Below, one piece after another: positions 1 through 64,000 of a DNA stretch of 64,000 nt (positions are counted from its first letter, which is position 1; each line of letters opens with the position of its first letter). The stretch covers positions 43,746 to 107,745 of the forward strand of contig NZ_FOQE01000003.1 of assembly GCF_900113675.1 (NCBI RefSeq), written 5' to 3'. Both the position numbers and the translations under genes were made by a program. The notes below the pieces were generated by a model, which saw nothing but the letters and a program-made list of their open reading frames with translations, had not been told where the DNA came from and searched no databases. Source of the stretch: Pisciglobus halotolerans (GTDB lineage: Bacteria > Bacillota > Bacilli > Lactobacillales > Carnobacteriaceae).

Positions 1-7
1 TAAGTTT

Positions 8-59
8 GAGTTGGTCAATAAGTAGCGTTAATGACCAGCTTAGAAGTCGGAAAGCAGTT
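8..59. repeat. Possible last unit of a 52-bp hairpin-repeat array
   Basis: The octamer TTGAGTTG recurs exactly 52 bp apart (6-13 and 58-65). The unit between them has an inverted repeat with 9-nt arms (9-17 and 32-40, one G-T wobble) around a 14-nt loop. The arrays at 17.8 kb and 59.2 kb have the same period and nearly the same arm and loop sizes. The left arm AGTTGGTCA also resembles the arms of the 59.2-kb array. Only one full unit is in the window, so membership is an inference. Confidence 0.4.
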
Positions 60-148
60 GAGTTGAACATAAAAAAACAAGAAACAGTAAAATGAGGAAG
101 TTACTTCAGTTAAAGGTAAAGAAACCAAGCGAAAAAGGGGTAGAGCAA

Positions 149-1240
149 ATGACGGGAAATGCCATTATTGAATTCAATCATGTAAAAAAGCAGTACGATG
201 ACAATGTTATTTTAAAAGATATTGACTTAGAGATCGAACGTGGAAAATTTTATACTTTGCTGGGACCTTCTGGCTGCGGAAAAACGACGATCTTGAATTT
301 AGTAGCGGGCTTTACGGAAGCGACAGAAGGCACCATCACATTAAATGGGAAAAAGGTCAACGATATCCCACCAAACCAGCGGACGGTTAATACTGTTTTT
401 CAAGATTATGCTTTATTCCCGCATATGAATGTTTTTGAAAATGTGGCTTTTGGCTTAAGAATCAAAAAAATGAATAAAAATGTAATCAAAGAAAAAGTTG
501 CCGAAGTTTTAAAAATGGTGCAGCTATCAGGCTATGAAGAACGAGGCATCAGCGAAATGTCAGGCGGTCAGCGGCAACGGGTTGCGATCGCCCGTGCATT
601 AGTCAATGAGCCGGATGTCTTGCTGCTGGATGAACCGTTGTCTGCTTTGGATCTGAAACTAAGAACGGACATGCAATATGAGTTGCGCGAGCTGCAGCAA
701 CGTTTAGGCATCACATTTATTTTTGTCACGCATGATCAAGAAGAAGCCTTGGCGATGAGTGATATTATTTTTGTCATGAAAGAAGGCGAAATCGTTCAAA
801 GCGGTACACCTGTCGACATTTATGACGAGCCGATCAACCGTTATGTGGCGGATTTCATTGGTGAAAGCAATATTGTCAAAGGAACGATGATCCAAGACTA
901 TGAAGTTTCCTTTGTAGGACATACATTTGAATGTGTAGATGCTGGTATGCGGCCGAATGAAAAAGTAGAAGTAGTGTTGCGTCCAGAAGACCTAGTATTG
1001 ACATCTGTAGAAAAAGGAAAATTGACCGTTCAAGTCGATACGCAATTATTTCGGGGCGTTCATTACGAGATCATCGGCTATGACCGAGACGGCAATGAGT
1101 GGATGGTGCATTCAACAAAGAAAGCAAAAGTAGGTTCAGAAGTTGGCCTTTACTTTGAACCGGAAGATATCCACGTCATGCGTTTTGGCGAAAGTGAACA
1201 AGAATTCGATGCTCGTCTGGAAAGTTATGAAGAAGAGTAG
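149..1240 (+). CDS. potA: Spermidine/putrescine ABC transporter ATP-binding protein PotA
   Basis: This is the cytoplasmic ATPase of a polyamine importer. The protein has the Walker A motif GPSGCGKTT near residue 40, the ABC signature [10 protein letters not shown], Walker B LLLDEP, a switch histidine (FVTHDQEEA) and a C-terminal TOBE-like regulatory domain typical of PotA/MalK-type subunits. The ATG at 149 is chosen over an in-frame ATG at 92 because AAGGGG lies about 8 nt upstream of it, and because the extra 19 residues are lysine-rich and unlike the family. It leads a tight operon potA-potB-potC-potD. The 363-residue length is normal for PotA. Confidence 0.93.
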
Positions 1241-1254
1241 GAGGAGATTTGGAC

Positions 1255-2064
1255 ATGAAGCAAAATAAAGCTCTTTATTTCGTGCCGTATACCTTTTGGC
1301 TCATTCTTTTTGTCATTGCGCCGATTTTATTGATCATTTATCAATCTTTTTTTAATATTCATGATGACTTTACACTCGAAAATTATCAAACGTATTTTCA
1401 ATCCGGCACTTATTTAAAGATGACGCTCAATTCTTTTTGGTATGCATTTTTGATCACACTGTTTACATTATTGATCAGCTACCCAACAGCCTATCTATTG
1501 ACCAAAACAAAACATAAACAATTATGGTTGCTGTTGATCATTTTGCCGACATGGATCAACCTATTGTTAAAAGCATATGCCTTTATCGGGATCTTTAGTA
1601 TGAACGGAACAGCTAATCAATTTTTATCCTTTATGGGCATTGCTCCACAGCAAATTTTATTTACAGATGCTAGTTTCTTATTTGTAGCGACTTATATTGA
1701 AATTCCTTTTATGATTTTGCCGATCTACAATGCACTAGAAGAACTCAACCCTTCATTGATCAGCGCCAGTTATGATTTGGGAGCAAATAGTTGGCAAACG
1801 TTTCGACGCGTCGTCTTCCCACTTTCTTTAACAGGTGTCAAAAGTGGTGTGCAAGCCGTCTTTATCCCTTCGCTTTCATTGTTTATGCTAACACGTTTGA
1901 TCGGCGGAAATCGTGTGATCACTTTAGGGACTGCCATCGAACAACACTTCTTAGTGACTGAAAACTGGGGAATGGGTTCAACGATCGGTGTTTTCTTGAT
2001 CATTGCGATGGTCTTGACCATGCTGTTGACGGGAGAAAAGAAAAAGAAAGGAGCGATCCGCTAA
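1255..2064 (+). CDS. potB: Spermidine/putrescine ABC transporter permease PotB
   Basis: Integral membrane permease of the polyamine importer with about six hydrophobic segments. It carries the cytoplasmic EAA-type loop in the stretch around SASYDLGANSWQTFRRVVFPL, which docks on PotA. The ATG at 1255 fits the ribosome binding site GGAGG (1240-1244) better than the in-frame TTG at 1249, which would be only 4 nt from it. It follows potA by 14 nt and abuts potC directly. The order ATPase, permease, permease, binding protein is the usual potABCD arrangement, which supports the substrate call. Exact polyamine preference cannot be read from sequence. Confidence 0.92.
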   Translation: MKQNKALYFVPYTFWLILFVIAPILLIIYQSFFNIHDDFTLENYQTYFQSGTYLKMTLNSFWYAFLITLFTLLISYPTAYLLTKTKHKQLWLLLIILPTWINLLLKAYAFIGIFSMNGTANQFLSFMGIAPQQILFTDASFLFVATYIEIPFMILPIYNALEELNPSLISASYDLGANSWQTFRRVVFPLSLTGVKSGVQAVFIPSLSLFMLTRLIGGNRVITLGTAIEQHFLVTENWGMGSTIGVFLIIAMVLTMLLTGEKKKKGAIR

Positions 2065-2898
2065 ATGGGACAAAAAAAGTTTAAATGGTCGAATCTTTAT
2101 CTGATTTTTGTGTTTATTGTCTTGTACTTGCCGATCCTTTACTTGATTTTTTATTCCTTTAATGAAGGCGGAACGATGAATAGCTTTACCGGCTTTACTT
2201 GGGAATATTATCAAGCTGTTTTTGCGGATAAACGTTTGATCAGTATCGTATTGAATACGCTGCTGGTCGCGCTCCTTTCTTCGTTGCTTGCGACGATCAT
2301 TGGGACGCTAGGTGCTATTGGGATCCATTACGTTAAGAAACGACAAACACGGAATACCTTGATGAGTTTTAACAATGTATTGATGGTTTCGCCCGATGTC
2401 ATTATTGGTGCCAGCTTCCTGATCATGTTTACCTTTGTCGGGTTCAAATTGGGCTTTGCATCTGTTTTGCTGTCGCATATTGCCTTCAGCATTCCCATCG
2501 TTGTCTTGATGGTATTGCCAAAGTTGCAAGAAATGAACCCTTCGATGATCACAGCTGCAAGAGACCTGGGTGCCAACAATTTGCAAGTGTTAAGCAAGAT
2601 TATTTTGCCTTCGATCACTCCGGGGATCTTGGCTGGTTACTTTATGGCATTCACGTATTCGCTAGATGATTTTGCTGTGACCTTCTTTGTGACAGGGAAC
2701 GGCTTCAGCACTCTTTCTGTTGAGATCTATTCAAGAGCCAGACAAGGTGTCAGCTTAGAAATCAATGCGCTGAGCGCGATTATGTTCTTATTTGCGCTGA
2801 TATTGGTTGTGGGTTACTACTTTATCCAGCAATACAATATGACCAAAAAACAAAAGTCTCGTGAAAGAGAACGTGCTAAGGTGGTGGACCTGTTATGA
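2065..2898 (+). CDS. potC: Spermidine/putrescine ABC transporter permease PotC
   Basis: Second membrane permease of the polyamine importer. The protein is hydrophobic with about six membrane segments and has the conserved EAA loop (AARDLGANNLQVLSKIILP) typical of PotC. The ATG begins immediately after the potB stop codon, with AAAGGAG inside the end of potB. Its last codons overlap the potD start by 4 nt (ATGA), so the four genes are translationally coupled. The C-terminus is rich in lysine and arginine, as expected for a cytoplasmic tail. Length (277 residues) is normal. Confidence 0.92.
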   Translation: MGQKKFKWSNLYLIFVFIVLYLPILYLIFYSFNEGGTMNSFTGFTWEYYQAVFADKRLISIVLNTLLVALLSSLLATIIGTLGAIGIHYVKKRQTRNTLMSFNNVLMVSPDVIIGASFLIMFTFVGFKLGFASVLLSHIAFSIPIVVLMVLPKLQEMNPSMITAARDLGANNLQVLSKIILPSITPGILAGYFMAFTYSLDDFAVTFFVTGNGFSTLSVEIYSRARQGVSLEINALSAIMFLFALILVVGYYFIQQYNMTKKQKSRERERAKVVDLL

Positions 2899-3968
2899 AA
2901 CGATTAGCCTTACTAGGCGGACTGATTGCCGCTGTGTGCGGAGTACTGATTTTTGCTAATCACCAATTAAACCGAGCACAAGGGATCACTTCAGGCAATA
3001 CGTTTAGTTTGTACAACTGGGGAGATTACATTGATCCGGAATTGATCACTAAATTTGAAGAGGAAACAGGATATGTTGTCTCCTATGAAACGTTTGACTC
3101 TAATGAAGCCATGTATACGAAAATCAAACAAGGTGGGACCAACTATGACATGGCAGTCCCGAGTGAATACATGATCGAGCGGATGATCGATGAAAACATG
3201 CTTGAAGAACTGGATCACACTCAGATCAAAGGTCTCGATAATATTGACCAGCAATTTTTAGATCTGCCTTTTGATCCTGACAATCAATATTCTATTCCTT
3301 ATTTTTGGGGCACCCTCGGGATCATTTATAATGACAAATTTGTCAAAGAAGGCGAGATCCAACATTGGGAAGACCTTTGGAAGCCAGCTTTCGCAGACAG
3401 TGTGATGCTGATCGATGGAGCACGAGAAATTATGGGGCTTTCTTTGAACAGTATGGGGCATTCGCTGAATTCAAAGAATGATGCTGAATTGGCTGCCGCA
3501 GCTGAGAAACTGGATCACTTGACGCCGAATGTTAAAGCCATTGTAGCGGATGAAATCAAAATGTATATGATCCAGGAAGAAAGCTCGGTTGCAGTTACGT
3601 TTTCAGGCGAAGCTGCCGAAATGCTGTATGAAAATGAGCATTTACACTATGTCATTCCGAATGAAGGAACCAACTTGTGGTTTGATAATATTGTGATTCC
3701 AAATACCGCTAAAAACAAAGAAGCTGCTTATGCCTTTATCAACTTTATGCTGGAACCCGAAAATGCTGCACAAAATGCTGAGTATATCGGTTATTCCACT
3801 CCAAATGAAGAAGCCGTCAAGTTGATGCCTGAAGAAATCACAGAAGACGAACAATTCTATCCTTCCGATGAAACGATGAAACACATGGAAGTTTACGAAA
3901 ATCTCGGCCAAGAATATATTGGCATCTATAATGATTACTTCCTTGAATTTAAAATGCATCGGAAATAG
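2895..3968 (+). CDS. potD: Spermidine/putrescine-binding protein PotD
   Basis: Extracellular substrate-binding protein of the polyamine importer, 357 residues. It begins with a hydrophobic signal or anchor segment (about residues 3-22). The mature part contains the PotD-family opening LYNWGDYIDPELI near residue 40 and acidic and aromatic residues typical of polyamine pockets. A cysteine sits in the signal segment, but its context (AAVC) is a poor lipobox, so lipidation is uncertain; an uncleaved N-terminal anchor is the alternative. The start overlaps potC by 4 nt and a strong terminator follows at 4021. Confidence 0.92.
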   Translation: MKRLALLGGLIAAVCGVLIFANHQLNRAQGITSGNTFSLYNWGDYIDPELITKFEEETGYVVSYETFDSNEAMYTKIKQGGTNYDMAVPSEYMIERMIDENMLEELDHTQIKGLDNIDQQFLDLPFDPDNQYSIPYFWGTLGIIYNDKFVKEGEIQHWEDLWKPAFADSVMLIDGAREIMGLSLNSMGHSLNSKNDAELAAAAEKLDHLTPNVKAIVADEIKMYMIQEESSVAVTFSGEAAEMLYENEHLHYVIPNEGTNLWFDNIVIPNTAKNKEAAYAFINFMLEPENAAQNAEYIGYSTPNEEAVKLMPEEITEDEQFYPSDETMKHMEVYENLGQEYIGIYNDYFLEFKMHRK

Positions 3969-4020
3969 CGGAAAAATAATCAAAAGAGAGAAGACTCAAG
4001 TGTTTTCTGATTTTTAACAA

Positions 4021-4048
4021 AAAAGCGACTGATTCAGTCGCTTTTTTT
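4021..4048 (+). terminator. Rho-independent terminator after potD
   Basis: The stem AAAAGCGACT pairs with AGTCGCTTTT around a 5-nt loop and is followed by a run of T. It ends the potABCD operon. Confidence 0.9.
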
Positions 4049-4087
4049 GTATGGATATTTTTTGACAACAAAAGCCGAATCTTTTAT

Positions 4088-4137
4088 TTGCACATATCAG
4101 TAATCATGGTATAGTATAAGCGTAGATTACAAATGTA
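4088..4137 (+). promoter_or_regulatory. Promoter with a single CopY operator (cop box)
   Basis: A perfect cop box TACAAATGTA (consensus TACAnnTGTA) lies at 4128-4137. It sits just downstream of a plausible promoter (-35 TTGCAC 4088-4093, 16-bp spacer, -10 TATAGT 4110-4115), so bound CopY would cover the transcription start. This places the next gene in the copper regulon. The promoter assignment is weaker than the operator. Confidence 0.7.
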
Positions 4138-4156
4138 AACAAAAGGACGGTTATTT

Positions 4157-4432
4157 ATGAAACAACCAACTTTGAAAATTTATACGCGGTCATTTTGTGG
4201 GGACTGTCAAAGTCTGAAGCAGTTTTTAAAGGACCATCAAGTCTCTTTTCAACAATTTGAATTGGACCATGATTCTGAAAAAGAAGAGGAGATGAAAGCT
4301 CTCACTGGAAATCGCATTGTACCGACTTTAGTATTTACTTCTTCTCGGTTATTCAAAAAGAAAACAGAGATACTCACCGGTTTTGAACAAAATAAAGAGA
4401 CAATCAAAAAGCTTCTGGAAATCGATGGGTGA
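4157..4432 (+). CDS. Glutaredoxin-like thiol protein under CopY control
   Basis: A 91-residue protein of the glutaredoxin/thioredoxin fold. The redox motif CGDC is at about residues 14-17, directly after the first beta strand (KIYTRSFCGDC), and the cis-proline context IVPTLVF follows near residue 55. The family reduces disulfides or carries out thiol transfer in the cytoplasm. The ribosome binding site AAAGGACGG is 8 nt upstream. The cop box immediately in front, and copY next door, suggest a role in copper stress, either thiol protection or copper handling; that is an inference from position. No membrane segment is present. Confidence 0.75.
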   Translation: MKQPTLKIYTRSFCGDCQSLKQFLKDHQVSFQQFELDHDSEKEEEMKALTGNRIVPTLVFTSSRLFKKKTEILTGFEQNKETIKKLLEIDG

Positions 4433-4461
4433 ATCGCTTTAAGAAAACAAAATAATCTCCG

Positions 4462-4518
4462 TTGACAAATGTAAACGTGGAGTGTACTATAGAATATGTA
4501 GAGATGATTACGAACGTA
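4462..4518 (+). promoter_or_regulatory. copYZA promoter flanked by two cop boxes
   Basis: The promoter is -35 TTGACA (4462-4467), 17-bp spacer, -10 TACTAT (4485-4490). One operator GACAAATGTA (4464-4473, one mismatch to the cop box) overlaps the -35 element. A second, TACGAACGTA (4509-4518), lies downstream of the -10. Two boxes bracketing the promoter is the arrangement known for the E. hirae cop operon, where CopY represses until Cu(I) displaces its zinc. Confidence 0.85.
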
Positions 4519-4663
4519 AACGTTACTAAGAAATAAATTAGATGGATCACCGTCATCATACGATACACATGATGAAAGTGATTATTTACCAAAGGAATAA
4601 AAAGGTTAACTCAAGCATACCCATGGGCACAAGAGTGAAGTTGCTTTGTGGGAGGAATAGACC

Positions 4664-5017
4664 ATGCAGATTTCTGACGCTGAATGGCAAGTTATGAAAA
4701 TTGTTTGGATGCAAGAAAATATCACAAGTAAAGAGACGTATCAATTGATTAATGAAAAGTTCGACAGGATAATATCTACAGTTAAAACTTTATTGAAACG
4801 GCTAGTGAGTAAAAAGCGTTTAGATACGAAGAAAGAAGGAAATAAGTTTTACTACTTCCCTTTAATCCCAGAAGAAGATAGTATTCATCAGCTTACAAAA
4901 GAAGTAACGGAAATGTCTTGTTTGATGAATATAAAAAATATTGTCAGTGAATTAATCATGAGCAATGAGTTCACACATCAAGATTTAGACCGCTTAGAAC
5001 AAAGTGATACAAGATAA
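4664..5017 (+). CDS. copY: CopY-type copper-responsive repressor lacking its metal-binding tail
   Basis: A 117-residue BlaI/MecI-family winged-helix repressor: ISDAEWQVMKIVW at the N-terminus and the recognition helix region STVKTLLKRLVSKKRL match CopY. CopY proteins are normally about 145 residues and end in CxCxxxxCxC, which binds Zn(II) or Cu(I). Here the frame stops at 5015-5017 with no such motif and only one cysteine. The +1 frame, open from 4998, reads on through VEKVMCHCV to a stop at 5058-5060, which looks like the first half of the lost tail. So the 3' end appears frameshifted (one base gained or two lost) and further shortened. DNA binding should survive; copper release may not. 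Confidence 0.82.
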   Translation: MQISDAEWQVMKIVWMQENITSKETYQLINEKFDRIISTVKTLLKRLVSKKRLDTKKEGNKFYYFPLIPEEDSIHQLTKEVTEMSCLMNIKNIVSELIMSNEFTHQDLDRLEQSDTR

Positions 5018-5078
5018 AAGACCCTTTGCCGTAGAAAAGGTAATGTGTCATTGTGTTTAAAAATGGAGGAATTAAATA

Positions 5079-5289
5079 ATGACTACAACCACTTATGTCG
5101 TGCCTGATATGTCATGCGGACATTGCAAAGCAAAAATCGAAAAAAGCAGTCAACAACGTAGCCGGGATCGAATCAGCAAATGCAGCGGTTGATACAAAAA
5201 TATTAACCGTAACTACTGATGAAAAAGTAACAAATGAAGCAGTGATCGCCGCAGTTTCTGAAGCAGGATATACCGCTGAAAAAAGATAA
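5079..5289 (+). pseudogene. copZ: copZ copper chaperone, frameshifted
   Basis: CopZ carries Cu(I) to CopY and to the ATPases. The start at 5079, with GGAGGA upstream, gives MTTTTYVVPDMSCGHCKAKI, including the Cu(I) site MSCGHC. Reading then leaves the frame at a run of six A (5140-5145) and meets a stop 38 codons in. Removing one A restores IEKAVNNVAGIESANAAVD and the rest of a 69-residue HMA domain, the length of E. hirae CopZ. A reading that starts at 5095 would skip the proper start. It is either a real +1 mutation or a homopolymer sequencing error. Confidence 0.85.
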
Positions 5290-5353
5290 GAAAATATTTT
5301 ATACGAGATAGGAAACCTTTTCTTTCTCGCATACTTCAAAGGGGATGAAGAAA

Positions 5354-7825
5354 TTGATAAAAGATACGTATGCAATTGAAGGAATGACTTGCGCGTCATG
5401 TGCGCAAACCGTTGAAAAAAGTGTAAATAAGTTAAAAGGTATTCAAGATGTTTCTGTCAACTTAGCAACAGAAAAAATGAGCGTTTCTTATGATGGTGCT
5501 GCGTTAAGTGGAAATGATATCGAACAAGCAGTGGAAGATGCTGGGTATAAAGCGTTAAAAAATACAGCGACGCAAAGTTTTGAAATTGAAGGAATGACTT
5601 GTGCATCATGTGCGCAAACGATTGAAAAAAGTGTTGCAAAAGTAGCAGGTGTAGATACTGTCTCTGTCAATTTGGCAACAGAAAAAATGACGGTGAGCTA
5701 TGATGAAGGTGCTGTTTCTACAGGAGATATTTTAAAAGCTGTAGAAGATGCCGGCTATCAAGCCATTCCAGAAACAGCCTCACATGCAGGCGATGACGGA
5801 GCTGACAAACGTCAAGCTCACATTAAAGAATTATGGACGCGTTTCATTTGGTCAGCAATTTTTACGATTCCTTTGTTATATGTTGCCATGGGTCCTATGT
5901 TGCCTTTTGGCGGATTACCAATACCAGGTTTTCTTGATCCTGTACAGCACACAGTAACCTATGCCATTACACAGCTTATTCTAACGCTGCCAGTAATTTA
6001 TTTAGGCCGTTCGTTCTATACAGTAGGGTATAAAGCTTTATTTAAAGGCCACCCTAATATGGATTCTTTGATTGCCATTGGAACATCAGCAGCGCTTTTG
6101 CAAGGAATCGTCATGACAGTGTTGTTGGCAATAGGCCGGGTTGAAGTTCAGCATGGTCATCCGGATTTATACTTTGAATCGGCAGCTGTTATTTTGGCTT
6201 TGATCACTTTAGGTAAATATCTAGAAGCTGTTTCAAAAGGAAAAACGTCAGAAGCAATCAAAAAGCTAATGGGCTTAGCGCCAAAAACTGCACGCGTTGT
6301 CCGTAATGGAGAAGAAGTTGAAATTTCAATTGATGCTGTTGTTACAGGAGACATTTTAGTGGTACGTCCTGGAGATAAAATCCCTGTTGACGGTGTTATT
6401 GTCGAAGGCAGCTCTGCTGTAGATGAATCGATGATCACGGGAGAAAGTATTCCGATCGAAAAGAAAGCCGGCGATAATGTCGTTGGCGCAAGTATCAATA
6501 AAAACGGTTCTTTCCGTTTCAAAGCGACAAAAGTTGGTAAAGATACAACCTTATCACAAATCATTAAATTAGTGGAAGACGCACAAGGTTCAAAAGCACC
6601 GATTGCAAAATTAGCGGATAAAGTTTCGGGAATTTTTGTTCCTATCGTTATAGGGTTAGCAGCTTTGTCTGGTTTAGCTTGGTTCTTCTTAGGCCAAGAG
6701 TCATGGGTATTTGCATTAACGATCACGATTTCTGTATTAGTCATTGCTTGTCCTTGTGCCCTAGGCTTGGCAACACCAACAGCCATTATGGTCGGTACTG
6801 GTAAAGGTGCAGAAAACGGCGTCCTGATCAAGAGCGGTGACGCGTTAGAAGAAGCACAAAAAATTCATACCATCGTATTTGATAAAACAGGTACGATCAC
6901 AGAAGGAAAACCGGTCGTGACAGATATTGTCAACTATAATGGATATGATGAAGAAGAGGTTCTTTTAATTGCGGCTTCAGCGGAAGTCAGTTCAGAGCAT
7001 CCTCTTGGTGAAGCGATTGTTGAAGGCGCAAAAGAACGTCAACTTACCTTCAAAGAGGTCAAAGCATTTAACGCCATTCCTGGACATGGTATCCAAGTTG
7101 AGGTTGATGACCAAACAGTTTTATTAGGAAATAGAAAGTTAATGGTAGAAAATAACATTGATATGATGGATGCACAAGAAGTATCAGATCGTTTAGCCTC
7201 TGAAGGAAAAACTCCAATGTTTATCGCAGCAGACAATCAATTGATCGGGATCGTGGCTGTAGCGGATACGATTAAAGAAAACAGTATCGCAGCCATTGAT
7301 AAATTACATCGCATGGGAATCGAAGTGGCGATGATTACAGGTGATAACAAGCGTACGGCAGAAGCTATTGCCAAACAAGTAGGCATTGATCGCGTCTTTA
7401 GCGAAGTATTGCCAGAAGATAAAGCCAACGAAGTGAAGAAATTGCAAAACGAAGGCTTGCACGTGGCAATGGTCGGCGATGGAATCAATGATGCTCCTGC
7501 CTTGGCTCAGTCTAATGTTGGGATCGCGATTGGTTCTGGTACAGACGTTGCCATTGAATCAGCCGACATTGTATTGATGCGCAGTGACTTGATGGATGTA
7601 CCGACAGCCATTGAATTAAGTCGTGCAACGATCAAGAATATCAAGCAAAACTTATTCTGGGCATTTGCTTATAATACGGTCGGAATTCCAGTTGCTATGG
7701 GTGTCTTACATTTATTTGGCGGACCATTATTGAACCCAATGTTTGCCGGCGCTGCAATGAGCTTGAGTTCTGTATCTGTGTTATTGAATGCTTTACGATT
7801 GAAAGGATTCAAACCTAAAGCCTAA
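5354..7825 (+). CDS. copA: Copper-translocating P1B-type ATPase CopA
   Basis: Membrane Cu(I) ATPase. Two N-terminal HMA domains each carry GMTCASC (near residues 10 and 80). Then follow eight predicted membrane segments with the Cu site [11 protein letters not shown], the phosphorylation motif DKTGT (near residue 510), TGES, the SEHPLGEA nucleotide-site HP motif and GDGINDAP. An ATG at 5345 is directly adjacent to the ribosome binding site AAAGGGG (5338-5344), too close to work well. The in-frame TTG at 5354 is 9 nt from it and is preferred; starting at 5345 adds only three residues. It is the last gene of copYZA. In E. hirae CopA was proposed to import copper, while in most bacteria this type exports Cu(I). 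Confidence 0.93.
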
Positions 7826-7838
7826 ATGAAATAGTTGC

Positions 7839-7882
7839 TGCCTTAAAAGCTCATCGAACATGAACTTTTAAGGCATTTTTTT
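7839..7882 (+). terminator. Terminator after copA
   Basis: TGCCTTAAAAG pairs with CTTTTAAGGCA, followed by a T run. It closes the copYZA transcript. Confidence 0.85.
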
Positions 7883-7967
7883 GCTGAAAAAGGATATACA
7901 TGAACGTCATACAGCTTCTTACGGAAAAGTGAAGACTTTCGGTTCTTCTTCTTTTAACGTTGGTAAA

Positions 7968-8147
7968 GAAATTTCCTCCGGTCGATGGGCTACTGATGGA
8001 AAGCCATGAGAACACATTGAGCCGAAAAACGCGTCACAATGTTTGCAAGCTTCAAACTTAGTGTAACGGCTAAAGCCTAACACTAAGTGATTCACATTGC
8101 ATCTTTTTTCATGGCTATCAGTAGCCCTATGCGCCTCCTGAAATTTC
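7968..8147. repeat. Large nested imperfect inverted repeat (about 180 nt)
   Basis: The left arm around 7971-8010 (GGGCTACTGAT then AGCCATGA) is matched in reverse complement at 8109-8145 (TCATGGCT then ATCAGTAGCCC), flanked on both sides by AATTTC/GAAATTT. The centre holds a further stem ACTTAGTGT/ACACTAAGT with an inner GGCT/AGCC hairpin. Together they could fold into one long interrupted hairpin. There is no coding frame through it. It may be a MITE-like element, a REP-type palindrome or a structured RNA; I cannot name a family. The rest of 7883-8501 shows no gene, only AT-rich sequence ahead of the next start. Confidence 0.6.
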
Positions 8148-8501
8148 TAGAAATAGGATTCTAACGAGTTTAGCATTAAAAAAAATGATATTTTACAGAC
8201 CAACGTTAAATATTGTAGAACTAGGCTTTCTATGCCGAAAAGGGTTTTATCTGCGTGTTTGAAAGAAACCAGTCTTTATTTTAAGCAAGACTTAACACAA
8301 AATTCATATTAATAGCATTTAATTTTTTTTATGGTAGAATAACTTTTGTTCACAAAAAAGGCATAAATACAGCAACTTGCTGCCTGAAGTTCAGTTAAGC
8401 GTTCGCCATCAGAAAATGCATGGATCCACTGTTATCAATTTTTAGAAGTAAATAAAGTAGAAAGTATAGCGATAAATAAAAAGAATAAGGGTGTAAAAGA
8501 A

Positions 8502-8960
8502 ATGGAAAATGAATCAGCACAGCAACTATGGGAAAGTTTTCAAATACAAAATCCCCATTTGCCGGACAGCTATGATGTATGGGCGTTCGGAGATACAAAA
8601 GAGATGGCAGATGAATTGGCCGCTCTCGTGCTGGAAGGATTAAAAACAATGACCTGCAGTTTGAAACGGCTGTATGAAGTCAATAACGAACCGTTGCCAA
8701 AAGAAAAGGCTTATTCGGTCATTTTGGATGGAGAAGGCCAAGCAGTAGGCATTATTCAAACCTTAGAGGTCAAAGTTTTTCCTTTTGATGAAGTAACGGA
8801 AGAGGTTGCGGCAGGAGAAGGAGAAGGAGATCGATCAGTAGCCTACTGGACAGAAGCCCATAAAGTTTTCTTCAAAAGGGAATGCGAACAAATCAGCGAA
8901 CCCTTCAGCACAAAAATGGCCGTTGTCTGCGAAACATTTGAACTGGTTTTTGCAGCTTGA
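8502..8960 (+). CDS. ASCH domain-containing protein
   Basis: A 152-residue cytoplasmic protein of the ASCH family, an RNA-binding beta-barrel related to PUA domains. It has the typical features: an N-terminal helix with LWESFQ, the core strand FGDTKEMADELAALVLEGLKT, and the C-terminal GEGDRSVAYWTEAHKVFF block. Bacterial ASCH proteins are proposed to bind RNA or act on modified nucleosides, and some hydrolyse N4-acetylcytidine; the role here is unknown. It stands alone with about 620 bp of non-coding DNA upstream. AAGGG is found about 15 nt upstream of the start, a weak ribosome binding site. Confidence 0.85.
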   Translation: MENESAQQLWESFQIQNPHLPDSYDVWAFGDTKEMADELAALVLEGLKTMTCSLKRLYEVNNEPLPKEKAYSVILDGEGQAVGIIQTLEVKVFPFDEVTEEVAAGEGEGDRSVAYWTEAHKVFFKRECEQISEPFSTKMAVVCETFELVFAA

Positions 8961-9053
8961 TCATCAGTTGCTTTTTCAATTATGAAAGCTAAAAAAGATT
9001 AGTTTTTTAATTTGGAAAATGAGATAATGAAGCTAAAAGGAAGGGGGATTAGA

Positions 9054-9725
9054 ATGAACCTGAAAAAATTGGTAGGAGAAAAAGCAGCAGAATTTATAGA
9101 AGAAGGTATGGTAGTTGGTCTTGGAACCGGCTCAACAGCTTACTATATGGTGGAAGCGCTTGGAAGAAGAGTTAAAAAGGGATTACATATCACTGGCGTA
9201 ACAACCTCCGCTCAAACAAAAATACAAGCAGAAGCTTTAGGGATCCCATTGAAAAGCGTGGATGAAGTGGATCAAATCGACATCACGATCGACGGTGCAG
9301 ATGAAATATCCAGCACGTATCAAGGCATCAAAGGCGGCGGCGGAGCACTATTATTTGAAAAAATCGTTGCTCGTTATTCAGACACCGTCATTTGGATCGT
9401 TGATGACAGCAAATTGGTGAAAGAAATAGGGGATTTTCCTTTACCAGTAGAAGTGATCCCATACGGCAGTCAACAACTGTTGAAACTGTTCAAAGAAAGA
9501 GGCTACCGTCCAGCCTTTCGCCAAACGGAAGACGGCGAACGCTATCTAACAGATGCTGGTCACTATATCATCGACCTGCAAATGAAAAAAATAGCCGACC
9601 CGCACACATTAGCAGATTGGCTTGATCATCAAACAGGCGTGGTTGAACATGGTCTCTTCCTAGATTGCGTCAACACCGTGATCGTCGGTTCAGAAAAAGG
9701 CGTCGAAATACAGAATGTAAGATAA
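9054..9725 (+). CDS. rpiA: Ribose-5-phosphate isomerase A
   Basis: Interconverts ribose 5-phosphate and ribulose 5-phosphate in the pentose phosphate pathway. Family motifs are clear: GLGTGSTA at about residue 22, the substrate-site [10 protein letters not shown], and [14 protein letters not shown]. The ATG at 9054 is chosen because AAGGGGG lies 8 nt upstream; an in-frame start at 9012 would add 14 residues ahead of the conserved [15 protein letters not shown]. The 223-residue length is standard. It is monocistronic, followed by a terminator at 9800. Confidence 0.95.
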
Positions 9726-9799
9726 ACAAACAAGTTGGAAGAAGCTCATAAAGCTAGCCAGTTTTCGAAGCATTAAATCTATTAAATATATATATCATC

Positions 9800-9834
9800 A
9801 AAAGAGAATTGTTTATATACAGTTCTCTTTTTTG
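9800..9834 (+). terminator. Terminator after rpiA
   Basis: AAAAGAGAA pairs with TTCTCTTTT around a 14-nt loop and is followed by T residues. Confidence 0.75.
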
Positions 9835-9950
9835 TACTCGAAAAATTTTTTAATCGACTATTCTTTGTACTCAATCATTCATCGGATGTATAATCAAGTG
9901 AGGTTAAGAAATAAGAAGATTTAGATGAAGGACAAAGGGAAAGAGGTAGG

Positions 9951-10700
9951 ATGATGGGTTTCAATGTTTTAATGTATCATGAAATACGCAAGTCAGCAGA
10001 ATGGAATGGGGCAGAAGCTTCGCCAATTTCTGTCGCTCAACAGTATCAAGATGCTTTACCGACAGTGCTTTTTAGTTATCTAGAAGATTTTAAGACGCAA
10101 ATGGCTGTTTTGAAGGCGGGAGGATATCACACCTTAACGCTTCAAAAAGTAAAAGATTTTTATGAAAAAGGAATTGAGCTGCCTGAAAAATCAGTGCTGT
10201 TAACATTTGATGATGCGTTTCAATCGGTTTATCAATATGCTTATCCGATTTTAAAAGAACATCAATTTCATGCCGTTTGCTTTGTTGTACGAGGGTGGTT
10301 GTCGCAAGAAGCACAACCTTTCGTTCCAAATCAATCAACAGTTATGAGCAAATCAGAACTTGAATCGATGCGAGACGTTTTTGAATTTGCTAACCATACG
10401 AGTGCGTTACACATGCGGCATCAAGATGGAACAACAGAAATGCAAGCTGCTTTACTTCAAGAGTTGAAAGAAGATTTGGCTGAATGCGGTGAATATGTAG
10501 ATGTTCCAGATGTATTTGCCTATCCTTTTGGTATTTACGATTCTAATGATGTGAAGCGGTTAGCAGAAAGTGGCATGCTGTATGCTTTTACTACTCGTCC
10601 TGGTAAGAATATAAAAGAGACGCCGCTTTTAGAGTTGCATCGTGATACCGTTACTTTAGGATGTACGATCGAAGCGTTTAAAAAAATCGTAGAGAGATAA
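9951..10700 (+). CDS. Polysaccharide deacetylase family protein
   Basis: A 249-residue carbohydrate esterase 4-type (NodB-like) protein. The metal and catalytic motif LLTFDDAFQS is near residue 85, and the second motif ANHTSALHMRH supplies the metal histidines. A later DVFAYPFGIYDSNDVKRL block completes the fold. The family removes N-acetyl groups from GlcNAc or MurNAc polymers, or related acyl groups. No signal peptide is visible; the protein starts MMGFNVLMYHEI, so a cytoplasmic role is possible. Two adjacent ATGs serve as start, with AGAGGTAGG just upstream. Substrate cannot be assigned. Confidence 0.85.
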   Translation: MMGFNVLMYHEIRKSAEWNGAEASPISVAQQYQDALPTVLFSYLEDFKTQMAVLKAGGYHTLTLQKVKDFYEKGIELPEKSVLLTFDDAFQSVYQYAYPILKEHQFHAVCFVVRGWLSQEAQPFVPNQSTVMSKSELESMRDVFEFANHTSALHMRHQDGTTEMQAALLQELKEDLAECGEYVDVPDVFAYPFGIYDSNDVKRLAESGMLYAFTTRPGKNIKETPLLELHRDTVTLGCTIEAFKKIVER

Positions 10701-10748
10701 TAAGGCTAGCCTTTCTGAGGTTCAATGCCCTGCAAACATTGCACAAAT

Positions 10749-10787
10749 CAAAAACCCGCTTCTGCAAATCATAGAAGTGGGTTTTTG
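10749..10787. terminator. Bidirectional terminator between convergent genes
   Basis: AAAAACCCGCTTCT pairs with AGAAGTGGGTTTTT, flanked by A and T runs on either side, between the deacetylase (+) and the MazG-like gene (-). Confidence 0.85.
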
Positions 10788-10796
10788 TATGTAATC

Positions 10797-11117
10797 TTAT
10801 GCATCTTTGTATCTAGAAAATAGTTTTTCTTGGTGTTTGATCATGATCGTTTCTAGAGAGATGTCATATTTGTCGGCAATGATAAACAAATTGTCTAACA
10901 CATCGCCTAATTCTTCTGTAAGGTTTTCGAGTTGTTCTGCCTGATCTGGCGTCGCTTCATCGGGACGATCTCTTCCTATCTCGATAGACCTTATTGCGCG
11001 GCAGACTTCGCCAACTTCTTCAGAGAAAAAAATGGGATGGATGAAAGAGTTGTATTGATACCAGTTTCTCTTTTTGTAAAACGCACTGATAAATTCTTGA
11101 TAATGTTGAATATCCAC
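10797..11117 (-). CDS. MazG-like nucleotide pyrophosphohydrolase
   Basis: A 106-residue all-helical MazG/MazG-like NTP pyrophosphohydrolase. The metal-binding pattern is visible: FFSEEVGEVCRAI for the first EExxE pair and NLTEELGDVLDNLF for the ExxD pair. Such proteins hydrolyse non-canonical or excess NTPs to NMP and pyrophosphate. The short single-domain form is common in Lactobacillales. It is transcribed against the deacetylase and shares the terminator between them. The physiological nucleotide is unknown. Confidence 0.85.
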   Translation of the reverse strand: MDIQHYQEFISAFYKKRNWYQYNSFIHPIFFSEEVGEVCRAIRSIEIGRDRPDEATPDQAEQLENLTEELGDVLDNLFIIADKYDISLETIMIKHQEKLFSRYKDA

Positions 11118-11584
11118 ACAAATCCCTACTTTCTCTACGACGTTGAAATAAGTATTCTATCTGAGCATCCTTGTGCTTAGAAAGAATACGTTCACCTTCT
11201 TTATATGTTAAAGGATTTCAAGTGGAAATAGAAGAGCTGATCTAAAGAGAAAGTTGAAAAAGTATCGCTTAAATCAAATGCAGCGGTGTCAAAAATGCAT
11301 GTTCAATGCATTTATTCTGATTCAGAACCAGGTCAACTATATTTTACTTCCGCATGTGCAAAATAACCTCAGATCATATCCTATCAATTGAGCATCGCCA
11401 GTCAAGTTGGCAAAATGAACTCAGATTTTACAAAGCGAACAAATATCATCATCTAAATTTGTAAAAGCATTCGTTCACTAAGGAGTATTTAAAGAAGATA
11501 ATTTAAAAAAAGGAATACTGGTCAACCAAAAACTGCTCATTTATTTAAATGTGTCAAAGTTAATAAAAAAATGAAACTTTGTCG
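11118..11584. other. Intergenic region without a gene
   Basis: No coding frame with a ribosome binding site is seen on either strand. It contains a small palindrome (AAATGCAT and ATGCATTT around 11292-11312) and is otherwise AT-rich, leading into the cop promoter at 11585. Confidence 0.5.
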
Positions 11585-11642
11585 TTGACATTTGTAAACA
11601 TTAGAGATATAGTAAGAAGTGTAAAAGATGTTTACAAGCGTA
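11585..11642 (+). promoter_or_regulatory. Second cop promoter with two CopY boxes
   Basis: The promoter is -35 TTGACA (11585-11590), 17-bp spacer, -10 TATAGT (11608-11613). Operators GACATTTGTA (11587-11596) and TACAAGCGTA (11633-11642) flank it in the same geometry as the copYZA promoter at 4462. CopY therefore probably controls this operon in trans. Confidence 0.85.
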
Positions 11643-11685
11643 AACTATTTAATTCATTATTAATATAAGGAAAGAGGAGATCAGG

Positions 11686-11880
11686 ATGAGTAAACAATAT
11701 GAAATTGAAGGATTAAAATGTGCAGGTTGTGCTAATACGGTGAAAGAACAATTCAGCCATGTTGCAGGAGTAGAAAATGTTGACGTAGATTTAGCGACAA
11801 AAACAGCAATCGTTACTGGAAATTATGACGAGAAAGCATTAGCTGATTCATTGCAAGAAACACCTTATGCTGTTAAGTAG
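11686..11880 (+). CDS. HMA-domain copper chaperone, CopZ-like (second copy)
   Basis: A 64-residue heavy-metal-associated domain protein with the Cu(I) motif LKCAGC at residues 10-15 and a betaalphabetabetaalphabeta layout. It is intact, unlike the copZ copy at 5079, and may cover for it. The ribosome binding site AAAGAGGAGA precedes the ATG. It shares the CopY-controlled promoter with copB 125 bp downstream. The gap between them has no clear terminator, so co-transcription is likely. Confidence 0.88.
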   Translation: MSKQYEIEGLKCAGCANTVKEQFSHVAGVENVDVDLATKTAIVTGNYDEKALADSLQETPYAVK

Positions 11881-12005
11881 CTGCCTTTTGTTTTCGTAAC
11901 AACCAAACTTGTGCTAAGGTGAAAGTAAGGTGTTGAACAAGCGTCTGTTCATCGCCTTTACTTCACCAATAACTTTTTCAAAATAAAAGAAAGAGAGGAC
12001 AAACA

Positions 12006-14198
12006 ATGAGTAAGAGCAAACAACATTCATCAGCAAATGAACATGATATGCACCAGCATCACGATAGTCATGGCAAGGATCATTCAGCTCATCAACATCA
12101 TGACATGAGCAACATGGACCACTCCACGCATCAACATCATAATATGAGTGGCATGGATCACTCGATGCATGCAGTTCACGACATGAGCGGGATGGATCAT
12201 TCAGGTCATGAGAGACATGACATGGGTGGAATGGACCATTCGATGCACATGGGAAACTTTAAACAAAAATTTTGGCTATCATTGATCGTAGCTATTCCCA
12301 TCATTTTAATGTCACCAATGATGGGGATCGAGCTGCCTTTCCAATTCACTTTCCCTGGTTCAGATTGGCTCGTTTTGATTTTGGCAACTTTCCTGTTTTT
12401 CTATGGCGGGGAACCGTTTTTAAGCGGAGCTAAAATGGAATTAAAAGCAAAGAATCCAGCTATGATGACGTTGATCGCAATGGGGATTTCTGTTGCTTAT
12501 GTCTATAGTCTATACTCCTTTATTGCGAACACTTTCCTAGGAGACCATGTCATGAACTTCTTCTGGGAATTAGCGACCTTGATCGTGATTATGCTGCTGG
12601 GGCATTGGATCGAAATGAATGCAGTGATGAATGCCAGCGATGCGCTTCAAAAATTAGCGGAACTATTGCCAGATGAAGTAACACGCAAAAGATCTGATGG
12701 CAGTGAAGAAAAAGTTTCCTTACAAGATGTTCATGAAGGAGACCATCTTGTCGTTCGAGCAGGAGATAAGATGCCGACTGATGGACAAATTGAAAAAGGA
12801 AGTTCAACAGTTGACGAGTCTGCCGTTACAGGTGAATCTCGCGGCGTCATGAAAAAAGTTGGCGACCGTGTGATCGGAGGTTCCGTAAACGGTAATGGGA
12901 CCATTGAAATTGTGGTTACAGGTACAGGCGAAAGTGGTTATTTAGCCAAAGTGATGGACATGGTTCGCCGGGCTCAAGCTGAAAAGTCTAAACTAGAAGC
13001 TTTGTCCGATAAGGTTGCAAAATGGTTGTTCTATATTGCTCTTATCTCTGGTATAGCAGCGTTTATCGTATGGCTATTTCTATCCGATTTGCCAGATGCG
13101 CTCGAACGCATGGTGACCGTGTTCATCATCGCATGTCCTCACGCTTTAGGTTTAGCGATTCCTTTAGTAGTAGCACGTTCTACGTCTATTGCAGCAAAGA
13201 ACGGCTTATTGTTGAAAAACCGTAATGCACTAGAAAATGCTCATGATTTAGATATGATTTTGTTAGACAAAACAGGTACTTTGACACAAGGAACCTTCTC
13301 AGTGACAGGTGTTGAAGCTTTTGATTCTAACGTTAATGAAGAAGAACTTTTAGGCTATATCGGTGCATTAGAAGCGAGTGCGAACCATCCAATTGCAGAC
13401 GGAATCATGAAATATTTGAAAGAACGTTCCATTACACCTAAAAAGGCTACAGATGTGGAAAACATTTCTGGTGTCGGTTTAGAAGGTAAAGTGGACGGCA
13501 AAGAAGTCAAAATCGTAAACGCCAAAGCTTTGAAAAAATTCAATTTAACAGTGGATGAAGAAGCAATCAAGGATTACCAAAACCAAGGAAACACTATCAG
13601 TTATCTATTGATCGAGAACAAACTGATCGGCATGATTGCTTTAGGCGATAAAATTAAACCAGAAGCAAAAGCGTTTATCGCTGCCTTGAACGAACGCGGC
13701 ATTGAACCCGTAATGCTGACAGGGGATAATGAAGAAGCTGCTGCCAGCGTTGCGAAATATTTGGGCATCAATCAATACCATGCTGCGTTGCTGCCAGATG
13801 GAAAAGAAGAAATCATTTCTAAACTGGTAAACGAAGGTCGTCGTGTGGCTATGGTCGGAGATGGAATCAATGATGCACCAAGTTTGGCTCGTGCAACGAT
13901 TGGTATCGCGATCGGTGCCGGAACAGATGTCGCCATTGACTCGGCGGATGTTGTATTGACCAATAGTAATCCGCAAGATATCCTTCACTTTATTGACCTT
14001 GCAAAGCAAACACGGAAAAAAATGATCCAAAACTTATGGTGGGGTGCTGGTTATAATATTGTAGCTATTCCTTTAGCGGCAGGTGTCCTAGCACATTGGG
14101 GAATCATTTTAGACCCAGCTGTCGGCGCTATCCTTATGTCGTTGAGTACAGTGATCGTTGCCCTTAACGCTATGACCTTGAAAATCAAAAAAGATTGA
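12006..14198 (+). CDS. copB: Copper-exporting P1B-type ATPase CopB
   Basis: A 730-residue efflux ATPase. The first 80 residues are a His/Met-rich metal-binding tail made of repeats of the kind HHDMSGMDHS. The membrane metal site is CPH (C377-P-H) in FIIACPHALGLAIP rather than CPC, as in the P1B-3/CopB group. Phosphorylation motif DKTGT (D421), TGES, a SANHPIADG HP motif and GDGINDAP are all intact. In E. hirae CopB exports Cu(I)/Ag(I), and the sequence is strongly similar to what I recall of that protein. Separating it from copYZA by about 4 kb differs from the E. hirae copYZAB order. Confidence 0.95.
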   Translation: MSKSKQHSSANEHDMHQHHDSHGKDHSAHQHHDMSNMDHSTHQHHNMSGMDHSMHAVHDMSGMDHSGHERHDMGGMDHSMHMGNFKQKFWLSLIVAIPIILMSPMMGIELPFQFTFPGSDWLVLILATFLFFYGGEPFLSGAKMELKAKNPAMMTLIAMGISVAYVYSLYSFIANTFLGDHVMNFFWELATLIVIMLLGHWIEMNAVMNASDALQKLAELLPDEVTRKRSDGSEEKVSLQDVHEGDHLVVRAGDKMPTDGQIEKGSSTVDESAVTGESRGVMKKVGDRVIGGSVNGNGTIEIVVTGTGESGYLAKVMDMVRRAQAEKSKLEALSDKVAKWLFYIALISGIAAFIVWLFLSDLPDALERMVTVFIIACPHALGLAIPLVVARSTSIAAKNGLLLKNRNALENAHDLDMILLDKTGTLTQGTFSVTGVEAFDSNVNEEELLGYIGALEASANHPIADGIMKYLKERSITPKKATDVENISGVGLEGKVDGKEVKIVNAKALKKFNLTVDEEAIKDYQNQGNTISYLLIENKLIGMIALGDKIKPEAKAFIAALNERGIEPVMLTGDNEEAAASVAKYLGINQYHAALLPDGKEEIISKLVNEGRRVAMVGDGINDAPSLARATIGIAIGAGTDVAIDSADVVLTNSNPQDILHFIDLAKQTRKKMIQNLWWGAGYNIVAIPLAAGVLAHWGIILDPAVGAILMSLSTVIVALNAMTLKIKKD

Positions 14199-14289
14199 TT
14201 TTAAGATCAACGTTGAAGCAACGAAACCTAAAGTAAGTCATTAAAAGAACACAATAGTTCGAAAAGAAAGACGAAAATAAACAGCACCG

Positions 14290-14322
14290 AAAGAGGATAG
14301 CGACTAAGCTATCCTCTTTTTT
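14290..14322 (+). terminator. Terminator after copB
   Basis: A 12-bp stem, AAAGAGGATAGC with GCTATCCTCTTT, 6-nt loop, then T residues. Confidence 0.92.
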
Positions 14323-14405
14323 GCAGTTAGGACAAATTTTCATGGATAGATGTGCATTATTTTTATTCTGTTCTAAAATAACACTACTTCAGCGTGTAAA
14401 ACCCT

Positions 14406-14644
14406 CAACTCGTTCACAGACAAGGCTTCTATGATCAAGTTCAGAACGTAAAACCGTCAACTCGTTTACAGACCAGGCTTCTATGAACAAGTTCAGAACA
14501 TAAAACCGTCAACTCGTTCACAGGCAAGGCTTCTATGAACAAGTTCAGCGTGTAGGATCTTCAACTCGTTCACAGAGCAAGCTCCTGTGAACAAGTTGGT
14601 CTCTGTTGCGTTGCAACTCGCCTACAGGATCAGCTACCATGCGA
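14406..14644. repeat. 52-bp hairpin-repeat array, five units
   Basis: Units beginning CAACTCG start at 14406, 14458, 14510, 14562 and 14614, exactly 52 bp apart. Each contains a left arm like AACTCGTTCACAGA and a right arm like TCTATGAACAAGTT separated by about 7 nt, forming an imperfect hairpin, then a spacer of the type CAGAACGTAAAACCGT. The last unit is degenerate. The arms match those of the array at 59.2 kb. It lies between the copB terminator and the mgtA leader and has no open reading frame. Confidence 0.9.
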
Positions 14645-14684
14645 TTATTTCCATTCATTGACACGATTGTTAAATACAGAAGGT

Positions 14685-14713
14685 TTGCTATTGCAAGAAA
14701 TAACCGATATACT
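14685..14713 (+). promoter_or_regulatory. Predicted promoter of the M-box/mgtA transcript
   Basis: -35 TTGCTA (14685-14690), 17-bp spacer, -10 TATACT (14708-14713). Transcription would begin near 14720, about 20 nt before the riboswitch. Confidence 0.6.
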
Positions 14714-14738
14714 GGATAAGAATGAAAAATTGAATAAC

Positions 14739-14890
14739 CTTGTTAGGTGAGGCTTCTGTACAAGAGATACGCTGCTGCCCAGAAATGTCGAAAGACGCCA
14801 ATGGGTTACCAGGAATTTTCGAATTAAGGGAATTCTTAATGCAGCTGGGGTTGTTCCCTATGCTGTACAGTGCTAAAACTCGATGAAGAG
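14739..14890 (+). promoter_or_regulatory. M-box (ykoK) magnesium riboswitch
   Basis: The block matches the M-box consensus closely. The parts in order are GTTAGGTGAGGCTTCTGTAC, ATACGCTGCTGCCCAGAAATG, TCGAAAGACGCCAATGGGTT, ACCAGGAA, TTCTTAATGCAGCTGGGG and CCCTATGCTGTACAGTGCTA. M-box RNAs fold with Mg2+ and then favour a downstream terminator, shutting off Mg2+ transport. Here a terminator follows at 14926 and mgtA at 15185, which is the classical arrangement. A short open frame through the left edge (ending LNNLVR) is a by-product of this RNA. Confidence 0.95.
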
Positions 14891-14925
14891 GTCATGATGA
14901 ACAAATAAACCATTATTGTTTTATG

Positions 14926-14957
14926 GAAAAGCCCTGCTTCTTTGAGTAGGGCTTTTT
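14926..14957 (+). terminator. Riboswitch-controlled terminator before mgtA
   Basis: GAAAAGCCCT pairs with AGGGCTTTTTC, with a T run at the end. It stands 36 nt after the M-box aptamer and 220 nt before mgtA, so it is the likely expression platform. It should form at high Mg2+. Confidence 0.88.
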
Positions 14958-15184
14958 CTATGTTCTCAATAAAGAAAACAATCTTTTTCAAATGTTTTTA
15001 ACTGTGCCATTAGAAAAAATAGGTTTCATCATTCATATCTTTTTCCTTAAAAAGATGGCTTAGTTTTGCCATACAAGGTTATTTCTGGGGGTGGTCAGGA
15101 TGGATACCAATCAGAGGGACACAAAAATAATAGATAACGAAGAGCAGGAGCTCAACTTGCTGCTCAACAAAGGAGAGGTAGAGA

Positions 15185-17803
15185 ATGGCAAACAAGAAAA
15201 AACATATCTATGTAGAAAAAAAGTCAAAGAACAGTGAATTAGTAAAACTAGGGCATTTGACTAAAGAAGAAGTGTTACAAAAGCTGAAAACCAGTGAAAC
15301 AGGCTTGTCAAAAAAAGAAGCAGCAGACAGATTGGAAGAATATGGACCAAATAAAGTGGCGGCACAAAAACCAACTCCTTGGTACACATTATTATTGCAA
15401 GGCTTTAACGATCCCTTTATATATGTATTAGCCCTTTTAATGATCGTTTCAGCCGTTACAAAAGATTATGATGCCAGTATCATTATGGGTGTGATGATTT
15501 TATTTAGTGCAGGCTTGCATTTCGTTCAAGAGTATCGTTCCCAACAAGCCAGCCTTGCTTTAAAAGAACTGATCGAAACCACCAGTGCAGTAACGAGAGA
15601 CGGGGTAACGAAAGAAATTCCGATCGATGAAATCGTTCCAGGAGATATCGTTGACCTGTCAACTGGGGATATGATTCCTGCAGATGCGCGTTTGATCTGG
15701 GCAAAGGACTTATTTGTCAATCAATCTTCGTTAACAGGGGAATCTCTTCCGATTGAAAAAGTGGCTTCAGAGAACACACAGCCAGACCAAACGACGGATG
15801 TAACAGCCTTAGATCTTGAGAACTTAACCTTTATGGGGACGGATGTTTTGAGTGGGCAAGGAAAAGTGCTGGTTTTGAAAACAGGGGAAGAAACTTTCTT
15901 TGGCGATATTGCAACTCAGTCTGCTAAATCAAGAGGCGAAACAATCTTTGACCGCGGTGTAAAAAACATCAGTAAGCTCTTGCTTCAATTTATGGCTGTG
16001 ATGGTGCCGATCGTTTTCCTCATCAATGGCTTTTCGAAAGGGGAATGGGCAGAAGCTTTTTTCTTCTCGATTGCCATTGCAGTAGGGTTGACGCCTGAAA
16101 TGCTGCCAATGATCGTAACGAGCAACTTGGCAAAAGGTGCGATTACGATGTCGAAAAGAAAAGTGATCGTCAAAGAACTGAATGCGATCCAAAATTTGGG
16201 CGCAATGGATGTGCTGTGTACCGACAAAACAGGAACGATCACCGAAGATAAAGTCGTTTTAGTCCAGCACTTAGATCCATTAGGAAATGAAAGCAAACGG
16301 GTTTTAGAGATGGCTTTCATGAATTCCAATTACCAAACCGGTTGGAAGAACGTGATGGATCATGCTGTGATCGAATATGTGCAAGACAACCATGAAGAAG
16401 AACATTTTGAAAAGGTAGAGAAAATCGATGAGATCCCCTTCGATTTTACGCGGAGACGTTTGACGGTTGCTGTAAAAAGTAATGGTCATCAACTAATGGT
16501 GACAAAAGGTGCAGCAGAAGAGATGTTGGACATTTGCAGCTATGTGGAGATCAATGGAGAAGTGCTTGCTTTGACTGAAGAATTGCGGCAAAAGATGGAA
16601 AACATCAGTAAAAAAATGAACAAGCAAGGGATGCGCGTTTTGACCGTTGCTTATAAAAAAGATGTCCACGACTCGGCGATCTATTCAGTGAAAGATGAAA
16701 AAGAGATGGTGATCGCTGGCTTTATGGGCTTTTTAGACCCGCCAAAACAATCTTCTATTACCGCAATAAAATCTTTGCATGAACATGGTGTGAATGTGAA
16801 AGTGCTGACGGGAGACAATGAGATCGTTGCACAAAAAATTTGTAAAGACGTGGGAATCGAAGTAGAACGGATTATTTTAGGAACTGAATTAGATAGCTTA
16901 AGCGATGAAGAACTAGCGAAAGTCGTTTTAGAAGTAAACCTATTTGCCAAGCTGAACCCAGCCCAAAAATCAAGAATCATTGATAGGCTGCAAGAAAAAG
17001 GCCAAACAGTTGGATTTATGGGTGATGGAATCAATGATGCGCCTGCTCTTCGAACAGCGGATGTGGGAATTTCTGTGGATAACGCAGCTGATATCACAAA
17101 AGAAGCAAGCTCGATCATCTTATTAGAAAAAAGTTTGACCGTATTGGAAGATGGGGTTCTAGAAGGGCGCAATGTTTACGGTAACATGATGAAGTATATT
17201 AAAATGACCATCAGTTCCAACTTTGGAAATGTTTTTAGCATTTTGGTCGCAAGTGCCTTCTTACCATTCTTGCCGATGCTTTCGATCCAAATCCTTGTTC
17301 AAAACTTGATTTATGACATTGCACAGCTGACCATTCCTTGGGACCGCATGGATGAAGAAGATTTGATGAAACCAACGAAATGGGGAACTTCAGATTTAAT
17401 GAAATTTACGCTCAGCATTGGACCAATCAGCTCGATCTTTGATATTCTGACTTTTATCGTGCTGTGGTTTGTCTTCCATGCCAATACCACCCAAGATGCG
17501 GCACTGTTCCACACAGGTTGGTTTGTCATTGGTTTGATCACGCAGACCGTCGTCGTTCATGTCATTCGTACAAAGAAGATTCCGTTTATACAAAGCAATG
17601 CCAGTATCGGGGTAACTTTATCGACCATTATTGTCGTTCTAGCAGCAATCGCGATTCCAGGAAGCAAATTTGGCACATACATTGACCTAGTCGCACTGCC
17701 ATCTGCCTACTGGAAATGGGCCTTCTTCATTATTTTGGCTTACGTTGTCCTGACGCAAATCGTCAAAGATATTTATATCAAAATAAATAAGCAGTGGCTA
17801 TAG
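15185..17803 (+). CDS. mgtA: Magnesium-translocating P-type ATPase MgtA
   Basis: An 872-residue P3B-type ATPase that imports Mg2+ across the cytoplasmic membrane. It has the cation-ATPase N-terminal domain (LKTSETGLSKKEAADRLEEYG), TGES near residue 183, phosphorylation site DKTGT near residue 345, [20 protein letters not shown] near residue 612, and a C-terminal bundle of about six membrane helices. The stretch NFGNVFSILVASAFLPFLPM is typical of MgtA/MgtB. The start follows AGGAGAGG. The M-box riboswitch upstream independently supports Mg2+ as substrate. A 52-bp repeat array begins 15 nt after the stop, and no ordinary terminator is seen. Confidence 0.96.
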   Translation: MANKKKHIYVEKKSKNSELVKLGHLTKEEVLQKLKTSETGLSKKEAADRLEEYGPNKVAAQKPTPWYTLLLQGFNDPFIYVLALLMIVSAVTKDYDASIIMGVMILFSAGLHFVQEYRSQQASLALKELIETTSAVTRDGVTKEIPIDEIVPGDIVDLSTGDMIPADARLIWAKDLFVNQSSLTGESLPIEKVASENTQPDQTTDVTALDLENLTFMGTDVLSGQGKVLVLKTGEETFFGDIATQSAKSRGETIFDRGVKNISKLLLQFMAVMVPIVFLINGFSKGEWAEAFFFSIAIAVGLTPEMLPMIVTSNLAKGAITMSKRKVIVKELNAIQNLGAMDVLCTDKTGTITEDKVVLVQHLDPLGNESKRVLEMAFMNSNYQTGWKNVMDHAVIEYVQDNHEEEHFEKVEKIDEIPFDFTRRRLTVAVKSNGHQLMVTKGAAEEMLDICSYVEINGEVLALTEELRQKMENISKKMNKQGMRVLTVAYKKDVHDSAIYSVKDEKEMVIAGFMGFLDPPKQSSITAIKSLHEHGVNVKVLTGDNEIVAQKICKDVGIEVERIILGTELDSLSDEELAKVVLEVNLFAKLNPAQKSRIIDRLQEKGQTVGFMGDGINDAPALRTADVGISVDNAADITKEASSIILLEKSLTVLEDGVLEGRNVYGNMMKYIKMTISSNFGNVFSILVASAFLPFLPMLSIQILVQNLIYDIAQLTIPWDRMDEEDLMKPTKWGTSDLMKFTLSIGPISSIFDILTFIVLWFVFHANTTQDAALFHTGWFVIGLITQTVVVHVIRTKKIPFIQSNASIGVTLSTIIVVLAAIAIPGSKFGTYIDLVALPSAYWKWAFFIILAYVVLTQIVKDIYIKINKQWL

Positions 17804-17817
17804 AGACAATCGATTCG

Positions 17818-18015
17818 TTTCCTACTCAAATGAATTTTGGATCTTGAGTAGGAACGCAAAGCTCGTATGTTTCCCACTCAACTGAATTTTAATCGTTAAG
17901 TAGGAACGCAAAGCCAGTATGTTTCCCACTCAACTGGACTTTGAACCTTGAGTAGGAACGCAAAGCTCGTATGTTTCCCACTCAACTGGATTTTAGTCCA
18001 TGAGTAGACATGCAA
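17818..18015. repeat. 52-bp hairpin-repeat array, four units
   Basis: Units start at 17821, 17873, 17925 and 17977, exactly 52 bp apart. Each has 9-nt arms such as CCTACTCAA and TTGAGTAGG (17821-17829 and 17844-17852) around a 14-nt loop, then the spacer AACGCAAAGCTCGTATGTTT. The sequence differs from the arrays at 14.4 and 59.2 kb, but period and hairpin geometry agree. Starting 15 nt after the mgtA stop, it may form the 3' end of that mRNA. The rest of the gap to 18139 is AT-rich with no gene. Confidence 0.9.
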
Positions 18016-18139
18016 ATTCTGTTTGCTATATAAATGAGCACTTGGGCAATTTAAGAATTGAAAAAGAAAGGGTAATAAATTAAAATAATAGCTGTATTAA
18101 ACATTTTGTTCATTATTTTATGAGAAGCGAGCATCGACA

Positions 18140-19285
18140 GTGGATACGTATTTGTTTACGATAAAAACAGCAGTCATTATCTTCTTTATTTTGAGTTTCT
18201 TTATTTTTATTCCGTGGCTTATTTATAGTTATCGGAAATATGGCTATTTGAGCTTTTGGGCTTCAATAGTAGTGTATTCTTTTATTTTTTACATGATCAC
18301 AGCGCTATTTTTAGTGTTGCTGCCGCTTCCAGCTACGCGTGATGTTCGTTCATTGCAAGCACCAGGAACGAAACATTATTCGCTGATCCCTTTCTATTTT
18401 ATTTGGGACGTACTGGACAGCAGCTCAGTCGTTCTTACACAGCCAAGGACTTATCTACAAATATTTAAAGAAAGTGCCTTTATACAAGCCGTCTTTAACT
18501 TTTTGTTGTTATTTCCTTTTGGTGTTTATCTCAGGTACTTTTTTCAAGACAAACGCTACTGGAAGAAGGCATTTGGCTTAGGGTTTGCACTTTCATTATT
18601 TTATGAAGTGACACAAATAACCGGTATCTACGGCATTTATAATGCGCCTTACCGTATTTTTGACGTAGATGACCTGATTCTTAATAGTACAGGAACGTTG
18701 TTGGGCTTTTTGGTCGCACCCATCTTTCTAGCTCTATTCCCATCTCAAAAGAACATTATCGAGAAGGGGAGAGAAATTCAAAGAAATACATTTGCTTCTC
18801 CAACTCAGCAGCTATTAGCCATCGTCGTCGATTATGTCGTTTTTAGTTTCAGCTGGTCTTTTGTACGGTATCTCTTAGGAAATAATCCATTTACAGATTT
18901 TCTCTATCCGTTGATTGGTTTCTTGATCTTTTTCTTTTTCGTGCCGATCTTCTGGAGTGGAAAGACGATTGGGACAAATGCACTTCGATTTCAGTTGGCA
19001 CAGCCAAATGAGGAACAGCCGAGATGGCCAGCACTATTAAAAAGAACGCTTTTATTAGGGGCGCCTATATTCCTTTCAACCATCGTACAAGCTTGGTCAA
19101 AAGTTGAGTTAAATATGGATTCACCTCTATATCCTTATCAAGTCTGGTTTACTGTTGGGCTGATTACTTTCAACTTTATCATGTGGGGCATTTTAGTTTT
19201 ACATGCGCTCTTTATTCTTTTCAGAAAGGGTAAAAGTCGATTTTATTTTGATGCGGTGCCGAATATCGTGAATAAAAGAAAGTAA
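18140..19285 (+). CDS. VanZ-like and RDD-domain membrane protein
   Basis: A 381-residue multi-pass membrane protein. The N-terminal half resembles VanZ-like proteins (HYSLIPFYFIWDVL; FGVYLRYFF; FEVTQ-type motif YEVTQITGIYGIY; FDVDDLILNSTGTLLGF). The C-terminal part, from about residue 215, is an RDD-type domain (AIVVDYVVFSFSW; GKTIGTNALRFQL). This two-domain form occurs in other Firmicutes. VanZ proteins are linked to glycopeptide or lipoglycopeptide tolerance, but the function of this form is not known. The start is GTG at 18140 with a weak ribosome binding site. It stands alone with a terminator at 19316. Confidence 0.82.
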   Translation: MDTYLFTIKTAVIIFFILSFFIFIPWLIYSYRKYGYLSFWASIVVYSFIFYMITALFLVLLPLPATRDVRSLQAPGTKHYSLIPFYFIWDVLDSSSVVLTQPRTYLQIFKESAFIQAVFNFLLLFPFGVYLRYFFQDKRYWKKAFGLGFALSLFYEVTQITGIYGIYNAPYRIFDVDDLILNSTGTLLGFLVAPIFLALFPSQKNIIEKGREIQRNTFASPTQQLLAIVVDYVVFSFSWSFVRYLLGNNPFTDFLYPLIGFLIFFFFVPIFWSGKTIGTNALRFQLAQPNEEQPRWPALLKRTLLLGAPIFLSTIVQAWSKVELNMDSPLYPYQVWFTVGLITFNFIMWGILVLHALFILFRKGKSRFYFDAVPNIVNKRK

Positions 19286-19315
19286 CACAACGCTTTTTCC
19301 AATCATGTATGCTAT

Positions 19316-19363
19316 AAAAAAACTCATTTTCATTGCTTATTGGCAATCGAGAATGAGTTTTTC
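19316..19363 (+). terminator. Terminator after the VanZ/RDD gene
   Basis: AAAAACTCATT with AATGAGTTTTT; the stem is extended by ATTGC/GCAAT. T run at the end. The remaining 267 bp to the next gene shows nothing recognisable. Confidence 0.85.
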
Positions 19364-19630
19364 TGTCTTTAACAAAATACAATAGTGTTTATGATTACCA
19401 ATAAAGAACGAATCTAGGAAGCAAATAATCGATTTTGTCTCTATCCTTATCTTTCGCGTCGTTTAAGTGTACAAAAAGAATGCCAATCTGATATGGTTAA
19501 AGCAATGAAAGCAAACATCTTGATGAGTATCCTCACTGCACCTGTCGACTAGGCATCAGTAGTAAAATGTTAAAGAAAGTTTTCTGCAGTATCATTTTTT
19601 TGAAAATATAGTTGGAAAAGAGGAGAGGTT

Positions 19631-20785
19631 GTGGAATTAGATAGAACGAGCAAAGCGTTGTTTAGAAGATTAGCCATTCGATTCATGCTGTTTGTTTTAT
19701 TGATCATTTTTGTGTTCTATGGATTACCGACATTGATTCGCTTATTCTATCCGTTTATTTTTGTATTTATTGTAGCTGTGATCGTCAATCCATTAGTGCG
19801 CAACATAAATGATAAGACGAGTAAGTTAAAAATCAATTCTAAGTCCTCAAGTACTTTTTTGGCATTTGTCATCTTCGTCTTATTGCTCGCTTTTATTTCT
19901 TTATTTACCTATATTGTTTTTGCTATTCTTATTCGCGAAATCATAGGGCTAGCCACCAATATCCAAGTAAATTGGCCCTCCATTGTCCGAGCATTTGAAG
20001 AGATGCAAGATTGGATCGCCGTTCAAATCGGCGTCTTACCGAATCAGACAGTCGAACTATTAAACCATTTTACCGAAAGCATTCTTGCATTTATCCAGAA
20101 CCTTAGCGGAAATCTATTGAATGTAACGGTCGTGACGACGAGCCTATTTATTTCTGTCACCGGCACATTGTTCTTGAACCTATTGACGTTCTTTTTAGCC
20201 CTCTATTTTATGATTTCTGATTATCAACCAATAAAGCAGTTGATCAAAAAGCGTATGAATCAGCGCACACTAAATACCGTAAGATTATTAAAATCTTCAA
20301 CGGTATCGGGTGTAGGTGGTTATATCAAAACGCAGCTCATTCTTGCTTTTATTGCCTTCATGTTCATGCTCATTGCGTTTACGATTTATGGACAAGAGTA
20401 CGCCTTGATTCTTGCCCTCATTCTTGCTTTGATCGACTTGATTCCGCTTATAGGGACCATTGCGATGCTATTGCCATGGGGAATGTTAGAGTGGTTCGTT
20501 GGAGATCCAAACAAAGGCCTCTTTTTACTCATTCTCGGAATTGCCTTCTTTCTTTTTAGGCGTGTGATCGAACCAAAAATCATGGGCACACAAACAGGAC
20601 TTCATCCACTTTTAGCTTTGATCGGGATTTATGTCGGTATTGAGATTTCTGGTCTCTGGGGCGCATTATTAGGTCCTTTAACGATGGTCATTTTGATCAG
20701 TGTGCTCCAAACTGGTATTTTAGAAAATACTTTTTCAGATATAAAAGATTTATATAATAGGATCCTTTTTAGTTTGCAGAAATAA
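19631..20785 (+). CDS. AI-2E family transporter
   Basis: A 384-residue polytopic protein of the AI-2E (PerM/YtvI) family with about eight membrane segments. The N-terminal helix pair contains LPTLIRLFYPFIFVFIVAVIVNPL, the family's opening feature, and the C-terminal part has the conserved LIDLIPLIGTIAMLLPWG and PKIMGTQTGLHPLLALIGI. Members include the AI-2 exporter TqsA, but many are unrelated transporters, some Na+/H+ antiporters, so the substrate is open. The GTG start at 19631 is supported by GGAGAGG about 5 nt upstream. It appears monocistronic. Confidence 0.88.
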   Translation: MELDRTSKALFRRLAIRFMLFVLLIIFVFYGLPTLIRLFYPFIFVFIVAVIVNPLVRNINDKTSKLKINSKSSSTFLAFVIFVLLLAFISLFTYIVFAILIREIIGLATNIQVNWPSIVRAFEEMQDWIAVQIGVLPNQTVELLNHFTESILAFIQNLSGNLLNVTVVTTSLFISVTGTLFLNLLTFFLALYFMISDYQPIKQLIKKRMNQRTLNTVRLLKSSTVSGVGGYIKTQLILAFIAFMFMLIAFTIYGQEYALILALILALIDLIPLIGTIAMLLPWGMLEWFVGDPNKGLFLLILGIAFFLFRRVIEPKIMGTQTGLHPLLALIGIYVGIEISGLWGALLGPLTMVILISVLQTGILENTFSDIKDLYNRILFSLQK

Positions 20786-20960
20786 AAGATCCTTGCATAG
20801 TTGAAGAACAGATCAAGGTCAAATCATCGTCAAGAAGAAACCACGCAAAACTGAATACATTTGCTGTTAAATAAGAGATTCTGCTAGAACCTATCAGCGT
20901 GATCAAGGTCGTTTTCGATAGGGCATTAAACCTTTTGTTTTAGAATAGGGCAGTCCGTGT

Positions 20961-20966
20961 TATAAT
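20961..20966 (+). promoter_or_regulatory. Extended -10 promoter element
   Basis: TGTTATAAT (20958-20966) is a consensus extended -10 about 90 bp before the small zinc-ribbon gene; no good -35 is needed or seen. The rest of 20786-21052 has only a CCTATC/GATAGG hairpin near 20900. Confidence 0.5.
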
Positions 20967-21052
20967 GAGGAGCTTAAAAGTATTAAGAAGTTCAATCAGA
21001 ACGGACGCCAAGAAAAGCCTCCGCCTATTGATAAATTGTGAGGTGTAAGAAA

Positions 21053-21262
21053 ATGAATAAACGATGGACGATTGATGACATTAGAAACTATGTAGAGAAA
21101 AATTCTGATAGCACATTATTAACGACTGAATATCATGGTTTCTCTCAAAAATTACTCTTTAAATGTGCATGCGGCAATAATTTTGAAAAAACATTTAAGA
21201 AATTTAAAAATAATCACCAACGCAAATGTGACGTTTGCCAACCACCAAAAGCGTCTCGATAA
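21053..21262 (+). CDS. Small treble-clef/zinc-ribbon protein
   Basis: A 69-residue cytoplasmic protein with two cysteine pairs, CACG near residue 41 and CDVC near residue 62, expected to hold one zinc ion. The N-terminal part (TIDDIRNYVEKNSDSTLLTTEY) resembles repeats found in phage and plasmid zinc-finger proteins of the DUF723 type, which are suspected nucleic-acid binders. The ATG at 21053 is preferred over 21038 since GTGAGGTG lies directly upstream. Alone between terminators. The role is unknown. Confidence 0.65.
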   Translation: MNKRWTIDDIRNYVEKNSDSTLLTTEYHGFSQKLLFKCACGNNFEKTFKKFKNNHQRKCDVCQPPKASR

Positions 21263-21276
21263 ACTTATCATCAATC

Positions 21277-21318
21277 AAAAAATACCGATTTCTCTTCAAA
21301 AGAAGCCGGTATTTTTTG
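21277..21318 (+). terminator. Terminator after the zinc-ribbon gene
   Basis: AAAAAATACCG with CGGTATTTTTT and an inner TCTTC/GAAG stem, ending in T residues. Confidence 0.85.
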
Positions 21319-21503
21319 TTCAAGTATTTTCATCTTTTTTTGAATAACAATGTGAGTCTTAACGAGTAAGAGGCAATGAAAGCAGTTGCTTTTGTTTTAT
21401 TATTTTTAAGATGCTAATTGTAGGAATAGTTTTTTCATGTACATCATGAATAGTGTAATAACTCACCAAAACTTGCTTTATTCGATTAATTGGAGGCTAA
21501 TAA

Positions 21504-21707
21504 ATGTCTGTAAAACTTTTGATTCAAACCATACTAAATTTTATTGCACTTGATAAAATTTTTAATCCTATTGCGAATGTTGTTATTCCGGTTAGTGGAA
21601 TAGGCGTTTTTTTAAGTTTCTTATATTGGGGTATACTTTTGTTTTTTTCTTATTCATTAGCTATCTTCTTGTCTCTCTTTAGTAGCTGGCAAATCTTCAA
21701 ATCCTAA
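21504..21707 (+). CDS. Possible small membrane protein
   Basis: A 67-residue frame with a good ribosome binding site (TTGGAGG, 7 nt before the ATG) and two hydrophobic segments (about residues 22-38 and 43-60). Its last 51 nt overlap the end of the PTS gene on the other strand. I do not recognise a family. It could be a real small membrane peptide, or the start of a gene cut off by whatever joined the PTS region here. Confidence 0.35.
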   Translation: MSVKLLIQTILNFIALDKIFNPIANVVIPVSGIGVFLSFLYWGILLFFSYSLAIFLSLFSSWQIFKS

Positions 21708-23090
21708 AATATAGGTCAATGCAACTCCTCCAATGAAAGCCGCTAAACAACCAATGATATAATAAATAAATATTTTTGTTCCAAATGCAGCATAAGTAAA
21801 TATCGTTAAAATTCCATTATTTGCAAATGCATCCCCATAAACTCCACCAAATCCCATAACCGCTCCACCGATGGCACCACTAATAACGGCAGCTATCATA
21901 GGCCTTTTAAGTCTTAAGTTTGCACCATAGATGGCGGGTTCTGTTATCCCAACTAAAACTGCAGAAATAAACGCAGATAGAGCAACACTCTTTAAGGCAG
22001 CATTTTTTGTTTTTAACATAACAGCCAAAACCGCTCCACCTTGTGCAAAGTTTGCAGCTCCTGCAAAGGCTAATAGGTTTTGCCTACCCATTATTGCAAC
22101 ATCATTTAATCCGACAGGTAACAGGGCTCTATGTGCTCCCAGAACAACTAGTACACCCCATAGACCACCTATAAGTGCTCCTCCAAGTGTTGCATTGAAC
22201 GAAATAACACTGTTATAGGAAACTTGGATGAAGTTACCAGCATAAATTCCAATCGGACCAGTAATAACGAGCATAATGGGTACCATAACGATAAGGGAAA
22301 TTCCTGGTACTAGAATAATTTGTACGACTTCTGGAACAACTTTCTTAAGTGCTCTTTCTAAAACAGCTAATACAATAATAGAAATAACAATAGGGATAAC
22401 AGATTCCACGTAACTAAACACACGCAAGGTCTCTCCAGAACCCCATGCTCCTTTGATAACTGGTAATCCGAAAATCGTCGTATCTGTCGTATAATCCATC
22501 ATGATGCTTTCAACTTGTGGATAAACTAAGAAGGCTCCTAACGTCATGCCTATGAATGGATTTGTTTTTAATGCTCGAGAGGTTGTATAGGCTAAGAATA
22601 TAGGCATAAAATAAAATACTACTTGACTGACAGCAAATAAGAGCACGTATGTATCAGAGTTTGTAATATCTAAACCATAATAATTTCCTAACAACAGGTT
22701 AGCAGCTGTTAATAAACCTTTTATTAATCCAGCTGCCGCAATAACCGGTACAATAGGCGTAAAAATTTCAGAAAGAATTCTTAAAATTTTATTCCAAAAT
22801 GTTTCGTTACTATCTTTTTCAGTAAAATTTTTTTCTTCAACTTCAGCATCTAATTGCTTCATAACTTCATTGTATACTTTTTCAACTTTATTTCCGATAA
22901 CAACTTGATATTGTCCAGCTTTATTTACTGTAGAAATGACTGTTTCAATTGCTCTAAGTTCATCTTCATTGGCTAATGTATCGTCTTCTAGAACAAACCT
23001 CAAACGAGTCATACAATGTGTAACATTACTTATATTTGACCTTCCACCAACATTCTCAATAATGTTTTGAGCAATTTTTTCAAAATCCAT
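21657..23090 (-). CDS. PTS beta-glucoside-family EIIBC component
   Basis: A 477-residue sugar phosphotransferase permease. The N-terminal EIIB domain carries the phosphorylated cysteine in VTHCMTRLRFVL (residue 26). The EIIC membrane domain follows, with GITEPAIYGANLRLKRPM typical of the beta-glucoside/sucrose/trehalose group. It stops after the EIIC domain, so EIIA must come from another protein. It lies 165 bp downstream of a 6-phospho-beta-glucosidase gene on the same strand, which supports an aryl-beta-glucoside or cellobiose-like substrate. A BglG-type antiterminator, usual for such operons, is absent here. The downstream hydrolase is broken, so growth on the sugar may be lost. Confidence 0.88.
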   Translation of the reverse strand: MDFEKIAQNIIENVGGRSNISNVTHCMTRLRFVLEDDTLANEDELRAIETVISTVNKAGQYQVVIGNKVEKVYNEVMKQLDAEVEEKNFTEKDSNETFWNKILRILSEIFTPIVPVIAAAGLIKGLLTAANLLLGNYYGLDITNSDTYVLLFAVSQVVFYFMPIFLAYTTSRALKTNPFIGMTLGAFLVYPQVESIMMDYTTDTTIFGLPVIKGAWGSGETLRVFSYVESVIPIVISIIVLAVLERALKKVVPEVVQIILVPGISLIVMVPIMLVITGPIGIYAGNFIQVSYNSVISFNATLGGALIGGLWGVLVVLGAHRALLPVGLNDVAIMGRQNLLAFAGAANFAQGGAVLAVMLKTKNAALKSVALSAFISAVLVGITEPAIYGANLRLKRPMIAAVISGAIGGAVMGFGGVYGDAFANNGILTIFTYAAFGTKIFIYYIIGCLAAFIGGVALTYILGFEDLPATKERQEDS

Positions 23091-23255
23091 AAACTCACTC
23101 TCTCTTATTCAACTCCCAATATACAACTATTAATTTTTGCATGTTAACTTATTGTCGTGAGAGTTCATCTATTTGTTAAGCAAACCATTTAAGGAAAAGA
23201 GAAATAAAAATGGCGTAAAACTTGATTTCTTTCGCGTTATTTTGATTTCTCTACG

Positions 23256-24662
<1,407 letters not shown>

Positions 24663-25501
24663 AGTTGAATTCCTTTCTTTAAACCAATCATTACAAAGGT
24701 TTTGCTTCGTAGAACTAATCGAAATTATAGCATTCTTTTAAATATTATCAAAACTAGCCTCAATGTTTTATACTAATATGTTGAAAAGTGTATGACTCGG
24801 TATATTATTGTGGTGTTTAGAATGCCAAGGTTTTAAAGGACTCCGTATGAATTGAAGAGGATAAAGAATAAATAAACTTATTGTTATTCATGATTATTTT
24901 GTTTAATAGATCTATACTTCTTATCAAATTTCTTATCTGAAATCTATTCGTTTATCTAGTAGCTCAATAGAAATTTTTATTAGAGTATAGGGAATTTTAC
25001 AAATGATTCTTCGAGCACCTGTTGGAGTTTTAGCAGTTAAAAATGATAGATCTACAATATTAACTTTCATTGGTGGATTGTCTTCGGACGTCGTTCTTTA
25101 TTTAACACTACAACGAACACTCCTTATAAAGCATTTTTCTCTTTCTGTATGCTGTATAGGCTGGTTCTTTTTTTGATTTGATTTGCTTCTTAAACGTCGG
25201 CACTAACAATTGTGTGCCAACTCAAATTCATTACGTTCTCTCAGTTAGTGCGATACTCCGTTAGAATGTTCGTTGTGGTGTTAATGTTTACTGAACAATA
25301 GACCGTACAGTTACTTACACTTTTCTATCCCTTCATGTAAAGGGATAGAAAAGTGTAAGTAACGACATAGTTTATTATTCATTATAAATTAATTAAACTC
25401 ATGAATTTATTTTTCATTCTTTAATTTTCCTTCTCTTGAACAGGCGTTCGCTGAGGAGCATAATAAAAATGTCACAAAGTTTAATAGAAGGAGTAAAAAA
25501 G
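24663..25501. other. Long intergenic region with inverted repeats
   Basis: No convincing gene is present. Next to bglB there is a candidate minus-strand promoter (TATAAT as ATTATA 24724-24729; weak -35 TTTGAT 17 bp upstream). Further on, an 18-nt inverted repeat with one mismatch (25102-25119 and 25267-25284) brackets smaller palindromes (GGCACTAAC, GTTAGTGC), followed by the perfect hairpin at 25310. The pattern suggests remains of a small mobile element, without a transposase. Confidence 0.5.
25310..25363. repeat. Perfect 24-bp inverted repeat
   Basis: The 24-nt arms (25310-25333 and 25340-25363) are exact reverse complements around a 6-nt loop, CATGTA. No T run follows, so it is not a typical terminator. 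It is the longest perfect hairpin I see in the window. Confidence 0.9.
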
Positions 25502-25879
25502 ATGTTAAGTAAAAAGTTTTATGAAGTTATCCAAAATGAAGGGATTGTTTCCGTCACTTCTTGGGGGAACGATGCTAAACCTAACGTTCGGTGCACTTGG
25601 AATTCTTACCTACGGATCACAGAGGATGAACGTATTTTAGCTCCTATTGCAGGTTTTACAAGCGTTCAAGGAGACGTTTCTAAAAATGATCAAGTCATCC
25701 TAACATTAGGTAGTCGTGAAGTAGAAGGCTTCAATGGCTACCAAGGTACTGGCTTTTTAGTAGAAGGACGAGCACGTTTCACTGATTCTGGTGAAGAATT
25801 TGAACAAATGAAAGCAGAATTTCCTTTTATGAATAAAATGCTGGAAGTCACTGTAGAATCAGCTAGACAACTTCTTTAA
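25502..25879 (+). CDS. Pyridoxamine 5'-phosphate oxidase-like flavin-binding protein
   Basis: A 125-residue split-barrel protein of the PNPOx-like group. Features: MLSKKFYEVIQNEGIVSVTSWG (N-terminal strand and helix), NVRCTWNSYLRITEDERILAPIAG (FMN-site strand) and EGRARFTDSGEEFEQMK. Members bind FMN or F420 and include oxidoreductases and heme-degrading relatives; the reaction here is unknown. The ATG at 25502 has AAGGAG 8 nt upstream. An in-frame start at 25436 would add 22 unconserved residues. Single gene, terminator at 25909. Confidence 0.8.
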   Translation: MLSKKFYEVIQNEGIVSVTSWGNDAKPNVRCTWNSYLRITEDERILAPIAGFTSVQGDVSKNDQVILTLGSREVEGFNGYQGTGFLVEGRARFTDSGEEFEQMKAEFPFMNKMLEVTVESARQLL

Positions 25880-25908
25880 GACAAACGAAGATCGTGATAA
25901 ATAAGGTT

Positions 25909-25957
25909 AAAAAACTCATTTTTCGTTTTAACCAAGCTGAAGAATGCGTTTTTTTGT
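25909..25957 (+). terminator. Terminator after the flavin-binding protein gene
   Basis: AAAAACTCATTTTTC pairs with GAAGAATGCGTTTTT (13 of 15 positions), followed by T residues. Confidence 0.7.
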
Positions 25958-26028
25958 TGTTAGCTATTTGAAGACTCAGTTGAATAAGGCAATATTTTCT
26001 AATAAAGATTTTTGTAAATGTACAAAAA

Positions 26029-26070
26029 TTGATTCCCATCAATTTTCTTTTGCGGTTGATGGCTTATACT
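26029..26070 (+). promoter_or_regulatory. FNR/Flp-type operator in a class II promoter
   Basis: TTGATTCCCATCAA (26029-26042) is a perfect match to the FNR/FLP consensus TTGATnnnnATCAA. A -10 element TATACT lies at 26065-26070, with no good -35. With a start near 26077 the site is centred at about -41.5, the class II activator position. A second promoter reading with -35 TTGATG at 26056 lacks a matching -10. Confidence 0.7.
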
Positions 26071-26142
26071 CTTGTTGTAAAGAGATAGAGGCATGGTGCT
26101 TGATCTCTTAAACCCATCAAACAAGAGAGAAGGAATGGAACA

Positions 26143-26436
26143 ATGGCAACTTTTAATGAAGCAGCAAAACAATATTTTGATGATTTGGATTTATTCACAA
26201 ACGCGATAACACGTGTACATGGAAAAAATCATCCCGAAGCATTTGAAGTACGAGAATTGTTTACCACGATGAATGAAAAGACAGAAAAAGCAGGTGCAGC
26301 CAAACCAGAACTTGATCATGAGTTTACTCGTTTACGCACTATTACAGATCATTACACTGTTCCTAACGATGTGTGCGAAACGTATGCAGCCGTCTATAAA
26401 ATGCTTTCGGAAACAGACCAAGCTTATTACGCTTGA
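26143..26436 (+). CDS. Iron-sulfur cluster repair di-iron protein, Ric-type (short form)
   Basis: A 97-residue helical protein matching what I know of the short Ric (YtfE/ScdA-related) family of Lactobacillales. Blocks seen: ITRVHGKNHPEAFEVRELF, ELDHEFTRLRTITDHY and VPNDVCETYAAVYKML. Histidines and acidic residues in these blocks are the expected iron ligands. YtfE/Ric proteins repair Fe-S clusters after nitrosative or oxidative damage. Start ATG 26143 with AAGGAATGG upstream. An FNR-type site controls it, in keeping with a role in redox or NO stress. Family assignment is from memory of motifs. Confidence 0.65.
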   Translation: MATFNEAAKQYFDDLDLFTNAITRVHGKNHPEAFEVRELFTTMNEKTEKAGAAKPELDHEFTRLRTITDHYTVPNDVCETYAAVYKMLSETDQAYYA

Positions 26437-26450
26437 CCATAAGAAAACAG

Positions 26451-26488
26451 AAAAGATCTCAGAATGATAAACGTTCTGGGATCTTTTT
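26451..26488 (+). terminator. Terminator after the Ric-type gene
   Basis: AAAAGATCTCAGAA with TTCTGGGATCTTTT and a T tail. Confidence 0.9.
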
Positions 26489-26675
26489 CTAATGTATTCT
26501 TGAACTGCTACAAAAAGTTCCTTTTAGGTGTGCCTAAAAGGATCGGTACGCCAGCACATGTCATTAAAAAGATCGACCATTAGAAAAAATAGAAATCATA
26601 AAATGATTAGCCACTATAAAAGAATCTATTATCAAGAAAAGATGCCAAAAATATTTTTGGTGTCTTTTTTTGGCT

Positions 26676-27539
26676 CTATTCCCATATAAATGTCAACTGA
26701 CTCATTTTTTTTTTGAACTTTTTAAAGGTCGTTCGGATTTTTCCTTGCAGTCGTTGCAGAATCAGGTATTGTCTCCGAGCACGCTCGATTCTTTTATATT
26801 TTTGAGGGTTTCTTTTGTAGAACTGCTGGTGGTGATTTTCAGCTGGCCAAAAGACTGTTGCTGGCTGAATAGCCGTCACGATAGGTCGTTTGTACCGGCC
26901 TGAATGAGCTAATCGCTGTTTCGATGTTTCAGCAATTTGTCGTTGTTCAGCGTTTTTCACAAAAATAATCGGACGGTATCGATCGCCTCGGTCTAGGAAT
27001 TGGCCAAACGCATCGGTAGGATCTGTCAACTGCCAATAAAGTTCAACGAGATCTTCATAACGGATGATGCGTGTATCAAAGATGATCTCAACAGCTTCGA
27101 CATGCCCAGTATCAGGTGCGCTTACTTGATCATAAGTGGGGTGCTCTGTGTGCCCGCCTGTATAACCTGATAACACGGAAACGATTCCGTCGAGGTTTTC
27201 AAACGGCTCTACCATACACCAAAAACATCCCCCAGCAAATACTGCACGATCTTGATAAGCGACATCTGTTATCCGATGCTTTGAAAAGTCGAACAACGCT
27301 CCGGCAGCAATGTCGCCAGTCATATTTTTATAAAAATCGGTCACGTCAGGAGTCAAATTATCTCTTAATGCAAGGGGGCGCAACTCAGCTTCCAGCTTTG
27401 AAAGCTGAACATCTACTTTTGAACCATTTTCTATGGCCGTTTTCGCTTCCAGCAATAAGGAACGTTCCCATTCGCGTGTGGCTGGGTTGAGGATGAGGTT
27501 ATATAAGGCCTGCAGCGTGTCTTCATATTGAGCTTTCAT
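26676..27539 (-). CDS. msrA: Peptide methionine sulfoxide reductase MsrA with N-terminal extension
   Basis: Reduces methionine-S-sulfoxide in oxidised proteins. The catalytic cysteine is C105 in [15 protein letters not shown], followed by [26 protein letters not shown] and [11 protein letters not shown], the usual MsrA blocks. About 95 helical residues precede the catalytic domain, an extension seen in MsrA of some Lactobacillales. The start at 27539 is set by AAAGGTGG 7 nt upstream. The frame is also open further upstream into a truncated lysR gene, so a 429-residue LysR-MsrA fusion could be made by read-through of the same frame. Confidence 0.9.
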
Positions 27540-27965
27540 TTTAAAACCACCTTTGTCTAATTTCTCAGAAACATCATCAGCGTTGCCGCTATACAAGCGG
27601 ATCTTCAGGTCAAGGTAAGTACCAAACAGAACGCGAATCCTTTCTGCCACAAATTGCATGGCTTTTGTTTCGCCGCCACCACCAATCACGATTTCACCGC
27701 TCACCGTTTCTTTGCTGGATAAGTTCGTCAGCGTTGTATCTACTAAAGAAAGGATCTCTTTGCCACGGTTTACTAAGTATTGTCCATCTTCTGTTAGCGT
27801 AATTTCCCGGTTCCCGCGTGTAAACAATTGCACCCCCAGCTCTTCTTCTAATGCTTTTAACTGTTTGGACAAAGTAGGCTGCGTAAGATGTAAAGTTTCT
27901 GCAGCTTTGCTGATATTTTTTTCCTGAGCGACGGTTAGGAAATAATTCAATACACGAAAGTCCAC
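27540..27965 (-). pseudogene. LysR-family regulator, truncated and joined in frame to msrA
   Basis: Starts with a complete LysR winged helix ([20 protein letters not shown], then [22 protein letters not shown]) and the beginning of the effector domain ([22 protein letters not shown]). After about residue 139 it breaks off in SEKLDKGG and runs straight into the msrA ribosome binding site and start. LysR proteins are about 300 residues, so about half is missing. A deletion that fused the two genes is the simplest reading. Whether the stump is expressed, alone or as a fusion, is unknown. Confidence 0.85.
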
Positions 27966-28461
27966 CTAGCATCCCTCCTGAATAGAGCTAAAAAAGAAAT
28001 CAGTTTCTTCTATAATAAGTTATCGTTAGTGATCATCATTCGTTAGACCAAGTTTAGCTCAGACGAAGCGGATGCACAAGCGATAATGGAGAAGGTAGAA
28101 AGAAAGAGGCTTAGATAGCAAAAGGAAATGGTTAATAATATCGATTTTTTTGCTTTTAACAGATAGCAAAGAGGAACAAAGGTTCACTACACTCGCTTTG
28201 TGCAGAATGGAATGGACAATCATTTGACTAGGTGAGAGCAAAAATCTCTCTTAATCGAAATTGTTTCATTTGAATACTGGGAAGTGACAGGGAAGGCTGA
28301 AAGAGTAGTTTGAGTAAAAAAGCCAAAAAACCAGTAACAGTTATATCCATAATTTTGGCTAGTTTATCTATAATTTGTTGATTGTTCTTTTTTTTATGTT
28401 CTTTACACTAGTATGTAAGCGGAAACAACAATTTAGGGAAAATGAGGAGGCAGATATACAT
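27966..28461. other. Divergent intergenic region upstream of the GH20 operon
   Basis: No gene. A promoter -10 TATAAT at 28369-28374 lies in TCTATAATTTGT (28367-28378). The same 12-mer recurs before the ABC permease gene at 30369-30380. An AGCCAAAA/TTTTGGCT inverted repeat sits just upstream (about 28321-28360). No good -35 is present, which suggests an activator. Confidence 0.5.
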
Positions 28462-30342
28462 ATGAAAATAGCTTTTAACGGAGATAGGACAGATCTTCAA
28501 GAAGGAATCGAAAGCTTGATGGAAGAATTAAACATTGAGATCACACCAGATGGTTTTCCAATTTTTATTACCAATAGACCAGGAAATTTGCATGTTCAAG
28601 CTAGCCCAGAACAAGCAAACATCAGCTATAGCGAAAAAAGCCATTTCTTTAGAGCGTTGGGATTATTTTTAGAGAATAAACGACAAAAAACATCATTTGA
28701 AATTGAAGAAGTTCCTCAGTTTCGTTCATGCGGGGTAATGTTGGACGCTTCTAGAAACGGAGTGCTGAAAGTTGATAGAGTCAAATTCCTATTGCGTAAA
28801 ATGGCAATCATGGGATTAAATCAATTGATGGTTTACACAGAAGATACTTATGAAGTAGAGGAGCTGCCTTACTTTGGCTATATGCGTGGCCGATACACAA
28901 AAAAAGAGATTCGAGAAATGGATGAATATGCTTACTCACTTGGTATCGAGATGATCCCTTGTATTCAAACACTAGCGCATTTACGGGAAGCTTTGAAGTG
29001 GGAGTATGCAGATGATATCCGTGACACAGAAGATATCTTACTTGTGGGCGAAGAAAGAACCTATGATTTCTTAAAAAAAATCATTACTGCTGCGGCTCAA
29101 CCTTATCGTTCAAATCGGATTCATGTCGGAATGGACGAAGCACATGAATTGGGGCTGGGACGGTACTTAGATCAAAATGATTATGTTCATCGCTTCTCCT
29201 TAATGATGCAGCATTTGCAACGGGTACTTGAAATTACGAGCGAACTGCAGCTGGAGCCGATGATGTGGAGCGATATGTTTTTTACGGTTGGCTCAGAAAA
29301 AAATATCGTTTACGACCCACTAGCCACTTTTCCGGTAGAAATGTTAGAACAGATGCCAAATGTACAGTTGGTTTACTGGAATTATTATAGCCATGAAAAG
29401 GAATTATACAATTCCATGTTCCAACGTCATGCAGAATTAAGGAAGGATACTATTTTTGCAGGAGGCATTTGGACATGGAACGGAATGGCACCAAACTATG
29501 GCAAAACGTGGATGGCAGCAACTGCTGGTTTGCAAGCAGCTAAAGAGAGTGGTGTCCAAGAAGTATTTGCGACAATGTGGGGCGATAATGGACAAGAAAC
29601 ATCTCTGCTAACAGTATTGCCTGGTCTGCAGTTATATGCCGAACATGCTTTTCATAAAACTGTAACAAAAGAACGAGTGGAACAGCGCTTTTCATTTTGT
29701 GCTGGATCCCATTTGGACGACTTCATGTTGTTTTCTGCTTTGGACGAGACACCGGGTGTTTCAAAACATAATCTAGCTGCTTCGATGACAGCCAAAGTTT
29801 TGCTATGGCAAGATCCTCTTATTGGACTATATGACAAAAATATTGAAGGTTTGTTGCTATCTGAACATTATCAAGCAACAGCAGAAAAATTAAAAAAGGC
29901 AAAACAACGAAATGCTGCTTTTTACACGTTGTTTGATTTTTATGAACAGCTAGCCAGTGTATTAGCAAAAAAAGCAGAACTGGGTGTCCAATTAAAAAAC
30001 ATCTATGATCATAATCAAAAAGAACAAATGAAAGAAAAAAGGTTAACCGTTCGTTCCTTAAAGACAGAAGTCAATCATTTGAGAAAAGCACATCGAAAAC
30101 TATGGTTAGAAAACAACAAAGCTTTTGGGTGGGAAGTGCTGGATATACGATACGGAGGGCTATTGAGCCGCTTGGAAACAGCTGATTATCGCTTAATTGA
30201 ATGGGAAGAGGGGGCAATAGACCATATTGAAGAATTGGATGCACAACGATTAGCTTATCGAGGTCCATACGGCAATCCTGAAGAGACAATCGGAAATGCC
30301 TTGTATCATCGCATAGTAACCGCTAGTGCTTTTTCAAGCTAA
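28462..30342 (+). CDS. GH20 beta-N-acetylhexosaminidase (cytoplasmic)
   Basis: A 626-residue glycoside hydrolase family 20 enzyme that removes terminal GlcNAc (or GalNAc) from oligosaccharides. An N-terminal alpha/beta domain is followed by the barrel with FRSCGVMLDASRNGVLKVD, YTEDTYEVEELPYFGYMRG and the catalytic Asp-Glu pair in HVGMDEAHELGLGRY. The ATG at 28462 has GAGGAGG upstream; the frame is open to 28375, but that part is a hydrophobic stretch without a ribosome binding site. No signal peptide, so it acts on imported sugar. It leads the carbohydrate cluster and resembles in type the intracellular GH20C of Streptococcus pneumoniae. Confidence 0.88.
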   Translation: MKIAFNGDRTDLQEGIESLMEELNIEITPDGFPIFITNRPGNLHVQASPEQANISYSEKSHFFRALGLFLENKRQKTSFEIEEVPQFRSCGVMLDASRNGVLKVDRVKFLLRKMAIMGLNQLMVYTEDTYEVEELPYFGYMRGRYTKKEIREMDEYAYSLGIEMIPCIQTLAHLREALKWEYADDIRDTEDILLVGEERTYDFLKKIITAAAQPYRSNRIHVGMDEAHELGLGRYLDQNDYVHRFSLMMQHLQRVLEITSELQLEPMMWSDMFFTVGSEKNIVYDPLATFPVEMLEQMPNVQLVYWNYYSHEKELYNSMFQRHAELRKDTIFAGGIWTWNGMAPNYGKTWMAATAGLQAAKESGVQEVFATMWGDNGQETSLLTVLPGLQLYAEHAFHKTVTKERVEQRFSFCAGSHLDDFMLFSALDETPGVSKHNLAASMTAKVLLWQDPLIGLYDKNIEGLLLSEHYQATAEKLKKAKQRNAAFYTLFDFYEQLASVLAKKAELGVQLKNIYDHNQKEQMKEKRLTVRSLKTEVNHLRKAHRKLWLENNKAFGWEVLDIRYGGLLSRLETADYRLIEWEEGAIDHIEELDAQRLAYRGPYGNPEETIGNALYHRIVTASAFSS

Positions 30343-30445
30343 AGGCTTATGATAGAAAAATAGTAAATTCTATAATTTGTATACTTTTTTCTATACTATA
30401 TGACTTAGATCATTCATGTTTTTACATTAAACTAAAGGTAAATAT

Positions 30446-30459
30446 TGAAAGCGTTTCAA
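30446..30459 (+). promoter_or_regulatory. Catabolite-responsive element (cre)
   Basis: TGAAAGCGTTTCAA closely matches the CcpA consensus TGWAARCGYTWNCW and is almost a perfect palindrome. It lies 56 bp before the ABC permease start and downstream of the TATAAT at 30371, so CcpA would block the importer genes in the presence of preferred sugars. Confidence 0.75.
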
Positions 30460-30514
30460 ACTTTAATGAACGTTGTGAAGTAAAGGAATTAAAAAAAGAG
30501 TAAGGAGTGGTCAT

Positions 30515-31456
30515 GTGAAGAAAAAGAAAGGGTTATTGCATAAGCTCAATAAAAACAAAGCATTGCTGCTATTTGTTTTGCCAGGAGCTGCTTGGCTGAT
30601 ACTATTCTTTTACATTCCGGTATTTGGAAATATTGTCGCTTTTAAAGATTTTAAATTTGCTGAAAACGGCGGCTTTTGGAAAAGTATCCTTTCCAGTAAC
30701 TGGGTAGGATTAGAAAATTTTAAATTCTTATTTTCTTCTTCAAACGCTTATATCATTACAAGAAACACGATTCTTTACAACATTGGTTTTATTGTGATTG
30801 GTTTATTGAGTGCGGTAGCCATTGCTGTGATTATGAGTCAACTGCGTTCGAAACAACTGATTAAGATTTACCAAACGTCTATGTTATTACCTTATTTCTT
30901 ATCTTGGGTCATTATCAGTTATTTTGTTTACGCTTTCTTAAGCCCGGATAAAGGAATGGTCAATTCGATTATTACAGCCAATGGCGGTATGAAAATCAAT
31001 TGGTATTCTGATCCAACCTATTGGCCGTTCTTCTTGATTTTCCTCGGTGTTTGGAAGGGTGTCGGCTACAACAGTGTCATTTACTTTGCTTCTATCATGG
31101 GAATCGATCCTGCTTATTATGAAGCAGCTGAGATTGACGGCGCAAACAAGTGGCAACAGATTCGCCATGTAACGCTGCCGCATTTAGTTCCTCTGATCAC
31201 CATTCTTTCAATTTTAAGTATTGGTAACATTTTCCGAGCTGACTTTGGCCTATTTTATCAAATTCCTCGAAACTCTGGTGCACTTTATAATGTGACTTCC
31301 GTGTTAGATACGTATATTTATAATGGCTTGACGAGTAGTGGTGATATAGGGATGACAACTGCTGCTGGTCTTTACCAATCATTAGTTGGTTTTATCTTAG
31401 TTATTGTCACCAATTTAATTGTTCGCCGATTTGACAAAGAGTCAGCATTATTTTAA
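30515..31456 (+). CDS. Carbohydrate ABC transporter permease (LplB/YteP-type)
   Basis: First membrane subunit of a sugar ABC importer (CUT1 class), 313 residues with about six membrane segments. It has the EAA loop EAAEIDGANKWQQIRHVTLP. N-terminal lysines precede ALLLFVLPGAAWLILFFYIPVFG. GTG start at 30515 with AAGGAG 7 nt upstream; an ATG two bases earlier is out of frame. No ATPase gene is in the cluster, so a shared MsmK-type ATPase is expected, as for the pneumococcal N-glycan importer NgtS-P1-P2. Confidence 0.88.
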   Translation: MKKKKGLLHKLNKNKALLLFVLPGAAWLILFFYIPVFGNIVAFKDFKFAENGGFWKSILSSNWVGLENFKFLFSSSNAYIITRNTILYNIGFIVIGLLSAVAIAVIMSQLRSKQLIKIYQTSMLLPYFLSWVIISYFVYAFLSPDKGMVNSIITANGGMKINWYSDPTYWPFFLIFLGVWKGVGYNSVIYFASIMGIDPAYYEAAEIDGANKWQQIRHVTLPHLVPLITILSILSIGNIFRADFGLFYQIPRNSGALYNVTSVLDTYIYNGLTSSGDIGMTTAAGLYQSLVGFILVIVTNLIVRRFDKESALF

Positions 31457-31477
31457 AAGAAAGGGGCGAGGAAACAG

Positions 31478-32449
31478 ATGGATACAAACGCAAATGGGTA
31501 TAAAGAGCCCTTATTAACAAAAAAAGAAGGAAAAGTTAAGAAGAAAAAGATTCAGTCTGTGAAAATCAAAGGCTTTGGTAAAAAAGCAAACTTCTTATTT
31601 AATTTAATGATGGCTTTCTTATCTTTCCTAGCCGTTTTCCCTCTCATCTTTATTGTGATTATTTCCTTTACTGATGAAACAGCAATCACAGTGAATGGAT
31701 ACCAATTGATTCCTGAGACATGGAGTTTGCAAGGGTATCACTATTTAGCACAAATGAAAGGAGAATTACTGCAAGCTTTGTTTATCACTGTTTTTGTTAC
31801 AGTAGTAGGAACACTGATTAATACGACGATTACTTCTTTATATGCTTATGCTATATCAAGACAAAATTTTGCTTATAAAAAATTCTTTACTGTCTTTGCT
31901 TTATTTTCGATGCTATTTAGTGCAGGAATGGTGCCAACTTATATTGTTATGACATCGATGTTAGATTTAGGTAATACTGTCTGGGCTTTGATTTTGCCCA
32001 TGGCACTCAGTCCTTTTAACATCATTGTGATGCGGACTTTCTTTAGACGTTCTGTTCCAGAGTCGATTATTGAATCGGCACGTATCGATGGTGCGAGTGA
32101 ATTGAAGATATTTCTTAAAATCGTTCTGCCTTTAGCTGTTCCTGGAATTGCGACCATCAGCTTATTTGCAGCAATTGGTTACTGGAATGATTGGTTTAAT
32201 GCCTTGCTTTACATTCAAAGTGATAACTTGATGCCACTTCAATTTGTGCTGATGCAAATTCAAAACAATATTGATTTCATGGCAAAAAATGCTGGTATGA
32301 CGGCGATGACATTTGGACAAGCGACCATTCCAAGAGAAGCTACGCGAATGGCAATGGTTGTTATTTCAACACTTCCAATTGCCGTTAGTTATCCTTTCTT
32401 CCAGCGCTACTTTATTCAAGGGCTGACCATAGGAGGTGTCAAGGAATAG
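31478..32449 (+). CDS. Carbohydrate ABC transporter permease (LplC/YtcP-type)
   Basis: Second membrane subunit, 323 residues, six predicted membrane segments. The EAA loop reads ESARIDGASELKIFLKIVLPL. A basic N-terminal stretch of about 35 residues precedes the first helix. The ribosome binding site AAAGGGGCGAGG is just upstream, 21 nt after the first permease, so both are co-transcribed. It pairs with the DUF3502-type binding protein downstream, a combination characteristic of oligosaccharide importers in Firmicutes. Confidence 0.88.
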   Translation: MDTNANGYKEPLLTKKEGKVKKKKIQSVKIKGFGKKANFLFNLMMAFLSFLAVFPLIFIVIISFTDETAITVNGYQLIPETWSLQGYHYLAQMKGELLQALFITVFVTVVGTLINTTITSLYAYAISRQNFAYKKFFTVFALFSMLFSAGMVPTYIVMTSMLDLGNTVWALILPMALSPFNIIVMRTFFRRSVPESIIESARIDGASELKIFLKIVLPLAVPGIATISLFAAIGYWNDWFNALLYIQSDNLMPLQFVLMQIQNNIDFMAKNAGMTAMTFGQATIPREATRMAMVVISTLPIAVSYPFFQRYFIQGLTIGGVKE

Positions 32450-32506
32450 AAGAAACGCAAACTTTTAATAAATAGATCGAATAATAAATACATGGAGGGA
32501 ATACAA

Positions 32507-34003
32507 ATGAAAAGAAATTGGAAAAAATGGGTTTTCAGCAGCATGGCAGTTCTAGGAATAAGCACTATGTTGGGCGCTTGTGGTAGTTTAAGTGCTGATG
32601 ATGAAAAATCTGATCAGAAGTCTGGAGACGCAAACTCTGATGTGCCGACATTATTATTTTACCAAGTAGGAGAAGCACCAAAGAACTTAGATCAATTATT
32701 GGATACAGCTAATAAAATTTTAGAAAAAGAAGCTGGTGCACGTATCAATATGCAATATATCGGCTGGGGTGACTTCGAACAAAAAATGAACGTCATTACT
32801 TCTTCTGGAGAAAACTATGATATTGCATTGGCTACCAATTATTTAAATAATGCACAAAAAGGTGCTTATGCTGATTTAACCGAATTATCAAAGGAATATG
32901 CTTCTGAAACACTAGACTACTTAGACCAATCTTATATTGATGGTAATATGGTCAATGGAAAGCTATATGCTATTCCAGTTCAAGGCAATACTTTTGCACA
33001 ACAGATGTTCACATTCAACCCAACTTTTTTAGACAAGTATAATTTAGATATTTCTAACGTTGAGAAACTTGAAGATTTAGAACCTTTCTTAAAAACAGTT
33101 CATGAAAATGAGCCAAATGTTGCAACACTCTCAGCAGGTTCAGGATGGAAAATCAACAAGAATATTGACTATATCATTGATGCAAATGTGCCATTGGCAG
33201 TTGACTTAGATGGTGATCATTCTAAGATCATCAATCCTTTTGAAGAAGGCGAAAGCACTTTGCCATTGTTAAAAACGATGCATAAATACTATGAAGCAGG
33301 GTACGTCCCTCAAGATGCTGCTACTAGCCAAACAGAATATCCAACAGACGGTGATACTTGGTTTGTCCGTCAAGAAACTCAAGGGCCACAAGACTTTGGT
33401 GACTATTTGTTAAGACGTGTAACAGGTAAAGAAATTGTTTCAAAAGCATTTACAAAACCAATCAAAACCATTGCTCAAGCTCGTATGGCAAACTTTGTTA
33501 TCTCAAACAACTCAAAACATAAAGAAGAAGCTATGAAAGTCTTAAACGAATTGAATACGAATCCCGAGTTGTTGAATGGATTGGTTTACGGACCAGAAGG
33601 CGAAACTTGGGAAAAAACAGGTAAGGACGATCGTGTTCGTTTCCTAGATGCTTACAATGACCCTGATATCACCCATATGTCAGCTTGGAACTTAGCAAAC
33701 AATGACATTTTATATCTTGATGAAGATATTACTGATGAACAAGTCAAAGAAAAAGATGAATTAATGAAAAAAGCAGAAGCTTCTCCGATTCTTGGATTCA
33801 ACTTTGATACGTCAAATGTGAAAACAGAAATTACAAACGTTAATAATGTTGTCGCTCAATATGGTCCAGGACTATACACCGGTACTCTAGATCCAGACAA
33901 AGCTGTTCCTGAGTTCTTAGAAAAATTAGATAAAGCTGGTATTAAGAAAATTCAAGAAGAAGCACAAAAACAATTTGATGAGTTTCTTTCCAATAAAGAA
34001 TAA
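32507..34003 (+). CDS. Carbohydrate-binding lipoprotein of the ABC importer (DUF3502 type)
   Basis: A 498-residue extracellular solute-binding protein. The signal peptide ends in the lipobox LGAC (SSMAVLGISTMLGACGSL), so it is lipid-anchored. ATG 32507 is used because GGAGGG lies upstream of it, within an alternative start at 32492. The C-terminal 70 residues (ITNVNNVVAQYGPGLYTGTL, then PEFLEKLDKAGIKKIQEEAQ) match the DUF3502 domain found in LplA-like proteins and, as I recall, in pneumococcal NgtS, which binds complex-type N-glycans. The GH20 and GH92 neighbours suggest a similar ligand. A terminator follows at 34039. Confidence 0.88.
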   Translation: MKRNWKKWVFSSMAVLGISTMLGACGSLSADDEKSDQKSGDANSDVPTLLFYQVGEAPKNLDQLLDTANKILEKEAGARINMQYIGWGDFEQKMNVITSSGENYDIALATNYLNNAQKGAYADLTELSKEYASETLDYLDQSYIDGNMVNGKLYAIPVQGNTFAQQMFTFNPTFLDKYNLDISNVEKLEDLEPFLKTVHENEPNVATLSAGSGWKINKNIDYIIDANVPLAVDLDGDHSKIINPFEEGESTLPLLKTMHKYYEAGYVPQDAATSQTEYPTDGDTWFVRQETQGPQDFGDYLLRRVTGKEIVSKAFTKPIKTIAQARMANFVISNNSKHKEEAMKVLNELNTNPELLNGLVYGPEGETWEKTGKDDRVRFLDAYNDPDITHMSAWNLANNDILYLDEDITDEQVKEKDELMKKAEASPILGFNFDTSNVKTEITNVNNVVAQYGPGLYTGTLDPDKAVPEFLEKLDKAGIKKIQEEAQKQFDEFLSNKE

Positions 34004-34568
34004 GTAATTGAAAACGAGGTTTAAAGAATAAAGCAATGAAACTAAGATAGAAATCGGCCTTAGCTGGTGTCTATCTTAGTTTTTTTATCAGCTTAGTTTT
34101 TAGTTATCTTATCTTTTTGATTTTGCTAGTAAATCAATCGAAAGTCAGGTTTTAATGAAATGGCTAATGCTGTATACTTCTAATAGTAGTTGCTAAGTTT
34201 TTTATGTGAACAAGAATGTTAGTAGTTTATCTATTTTGATGAGTATATTTTTAGACGTATCATTCGCTCGAGTGAATCTTGAGATGAAGAGGAAGCTAGT
34301 AAATGTTCTTTCATTGCTGCCAGTTCATATTTGACTAAATAACAGTACATCATTTGTTGCTAAATAAGAATGAACGAGTTACAAATATATATTGATGAAA
34401 ACGAATAAGTTTTCTTAAAATCATACCATTTCAAGTTTAGTGAAGATTCAACAGAATATAACGATGAATGCGAGGGTACATTCATTAACGACAGATCTTT
34501 TTATTTAAGTTTTATATAGAAAAAGGTGCTTGAAGCAGTAGTAAATAACAACGAAAGCAGGTAAAAAA
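34004..34568. other. Intergenic region before the yesLMN-type operon
   Basis: After the terminator at 34039-34087 nothing coding is seen. One near-palindrome ATTCGCTCGAGTGAAT lies at about 34262-34277. The promoter of the next operon must lie here, but I cannot place it with confidence. Confidence 0.4.
34039..34087 (+). terminator. Terminator of the ABC importer operon
   Basis: AAACTAAGATAGA pairs with TCTATCTTAGTTT, 18-nt loop, T run. It separates the importer from the regulatory operon. Confidence 0.9.
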
Positions 34569-35171
34569 ATGGTTGGAAAAGGATTAACAGATTTATTTAA
34601 CCGTATATATTATTTGATCAAATTGAGCCTTTTTTTCTGGAGTCTTTCAGCGACAGGATTGTTTATTGCAGGCGCTATTCCAGCATGGATCGCATTATTG
34701 GAAGCGCATAAAGAAGCACAATGGCAAGCAGCTGAAGTTTCTTGGAGTGCGTGTTGGGCTATCTATAAAACGTATTTCAAACCAGGATTGCTGTTGCTCC
34801 TCTTTTTTGCCAGCATTTGGTTATTGATGGCTTGGAACCTATTTCTCTCTGTTCAAATTAAAGGTTTGCTTTTTTTAATAATCGACTTTCTGCTAGTTGC
34901 TTTGTTACTGCTGAGCATACTGACATTTTTGATCAGTACAGGGTTATTTGTAGAGTATGAAATTCTATTTTGGAATGCAGTTAAATTAGCTTTTTTACAA
35001 ATTTTTCTCACACCTCGAGATGCGGTGGCAATCGTTATTGGGATGTCAATTCTTAGTTTCTTGACCTACCACTTTCCAGGTCTTTTGGTCTTTTTATCGA
35101 TAGGGATGGGAATAGCAGTGGTTCAGACAAGCACTAAAAAAATAGCACAAAAAATAGATGCAGTTATGTAG
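34569..35171 (+). CDS. DUF624 (YesL-type) membrane protein
   Basis: A 200-residue protein with about five membrane segments and the DUF624 opening: a helix with LFNRIYYLIKLSLFFWSLSATGLFIAGAIPA. YesL-type proteins are regularly found with YesMN two-component systems and sugar ABC importers, and a role in transport or signalling is suspected but not shown. AGCAGGT precedes the ATG. It ends 31 nt before the sensor kinase gene start. Its own function is an inference from context. Confidence 0.82.
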   Translation: MVGKGLTDLFNRIYYLIKLSLFFWSLSATGLFIAGAIPAWIALLEAHKEAQWQAAEVSWSACWAIYKTYFKPGLLLLLFFASIWLLMAWNLFLSVQIKGLLFLIIDFLLVALLLLSILTFLISTGLFVEYEILFWNAVKLAFLQIFLTPRDAVAIVIGMSILSFLTYHFPGLLVFLSIGMGIAVVQTSTKKIAQKIDAVM

Positions 35172-35202
35172 ATTAAATAATCTAATAATAGGGGGAAAGG
35201 GC

Positions 35203-36933
35203 ATGAAAATAAAGGGAAACCAAGTGTATACATTATTAAAGACTTTTTCAGTGGTATTGATTTTGATCATGACCCTTTTTACACTGATTGTCAGCTACAC
35301 CATTTTTAAAAGAAATATTGAAAAAGCTGAACAAAGCTTAAATTTTGTGTCCGAAAAGATGACTTCATTGACGAAAGAAAATTGGGAGTATGTTCAACAA
35401 AAAGCTCTTGATTTAACAGACAATCCGCAAAAAATTGAGACGATGCTCAGTTATTTTGAATTGCCTTATGCAAATTATTTAGAACAAAGTCTAAATGAAG
35501 CATCTTCAGCAGTAGATTTTCAATATCTGCCAAATGAAATTTATCATCTTTATTGGGAAGGGCAGGGGCTGGTATCTGTTAGTTTAGCTTTAGATAACTT
35601 TGAAAAAGCTTTTTCTTCTTCTATTCATGGCAATATGTATGGGCAAAAAGTAGATAACATTCTTCCTTCTGATGGCATTCGTTTTTCAACAGTTTTAAAA
35701 GCCCCTTATACGGCTGAAGGCTTTGGAACAACCCATATGGATTTTGAAAAAAGCCGCTATGATGATGTGCTCCAGTCGGCAAATTTTCAGCTCCCAATGC
35801 AAGTCTTTCTATTGTCAGATACCAATCAATTGCTGTACCATAATGCTAGAGGAAAAGTTGATAAAGCACTGGAAAAAGAAGTGAAGGCTCAGTTGTCCAA
35901 AAAATTTGGGGTTGATCAGTCAACGTTTAAACAGCAATATCTTTTTCAAGAAGCCAAAACAAATAATAACTATAAGATTTTAGCTTTTGTGCCCAAACAA
36001 GCGATTTTGACCAATACTTTAAAGCAATCTAGCGGGCTGTTTTTATTCAGCTTTTTTGTCGATATTTTGCTGCTGGTCGTTTTATTTGTATTGTTTCGCA
36101 AATACGTCTATCAAGTTGAAGATATTTTAGCGTCTTCAATGGCTGTATCAAAAGGGGACTACCAAAATCGTATTAGCTTAAAGGATAAAAAAGGTGAGAT
36201 GAAACAAATTGCTCAAGGGATCAATCAAATGTTAGATAGTATGCAGCTTTACTTAAAAGACATTTATGACTTGGAAATTAAACAGCGTGATGCTCAAATG
36301 GGAGCACTGCAAGCTCAAATCAATCCGCACTTTTTATATAATACATTAGAATATATTCGCATGAGTGCTATCAGTGAGGGAGCTGAAGAATTGGGGGAAG
36401 TTGTTTATGCTTTCGGCGCTTTATTAAGGAACAACATCTCTCAGGAAAAAATGGTTTCTTTAGAAAGCGAGATGGATTTTTGCGAAAAATACATTTATTT
36501 GTATCAAATGCGCTATCCTAGTCAAATTGCTTATCATTTCGATATTGCTGATGAAACAAAACAACTAAACATACCAAAATTTACGATTCAACCATTGATC
36601 GAAAACTACTTTACACATGGGGTTGATTTTACAAAAATCGAAAATGTAATCAGCGTTAAAGCTTATATAGAAAATGACCTGACAGTGATTAAGATTATCG
36701 ATAACGGTCTAGGAATGAGTGAAGAAGAGATCGAAAAGTTGAATCAAACAATTATCGAAAAAAAAGAGCCATCTAAGAAATCGGTGGGTGTCTTAAACGT
36801 TAATCAGCGTCTTTGTCTTACATTCGGTAATCAAGCAACAATGAAATATAGCTCCACAACTAGTTCTGGTATCACGATAACAATCAAGATTTTAATGGGA
36901 GGTGAAGAAGATGTATCAAGCTTTGCTGGTTGA
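35203..36933 (+). CDS. Sensor histidine kinase, YesM/LytS family
   Basis: A 576-residue membrane sensor. The first membrane helix is near residues 10-33, an extracellular sensing domain of about 240 residues follows, then a second helix (LFLFSFFVDILLLVVLFVLF) and a HAMP domain. The His_kinase domain has the phospho-acceptor H376 in QINPHFLYNTLEYIRMSA, and the ATPase domain has IDNGLGMSEEEI. The ATG at 35203 follows GGGGGAAAGG; the frame is open upstream to 35158 within the previous gene. It overlaps the response regulator gene by 23 nt. It likely senses an oligosaccharide, perhaps with the binding protein. Confidence 0.92.
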   Translation: MKIKGNQVYTLLKTFSVVLILIMTLFTLIVSYTIFKRNIEKAEQSLNFVSEKMTSLTKENWEYVQQKALDLTDNPQKIETMLSYFELPYANYLEQSLNEASSAVDFQYLPNEIYHLYWEGQGLVSVSLALDNFEKAFSSSIHGNMYGQKVDNILPSDGIRFSTVLKAPYTAEGFGTTHMDFEKSRYDDVLQSANFQLPMQVFLLSDTNQLLYHNARGKVDKALEKEVKAQLSKKFGVDQSTFKQQYLFQEAKTNNNYKILAFVPKQAILTNTLKQSSGLFLFSFFVDILLLVVLFVLFRKYVYQVEDILASSMAVSKGDYQNRISLKDKKGEMKQIAQGINQMLDSMQLYLKDIYDLEIKQRDAQMGALQAQINPHFLYNTLEYIRMSAISEGAEELGEVVYAFGALLRNNISQEKMVSLESEMDFCEKYIYLYQMRYPSQIAYHFDIADETKQLNIPKFTIQPLIENYFTHGVDFTKIENVISVKAYIENDLTVIKIIDNGLGMSEEEIEKLNQTIIEKKEPSKKSVGVLNVNQRLCLTFGNQATMKYSSTTSSGITITIKILMGGEEDVSSFAG

Positions 36934-38434
36934 TGATGAATACATGATTTTAGCGGGATTGCAGAAAATCATTAATTGGGGAGATTTTCAGATCTCGATA
37001 GTCGGAACAGCCAGTAATGGTAAAGAAGCATTGGACTTTGTTGAAAAAAATTCAATAGACATCGTTATCACAGACGTTACGATGCCTTTGTTATCTGGGA
37101 TTGATTTTGTTTATGAAGCCCGTAAACGTGGCTATCATTTTAAGTTTATCATTTTATCGGGTTACCAGGAATTTGAGTATGCTCAAAAAAGCTTGCAACT
37201 TGGTGCTGCGAGTTACTTATTAAAACCGATCAATAAAAAAGAATTAGAGCATTCCTTAAACAAAATTATCAAAGAGTTAAAAGAAGAGCAACGCTTTGAA
37301 CAAACCAATCAGTTTGTTATCGGTCAACTTTTGTATCAGTGGCTGCAAGGGGAGGATGTACTTTTTGAGCTCCAAAATAAATTAGGTTCTCAACGCCAAC
37401 TGAATGGCAATGCGTTTACAGTGCTGTGCGTTCAGCTGAATCAACCGATCGAACCTGAAAAGTGGGAAGAATGGGCAGAAAAACAAGCTTTTTATTATAC
37501 AATCGCAACTGGATCAGAAGAAGCTTATTTGATCATTAGGAGTACTGAACGAGAAGAAATCAAAGCTGTTATTCACTATTTGATTGAAAGAACTGTCAAG
37601 GACATGACCTTTTTTGTTGGCCAACCGGCATTCAGTAAAGAAACGGTTCCAGAGAGCTTTGCCTCGATAAAAGAAATGAGAGCGCGCTCTTCATTTTATC
37701 AGCAATCTGAAAAAATTAATTGGTATTCAGATGACAAACAAACTCAGGAAGAGACAGATAAACAAATTGGTGCGATCAATAAAAGTATTTTATCTCGTGA
37801 TGTTTCTCAAATCAGATTAGATTTAAAGCAATTTTCTCTTGGTCTGGAGAAAAATAAAGTATTACCTGAGTTTGCACGGTGGCAAACCTACATGATTTTG
37901 ATCAATGGCTACCTTATCTTTGATTCTTTAAATAGTCCTTCCTTTAAGGAAGCAACACAAGCTGTTTTTTCTAGCAAAACGTTTCGTGAACTGAAGACGT
38001 TGATCGAAGAAAAGACATTGCCGACACATGCACTTTCTAAACGATTGATGTATGGAGAACTCACACGTCAAGCCATTGATGTTATTCAACAAGATTATCA
38101 GCAAGACTTGAAATTAAAAAAAGTAGCTGCAGATTTGCACATTAATGCAATGTATTTAGGACAAGTCTTTAAAAAAGATACAGGAAAAAGCTTTTCTCAC
38201 TACTTAAATGAGTATCGCATCGATTTAGCTAAAGAATTACTCATCCAAACGAACGAACCAATCAGCAATATCGCTTATCAAGTCGGCTATCAAAATCAAG
38301 GGTATTTTTATAAAATATTCAAACAATACTTGCAACACTCACCACGCGAATATCGAGAACATTTCCGTAAAGAAATTTCGACAAATGCGGTTTATATAGA
38401 CGAAGAAAAAGCTGTAGACAATGATTTCCTTTAA
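36911..38434 (+). CDS. Response regulator with AraC-type DNA-binding domain, YesN family
   Basis: A 507-residue cytoplasmic regulator. The receiver domain has LLVDDEYMILAGL and the phospho-acceptor D55 in DIVITDVTMPLLSG. A long linker follows. The C-terminal AraC/XylS domain has two helix-turn-helix motifs (LKKVAADLHINAMYLGQVFK; PISNIAYQVGYQNQGYFYKI). The ATG at 36911 is 8 nt after GGGAGG; a GTG at 36902 is inside that site. Partner of the overlapping kinase. Expected to activate the GH20 and importer promoters, both of which lack a good -35. Confidence 0.92.
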   Translation: MYQALLVDDEYMILAGLQKIINWGDFQISIVGTASNGKEALDFVEKNSIDIVITDVTMPLLSGIDFVYEARKRGYHFKFIILSGYQEFEYAQKSLQLGAASYLLKPINKKELEHSLNKIIKELKEEQRFEQTNQFVIGQLLYQWLQGEDVLFELQNKLGSQRQLNGNAFTVLCVQLNQPIEPEKWEEWAEKQAFYYTIATGSEEAYLIIRSTEREEIKAVIHYLIERTVKDMTFFVGQPAFSKETVPESFASIKEMRARSSFYQQSEKINWYSDDKQTQEETDKQIGAINKSILSRDVSQIRLDLKQFSLGLEKNKVLPEFARWQTYMILINGYLIFDSLNSPSFKEATQAVFSSKTFRELKTLIEEKTLPTHALSKRLMYGELTRQAIDVIQQDYQQDLKLKKVAADLHINAMYLGQVFKKDTGKSFSHYLNEYRIDLAKELLIQTNEPISNIAYQVGYQNQGYFYKIFKQYLQHSPREYREHFRKEISTNAVYIDEEKAVDNDFL

Positions 38435-39059
38435 CCCCATCGACCTTGAAACAGTAGGATTTAAATTAAACTCATCATATATTTGGAGTGAGGAGTAGTA
38501 GAGAGATATCAGTTTGACTGTTGACGGATATAGCGGATGCTGTTCATAAAAAAATCAGCACAAGTTTATTGAATGGTTAAAAAATTCGTGTTAAGTAGAG
38601 GATATAAATATAGGAACAGAATAGTATCGTTTTTGGTGTGGATATTCATAAACATTCACGCCTATTATTTTTTTCACATTCATGCCAATACTAAAAAGCA
38701 GCAAAAGTATCGCTACTCTTGCTGCTGGAAAGTGATGAGTTAGTTATTGAAAAGGCCTTTTTTTTGACGGTTATATTCAATGATTTTTTCATAATCGTTG
38801 TACGAATTCGTGCGAGCTCGTTAAAGAAGGGTGCAGTTGTCCAGCGAATCGATTCTGATGTAATATGAACCGAGAAAGGCCTCGAACGAATTAGCCATTG
38901 TTCCATTCGACACGAATGAATACATAGGCTTTAAGGACGAGCTTGAGGACACTACAGGCTCCTCAAGTTTGCCTGATTCCTTTCACGTAAAAGGAGCGAA
39001 TAAGCGGGAACAACTGCCCATTATTAGACACTATTGATACCTCATTCCAATTCATGCGC
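38435..39059. other. Intergenic region with a gene remnant on the minus strand
   Basis: The hairpin AGCAGCAAAAGTA/TACTCTTGCTGCT (38697-38726) followed on the minus strand by TTTTT is a minus-strand terminator. Just before it, minus-strand fragments in different frames end in DYEKIIEYNRQKKGLFNN with a stop at 38740-38742, and contain AYVFIRVEW further upstream. They look like the decayed 3' end of a gene, but I cannot name it. A CTTGAGGA/TCCTCAAG hairpin lies at 38942-38967. Confidence 0.4.
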
Positions 39060-41207
39060 TTATTTTTTTGATAAGGAGTAAGGAAGGTGCTGTGTTTCTA
39101 CTTCTTTAGGGTTAGGGACGATGCCCAATTGAAAGGCGATCTTTCCGCCATTCATTAAGTCATCATGTTCAAAGAACAAAGACTCGTGTACTTGACCGTT
39201 CCGTTTGATTTCATGAATGAATTGTTGCTGCGGCAAGTTTGGCTCTGCTTGGATCGTCAGTTCATTGCCATTAGAAAGCTTCAATACAGCTTTTTTGACA
39301 AGCGGCATTCCAATCACATATTCTCCTGTTCCAGGGGTAACTGGGTAAAAACCTAAGCTGTTGAATACATACCATCCAGCCATACTGCCGTTGTCTTCAT
39401 CTCCAGGATAACCTGTTGGAGAAGCATCAAAGGCTTGTGTCATCAGCTGTTTCAATAATGGCTGAGCCATTTCTGGTTTGCCGATGTAGCTGAATAAGAA
39501 TGGGTAATGGAAGCTTGGTTGGTTAGAAATCGCCAATTGACCGAATTCTTGAGCCGCCATTTCACTCATTTCATGAATCTCAAAACCATAACCTTCTACA
39601 TTAAAGCTCGGACGTTGATTGCACAATTCAATCAATTTTTCTTCAAATCGTTCTGAAGAACCGTGCAGATCGATCAACCCAGCAAAATCTTGGTAAACGG
39701 CAAAGCTGCTTTGCCAAGCGCTGCCTTCTGCGTAATCGCGTCCCCAACGGATATTAAGGAAATTATCGCGGAATTGTCCTTCTTTATCCTTAGAACGCAT
39801 AAAGCCAGTTTCAGGATCAAAAATATTTTGATAGTTCAACGCTTGTTTTTGGTAATAGGCTTTATCTTCTTGTTTATTTAATACTTCTGCTACTTTGCTA
39901 ATACAAAAATCACTATAGGCATAATCTAGGGTATGGTTGACGGATTCATGGTGGTGATTTGGTACATAACCATATTTCAAGTAGTCATAAGTTCCTTGTC
40001 GACCATAATTGTCGTGCTCGCTTTGAACGGTCGCGCCTTTTTTCATGGCTTCTAAAAAGCGGCCCATCAAATCTTTGCCGATTCCCTTTTGAGCTGCATC
40101 TGCAATAACGGCATCGATCAATGTTCCTGGCATCAAACCTCTTTCATCTGGAGATAACCATTTTGGCAAGAAACCAGTTTCTTCATAACTGTTTAAAAAG
40201 CCTTCTAACATATCGACATATTTGTCTTGAGCAATAAGAGAATAGAAAGGATATACAGTCTTGTACGTATCCCAGAAGCCGTTGTTTGTATAAAGACTGC
40301 CTTTTTTAACGGTTTTGTTAAACGTATCGTAGTGGATCTTTTCGCCATTTTCGTCTAATTCATAGAACGTTTGTGGGAAAAGGAACATCCGATACAAGTT
40401 ATGGTAAAACGTTTCTGTTTGTTTTGGATCTGTATGTTCTACTTGAACGCGGTCAAAGTAGCTTTGCCATTCAGCAATGCTATTGTCTAAATAAGTTTCT
40501 GGTGCCAATTGTTCTTCGCGTTTTAAGTTTAGACGCGCTTGTTCTTCACTGATAAAAGAAGTGCCCATTCGAACAGTTTGTTTTTCGATTTCACCAAAAG
40601 AAAGTAGAACAGAGCCGTCTTCGCCGTTAGCCGCTTCTAGAGGAACAGTTAGTGGTTCATCAAAACGCAAAACAAAGTAGAAGGTAAAGTCTGGATCTTC
40701 GCTGCCGGAAAAATTGATCACTTGGCAAGCAACAGTATGCTCATCCAATGATTTTACTTGATAACGTCCTGGCAATGTCAAGACAAGACCATTTTGTTTT
40801 TGATGATAATCAATCGTCAACACGCCGCCATACATACTTGGAACAAGACGTGAGGTGATGTGATAGCGCATTTGTTCTACCTTGATTTGAACAGGAGAGA
40901 ACGTGCTCTCTTCAGGGCGATAAGAACTTTGGATATCAAATAAGCTTGTTTTTTCTTGGATCCCGCTGACCGGTGTCAAAAGAAGATGACTGAAGTCGCC
41001 CATCCAAGGACTTGGTTGATGAGCTAAACGGTAGCCCTGAAAAGTTCTGTCTTCTGGGTGGAACCACCAGCTGCCTTTTTGATCGGTTGTTTGGACAGCG
41101 AAAAAGTTCATGCCAAATGGAACGCCTGCATAGGGAAGGCAGTTTCCGTGTGAAAAGCTATGTTGATTTGCAGTGCCGTGTGTTGTATTGATTTGTGTAA
41201 TGTTCAT
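39060..41207 (-). CDS. GH92 alpha-mannosidase (cytoplasmic)
   Basis: A 715-residue family 92 exo-alpha-mannosidase. Family features: the N-terminal FSHGNCLPYAGVPFGMNFFAV with WWFHPEDRTFQGYRLAHQPS, the central catalytic domain DTYKTVYPFYSLIAQ and LPKWLSPDERGLMPGT, and the C-terminal PGDEDNGSMAGWYVFNSLGF. GH92 enzymes are Ca2+-dependent and remove alpha-1,2-, 1,3- or 1,6-linked mannose from N-glycans. No signal peptide, so it acts inside the cell. The start overlaps the regulator stop by 4 nt. It is transcribed convergently with the two-component operon. Confidence 0.93.
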   Translation of the reverse strand: MNITQINTTHGTANQHSFSHGNCLPYAGVPFGMNFFAVQTTDQKGSWWFHPEDRTFQGYRLAHQPSPWMGDFSHLLLTPVSGIQEKTSLFDIQSSYRPEESTFSPVQIKVEQMRYHITSRLVPSMYGGVLTIDYHQKQNGLVLTLPGRYQVKSLDEHTVACQVINFSGSEDPDFTFYFVLRFDEPLTVPLEAANGEDGSVLLSFGEIEKQTVRMGTSFISEEQARLNLKREEQLAPETYLDNSIAEWQSYFDRVQVEHTDPKQTETFYHNLYRMFLFPQTFYELDENGEKIHYDTFNKTVKKGSLYTNNGFWDTYKTVYPFYSLIAQDKYVDMLEGFLNSYEETGFLPKWLSPDERGLMPGTLIDAVIADAAQKGIGKDLMGRFLEAMKKGATVQSEHDNYGRQGTYDYLKYGYVPNHHHESVNHTLDYAYSDFCISKVAEVLNKQEDKAYYQKQALNYQNIFDPETGFMRSKDKEGQFRDNFLNIRWGRDYAEGSAWQSSFAVYQDFAGLIDLHGSSERFEEKLIELCNQRPSFNVEGYGFEIHEMSEMAAQEFGQLAISNQPSFHYPFLFSYIGKPEMAQPLLKQLMTQAFDASPTGYPGDEDNGSMAGWYVFNSLGFYPVTPGTGEYVIGMPLVKKAVLKLSNGNELTIQAEPNLPQQQFIHEIKRNGQVHESLFFEHDDLMNGGKIAFQLGIVPNPKEVETQHLPYSLSKK

Positions 41208-42247
41208 GAATGATGCTCCTTTGTTGAATGCCGTTTAATCAAACTAACAGGTATTTTTGTATCTTCAGGTACTTCATTATGTTCAATCCAACTGATCAAG
41301 TAGCGTCCGGCTGTTTCTCCTAATAACTTAAAGTTCTGCGCCACGGTCGTCAAAGGTGGATCGACTAAGTGAGCCGCTTGCAGGTTATCAAAGCCGGTGA
41401 TAGAAAAATCGGCAGGGATAGAAAAGCCTGCTTCTTTTAATTGCTTCATGGCTGTAATAGCGGTTAAATCGTTTTCACAAACGAATGCCGTTACTTCATG
41501 TTCTTTGATATAGGCTAACAGTCCATCATTAGTGGCCTGCTTGTCTTCAATCAAAGTTAAAAAGTTGAGATCAGCCTCTTTGATCGCTTGAATATAGCCG
41601 ATGTAGCGCTGTCTGACAGATTGCGGTTGGGTAAGCTGACCACTGAACAGATAACCGATCCTTGTATGTCCTTGTTGGATCAAAAGTTGCGTAGCTAAAA
41701 ATCCGCCGTCGGTATTCTCAGAAACAATGGCTGGAAAAGGCAAGTCATAAATCTTTTTGTCGAGAAGAACAACGGGAAATTGTTTAAAAGATAACTCAGC
41801 CAACAGATTTAAGTGACTTTCTTGATTTTGGACATAGTAGATCAAGCCGTCAAATTCTGCAATGATTTCATCTGCTTGTTTTTGGTTTAAATAATCCAGC
41901 GTCGTCATCAAAATATCACTCTGGTTATGTTGCATGATCGGTGTGATGCCTTCCGTAAAGTTCCCCAGATAAAGATTGTCCATAAAAGGCAAGACGAATA
42001 AAATTTGATTGGCTTTTTTAACTTCTGATTGTGAAAGGTCTTTTACAAAACTTCCTTTACCGCGAATTCGTGAGATCAATCCAGCCTGTTCTAATTCTGC
42101 TAAGGCGCGTTTAGACGTAATACGGCTGACTTGATAGGTTTCTGACAATTCCTTTTCTGTAGGCAATTGGCTTCCAGATGGGAACTTACCAGCCGAAATG
42201 GCTTTTTCTAAGTCTTCATAAATTTTTTGGTAAAGAGGTTGGTTCAT
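41204..42247 (-). CDS. GntR/LacI-type transcriptional regulator
   Basis: A 347-codon regulator with an N-terminal GntR winged helix (MNQPLYQKIYEDLEKAISAG; LPTEKELSETYQVSRITSKR) and a C-terminal periplasmic-binding-protein-like sensor domain (IGYLFSGQL; FVCENDLTAITAMKQLKEAG; FSITGFDNLQAAHLVDPPL). This architecture is that of AraR-type sugar repressors. ATG 42247 has GGAGATG upstream; a longer frame to 42334 is unlikely. It heads the GH92 operon and so probably responds to mannose-containing sugar. TATACTATA occurs in its own promoter and in that of the importer (near 30391), a possible shared operator. Confidence 0.9.
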   Translation of the reverse strand: MNQPLYQKIYEDLEKAISAGKFPSGSQLPTEKELSETYQVSRITSKRALAELEQAGLISRIRGKGSFVKDLSQSEVKKANQILFVLPFMDNLYLGNFTEGITPIMQHNQSDILMTTLDYLNQKQADEIIAEFDGLIYYVQNQESHLNLLAELSFKQFPVVLLDKKIYDLPFPAIVSENTDGGFLATQLLIQQGHTRIGYLFSGQLTQPQSVRQRYIGYIQAIKEADLNFLTLIEDKQATNDGLLAYIKEHEVTAFVCENDLTAITAMKQLKEAGFSIPADFSITGFDNLQAAHLVDPPLTTVAQNFKLLGETAGRYLISWIEHNEVPEDTKIPVSLIKRHSTKEHHS

Positions 42248-42483
42248 AGATTCATCTCCAAGTTGGTATATCATTTTAGTTAGGTATAGTATAAATTTGC
42301 GATTAATATGAAATAAAATATGGACTATTGTCAATATTTACTTCATTATACACTACTTTAACGCAAGAATCTTAATATTTTATTGACAAATGTCAAAAAA
42401 ATTCTATTCCAAAAAAATAAATGATATATCAACATGGGTGATAGGTAGCTGAATCATTTTTTAAAAAGAAACCAGCATTTCAG

Positions 42484-42545
42484 TTGACAATAGACACAAC
42501 CATGTTATAATGAGCACATATTCATATGAGTGTTCAATCATTACA
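42484..42545 (+). promoter_or_regulatory. Promoter and possible metalloregulator operator
   Basis: -35 TTGACA (42484-42489), 16-bp spacer, -10 TATAAT (42506-42511). Just downstream, TATTCATATGAGTGTTCAA (about 42519-42537) resembles ArsR/SmtB-family operators, but no such regulator is encoded nearby. A free-standing GGGAGGGG at about 42568 is not followed by a gene. Confidence 0.55.
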
Positions 42546-42663
42546 TAACGGAACCATTACGATTTAGGGAGGGGACCAAAACATCATTTAATTTGCTATA
42601 TAAATAGATATTTCATGAAACAAGTGCTGGATCAATTGAGACCACCCATAGGAGGAGATAGAA

Positions 42664-44604
42664 ATGGAACGTATTGAAAAAAGCCAATCAAAAGAAGAAC
42701 ACAGTCATTCTCATGAACATGGACATCGCCACAACCACGATCATGGAAAAACGCCGATTAGCTTATACTTTATCGGTTTGGGGTTAACTGTGGTTGCTTT
42801 GTTTTTAAATGAAAATCACGTAATTTTGCAAAATGTTCTTTTTTCCTTAGCAACGATCACAGCCGGTTATCATGTAGTCGTGCTTGAAGGAATCGGAGAA
42901 ACGGTCGAAAACACAAAACGAAAAAAGAAGTTTACACCCAATTCACATATCTTAATGGGAATAGCTGCGATCGGTTCTGCTGTGTTAGGAAATTTCTGGG
43001 AAGCCGCTTTATTGATCCTGATTTTCTCAGGGGCACATTTTCTTGAAGAATATGCAGAAGGAAGAAGTAAAAGAGAAATCACAAAGCTGCTTGAGATGAA
43101 CCCGACGACAGCACGATTGATGACACCAGACGGCCAAATCAAAATAGTAGATGTCAGTGAATTAAAAGTTGGCGACAAACTCCAAGTACTGAACGGTGAC
43201 CAAGTTCCGATCGACGGAACGATTCTTTCAGGATCAACGGCTATTGATGAATCATCTATCAATGGTGAAAGTATCCCGAAAGAAAAAACAGCAGGAGATA
43301 GTGTTTTTGGTAGTACCATCAATGGAACAGGAACTTTTACGATGGAAGTCACCAAAGAAAACAAAGATACTGTCTTTTCAAAGATCTTACAGTTGGTCAA
43401 TCAAAATCAAAACAATCAAACAAAAGCTAGCGGGATCATCCAAAAGTTTGAGCCAAAATATGTGAAGATCGTTTTGGTCGCAACTGTGCTTGTCATTGTA
43501 TTGTCGCCATTTATGTTCAATTGGACCTGGTCTGAAAGTGTTTATCGTGGTTTAGTTCTTTTAATTGCTGCCTCACCGTGTGCTTTAGCAGCTGCCACAG
43601 TATCTGTTACCCTATCTGCAACGTCTAATCTCGCTAAAAAAGGTGTCCTTTCAAAAGGAAGTGCTTATTTGTCCCAATTAGCAGATATCGATGTGATTGC
43701 ATTTGATAAGACAGGGACTTTGACAAATGGGAAACCTGAAGTCACAAACATTCATTTTTCAGATGTGCTAAACCAAGATGCGTTGATCGATGTGATCGTT
43801 GCACTTGAAAAAGAATCCAACCATCCATTAGCTGAAGCGATTTTAAGAAAATTCACAGCTAAGCATCCAGTAGCGATCGAAGTAAACAATCAGATCGGTA
43901 CTGGGCTTGAAGGAAAATATGACGGCCATGTTTATCGCATCGGAAAGCCGACTTCATTTAATCAAGTAGATGAAACATACAGCCAACTGAATCGTGAGTG
44001 GGCATCAGAAGGAAAAACCGTTGTGTATGTGGCGCAAGATGAAAGGGTTGTTGGATTGATCGGTTTGATGGACGTCCCGAATGAACAAGCCAAAGCAACG
44101 ATTGAATACTTTAAGCAAAAAGGGATCCATACCACATTGATCACAGGAGATTCTGAAATGACAGGAAAAGCTGTAGCGAAACAGTTAGGGATCGATGAAG
44201 TGATCGCCAATGTGTTGCCGGAAGATAAGTCAAAAATCATAGACAAACAAAAAGAACAATATGGTGTTACTGCTATGGTAGGGGATGGCGTAAACGATGC
44301 GCCTGCTTTAGTCAATGCAGATGTAGGGATTGCGATGGGAGAAGGTACAGACGTAGCTGTAGAAGTTTCTGACTTAGTTTTGATGAATAACCGTTTGTCT
44401 AAGTTGGTTGAGTCGCATAAGACTTCTTCAAGAATGAAACGTGTGATTTGGGAAAATATTATTTTTTCAATGGCTGTCGTTGCCTTTTTAGTCGTCGTCA
44501 GCTTCTTAGGACTAACGGACATTGCCATCAGTGTCATTATTCATGAAGGGAGTACGCTAGTCGTGATCTTGAATGGGCTGCGTTTGTTAATGACGAAAAA
44601 TTAA
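42664..44604 (+). CDS. P1B-4-type heavy-metal ATPase
   Basis: A 646-residue metal efflux ATPase. The N-terminal 30 residues are histidine-rich (HSHSHEHGHRHNHDHG). The membrane metal motif is SPC (S304-P-C) in AASPCALAAATVSV, not CPC, and the last helix has HEGST (H627) in HEGSTLVVILNGLRLL. These two motifs define the P1B-4 group, which exports Fe2+, Co2+ or Zn2+ (PfeT, FrvA, CoaT). DKTGT (D348), NGES in place of TGES, SNHPLAEA and GDGVNDAP are present. No HMA domain. The promoter may be under an ArsR-type or other metal sensor encoded elsewhere. Iron is a likely substrate by analogy. Confidence 0.88.
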   Translation: MERIEKSQSKEEHSHSHEHGHRHNHDHGKTPISLYFIGLGLTVVALFLNENHVILQNVLFSLATITAGYHVVVLEGIGETVENTKRKKKFTPNSHILMGIAAIGSAVLGNFWEAALLILIFSGAHFLEEYAEGRSKREITKLLEMNPTTARLMTPDGQIKIVDVSELKVGDKLQVLNGDQVPIDGTILSGSTAIDESSINGESIPKEKTAGDSVFGSTINGTGTFTMEVTKENKDTVFSKILQLVNQNQNNQTKASGIIQKFEPKYVKIVLVATVLVIVLSPFMFNWTWSESVYRGLVLLIAASPCALAAATVSVTLSATSNLAKKGVLSKGSAYLSQLADIDVIAFDKTGTLTNGKPEVTNIHFSDVLNQDALIDVIVALEKESNHPLAEAILRKFTAKHPVAIEVNNQIGTGLEGKYDGHVYRIGKPTSFNQVDETYSQLNREWASEGKTVVYVAQDERVVGLIGLMDVPNEQAKATIEYFKQKGIHTTLITGDSEMTGKAVAKQLGIDEVIANVLPEDKSKIIDKQKEQYGVTAMVGDGVNDAPALVNADVGIAMGEGTDVAVEVSDLVLMNNRLSKLVESHKTSSRMKRVIWENIIFSMAVVAFLVVVSFLGLTDIAISVIIHEGSTLVVILNGLRLLMTKN

Positions 44605-44743
44605 TCTTTTTTCAGAGGACAAAAACAAGTTTTTTTAATCGATAAAAAAGGAAAAATCAATAGTGGATATTGCTTGACTACAATTGGGTATAGCGTTACG
44701 CTCGTCCTGAAAGAAAATATAGGAAATATAGGAGGAATCGTTC

Positions 44744-46516
44744 ATGAGATACACAAATGGGAATTACGAAGCATTTGCAAGAAGCCGCAAACCAGAAGGC
44801 GTTGAAGACAAGAGTGCTTACATCGTCGGCGCTGGTTTAGCAGGATTAGCAGCAGCCGTTTTCTTGATTCGAGATGGCCACATGAAAGGTGATCATATCC
44901 ACATCTTTGAGGAATTGTCTCTTTCAGGTGGTTCATTAGATGGGAAGTTTATTCCGCATGATGGTTTTGTTACGCGCGGCGGACGCGAAATGGAAAATCA
45001 TTTTGAGTGTTTGTGGGACCTCTTTCGTTCTGTTCCTTCACTTGAAGTGGAAGATGCATCTGTTTTAGATGAATTTTATTGGTTAGATCATGATGATCCT
45101 AACTCTTCTAATTGCCGCATTATCCACAACCGTGGTGAACGTGTAGACGATGATGGTCAATTTACACTATCGAAAAAAGCGCAAAAAGAATTGGTCGAAC
45201 TGTTCATGACAGCTGAAGATCAATTGATCGGTAAAAAAATTGAAGATGTTTTTGGTGAAGAGTTCTTTGAATCTAATTTCTGGTTGTACTGGAGCACCAT
45301 GTTTGCATTTGAAAAATGGCATTCTGCAATTGAAATGAGACGTTATGTCATGCGCTTCATTCACCATATCAAAGGATTGCCTGACTTTACTGCCTTGAAG
45401 TTTACGCGTTATAACCAATATGAATCATTAGTCAAACCTTTGATCACATTCTTGAAAGATCAAGGTGTCGATTTCCAATATGAAACGCAAATCAATAACA
45501 TTCAAGTTGATATAGATGCGGATACTAAAGTTGCCCGCAACATTTTTTTGACAAAAGAAGGAAATACGCAAGAGATTCCTTTAACGAAAGATGACTTAGT
45601 TTTTGTTACAAATGGATCGATCACAGAAAGTTCTACTCAAGGAGACCATTACACACCTGCGCCTATTACTCATGAGCTGGGGGGAAGCTGGAATCTGTGG
45701 AAGAACTTAGCTCAGCAATCTCCAGAGTTTGGACATCCAGAAGTTTTCTATAAAGATCTTCCAGATGAAAGCTGGTTTGTTTCAGCAACGATTACGTGGG
45801 AAAACTTTGATATTGAACCTTACATTTCTCGTTTAACACAAAGAAAACTGCGCTCAGGGAAAGTTGTAACTGGTGGGATCGTGACGATCAAAGATTCAAA
45901 CTGGATGATGAGTTTTGCCATTCACCGTCAACCGCATTTTAAAGAACAAAATGATCAACAAACCATTATGTGGGTATACGGCTTATTATCCAATACACCA
46001 GGAAACTATATCAAAAAACCGATCGAGCAATGTTCTGGTCAGGAAATTGCTCAAGAGTTAATGTATCATCTTGGTGTCATAGAAGAGGACATCCAAACAT
46101 TCTCGGAAACATCTTGTGTCGTAACACCAGTTTATATGCCGTTTATTACCTCTTACTTTATGTTAAGAGAACCAGGGGACCGTCCTGCTGTGATTCCAGA
46201 AGGTTCAAAAAACTTGGCTTTCATTGGAAACTTTGCTGATACAGAACGAGACACGGTCTTTACAACAGAATATTCGGTCAGAACAGCCATGGAAGCTGTT
46301 TATCAATTATTAGACGTTGAACGTGGTGTGCCTGAAGTTTTTGATTCTGCCTATGACATTCGTACACTTGCAAGTGCGATCTACTATCTGACAGATAAGA
46401 AGAAAATCACTTCAAGCGACTTGCCATTTGTAGAACGGAAATTGATTGAACGATTTGTGAAAAAAACAAAAGGAACTTATATTGAAGATATTTTGAAAGA
46501 GGCTAAATTGATCTAG
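44744..46516 (+). CDS. ohyA: Oleate hydratase
   Basis: A 590-residue FAD-dependent enzyme that adds water to the cis-9 double bond of oleic and linoleic acid, giving 10-hydroxy fatty acids. It has the FAD-binding GxGxxG in [18 protein letters not shown] near residue 29, the family blocks GGRFEN-like [36 protein letters not shown] and [24 protein letters not shown]. The ribosome binding site AGGAGGA is well placed. In Gram-positive pathogens OhyA detoxifies host unsaturated fatty acids. Single gene with its own terminator. Confidence 0.95.
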
Positions 46517-46558
46517 TTGCTTCATTGACTAGATCAGATTGTTAGTCGAGCACTTTGG

Positions 46559-46592
46559 GGCATGAACGAAGAACAACGTTCATGCCTTTTTT
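46559..46592 (+). terminator. Terminator after ohyA
   Basis: A 10-bp stem GGCATGAACG/CGTTCATGCC with an 8-nt loop and six T. Confidence 0.92.
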
Positions 46593-46735
46593 CTAGTTTA
46601 TTTTAGTATGATAGAAGGGGCCAAATATTTCTTTGGACATTTCTGATTTGTGTTATATCCAACTTCTTCCTATAATAGAGAAAGAAGCTGATTGATAAGA
46701 CAGGCAACTAAAGAGCAGTAAGAAAGGAGAACAAC

Positions 46736-47695
46736 ATGGGATTATTAGTAGACGGAAAATGGCATGATAAATGGTATGACACAGAAAGCAGCGGAGGGCG
46801 TTTCATTCGTCAATCGTCACAGTTTCGCAATTGGGTCACGCCCGATGGAAGTGCAGGCCCGAGTGGAGAAGGTGGGTTTAAAGCTGAACCGAACCGCTAT
46901 CACTTGTATGTATCTTTAGCTTGCCCTTGGGCAAATCGTACGTTGATCATGCGCAAGCTCAAAGGATTAGAAGAGATGATTTCTATTTCTGTAGTCAATC
47001 CTTTGATGGCAGAAAATGGTTGGACTTTTGAACCAGATGAAGGTGTTATTCCCGATCCTATTGCACAAGCGGATTACCTGTACGAAGTTTACACACATGT
47101 AGACCCGACTTATAGTGGACGCGTAACTGTTCCTGTACTATATGATTTGAAACAGGACAAAATTGTTAACAACGAGTCATCAGATATTATGCGGATGTTG
47201 AATTCAGCATTTGACGATATCGGCGCTAAGGAAGGAGATTACTACCCTGAAGAGTTGCGTCAAGAGATCGATGAGATCAATGATAAAGTATACAACACAG
47301 TGAACAACGGCGTATACAAGGCTGGCTTTGCGACCAAGCAAGAAGTTTACCAAGAAGAAGTAACGAAACTGTTTGAAACATTGGATGAACTCGAAGAAAG
47401 ATTGCAAGATCGTCGCTTTTTATTAGGCGAACAGCTAACAGAAGCAGATTTGCGTTTATTTACAACCTTGATACGATTTGACAGTGTCTACTACGGTCAT
47501 TTCAAATGCAACATCAGACGCATCACGGATTATAAACATCTATGGCGATATACAAGAGAGTTGTATAATTGGCCAGGCGTTTCTGATACGATCAACTTTA
47601 AGCATATCAAAGAGCATTATTACCGCAGCCATAATACGATCAATCCAACTGGCATTGTTCCAGTAGGTCCGAAATTAGATTTCCGTTTAGATTGA
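46736..47695 (+). CDS. Glutathionyl-hydroquinone reductase-like GST (Xi class)
   Basis: A 319-residue protein with an N-terminal thioredoxin-like domain and a C-terminal helical GST domain. The catalytic cysteine is C63 in VSLACPWANRTLI, the hallmark of Xi-class enzymes (YqjG, PcpF, ECM4) that reduce glutathionyl-hydroquinones. Other conserved blocks are WVTPDGSAGPSGEGGF, VPVLYDLKQDKIVNNESSDI and FLLGEQLTEADLRLFTTLIRFD. Expected location is the cytoplasm. AAAGGAG precedes the ATG. Physiological substrate unknown. Confidence 0.92.
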   Translation: MGLLVDGKWHDKWYDTESSGGRFIRQSSQFRNWVTPDGSAGPSGEGGFKAEPNRYHLYVSLACPWANRTLIMRKLKGLEEMISISVVNPLMAENGWTFEPDEGVIPDPIAQADYLYEVYTHVDPTYSGRVTVPVLYDLKQDKIVNNESSDIMRMLNSAFDDIGAKEGDYYPEELRQEIDEINDKVYNTVNNGVYKAGFATKQEVYQEEVTKLFETLDELEERLQDRRFLLGEQLTEADLRLFTTLIRFDSVYYGHFKCNIRRITDYKHLWRYTRELYNWPGVSDTINFKHIKEHYYRSHNTINPTGIVPVGPKLDFRLD

Positions 47696-47745
47696 TCAAC
47701 ACTCAGAGTCACATAAATCTATAAAATATTTCCAGAAAGCAGGCA

Positions 47746-47783
47746 AAACAGCTCTTGCTGCACTATAGCAGCAAGAGCTGTTT
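47746..47783. terminator. Bidirectional terminator (16-bp perfect stem)
   Basis: AAACAGCTCTTGCTGC and its exact reverse complement around a 6-nt loop, between the convergent GST and aldehyde dehydrogenase genes. Confidence 0.85.
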
Positions 47784-47830
47784 GTCGTTAAAAGATCCCA
47801 AATTGTCTTTTGTTTAGGGAAAACTCAGAA

Positions 47831-49286
47831 TCAAACATCTAAATCATAATCAATATAAGCAACCGTGGTCGTTAAAAATTCTTCTAAGCCGTGTTTTCCG
47901 TCTGCCCCGCCAATACCGGATTTTTTCCAGCCAGCATGGAAACCTTGGATAGCTTCAAAGCTTTCGCGGTTGACATAAACTTCGCCGGCATCCATATAAT
48001 TAATAAATTTCATCATCACATTTACATCTTTCGTAAAGACCGCTGAAGTTAAACCATAGTCACTATCATTTGCCATCTCTAAAGCTTCATCCAACGATTT
48101 GAAGGTTGCGATAGGTAAGACAGGTCCAAAGATTTCTTTTTACATAATCTCCATTTTATTTGTTGCGTGACCTATAACAGTTGGTTCGAAGAAAAAGCAG
48201 TCAGCTTTTGCATCACGTTGTCCGCCAGTCAGGACTTTTGCTCCCTCATCAACGGCTTTATTGACCATTGATTCTACATTCTCTAAGCCGCTTTGCGTAA
48301 TGAGAGGTCCCATATCGACTTCTTCATTGCCTAGCGGATTGCCGTATCGCACTTTTTTCATAGCCTCAGTTATGCGGTCATAGAACTCATCTGCAATATC
48401 TCCATGCACATAGACACGTTCGGTACAGTTGCAGACTTGCCCGCTGTTGATGACTCTTGAATCGACAATTGATTTTACCGTCAAATCTAAATCAGCGTCT
48501 TTCCAAACAACTGTGGGGGCTTTGCCGCCTAACTCTAAAGATACCTTGGTCACATTTTCTGCTGCTGCTTTCATCACGCTTTGACCAGCTCCAACACTGC
48601 CGGTAATGCTGACCATATCCACTTTTGGACTTCTTGCAAGCTGATCGCCGATTTCACGGTTTCCAGAAACGATATTGACGACGCCTTTTGGCAAACCGAT
48701 TTGATCCAGCAGCTGAGCGGCAATCAGGCCATTATTAGGAGAACTGCTGCTTGGTTTTAAAACAACTGTGTTTCCTGTCAGCAAAGCCGGAGCAACTTTT
48801 CGAGCAAATAAAAAGAAAGGATAATTCCAAGGCAGAATACCGGCTACTACCCCAAGAGGTTTCTTATACAATAAGATATTTTCATTTGGACGATCACTCT
48901 GAATGATCTCTCCTTCATATTTACGTGCCCAGCCGGCATAATATTTAAAATACTCTGCTGTTGCTTCAACTTCGCCTTTTTGCCTGTGCTAAAACTTTGC
49001 CAACCTCTTCGGAAATGATCTGAGCAAATTCATCAGCATGTTCTAAAATGGCATCGGCGATCTTGAATAAGTAATCTCCGCGTTCATTTGACGGAACTTT
49101 TTTCCAGTTTTTTTGAGCTGTACGAGCAGCATCAAGTGCTCTTTCAACATCCTCTGCTGTTGCTTTAGGAACAGAATTAATTACTTTACCCGTTAATGGA
49201 TTGATATTATCAAAGGTTTCTCCTGAACTACTGTCTATAAATTCTCCGTCAATATACATTTTATATTTTTTGCTATCTATATTCAT
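47831..49286 (-). pseudogene. Aldehyde dehydrogenase, broken by a frameshift and an ochre codon
   Basis: An NAD(P)-dependent aldehyde dehydrogenase (about 480 residues, lactaldehyde/succinate-semialdehyde type) in three pieces. N-terminal piece 49286-48966 runs off frame at GKVLAQAK, where a run of five A (about 48976-48980) has one base too many; without it the frame reads on into GEVEATAEYFKYYAGW. The second piece includes the catalytic cysteine in NSGQVCNC and FELGGK-type VSLELGGKAPTVVW. It stops at TAA (48140-48142) after KMEIM, where the family has MQKEIFGPV, so CAA became TAA. The third piece is the normal C-terminus. Two independent lesions make loss of function near certain. Confidence 0.93.
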
Positions 49287-49513
49287 TACATTACTCCTTT
49301 TCTAACATAATCATTAACTCATATACTAGTTCAACTATATCATTGATCTAAATAATGCCAACGCTTACATTATTTTTCAATAGAGAAAAACGTCCTCTTC
49401 GAAAAAGTTTCATGCGTATGACTGTTAACTGACAAATAGGTATAGTGTTAGAAATAGAATGAGATATAATAGAGAAAGAAATTTGAAAAATACAGCTTAC
49501 AAGGAGAATACAT

Positions 49514-49834
49514 GTGAGAACGAAAAATAGTGGGCAGTCCTATTTTGATGGTGGTCTTTTAAGTTTGATTGGTTGGACGATTCTAGGTAGTTTGATTACT
49601 ACTCTTACTTTGGGCATTTATTATCCATGGGCTTTGTGCATGGTCTATGGTTGGAAAATCAATCACACTGTTATCGAAGGAAAATGCCTAGAATTTCATG
49701 GATCAGCGGTTAGTTTGTTTGGTCATTGGATCAAATGGTTTTTGCTGACAATCATCACTTTAGGCATCTACGGATTCTGGCTGAATATCAAACTAGAAGA
49801 TTGGAAAGTTCGCAACACGACATTTGCAAACTAA
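49514..49834 (+). CDS. DUF898-type small membrane protein
   Basis: A 106-residue protein with about three membrane segments and the DUF898/YjgN pattern: SYFDGGLLSLIGWTILGSL, TLGIYYPWALCMVYGWKINH and FLLTIITLGIYGFW, two copies of a LGIY(Y/G) membrane module. Function is unknown in this family. GTG start at 49514 is 8 nt after AAGGAG; an overlapping ATG is out of frame. Next to the GIY-YIG gene with 24 nt between, possibly one operon. Confidence 0.8.
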   Translation: MRTKNSGQSYFDGGLLSLIGWTILGSLITTLTLGIYYPWALCMVYGWKINHTVIEGKCLEFHGSAVSLFGHWIKWFLLTIITLGIYGFWLNIKLEDWKVRNTTFAN

Positions 49835-49858
49835 ATTAAGGAGCGAGGAAGAGAATAT

Positions 49859-50716
49859 ATGGCAAAGCGTCCAATTACAATTCAATTATTTTATCCCACT
49901 GGAGATACACGAGGTTTTAGAATAGCAGAAATAACCAATAGTATTATAGAAGCTCTCTTGATTCCTAGAAAAGAACTTGAGTCAGTCTTACAAACAAGAT
50001 CAGAGTTAGAATCAAGTGGTCTTTATTTTTTATTTGCAAAAGACACAGCTGACAATGAAAGAATGGTGGAAGCTTATATTGGAGAAAGTGAAACTATCAA
50101 AGAACGATTAAAGCAGCATAATAAAGAAAAAGATTTCTGGGAAGTAGCTATCGTTTTTATTTCAAGTAATCAAAGATGGCAATTGAATAAAGCAGACATA
50201 AAATTTTTAGAGCATACTGCATATCGAAAAGCCAAGAAAGCTAAACGCTATTTTATCAATCAAAATATCCCTACTAAATCACCTGTTACAGAGTCAAGAG
50301 AAGCTGATTTAGTAGATTTATTAGATACAATAGATCTATTGCTTACGTCTTTAGGTTATCCTATTTTTACGGAACTGATTTCAAATAAAAAAACCGAAAT
50401 AGACCAAGACCAAATGTTTTATACAACTTATCGGGAAAGTGATGCTAAAGGAATCTACACAAATGAAGGTTTCGTTGTCATAAAAGGTTCAAAAATCTCA
50501 CCTAAAGAAGAATCAAAAGGATTTAGAATGACTCATCTGCTTGAAGATTTAATTGAAAAAGGGATCATTGACCAAAACGGCATTTTTACTGAAGATTACC
50601 TATTTAGCAGTCCATCCACCGCAGTTGATGTAATCTTGAAAGCTAGTTATAATGGCTGGAACAGCTGGAAAAATGACAAAGGATTAACGCTTCATGATGT
50701 CTATCGGGCAGATTGA
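49859..50716 (+). CDS. GIY-YIG nuclease domain protein with DUF4357
   Basis: A 285-residue protein. Around residues 54-85 it has a GIY-YIG-like core (GLYFLFAKDT, then EAYIGESETIKERLKQHN) with the catalytic arginine in KERL. The last 60 residues (LIEKGIIDQNGIF, STAVDVILKASYNGWNSWKN) match the DUF4357 domain that often follows it. Such proteins occur near restriction and phage-defence genes, but none is adjacent here. Ribosome binding site AAGGAGCGAGG. Role unknown. Confidence 0.85.
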   Translation: MAKRPITIQLFYPTGDTRGFRIAEITNSIIEALLIPRKELESVLQTRSELESSGLYFLFAKDTADNERMVEAYIGESETIKERLKQHNKEKDFWEVAIVFISSNQRWQLNKADIKFLEHTAYRKAKKAKRYFINQNIPTKSPVTESREADLVDLLDTIDLLLTSLGYPIFTELISNKKTEIDQDQMFYTTYRESDAKGIYTNEGFVVIKGSKISPKEESKGFRMTHLLEDLIEKGIIDQNGIFTEDYLFSSPSTAVDVILKASYNGWNSWKNDKGLTLHDVYRAD

Positions 50717-50724
50717 AGAAATAG

Positions 50725-50934
50725 AATGGGTATAAAAACTTCATTCAAACTGAAATTGAGCCTCAATTGCTTGGAAGAGTCTTTGGCTTTGTAACGAGTC
50801 TTTCCCTACTGGCGGTTCCAATTGGATACGCATTTGCAGGAGTATTACTCAAATGGACGGGAGTAGCTGCGCTATTTTCTATCATTGGCGCGCTCATTGT
50901 ACTAAACGGATTTTTAATGATCAAGTCAACATAA
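50725..50934 (+). pseudogene. C-terminal remnant of an MFS efflux transporter
   Basis: Without a start codon, the frame encodes about 69 residues ending at TAA (50932-50934). Its sequence, with NFIQTEIEPQLLGRVFGFVT, then LSLLAVPIGYAFAGVLLKWTG and a last hydrophobic helix, matches the end of macrolide-efflux-type major facilitator proteins. The upstream 80 percent of the gene is gone and the GIY-YIG gene ends just before it. The terminator behind it is kept. Confidence 0.8.
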
Positions 50935-50958
50935 AAATGATTACACGATTAATCGTTG

Positions 50959-50993
50959 AAAGGTCTGATTTCTTAAGAAATCAGACCTTTTTT
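50959..50993 (+). terminator. Terminator after the MFS remnant
   Basis: A 14-bp stem AAAGGTCTGATTTC/GAAATCAGACCTTT, TTAA loop, T run. The following 240 bp up to 51238 show nothing else. Confidence 0.92.
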
Positions 50994-51238
50994 CACTTTT
51001 CTTATTCCAAGTTGTCTTGATGTCAGTCTATACTCAAAATATTTTGGTAAAACTAGAGGTATCTAAACCTGCCTATTGAAAAAATATCGATAACAAAGGG
51101 TTTTCGTTTCTAGAGCAGTCTCTTTGGCTCTCTTGGAAAGAGTCAGGTATACTACATTCAAAGCAGTCTTTCTATTGAATAAGATATGAGTTAGAGAAAG
51201 AAACGGCAAATGAAAAATAGAAAAGGAATGTGATCAGA

Positions 51239-52090
51239 ATGAGTGAGCAGTCAAACCAGACAAAAGAAGTGTTACAACCGGCATTAGTTTTTTATACGGG
51301 CGCTAGTTTGTTGGAAGGACCTCATTGGGATGCAGCAAAACAATTGCTTTACTGTGTATCGATCGAGCAGCAGATCATTTATGCCATTCGTCCCGAAAAC
51401 GGGGAAGTAACATCGTATGTGACAGATGGCCCAGTTGGATGTGCAGTGGTAGAAGAGGATGGTATGATCTTGGAGGCTGAGCTAGATGGAATTTATCGGA
51501 TTCATCCCGAGACAAAAGAAAAAATGTTTGTTGCTCACCCCAATACGGATAAAAGAATGCGGTATAACGATGGGAAATTAGATCCAAACGGTCGCTTGTT
51601 GGTGGGAACAATGAGCTACACAGAAGAAGTAGCGGATGGCGCAGCTTTATATGCTATAGAAAATGAAACCGTGCGAACAGTTCTAACGGAAACGACTTTG
51701 TCAAATGGTCTGGGATGGTCTTTAGATGGCACAAAGATGTATTTCATCGATACGCCGACAAAAAAAGTAGGCCAATATCATTATGACCTTGAAACAGGTG
51801 CAGCAACATTTGAAAAGTATATCGTTGAGATCAAAGATGGCAGTTCACCTGATGGCATGTGTGTTGATATTGACGGGATGATTTGGGTAGCGCAGTATGG
51901 CGGTCAGAAAGTGTGTAAATGGAATCCTGAAGCAGGTGAAAAATTGAAAGAAGTGCAGATGCCGGTGAAGAATCCAACGTCTTGTTGTGTCGGAGGAGTG
52001 AACAAAGATTATTTGTATATCACTACAGCCAAAGATGGTAAGAAAACAGAAGCATTGGCAGGAGGATTATTTCGCGTCAAGATTCGATAA
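51239..52090 (+). CDS. SMP-30/gluconolactonase family protein
   Basis: A 283-residue six-bladed beta-propeller of the SMP-30/LRE family. Typical blocks: LLEGPHWDAAKQLLYCVSIE, MRYNDGKLDPNGRLLVGTM, LSNGLGWSLDGTKMYFIDTP and SSPDGMCVDIDGMIWVAQYGG. The E, N and D residues in these blocks are the metal ligands. The family hydrolyses sugar or other lactones; the substrate here is not known. ATG 51239 is preferred over a GTG at 51230 that would sit too close to AAGGA. It precedes the squalene/phytoene synthase gene by about 90 bp. Confidence 0.88.
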   Translation: MSEQSNQTKEVLQPALVFYTGASLLEGPHWDAAKQLLYCVSIEQQIIYAIRPENGEVTSYVTDGPVGCAVVEEDGMILEAELDGIYRIHPETKEKMFVAHPNTDKRMRYNDGKLDPNGRLLVGTMSYTEEVADGAALYAIENETVRTVLTETTLSNGLGWSLDGTKMYFIDTPTKKVGQYHYDLETGAATFEKYIVEIKDGSSPDGMCVDIDGMIWVAQYGGQKVCKWNPEAGEKLKEVQMPVKNPTSCCVGGVNKDYLYITTAKDGKKTEALAGGLFRVKIR

Positions 52091-52181
52091 AATTTTTGCT
52101 GCATCCTCCTTGTTCTGATCTGTAAAATGAGATAAACTTCTTGTACACGTAAAAGAAGAACCAAAAATAGGGAGGATAAGC

Positions 52182-53015
52182 ATGGTAAAAAAAGGAAGCG
52201 CTTATAAGGATATGATGCGCGTATTAAAAGAAACCAGTCGAACGTTTTATATCCCAATTACGTTTTTAAAAACTGATTTAAAACAAGCAGTAGGATCGGC
52301 GTACTTGGTTTTTAGAGCAATCGATGAAATAGAAGACCACAATACCATTCCAAACCAAACAAAATATGATTTATTGATGCAACTAAGCAAACTCTTTGAA
52401 GGAATGTTTTTCGAAGAAGATTATTTGCGCATCATTGAACCAGTTAAAGATCAACTACCTGAAGTTTCACTTCGTTTATGCGAATGGATCGAAACTTGTC
52501 CAAAAGGTATGCGACCAGTGATGATGTATACTGCAAGCAAAATGGCATATGGTATGGCTAAATGGGCAAAACGAAACTGGCAGATCCAGACGAAAGAAGA
52601 CTTGGACGAATATACCTATTATGTAGCCGGCATCGTAGGCGTCTTTCTTTCGAAGGCATGGGAGTGGTCTTATGGGCAAAAAAGCGATGAAGTCTTAGCT
52701 GTCGGCTTTGGACGCGGACTTCAAGCTGTCAACATTTTGCGCAACCAAGATGAAGACTTTGAAGAAAGAGGCGTGCGCTTTGTGCCTGACGGATGGTCGC
52801 GTGATCAGCTTTTTCTTTATGCTGACGAGAACTTGGCAAAAGCAGACACGTATATTGATAAACTTACCGATAAAAGTGCCATTCTTTTCTGTCGCTTACC
52901 GCTTGCCTTTGCACACAAAAGCTTGGACGCAATGAAAAAAGGACGCGAGAAAATGTCACGAAAAGAAGTCGAACAGACAGTAAAAGAAGAACAAGAAAAA
53001 TTAGCTGAGCAATAA
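52182..53015 (+). CDS. Squalene/phytoene synthase family protein
   Basis: A 277-residue head-to-head prenyl synthase. First aspartate-rich motif at residues 48-52 (FRAIDEIEDH); second in NILRNQDEDFEERGVRFVP near residue 185, both expected to hold Mg2+-diphosphate. The product could be phytoene, dehydrosqualene (as CrtM) or squalene. No desaturase (CrtN/CrtI) or other carotenoid gene is in the window, so the pathway cannot be completed here. The second motif departs from the usual RDxxED (N-Q-D-E-D), which may affect activity. Ribosome binding site GGGAGG. Confidence 0.85.
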   Translation: MVKKGSAYKDMMRVLKETSRTFYIPITFLKTDLKQAVGSAYLVFRAIDEIEDHNTIPNQTKYDLLMQLSKLFEGMFFEEDYLRIIEPVKDQLPEVSLRLCEWIETCPKGMRPVMMYTASKMAYGMAKWAKRNWQIQTKEDLDEYTYYVAGIVGVFLSKAWEWSYGQKSDEVLAVGFGRGLQAVNILRNQDEDFEERGVRFVPDGWSRDQLFLYADENLAKADTYIDKLTDKSAILFCRLPLAFAHKSLDAMKKGREKMSRKEVEQTVKEEQEKLAEQ

Positions 53016-53023
53016 AGAAGAGC

Positions 53024-53064
53024 GAGAAAGCACAAGAGAAAAACACTTTTCTAGTGCTTTTTTG
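53024..53064 (+). terminator. Terminator after the prenyl synthase gene
   Basis: AAAGCAC and GTGCTTTTTT form an imperfect stem with an inner CACT/AGTG, followed by T runs. Confidence 0.65.
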
Positions 53065-53263
53065 TGCAGTTTTTTTGAATTGAAATAACTGGCTGCTCCA
53101 TTGTTGAAAGAATTTTTTAAAGCCTTAAAAAAGGTGCATGAGAGCTAGCTATGGTAAAACTTTCTAGAAAGAGACTAAAATAATTATTTATTTCGTTCTC
53201 TTACTTATGATAAAATATAAAAATAATGGAATAAGTTTAAATAATTTTTGAAAGGATTTACTT

Positions 53264-54412
53264 ATGGAATTTATTGGTACACTTTGTCTTATTTTAATTG
53301 CCACGACGCTTGGCTCTCATTTTTCAAGAAGAATAGGGGTTCCTGCGGTAATCGGGCAATTGGTAGTTGGTATTATTTTAGGAAATGCAGGATTGAATTG
53401 GGTCCATCCGGATATATTAGTGAAGGACTTTTCAGAAATTGGAGTCATTGTCCTCATGTTTTTAGCTGGACTTGAAAGCGATCTCTCTTTATTGAAAAAA
53501 TATTTTCGTCCTGGAATTTTGGCAGCGGTCTTAGGCATTATTTTTCCGGTGCTGCTTGGATGGATAACAGGAGAAGGCTTCCAGATCAGTACGAAAGAAT
53601 CGATTTTCTTTGGTATTATTTTGGCAGCGACTTCAGTCAGTATATCGGTAGAAGTTTTAAAAGAGTTGAACGTGGTCAATACAAAAGAAGGTTCGACCAT
53701 TCTTGGAGCTTCTGTTGTAGATGATATTTTAGTTATCCTCGTCCTTAGTCTGAGTCTTTCGTTCTTCACTAATGACCCTGGAAACACGACTTCGTTGCCC
53801 GTTACCTTAGGAGAGCAAGTTATTTACTTTGCCCTGATTTTTCTGTTGGTCAAATGGGGTGCACCTTATTTGATGAGACTCGCAGAGCAATTTTTTGCGA
53901 ATTCAGCAATTATCATTATGTCCCTCGTCATTTGCTTGGGAATGTCCTACGTGGCTGATGTTGTAGGCTTGAGCTCAGTGATCGGTGCCTTCTTTGCCGG
54001 AATCGCTGTCAGTCAAACGAAAGTAAAAGAAGAAGTATTCGTCAACGTGGAAGCGCTTGGCTACTCCGTTTTTATTCCTGTCTTTTTTACAAGCGTTGGT
54101 TTAGAAGTAGACTTCAGCAACTTTAGAAGTCAAGTCTTCTTTATTCTCGTCTTTACCTTGGTTGCAATCATTTCAAAATTGCTGGGCGGTTATGTAGGTT
54201 CAAAAATCGCTGGTTTCAACAACAGCAGTGCATTAATGGTTGGAGCAGGGATGATATCCCGCGGAGAAATGGCTCTGATCATTTTGCAAATCGGACAAGA
54301 ATCCAATTTGATTGAAATGGAGTATTACTCACCACTTGTGATCATCATTCTATTGAGTACACTCATCTCGCCATTATTACTGAAATACTTCACGAAGAGA
54401 GTGTATGACTGA
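53264..54412 (+). CDS. napA: Na+/H+ antiporter NapA-type (CPA2 family)
   Basis: A 382-residue cation/proton antiporter with about 12 membrane segments. The CPA2 ion-site region has GASVVDDILVILVLSLSLSF near residue 150, with its paired aspartates, and the conserved FLAGLESDLSLLKKYF and MISRGEMALIILQIGQ. The sequence is strongly similar to what I recall of NapA of Enterococcus hirae, also about 383 residues, which exports Na+/Li+ in exchange for protons. Ribosome binding site GAAAGGA. It ends with the terminator at 54444. Confidence 0.92.
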   Translation: MEFIGTLCLILIATTLGSHFSRRIGVPAVIGQLVVGIILGNAGLNWVHPDILVKDFSEIGVIVLMFLAGLESDLSLLKKYFRPGILAAVLGIIFPVLLGWITGEGFQISTKESIFFGIILAATSVSISVEVLKELNVVNTKEGSTILGASVVDDILVILVLSLSLSFFTNDPGNTTSLPVTLGEQVIYFALIFLLVKWGAPYLMRLAEQFFANSAIIIMSLVICLGMSYVADVVGLSSVIGAFFAGIAVSQTKVKEEVFVNVEALGYSVFIPVFFTSVGLEVDFSNFRSQVFFILVFTLVAIISKLLGGYVGSKIAGFNNSSALMVGAGMISRGEMALIILQIGQESNLIEMEYYSPLVIIILLSTLISPLLLKYFTKRVYD

Positions 54413-54443
54413 TTCAATTTCGCTGTGGCTTTAATAGATGTGT

Positions 54444-54487
54444 AAAAAAAGAATTTCTAAGACAACATCTTAGAAGTTCTTTTTTTG
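54444..54487 (+). terminator. Terminator after napA
   Basis: AAAAAAAGAATTTCTAAGA with TCTTAGAAGTTCTTTTTTT, 5-nt loop. Confidence 0.9.
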
Positions 54488-54536
54488 CTTCTAGAAAAAA
54501 ATGTTTGTAAATTCTTCTTAGAAAAACACTTTAAAA

Positions 54537-54568
54537 TTGTTGTAAATGCAACAAAATTATTGTACGAT
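54537..54568 (+). promoter_or_regulatory. MarR autoregulated promoter
   Basis: -35 TTGTAA (54540-54545), 17-bp spacer, -10 TACGAT (54563-54568). The inverted repeat TTGTTG-TAAATG-CAACAA (54537-54554) overlaps the -35, as expected for a MarR-type operator. Confidence 0.65.
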
Positions 54569-54613
54569 AGAAGATGAAATATTTCTTAAATAAAAATGTT
54601 GGTGGTGTCAGAA

Positions 54614-55611
<998 letters not shown>

Positions 55612-55630
55612 TGGAATGGAGAGTTGAATA

Positions 55631-56341
55631 ATGAAAAAAATAATTGTTGAACCGACATTTTGGGAAATATTTCCAGAGGCACAAATCAATGTTTTAGTTG
55701 CAAAAGGAGTCGATAATCATCGACTTGAAGAGAAAGACGCTGACTTTGCTGACTTATTGAACAATGCAGCTAAAGAAGCTAGGTCATTCGTGACTGAAGA
55801 ACCTTTTAGCCAAAACCCAGTTGTTGCAGAATGGCGTGAGGCACTTACCAAGTTCAAGACAAAAAAAGGCGCTCGTTCTTCCATCGAAGCCATGTTGAAA
55901 AGAGCAAACCAAGATAGAACATTTTCTCCAATCAATCCATTAGTAGATATGTATAATAGTGTTTCTCTAAAACACGCAGTACCATGTGGCGGGGAAGATA
56001 TCCAGACCATCAGCGGCGATTTACGTTTGGGCAAAGCTGAAGGAGGAGAACCGTTTCTGCCTTTAGGGGCTGAAAAAGATGCACCTGCTTTGCCGGGCGA
56101 AATCATGTATTATGACCAAGATGGCGCAGTGTGCAGATGCTTGAACTGGCGGGAAGCGCAAAGAACAATGTTGACGGAAGATACAACAGACGCTGTATTG
56201 GTCATTGAATCGATCAATAAAGAACAAGCTGGACGTGCTGACCAAGCGATTCAAGAGCTTAAAACATTGATTGACACTTACTTGGGCATCGACAGCAGTG
56301 TCGCCACATTGACTGAATCTGATCCTTCTTACGAGCTTTGA
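55631..56341 (+). CDS. B3/B4 tRNA-binding domain protein (PheT-like)
   Basis: A 236-residue protein consisting of the B3/4 domain of phenylalanyl-tRNA synthetase beta. Motifs: SSIEAMLKRANQDRTFSPIN, PLVDMYNSVSLKHAVPCGGE and EIMYYDQDGAVCRCLNWREA. In PheT this domain edits mischarged Tyr-tRNA; free-standing versions are thought to bind or edit aminoacyl-tRNA or D-amino acids, but few are characterised. It lies 19 nt after the GNAT gene in the MarR operon. Ribosome binding site GGAGAG. Confidence 0.88.
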   Translation: MKKIIVEPTFWEIFPEAQINVLVAKGVDNHRLEEKDADFADLLNNAAKEARSFVTEEPFSQNPVVAEWREALTKFKTKKGARSSIEAMLKRANQDRTFSPINPLVDMYNSVSLKHAVPCGGEDIQTISGDLRLGKAEGGEPFLPLGAEKDAPALPGEIMYYDQDGAVCRCLNWREAQRTMLTEDTTDAVLVIESINKEQAGRADQAIQELKTLIDTYLGIDSSVATLTESDPSYEL

Positions 56342-56426
56342 TACAAAGTTTTTTCAGTCAAATTAAGCAGTTAGAATGAAGGTAGGCCTTATCAAAAAAT
56401 AGTGATCAAATTGGAGAATATAAACG

Positions 56427-56804
56427 ATGCAATATGAAGCAACGAATCCTAAAGCATATATGGAATGTCTTGAAAATGATTGGCGCAAGGAAAAATTACT
56501 GCAAGTACGAGCGATGATCCAAGCAAATGGTCCAGAACTTGAAGAATCTATTTTGTATAAAATGTTGGCTTATGGAAAAGGTGAAACGCAAGTATTTGGG
56601 TTGAATGCATAAAAGTTGTACGTCAGCTTATACGTTGGCAGCATCCAAAAAATTGAAAATGCTGAGCAATTATTGGAAGGCTTTCAATATGGAAAAGGCT
56701 GTATTCGAATTAGGAAAACCATTGATTTGAAGGAAACAGGACTTGAGTCGTTTATCAAACAAACGATTGAAAAGTGGCAAGCTGGGGAAGATATTTCCTG
56801 TTGA
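56427..56804 (+). pseudogene. DUF1801 protein, interrupted by an ochre codon
   Basis: A DUF1801 (YdhG-type) gene of 125 codons. The first 61 codons include YMECLENDWRKEKLLQVR and EESILYKMLAYGKGETQVFG; a TAA at 56610-56612 follows LNA. The frame then reads on with KLYVSLYVGSI and a normal C-terminal part, IRIRKTIDLKETGLESFIKQ. Where relatives have a glutamine before the KLY segment, CAA seems to have become TAA. The stop is in frame with no base gained or lost. Function of DUF1801 is unclear. Confidence 0.85.
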
Positions 56805-56833
56805 TAGCTTGAAAAAGTATAATGGATTTCAAT

Positions 56834-56894
56834 AAAAAATGCTGCACTTTTAACGTTAGATGATGAATCTAGTGTTAGAGGTGCAGCACTTTTT
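56834..56894. terminator. Bidirectional terminator
   Basis: AAAAAATGCTGCAC pairs with GTGCAGCACTTTTT across a 33-nt loop that itself contains an ATCTA/TAGAT stem, between convergent genes. Confidence 0.8.
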
Positions 56895-56900
56895 ATTTAG

Positions 56901-57503
56901 TTAATATTTCTTTTTAGGATGGCGATCGATCACTTCTGGATATTTGGTCAATAGTTCTTTTCCTGCTTCCGTCAGCTGATAGCCTCTGATGGTGAACTGA
57001 GAAGCAAGTTGTTCTTCAGTTAATTGTTCTTTTGTCTTTTCCATCAAGCCTGATTTATCTAATATAGAGTAGCCTTTTACGCCTGAAAGTTTTAGGATGG
57101 CTTTCAGTTGGGCAGCATTGAGATAAGTCAGTGAGTCTGTAGCAGAAAGCTCGATTGCATAACCTTTTTGTTGGACTTCTTCAAGCGCCTGTTCTGCATT
57201 GATACCATAATCATATTCAAAATACTTTGGAAAACCACTTTCGTTTGTAAAAGTCCCGAAGTTTATGCGCCATAATAATATCAAGTAGCCAGGCAGAATG
57301 TCTTCATCTAGCCGGATCATGTTTCGTTTTGGTACGAGATGTGCTGAACCAATGTTGACAGCACTAAGCCAGGTTTGAATGTCACGGTCGGGTGAGATGT
57401 AGGGTACCTCGGCGTAATCTTCATAACGTGCAAAAACTTCTTGAACATCTTTATCGTTCAAGTCTAAGTGTTGATTTTGTTTATCGATATGATTCGTATT
57501 CAT
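56901..57503 (-). CDS. Conserved hypothetical protein with SAP-like region
   Basis: A 200-residue soluble acidic protein. I do not recognise the whole. Residues around 125-160 (YLNAAQLKAILKLSGVKGYS and KEQLTEEQLASQF) have the helix-turn-helix spacing of SAP-like nucleic-acid-binding modules, and the end (RGYQLTEAGKELLTKYPEVI) resembles helices at the C-terminus of related hypothetical proteins of Firmicutes. Start ATG 57503 with AAGGTGA 6 nt upstream; the GTG at 57512 lies within that site. Divergent from the aldo/keto reductase gene. Confidence 0.65.
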   Translation of the reverse strand: MNTNHIDKQNQHLDLNDKDVQEVFARYEDYAEVPYISPDRDIQTWLSAVNIGSAHLVPKRNMIRLDEDILPGYLILLWRINFGTFTNESGFPKYFEYDYGINAEQALEEVQQKGYAIELSATDSLTYLNAAQLKAILKLSGVKGYSILDKSGLMEKTKEQLTEEQLASQFTIRGYQLTEAGKELLTKYPEVIDRHPKKKY

Positions 57504-57726
57504 GAGAGTCACCTTCTTTAAGTGATAGAATATTCCTATTCATCTTTATTTTGTTAAAAAAAGCAAATGAAGTCAACAGAAATTTTTTTCATACAACGGA
57601 ATAGGATGCAGTTCGATAAAAGTTGCTAGGAGACTTTCAAAAAGAGTGATGCATATGATGTGCGTGTCTTTTCTGAATCCTTTATACTAGAAGATAGAAG
57701 AAATCAACAGAAAGGATGCAAGCAGA

Positions 57727-58575
57727 ATGACAAAAATAGAAACATTTGAATTGAACGATGGAACAACTTTACCGGCTATTGGATTGGGAACAGTAAATGT
57801 TAAGGGTGCAAAAGGGGTCTCAAGTGTACTTTCAGCCATCGATGCAGGATACCGGCTGATCGATACTTCTACAAACTACAACAATGAAGGCATGGTAGGA
57901 GAAGCCATTCGACGTTCATCTGTGCCGCGTGAAGAGCTGATCATCAGCTCGAAACTTCCAGGAGCTGCTCATGAATATGATAAAGCGATCATGATGATCC
58001 AAGAATCTCTGTATCGAATCGGCATTGACTATTTTGACAAATACTTGATCCACTGGCCGCTTCCAAAACAAGGCAAATATGAAGAAGCATGGCAAGCACT
58101 CGTCGATGCGCAAAAATTCGGCTTGATCAAAACAATCGGTGTTTCAAATTTCTTGCCAGAACATCTTGAACGCATTATCGATAAAACAGGAGTGACACCA
58201 GCAACCAACCAAAGTGAACGCCACCCTTACTTTAATAACAAAGAAGTGGTCAAAGCAAATAACGAGCTAGGCATTTTAACTGAAGCTTGGAGTCCATTTG
58301 GTCGCGAAATCAATGACGTTTTAGAAAATGAAACGATCAAGAAGATTGCTGAAAAATATGACAAAGAACCGGCGCAAGTCATTATTCGTTGGAACCTGCA
58401 AAACAATGTCATGCCGATCGTTAAATCTTCTTCTTTGAACCACCAAAAAGCAAACCTTGATGTGTTTGATTTTGAATTAGCTGCAGATGACCTTCAACAG
58501 ATCGATAATTTGGACAAAGGAGAAGCTGGCCGCGTAGAAGGACAACACCCAAACGAATATGAAGAGTTCGACTAG
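57727..58575 (+). CDS. Aldo/keto reductase
   Basis: A 282-residue NADPH-dependent oxidoreductase with a TIM barrel. The tetrad is visible: the aspartate in YRLIDTSTNYNNE and its tyrosine, the lysine in LIISSKLPG, and the histidine in YLIHWPLP. The NADPH-binding region is IVKSSSLNHQKANLDVFDF. It resembles the AKR5 group, which includes 2,5-diketogluconate reductases; natural substrate unknown. ATG 57727 after AAAGGATG. Followed by a cupin gene 50 nt downstream, probably co-transcribed. Confidence 0.92.
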   Translation: MTKIETFELNDGTTLPAIGLGTVNVKGAKGVSSVLSAIDAGYRLIDTSTNYNNEGMVGEAIRRSSVPREELIISSKLPGAAHEYDKAIMMIQESLYRIGIDYFDKYLIHWPLPKQGKYEEAWQALVDAQKFGLIKTIGVSNFLPEHLERIIDKTGVTPATNQSERHPYFNNKEVVKANNELGILTEAWSPFGREINDVLENETIKKIAEKYDKEPAQVIIRWNLQNNVMPIVKSSSLNHQKANLDVFDFELAADDLQQIDNLDKGEAGRVEGQHPNEYEEFD

Positions 58576-58625
58576 GCATTAGCTGAACAGGTTTTAAGAT
58601 GAAAGAAGGAAAGTGGGGCAAAAAT

Positions 58626-59141
58626 ATGGTAGACACTTTTCACATCAAAGAAAATCGACCTTTTCCTAACAATGAACTGCCTGTATTATATTGGCCAAAA
58701 GCAGTTGAAGAGTGGACAAATGAGAAAAAGGCAGGGCAAAAAGTATTAGCGCTTTTTGAAAAGAACGGCTATACGAATGGCTGGGTGAACGGTATTTTTC
58801 CTTATCACCATTTCCATTCCAACACACATGAAGTCCTAGCTTGTATTGCAGGCGAAGCAAAGGTACAATTAGGCGGACCTGACGCTGAGACGTATACTTT
58901 TGCCAAAGGAGATGTGTTGCTACTTCCGGCTGGTGTGGCGCATAAACGCTTAGAAGCAACAGCAGACTTTCAAATTGTAGGTGCTTATCCAAACGGTCAA
59001 AAGCCCGACATGCAAAAAGGGGACACTGAATCTTACGAAGACCTGAAGCAGCGAGCTTCGCAGGTCAAAGTGCCCGAGACAGATCCTTTAGATGGAGCTG
59101 CAGGTGCAGTTCAGCAGCACTGGAAAAATAAAGCACAATAG
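58626..59141 (+). CDS. Cupin domain-containing protein
   Basis: A 171-residue single-domain cupin. The first cupin motif (FPYHHFHSNTHEVLACIAGE) gives histidine and glutamate metal ligands, the second is GDVLLLPAGVAHKRLEATAD. Family members bind a metal and range from isomerases to dioxygenases, and this type is often near oxidoreductases. ATG 58626 is chosen because GTGGGGC lies upstream; 58599 is an alternative. The role is not known. Confidence 0.85.
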   Translation: MVDTFHIKENRPFPNNELPVLYWPKAVEEWTNEKKAGQKVLALFEKNGYTNGWVNGIFPYHHFHSNTHEVLACIAGEAKVQLGGPDAETYTFAKGDVLLLPAGVAHKRLEATADFQIVGAYPNGQKPDMQKGDTESYEDLKQRASQVKVPETDPLDGAAGAVQQHWKNKAQ

Positions 59142-59153
59142 ATCAAAGAGGAG

Positions 59154-59181
59154 GGAAAACAAAAGCGCACTTTTGTTTTCC
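59154..59181 (+). terminator. Probable terminator after the cupin gene
   Basis: A 12-bp perfect stem GGAAAACAAAAG/CTTTTGTTTTCC with a 4-nt loop, followed by a T-rich but interrupted stretch. Confidence 0.6.
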
Positions 59182-59209
59182 TTCCTTATTTTGTTTTAAA
59201 AAAGGGGTG

Positions 59210-59800
59210 ACTTGTTGATAGAGATGGCTTCTGTGACCAAGTTGAGCCGGAAAAAGTCTTCACTTGTTCATAGACCTAGCTTCTGTGACCAAGTTGAGCC
59301 GGAAAATGTTTTGACTTGTTCATAGTCCAAGGTTCTGTGATCAAGTTGAGCCGGAAAATGTTTTGACTTGTTCATAGACCAAGATTCTGTGATCAAGTTG
59401 AGCCGGAAAGAGCCCTCACTTGTTCATAGACTAGACTCCTGTGAACAAGTTGAGTCAAGAAAAATCCTCACTTGTCCATAGACCTAGCTTCTGTGACCAA
59501 GTTGAGCCGGAAAAAGATTTGACTTGTTCATAGACCTGTCTTCTGTGACCAAGTTGAACCGAAAAAAGTCTTCACTTGTTCATAGACTAGGCTTCTGTGA
59601 TCAAGTTGAGCCGGAAAAAGTCTTCACTTGTTCATAGACCAGGGTTCTGTGATCAAGTTGAACCGAGAAAAGATTTGACTTGTTCACAGACCAGGGTTCT
59701 GTGATCAAGTTGAACCGAGAAAAGATTTGACTTGTTCACAGAGATGGCTTCTGTGACCAAGTTGACCTAGGAAAATGGCTTTTCTTGATCATAAGGCAGC
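59210..59800. repeat. 52-bp hairpin-repeat array, eleven units and a degenerate twelfth
   Basis: Units beginning ACTTGTT start at 59210, 59262, 59314, 59366, 59418, 59470, 59522, 59574, 59626, 59678 and 59730, each exactly 52 bp after the last; a decayed copy follows at about 59782. Each unit has arms like ACTTGTTCA and TGACCAAGT or TGATCAAGT around about 15 nt, then a spacer like TGAGCCGGAAAAAGTCTTC. Spacers and loops vary more than arms. No open frame. It fills the gap between the cupin terminator and the pdp promoter. Confidence 0.95.
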
Positions 59801-59864
59801 TAATTGTAGAGAAATCGCGGGATGTATACCATTTTTCTAATTTTCTCATGAGAGAAATAAAATT

Positions 59865-59897
59865 TGAAAGCGTTTTTAACGTGGGTTATGTTAAAAT
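59865..59897 (+). promoter_or_regulatory. pdp promoter region with a cre site
   Basis: TGAAAGCGTTTTTA (59865-59878) is a good match to the CcpA cre consensus. A -10 TAAAAT lies at 59892-59897, so the cre overlaps the -35 region and should mediate carbon catabolite repression of the nucleoside phosphorylase. Confidence 0.65.
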
Positions 59898-59929
59898 AAG
59901 GATGAACTTACTTAAAGGGGCAATGTAAA

Positions 59930-61234
59930 ATGAGAATGGTAGATTTAATCCACAAAAAACAGTTAGGAAAAGCTTTATCAACGGAAGAAATTCAATTTAT
60001 GATCGAAGCCTATACAGAAGGTACCATCCCAGATTATCAAATGAGTGCCATGCTGATGGCGATTTATTTTGAAGATATGACGGATCAAGAGCGCAGTGAT
60101 TTAACGATGAGTGTGGTTCGTTCAGGAGATCAAATTGATTTGTCAGCGATCGAAGGAGTCAAAGTGGATAAACACTCTACGGGTGGCGTAGGAGATACGA
60201 CGACCCTTGTGTTGGCACCGTTAGTGGCTAGTTTAGGTGTGCCGATCGCTAAAATGAGCGGACGCGGTTTGGGACATACAGGTGGAACGATTGACAAATT
60301 GGAAGCTATTCCTGGATTCCATGTTGAGTTGACACAAGAAGCGTTCATCGAATTGGTCAACAAATATAAAGTTGCGGTGGTAGGGCAGTCTGGAAATTTG
60401 ACGCCGGCTGACAAGAAATTGTACGCCTTGAGAGACGTGACCAGCACAGTTGAATCGATCCCGTTGATCGCCAGCTCCATCATGGGCAAAAAGATCGCTG
60501 CGGGTGCCGATGCCATCGTCTTAGATGTCAAAACAGGTGCAGGTGCTTTTATGAAAACAACAGCGGATGCTGAAAACTTAGCAAAAGCCATGGTCAAAAT
60601 CGGTAACCATGTCGGTCGAAATACGATGGCGGTTATTTCTGATATGAGCCAACCTTTGGGATTTGCGATCGGAAATGCGCTGGAAGTCCAAGAAGCGATC
60701 GATACGTTGAAAGGCAACGGACCGGAAGACTTAGTTGAACTGTGTTTGACACTAGGCAGTCAAATGGCTCATCTAGCGGGTATCGGCAAGGATTTAGAGG
60801 AAGCACGTGGTTTGCTGAAAGAAAACTTAGAAAATGGCAAAGCACTGGAAACATTCCGGACATTTGTAGCAGCTCAAGGCGGCGATCCAAATGTGACCGA
60901 AGATGAAAGCTTAATGCCGAAAGCACGTTACCAAATCGGTGTAGCTGCGCCAAAAGACGGTTATGTTGCTGAAATCGTAGCAGATGAGATCGGCGTAGCG
61001 TCCATGATGCTAGGTGCCGGTCGTGCAACAAAAGAAAGTGAAATTGATTTGGCAGTGGGATTGATGTTGCACAAAAAAGTAGGCGATCGCGTTCAAAAAG
61101 GTGAAACACTGGTCACGATCCATAGCAACCAAGAAAACGTAAAAGATGTAGAAGCAAAAATTTTGGAAAACATGGTGATTGCAGATGCTGCAGAGCCTTT
61201 GACATTGATCCATGAAGTGATCACAGAAGCTTAA
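59930..61234 (+). CDS. pdp: Pyrimidine-nucleoside phosphorylase
   Basis: A 434-residue enzyme that splits thymidine, deoxyuridine and uridine with phosphate to the base and (deoxy)ribose 1-phosphate. Signature: [20 protein letters not shown] at residue 81, [20 protein letters not shown] and the C-terminal biotinyl-like domain ending in [16 protein letters not shown] 59930 after AAAGGGG; an ATG at 59923 stops at once. No deoC or cdd neighbours, unlike many operons. Its stop overlaps the traX-like gene on the other strand by 4 nt, and no terminator lies directly after it. Confidence 0.94.
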
Positions 61235-61830
61235 ATGAGAAAAGATTGCAGCAAACGAAGAATCCAAAGATGCAACGGATAAAAGGCGTAACCGAATAGT
61301 TTTGGTACACGGACCAATTTTGGGTTGAAGTCAGTGATGATAGGAATCAGTGCTAAAATCGCGTAGAATTGGATCGACGGAAAGCTGCTGAATTGTAACA
61401 ATAAAAAACCTGCTAAACCAATCCACTTGTTTTCTTCGCTGATAAAGTAGATGGTCCAGCCAAGAATGAATCCATATAGGCTGTACTCTACAAAATAGCT
61501 TAGGAAAAAGCATGGCAGAATCAGGCGTTTGTCTTTCATTGACAGGGCAAATAACGCCAAGGAGAATAAAATGTTAAAGGTTTGGTCGGTAACGGGCATC
61601 GAAACAAAGCCTAATAGCAGCAGCTGGATGATATAGCGGGGGAAATTGCTCGTGCGCTTTGTACCTTGGACAGTTGTGTATAAAAAACAAGGAAAAGAAA
61701 TGCGTCCGATCAGTCTTAACAATACAGATTCCGGCACTAAGTAAGCGCCAATATGGTCGATCAGCATCGTCACGATCGCCAGCCATTTGATAAAGTTGGT
61801 TTTTCGATCAAAGCTTTTTACTTCTAGCAA
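61231..61830 (-). CDS. TraX family membrane protein
   Basis: A 199-residue protein with about six membrane segments and the TraX features: an N-terminal [20 protein letters not shown], a [20 protein letters not shown] block, and the C-terminal [15 protein letters not shown]. TraX of the F plasmid acetylates pilin; chromosomal homologues in Firmicutes have no known substrate, and acyltransferase activity is only inferred. Convergent with pdp, whose mRNA probably runs antisense through this gene. Confidence 0.88.
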
Positions 61831-61864
61831 TGCAGCTCACACCTTTCCAGCTTTTTTATAAGAC

Positions 61865-61905
61865 GAGCGAGTATTTCTATTCTAAAGAAATGCTCGCTTT
61901 TTTTC
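61865..61905 (+). terminator. Plus-strand terminator beyond traX
   Basis: AGCGAGTATTTCT with AGAAATGCTCGCT, then a T run on the plus strand. As the first plus-strand terminator after pdp, it implies a 3' UTR of about 650 nt antisense to the traX-like gene. Confidence 0.8.
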
Positions 61906-62025
61906 ATTATACAAAATTATCATCATAAAGCTATCAAAGGCATTTTTGTTGATTTTTCCTATTTTATCGATCATATTTGTATTATAATGAGCAAACAATA
62001 GACATGAAAGAAAAAGGGGAATAAT

Positions 62026-63402
62026 ATGAAAAAACGATATTGGATCGGACTGGGACTGCTTTTTATGATAGGCTTATTGGTTTTCGCCCATGAGATGAAA
62101 CAGCCATCGACTCCTGCCCAAGCAGAGCAGCAGACCCTTGTACCTTCTACATCGATCTCAAGCGAAAATAAAATATGGGTCATCACAGATCTGCATTATT
62201 TATCGCAGTCATTGTTTGAAAATGGAGAAAGTTTTGCGCATATCAAACAAACTTCAGCTGGAAAAGAAGTGGAACATGCGCCGGAACGGATGGAAGCTCT
62301 CGTTTGGCAAGTGGAACAGGAAAAGCCTGATATCTTGCTCGTAAGCGGTGACCTGACTTTGAATGGAGAAAAGCAAAGTGCAGAAGAGTTGGCTGGCTAT
62401 TTTGAGCAGATCGAAGCATTAGGGACGCAAGTATATGTGATTCCAGGCAATCATGATATTTCAGATGGCTGGGCTAGAAAATTCTCTGGCGACAAACAGG
62501 AAAAGACCGCACAAATTTTGCCAAGCGATTTTCAAACGATTTTTGCTGATATGGGTTATACAGAAGCTTTTTCAACCGACTCAGAATCACTCAGTTATGC
62601 TGTCCAACCGTATCAAAATTTGATTCTTTTAATGTTAGACACCAATCTTTACTCTGAAAAAGAAGGTGTTGGCGCTCCAACGACAAATGGGGAATTGCGA
62701 GAAGAAACGATCGATTGGATGGAGCCGATTTTAGAAAAAGCACAAGCAGAAGGTATCGCTGTGCTGCCTGTCATGCATCATAATGTATTGAGTTTTAATC
62801 TTCACATGCAAGACGGATTCTTGTTAGATAATGCAGCAGAGGTACAGGAGCTATTTGCCGAAAAAGGATTGACGATGACATTGACCGGTCATACGCACAT
62901 TCAAAATGTGACCAGTAAACAGGTAGCAGGAACGACACTGTATGATGCAACAACAGCAGCATTTTCAATCCAACAGCCGGCGATTGGCGAATTGATCTTT
63001 ACAGCGGATGCGTTGCAGTATGAGAAAAAGACGTTAAAGATGGAAGAATGGGCTGAAGAGACACAACAGACGGATGAAAAGCTGCTTCATTATGATGATT
63101 ATGCTGAACGCTTATTCGTACAAGACGGAGAAAATATGGGGATCATGAGGATGTTGGATGAGCAGTGGTATGATGAAGCATATGCAGATGAGGTGGGCCA
63201 ACTTGTAGGCGAGTTGAATCGTGATTTCTTTAGCGGCACATCTTCTGAGTATTCATCAAAAGAACGAGAGGCGTTCAAACAGACGACAGCGTACCAAGAA
63301 ATCAAGCAGCGTTCTAGAGGTTCTCTTTTGAGATATGTAGAGGGTATCATTCAACAGGATGGCGGATCAAATTTGTCTTTCAGTATTCCATGGAAACAAT
63401 AA
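62026..63402 (+). CDS. Secreted or membrane-anchored metallophosphoesterase
   Basis: A 458-residue calcineurin-type phosphoesterase. An N-terminal helix (IGLGLLFMIGLLVFAHEM) acts as signal or anchor. The five metal motifs are present: ITDLHYL, VSGDLTLNGE, VIPGNHDISDGWAR, PVMHHNV and LTGHTHIQN. A C-terminal helical region of about 120 residues follows. The family hydrolyses phosphodiesters outside the cell; the substrate (nucleotide, teichoic acid or lipid) is unknown. Ribosome binding site AAAAGGGGA. Own promoter region between traX and this gene, terminator at 63406. Confidence 0.9.
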   Translation: MKKRYWIGLGLLFMIGLLVFAHEMKQPSTPAQAEQQTLVPSTSISSENKIWVITDLHYLSQSLFENGESFAHIKQTSAGKEVEHAPERMEALVWQVEQEKPDILLVSGDLTLNGEKQSAEELAGYFEQIEALGTQVYVIPGNHDISDGWARKFSGDKQEKTAQILPSDFQTIFADMGYTEAFSTDSESLSYAVQPYQNLILLMLDTNLYSEKEGVGAPTTNGELREETIDWMEPILEKAQAEGIAVLPVMHHNVLSFNLHMQDGFLLDNAAEVQELFAEKGLTMTLTGHTHIQNVTSKQVAGTTLYDATTAAFSIQQPAIGELIFTADALQYEKKTLKMEEWAEETQQTDEKLLHYDDYAERLFVQDGENMGIMRMLDEQWYDEAYADEVGQLVGELNRDFFSGTSSEYSSKEREAFKQTTAYQEIKQRSRGSLLRYVEGIIQQDGGSNLSFSIPWKQ

Positions 63403-63405
63403 AGC

Positions 63406-63445
63406 AAAACAGAGGAAACGTTTGATGCGTTCCCTCTGTTTTTTT
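63406..63445 (+). terminator. Terminator after the phosphoesterase gene
   Basis: AACAGAGGAAACG and CGTTCCCTCTGTT with T run; overlaps the end of the convergent oxidoreductase gene by 2 nt. Confidence 0.88.
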
Positions 63446-64000
63446 AATGACTGCCTGTTTTTACTTTGACGAGCGTTCGTCCTTGCATTTGACCATTCAA
63501 AATTTTTTCAAAAGCCGTTGGAAGTTCAGCTAAGGTGACTTCGTGGTCGATCATTTCGGTCAAACGGGCGGGTTTCCAGTCTGTAGATAATTGTTCCCAA
63601 ATTGTTTGCCGCTGATCGTCAGGCACTTCGACTGAATTGATCCCCAGCAGATTGATGCCGCGCAAGATAAAGGGCAGAACAGTGGATTCAAACGACATAC
63701 CGCCAGCGTTTCCGCTTAATGCAACGGCACCATTATAGGCAACTTGAGCAAATACATGCGGCAAATCTTTTCCGCCAACGGGATCAATGACTGCAGCCCA
63801 TTTGCGTTCCGCTAAAGGTTTGAACTTTTCTAACCGAATGTCTTCAGGCGTAGAGACGGTGTCAGCCCCTAATGCTGTTAAATAGGCGCTAGCAGAGTCT
63901 TTTTTGCGGCTAACGGCTTCAACCGTATAACCCAACTGATGTAAAATGGCGATCGCCATGCTGCCGACACCACCAGTTGCTCCGCGCACAAGAACAGGCC
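63444..64000 (-). CDS. YhdH/AcuI-type quinone oxidoreductase, partial (C-terminal part)
   Basis: The C-terminal 185 residues of a zinc-free medium-chain dehydrogenase/reductase. It has the NADPH-binding GATGGVGSMAIAILHQLGYT, then VSRKKDSASAYLTALGADTV, VIDPVGGKDLPHVFAQV and the end LNGQMQGRTLVKVK, all typical of YhdH/AcuI, which reduce acryloyl-CoA or quinones. The gene continues beyond the right edge; the GTG at 63989 is an internal valine (PVLVRGATGG), not a start. Confidence 0.92.
   Translation of the reverse strand, partial: PVLVRGATGGVGSMAIAILHQLGYTVEAVSRKKDSASAYLTALGADTVSTPEDIRLEKFKPLAERKWAAVIDPVGGKDLPHVFAQVAYNGAVALSGNAGGMSFESTVLPFILRGINLLGINSVEVPDDQRQTIWEQLSTDWKPARLTEMIDHEVTLAELPTAFEKILNGQMQGRTLVKVKTGSH

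Follow-up and report, generated by a model that had tools for sequence, protein, structure and literature searches.

Architecture of the intergenic array

The window, by which we mean the whole stretch of 64,000 nucleotides of the Pisciglobus halotolerans genome that was analysed, holds a tandem array between the genes for a cupin-domain protein and pyrimidine-nucleoside phosphorylase. The array belongs to a repeat family termed F1; another F1 array and arrays of the families F2 and F3 lie elsewhere in the window. The features are:

6..64, + strand: terminal part of an F2 array (TTTGAGTTGGTCAATAA..) that repeats every 52 bp and is truncated at the edge of the window (C75:43751-43809)
14408..14615, + strand: second F1 array, four units of exactly 52 bp, then a half unit of the 3' module type
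17817..18020, no strand assigned: F3 array (CCCACTCAA..TTGAGTAGG), 4 x 52 bp
58626..59141, + strand: upstream neighbour, cupin-domain protein
59148..59187, + strand: predicted intrinsic terminator, 3' of the cupin gene and 5' of the array
59210..59781, + strand: F1 array, 11 tandem 52-bp units (tandem-repeat and unit inspection)
59864..59892, + strand: promoter-like site of the downstream gene, 3' of the array (one found, 1.0 expected by chance)
59930..61234, + strand: downstream neighbour, pyrimidine-nucleoside phosphorylase (pdp)

The units of the array start at 59210, 59262 and so on to 59730, each step being 52 bp without exception; the exact step over eleven units described in the initial annotation thus holds (59210+52n, up to 59781). 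TRF gave a period of 52, 10.7 copies and 85% match. Each unit consists of a 33-bp imperfect dyad (12-bp arms, ACTYGTTCAYAG as the first and CTRTGANCAAGT as the second, around a 9-nt loop) and a 19-bp linker. As had been stated before, no open frame crosses 59210-59781. The array is placed 3' of the predicted terminator of the upstream gene. The F3 array at 17817..18020 is of the same type as the one that adjoins the second of the nuclease genes described below (L320).

An enterococcal host had been assumed initially. The neighbouring pdp protein is nearest to that of Desemzia (Carnobacteriaceae; 81–82% identity), and no Enterococcus was found among its 80 best matches. Two F1 arrays, L001 (59140-59209) and L024, have about 80 bp in common on their upstream side, a stretch that contains a terminator (GGGAAAACAAAAGC..TTTTGTTTTCC), which suggests a local duplication of the gene end together with the array. 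Two coding repeats were also seen in the metal-ATPase region of the window: a His-rich 39-bp in-frame repeat in the N-terminus of a P-type ATPase (12090-12188) and a 210-bp stretch duplicated in frame (5374-5763).

The F1 family in the genome

Further genomic copies, which the initial annotation had proposed to look for, exist. A DNA search with F1 yielded 45 matches in the 2.44-Mb genome and a covariance model at least 159 units, organized in about 30 intergenic arrays, two of them in the window (at 59210 and 14408). The same model detected F1 neither in 17 further family genomes nor in a 300-genome sample of the class; no plasmid or phage match was obtained for the F1 array. The step was exactly 52 bp in 118 of 126 cases and 51 or 53 bp in the other 8. 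The linkers are alike inside one array and different from array to array; CRISPR-type unique spacers were not found in F1 arrays, in line with the earlier statement that this is not a CRISPR array.

Among 26 F1 array consensuses we counted 214 substitutions and 0 length changes. The flanking non-repeat modules of F1 elements show roughly 0–0.4 indels per substitution in clean, close pairs, to which the count was restricted because distant pairs inflate the pooled value of about 0.5. It had been proposed that length and hairpin are conserved more tightly than sequence; of the two, the period is the general invariant (see below). In about half of the F1 arrays the units are at least partly framed by 5' and 3' modules and form a composite repeat with them (16 arrays were taken as candidates, with some of the modules present); the array at 59210 has none. 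Inspection of the composite elements by eye revealed no terminal inverted repeats or target duplications.

One period in unrelated sequences

In 416 kb of the genome, sampled as stretches around F1 arrays and thus biased toward F1, 26-bp windows with at least 21 identities numbered 7021 at lag 52, versus a median of 0 over lags 15–200, and nearly all intergenic tandem repeats detected by TRF have a period of 52. The window, the Bacillaceae genome G301 and the loci of the nuclease genes were not selected for F1. Two other dyad families, F2 (AACTCAAA..TTTGAGTT) and F3 (CACTCAA..TTGAGTA), also form 52-bp repeats in this genome; the sister genus carries F2-type arrays of 51 or 52 bp. In evenly spaced stretches of G301 at least five unrelated array dyads were present, all with 52 bp, and periods of 52 and 53 were found in its relative G148. 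Autocorrelation peaks are at 51/102/153 in the sister genus, against 52/104/156 in the other three genomes (P. halotolerans, G301 and G148). Some 52-bp arrays have no obvious dyad (L248:1896-2128, L275:5011-5370 and L247:13482-13761). The general invariant is thus the period and not the hairpin: 51–53 bp, whatever the sequence. This lies outside the window and was beyond the reach of the initial annotation, as was the accompanying nuclease gene.

No 52-bp arrays were present in 20-kb stretches taken at random from 32 other Bacilli genomes, so the array class is lineage-restricted. In six Bacillus/Mesobacillus species an array with about 2 to 12 units and a step of 52 is found at the same orthologous position, with sigF on one side and the next operon (spoVA-like by gene length and order) on the other; a seventh species of this group has a one-unit remnant there. 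In genome G003, about 24 units that alternate between two dyads, with a 104-bp super-period, were observed at L310:1-1230, adjoining a nuclease gene of the type described next.

A NERD-family nuclease gene accompanies the arrays

Comparison of array-adjoining genes across genomes led to a gene termed NERD-B. It encodes a protein of ~300 amino acids with a NERD PD-(D/E)XK nuclease domain, a Zn ribbon and a C-terminal HTH-like tail. The match of one such protein (P0001) to the NERD family (PF08378) has an E-value of 1.3e-16 and a score of 61.5 bits, against a curated cut-off of 22.1. The PD-(D/E)XK residues are conserved in NERD-B (E42, Q-x-D71 and E84-x-K86). A search of solved structures gave weak matches to zinc ribbons only, and a single-sequence AlphaFold model of the L092 protein (pLDDT 37) was too poor to use. 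Matches to the defence proteins PglW and MAD6 were weak and probably arise via the common NERD domain. No plasmid or phage match was found for NERD-B.

Three NERD-B genes are present in the P. halotolerans genome. Gene 1 (P0001, on C41) has F1 arrays on both sides, at 100 and 35 bp, and gene 2 (C61:25372) has an F3 array at 76 bp. From these two pairs it was predicted, before the search, that F2 would lie beside gene 3 (C61:22088-22990); F2 repeats were then found on both sides of it, at C61:21277 and C61:23118-23228 (pattern-search coordinates).

The association was assessed in relatives with the best NERD loci of 18 family genomes, taken without regard to arrays. These loci contributed 21 NERD-B genes with flanks; the Macrococcus locus L092, fetched for another reason, brought the set to 22. 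A 51-, 52- or 61-bp array lies within 19–228 bp of NERD-B in 13 of the 22 (at most 10% expected; P=2e-8 at p=0.1, a guide only since the genes are related and form about 11 clades by eye). For comparison, array adjacency amounted to 5 of 48 genes in the window, 0 of 83 and 0 of 32 in random stretches of relatives, and 24 of 303 in G301. In five more NERD-B genes lag 52 was the only periodic signal among lags 40–69, L323 being marginal. NERD-B without an array was found at L313, L324 and L326, which form one clade and lack the conserved C-terminus, and at L321, where the gene is broken. A shorter NERD type (type A) had an adjoining array in 0 of 7 cases. The clade of NERD-B tracks the type of array, F2-like arrays being common to L325 and L327, and at L092 the gene and a dyad array with a 61-bp period are separated by 19 bp. 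Closer NERD-B homologues (E<1e-40) in the class sample were found in G301, G148, G108 and G317, the genomes whose stretches showed non-coding or intergenic 51–53 bp arrays; the arrays were the reason for choosing G301 and G148, but not for choosing G108 and G317. Overall, the linkage between NERD-B and the arrays is strong.

Some further observations concern the same genes. At L321:1384-2310 (genome G002) NERD-B is split into two frames with no array near, and G002 has few F2 repeats. Macrococcus epidermidis has a 62-bp dyad array (GTCCAATA..TATTGGAC) directly 3' of pdp (L049:7336-7615); no NERD-B gene was found within the 13 kb examined there. Several genomes of families f17 and f48 in the class sample encode divergent NERD-B homologues, six or seven per genome.

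Probable DNA half-sites rather than RNA hairpins

The F1 arms carry 1.7 bits per base, the loop and linker 0.6–0.7. The commonest arm variants are mismatches, C.A at positions 4/30 and T.T at positions 6/28. The partly compensating arm changes reported initially did not withstand a test over 81 distinct units, in which only 3 cells change both sides of a pair, versus 12.7 in shuffled columns; covariation at the RNA level was therefore rejected. Strand bias was likewise rejected, the orientation of F1 relative to codirectional genes being the same in about 7 cases and opposite in 6 (counted by hand). The gene contexts of the arrays (codirectional, divergent or convergent) match the background, with 10 of 39 arrays between divergent genes.

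Transcribed hairpins acting as terminators, attenuators or mRNA stabilisers are thus a very improbable explanation. Single units do fold better than shuffles (z of −3.9 and −4.7); against this stand the deficit of double changes, the mixed orientation, the background rate of divergent contexts and the terminator already present 5' of the window array. No Rfam family scored above its gathering threshold for the F1 unit, which also answers the question whether the repeat was catalogued there. Taken together, the lack of covariation, the absence of any preferred orientation or gene context and the predicted upstream terminator fit recognition of a half-site on DNA and do not fit an RNA hairpin; the conservation of the arms points to such sequence recognition.

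Comparison with known repeat systems

The comparison with REP/BIME clusters made initially is of the right kind. Like the REP/BIME repeats of the RAYT (TnpA-REP) system, the F1 repeats are dispersed intergenic imperfect palindromes, and in both systems a nuclease-type gene is flanked by its own repeats, with several gene-repeat pairs per genome. The enzyme here, however, is a NERD PD-(D/E)XK protein with a Zn ribbon and not a Y1 HUH transposase; the repeats are tandem and have a fixed 51–53 bp period in different sequences, and the F1 consensus (ACTTGTTCACAGACCAGGCTTCTGTGATCAAGTTCAG..) has no GTAG or CGTC tag. The absence of a RAYT gene noted for the window extends to the whole genome, which gave 0 matches to Y1_Tnp (PF01797) while control genomes including E. 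coli were positive; RAYT as the partner was therefore rejected. The data suggest, by analogy, a pairing of the RAYT/REP kind with another enzyme, one gene to one repeat family.

Tandem units with an inverted repeat are also a property of centromeres such as sopC of the F plasmid, in which each unit of about 43 bp contains an inverted repeat to which a dimer binds. Unlike sopC, a single plasmid locus, the repeats here form dozens of chromosomal arrays of several sequence families.

About half of the F1 arrays resemble, at least in part, the BOX elements of Streptococcus pneumoniae and S. suis (PMC3049150), which have a 5' module, variable tandem units and a 3' module. The likeness is one of module layout; no sequence relation was noticed. 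Unlike BOX, other F1 arrays have no modules, a NERD-B gene is paired with the arrays and one period recurs in unrelated families. The STAR elements of Staphylococcus aureus likewise lie between genes as tandem repeats with a unit of about 50 nt and locus-specific spacers (PMC3532100). They have a GC-rich 14-bp direct-repeat core, T(G/A/T)TGTTG(G/T)GGCCC(C/A), and their function and mechanism of spread are stated as unknown (PMC3532100). This core is absent from the F1 unit consensus, and no paired gene has been reported for STAR. Searches of the open-access literature in PMC found no publication that describes 52-bp arrays or connects NERD proteins with repeats.

Discussion

The window array is a dispersed copy of F1, and each of the three 52-bp families is physically paired with its own NERD-B gene. 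We consider it probable that the system works in the manner of REP-RAYT with a different enzyme. A more specific version has, in our judgement, an even chance of being correct: NERD-B proteins of diverging specificity would each build and maintain an array family, with a ruler of five helical turns in Bacillota and six in Macrococcus, independently of RAYT, transposons and CRISPR. On the first, more probable view, NERD-B would recognise the half-sites of its own family, in duplex DNA or in cruciforms, and the spacing of five turns between dyads (52 bp; six turns in Macrococcus) would keep the dimers on one face. The nuclease might then nick or cut the dyads, after which repair or recombination could gain or lose whole units and spread arrays to other intergenic sites. 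We infer binding, and cutting or copying, by NERD-B from its domains and the linkage.

A tentative alternative, less probable than the above, involves binding and no nuclease activity: the dyads, which recur on one face of the DNA at intervals of five turns, would be coated by NERD-B or by some other dimer that serves to organise the chromosome, for autoregulation or as a decoy, and the arrays would expand by ordinary unequal recombination. The geometry suits such phased binding, 52 bp corresponding to five turns of B-DNA, the 61–62 bp of Macrococcus to six and the 21-bp offset of the F1 half-sites to two; moreover, the arms are conserved like binding sites, and at the sigF/spoVA-like site six species keep an array with a 52-bp step while its number of units varies. 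The conserved catalytic residues of NERD-B, however, suggest cutting, and the placement of the arrays is neither TF-like nor operon-specific. It is improbable, though not to the degree of the RNA explanation, that the arrays are selfish or neutral composite repeats of the BOX/STAR type, grown by slippage and recombination, whose closeness to NERD-B is coincidental or reflects tolerant sites. The composite half of the F1 arrays, with its likeness to BOX A-B(n)-C, and the differences in unit number between species would fit; drift leaves one period common to unrelated sequences unexplained, and also the enrichment at NERD-B and the successful prediction of F2.

Intergenic tandem repeats like BOX and STAR serve in strain typing, and their origin is still open. 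For one large group of such repeats a candidate enzyme can now be named, together with a quantitative invariant, 51–53 bp regardless of sequence, and testable gene-repeat pairs are predicted. The findings suggest an undescribed repeat-plus-enzyme system in Gram-positive bacteria. If this is true, bacteria would have a way of spreading repeats that does not depend on RAYT, or else a DNA-binding array system of fixed pitch, and a substrate would be assigned to a NERD-domain family for which we found none described in the open-access literature.
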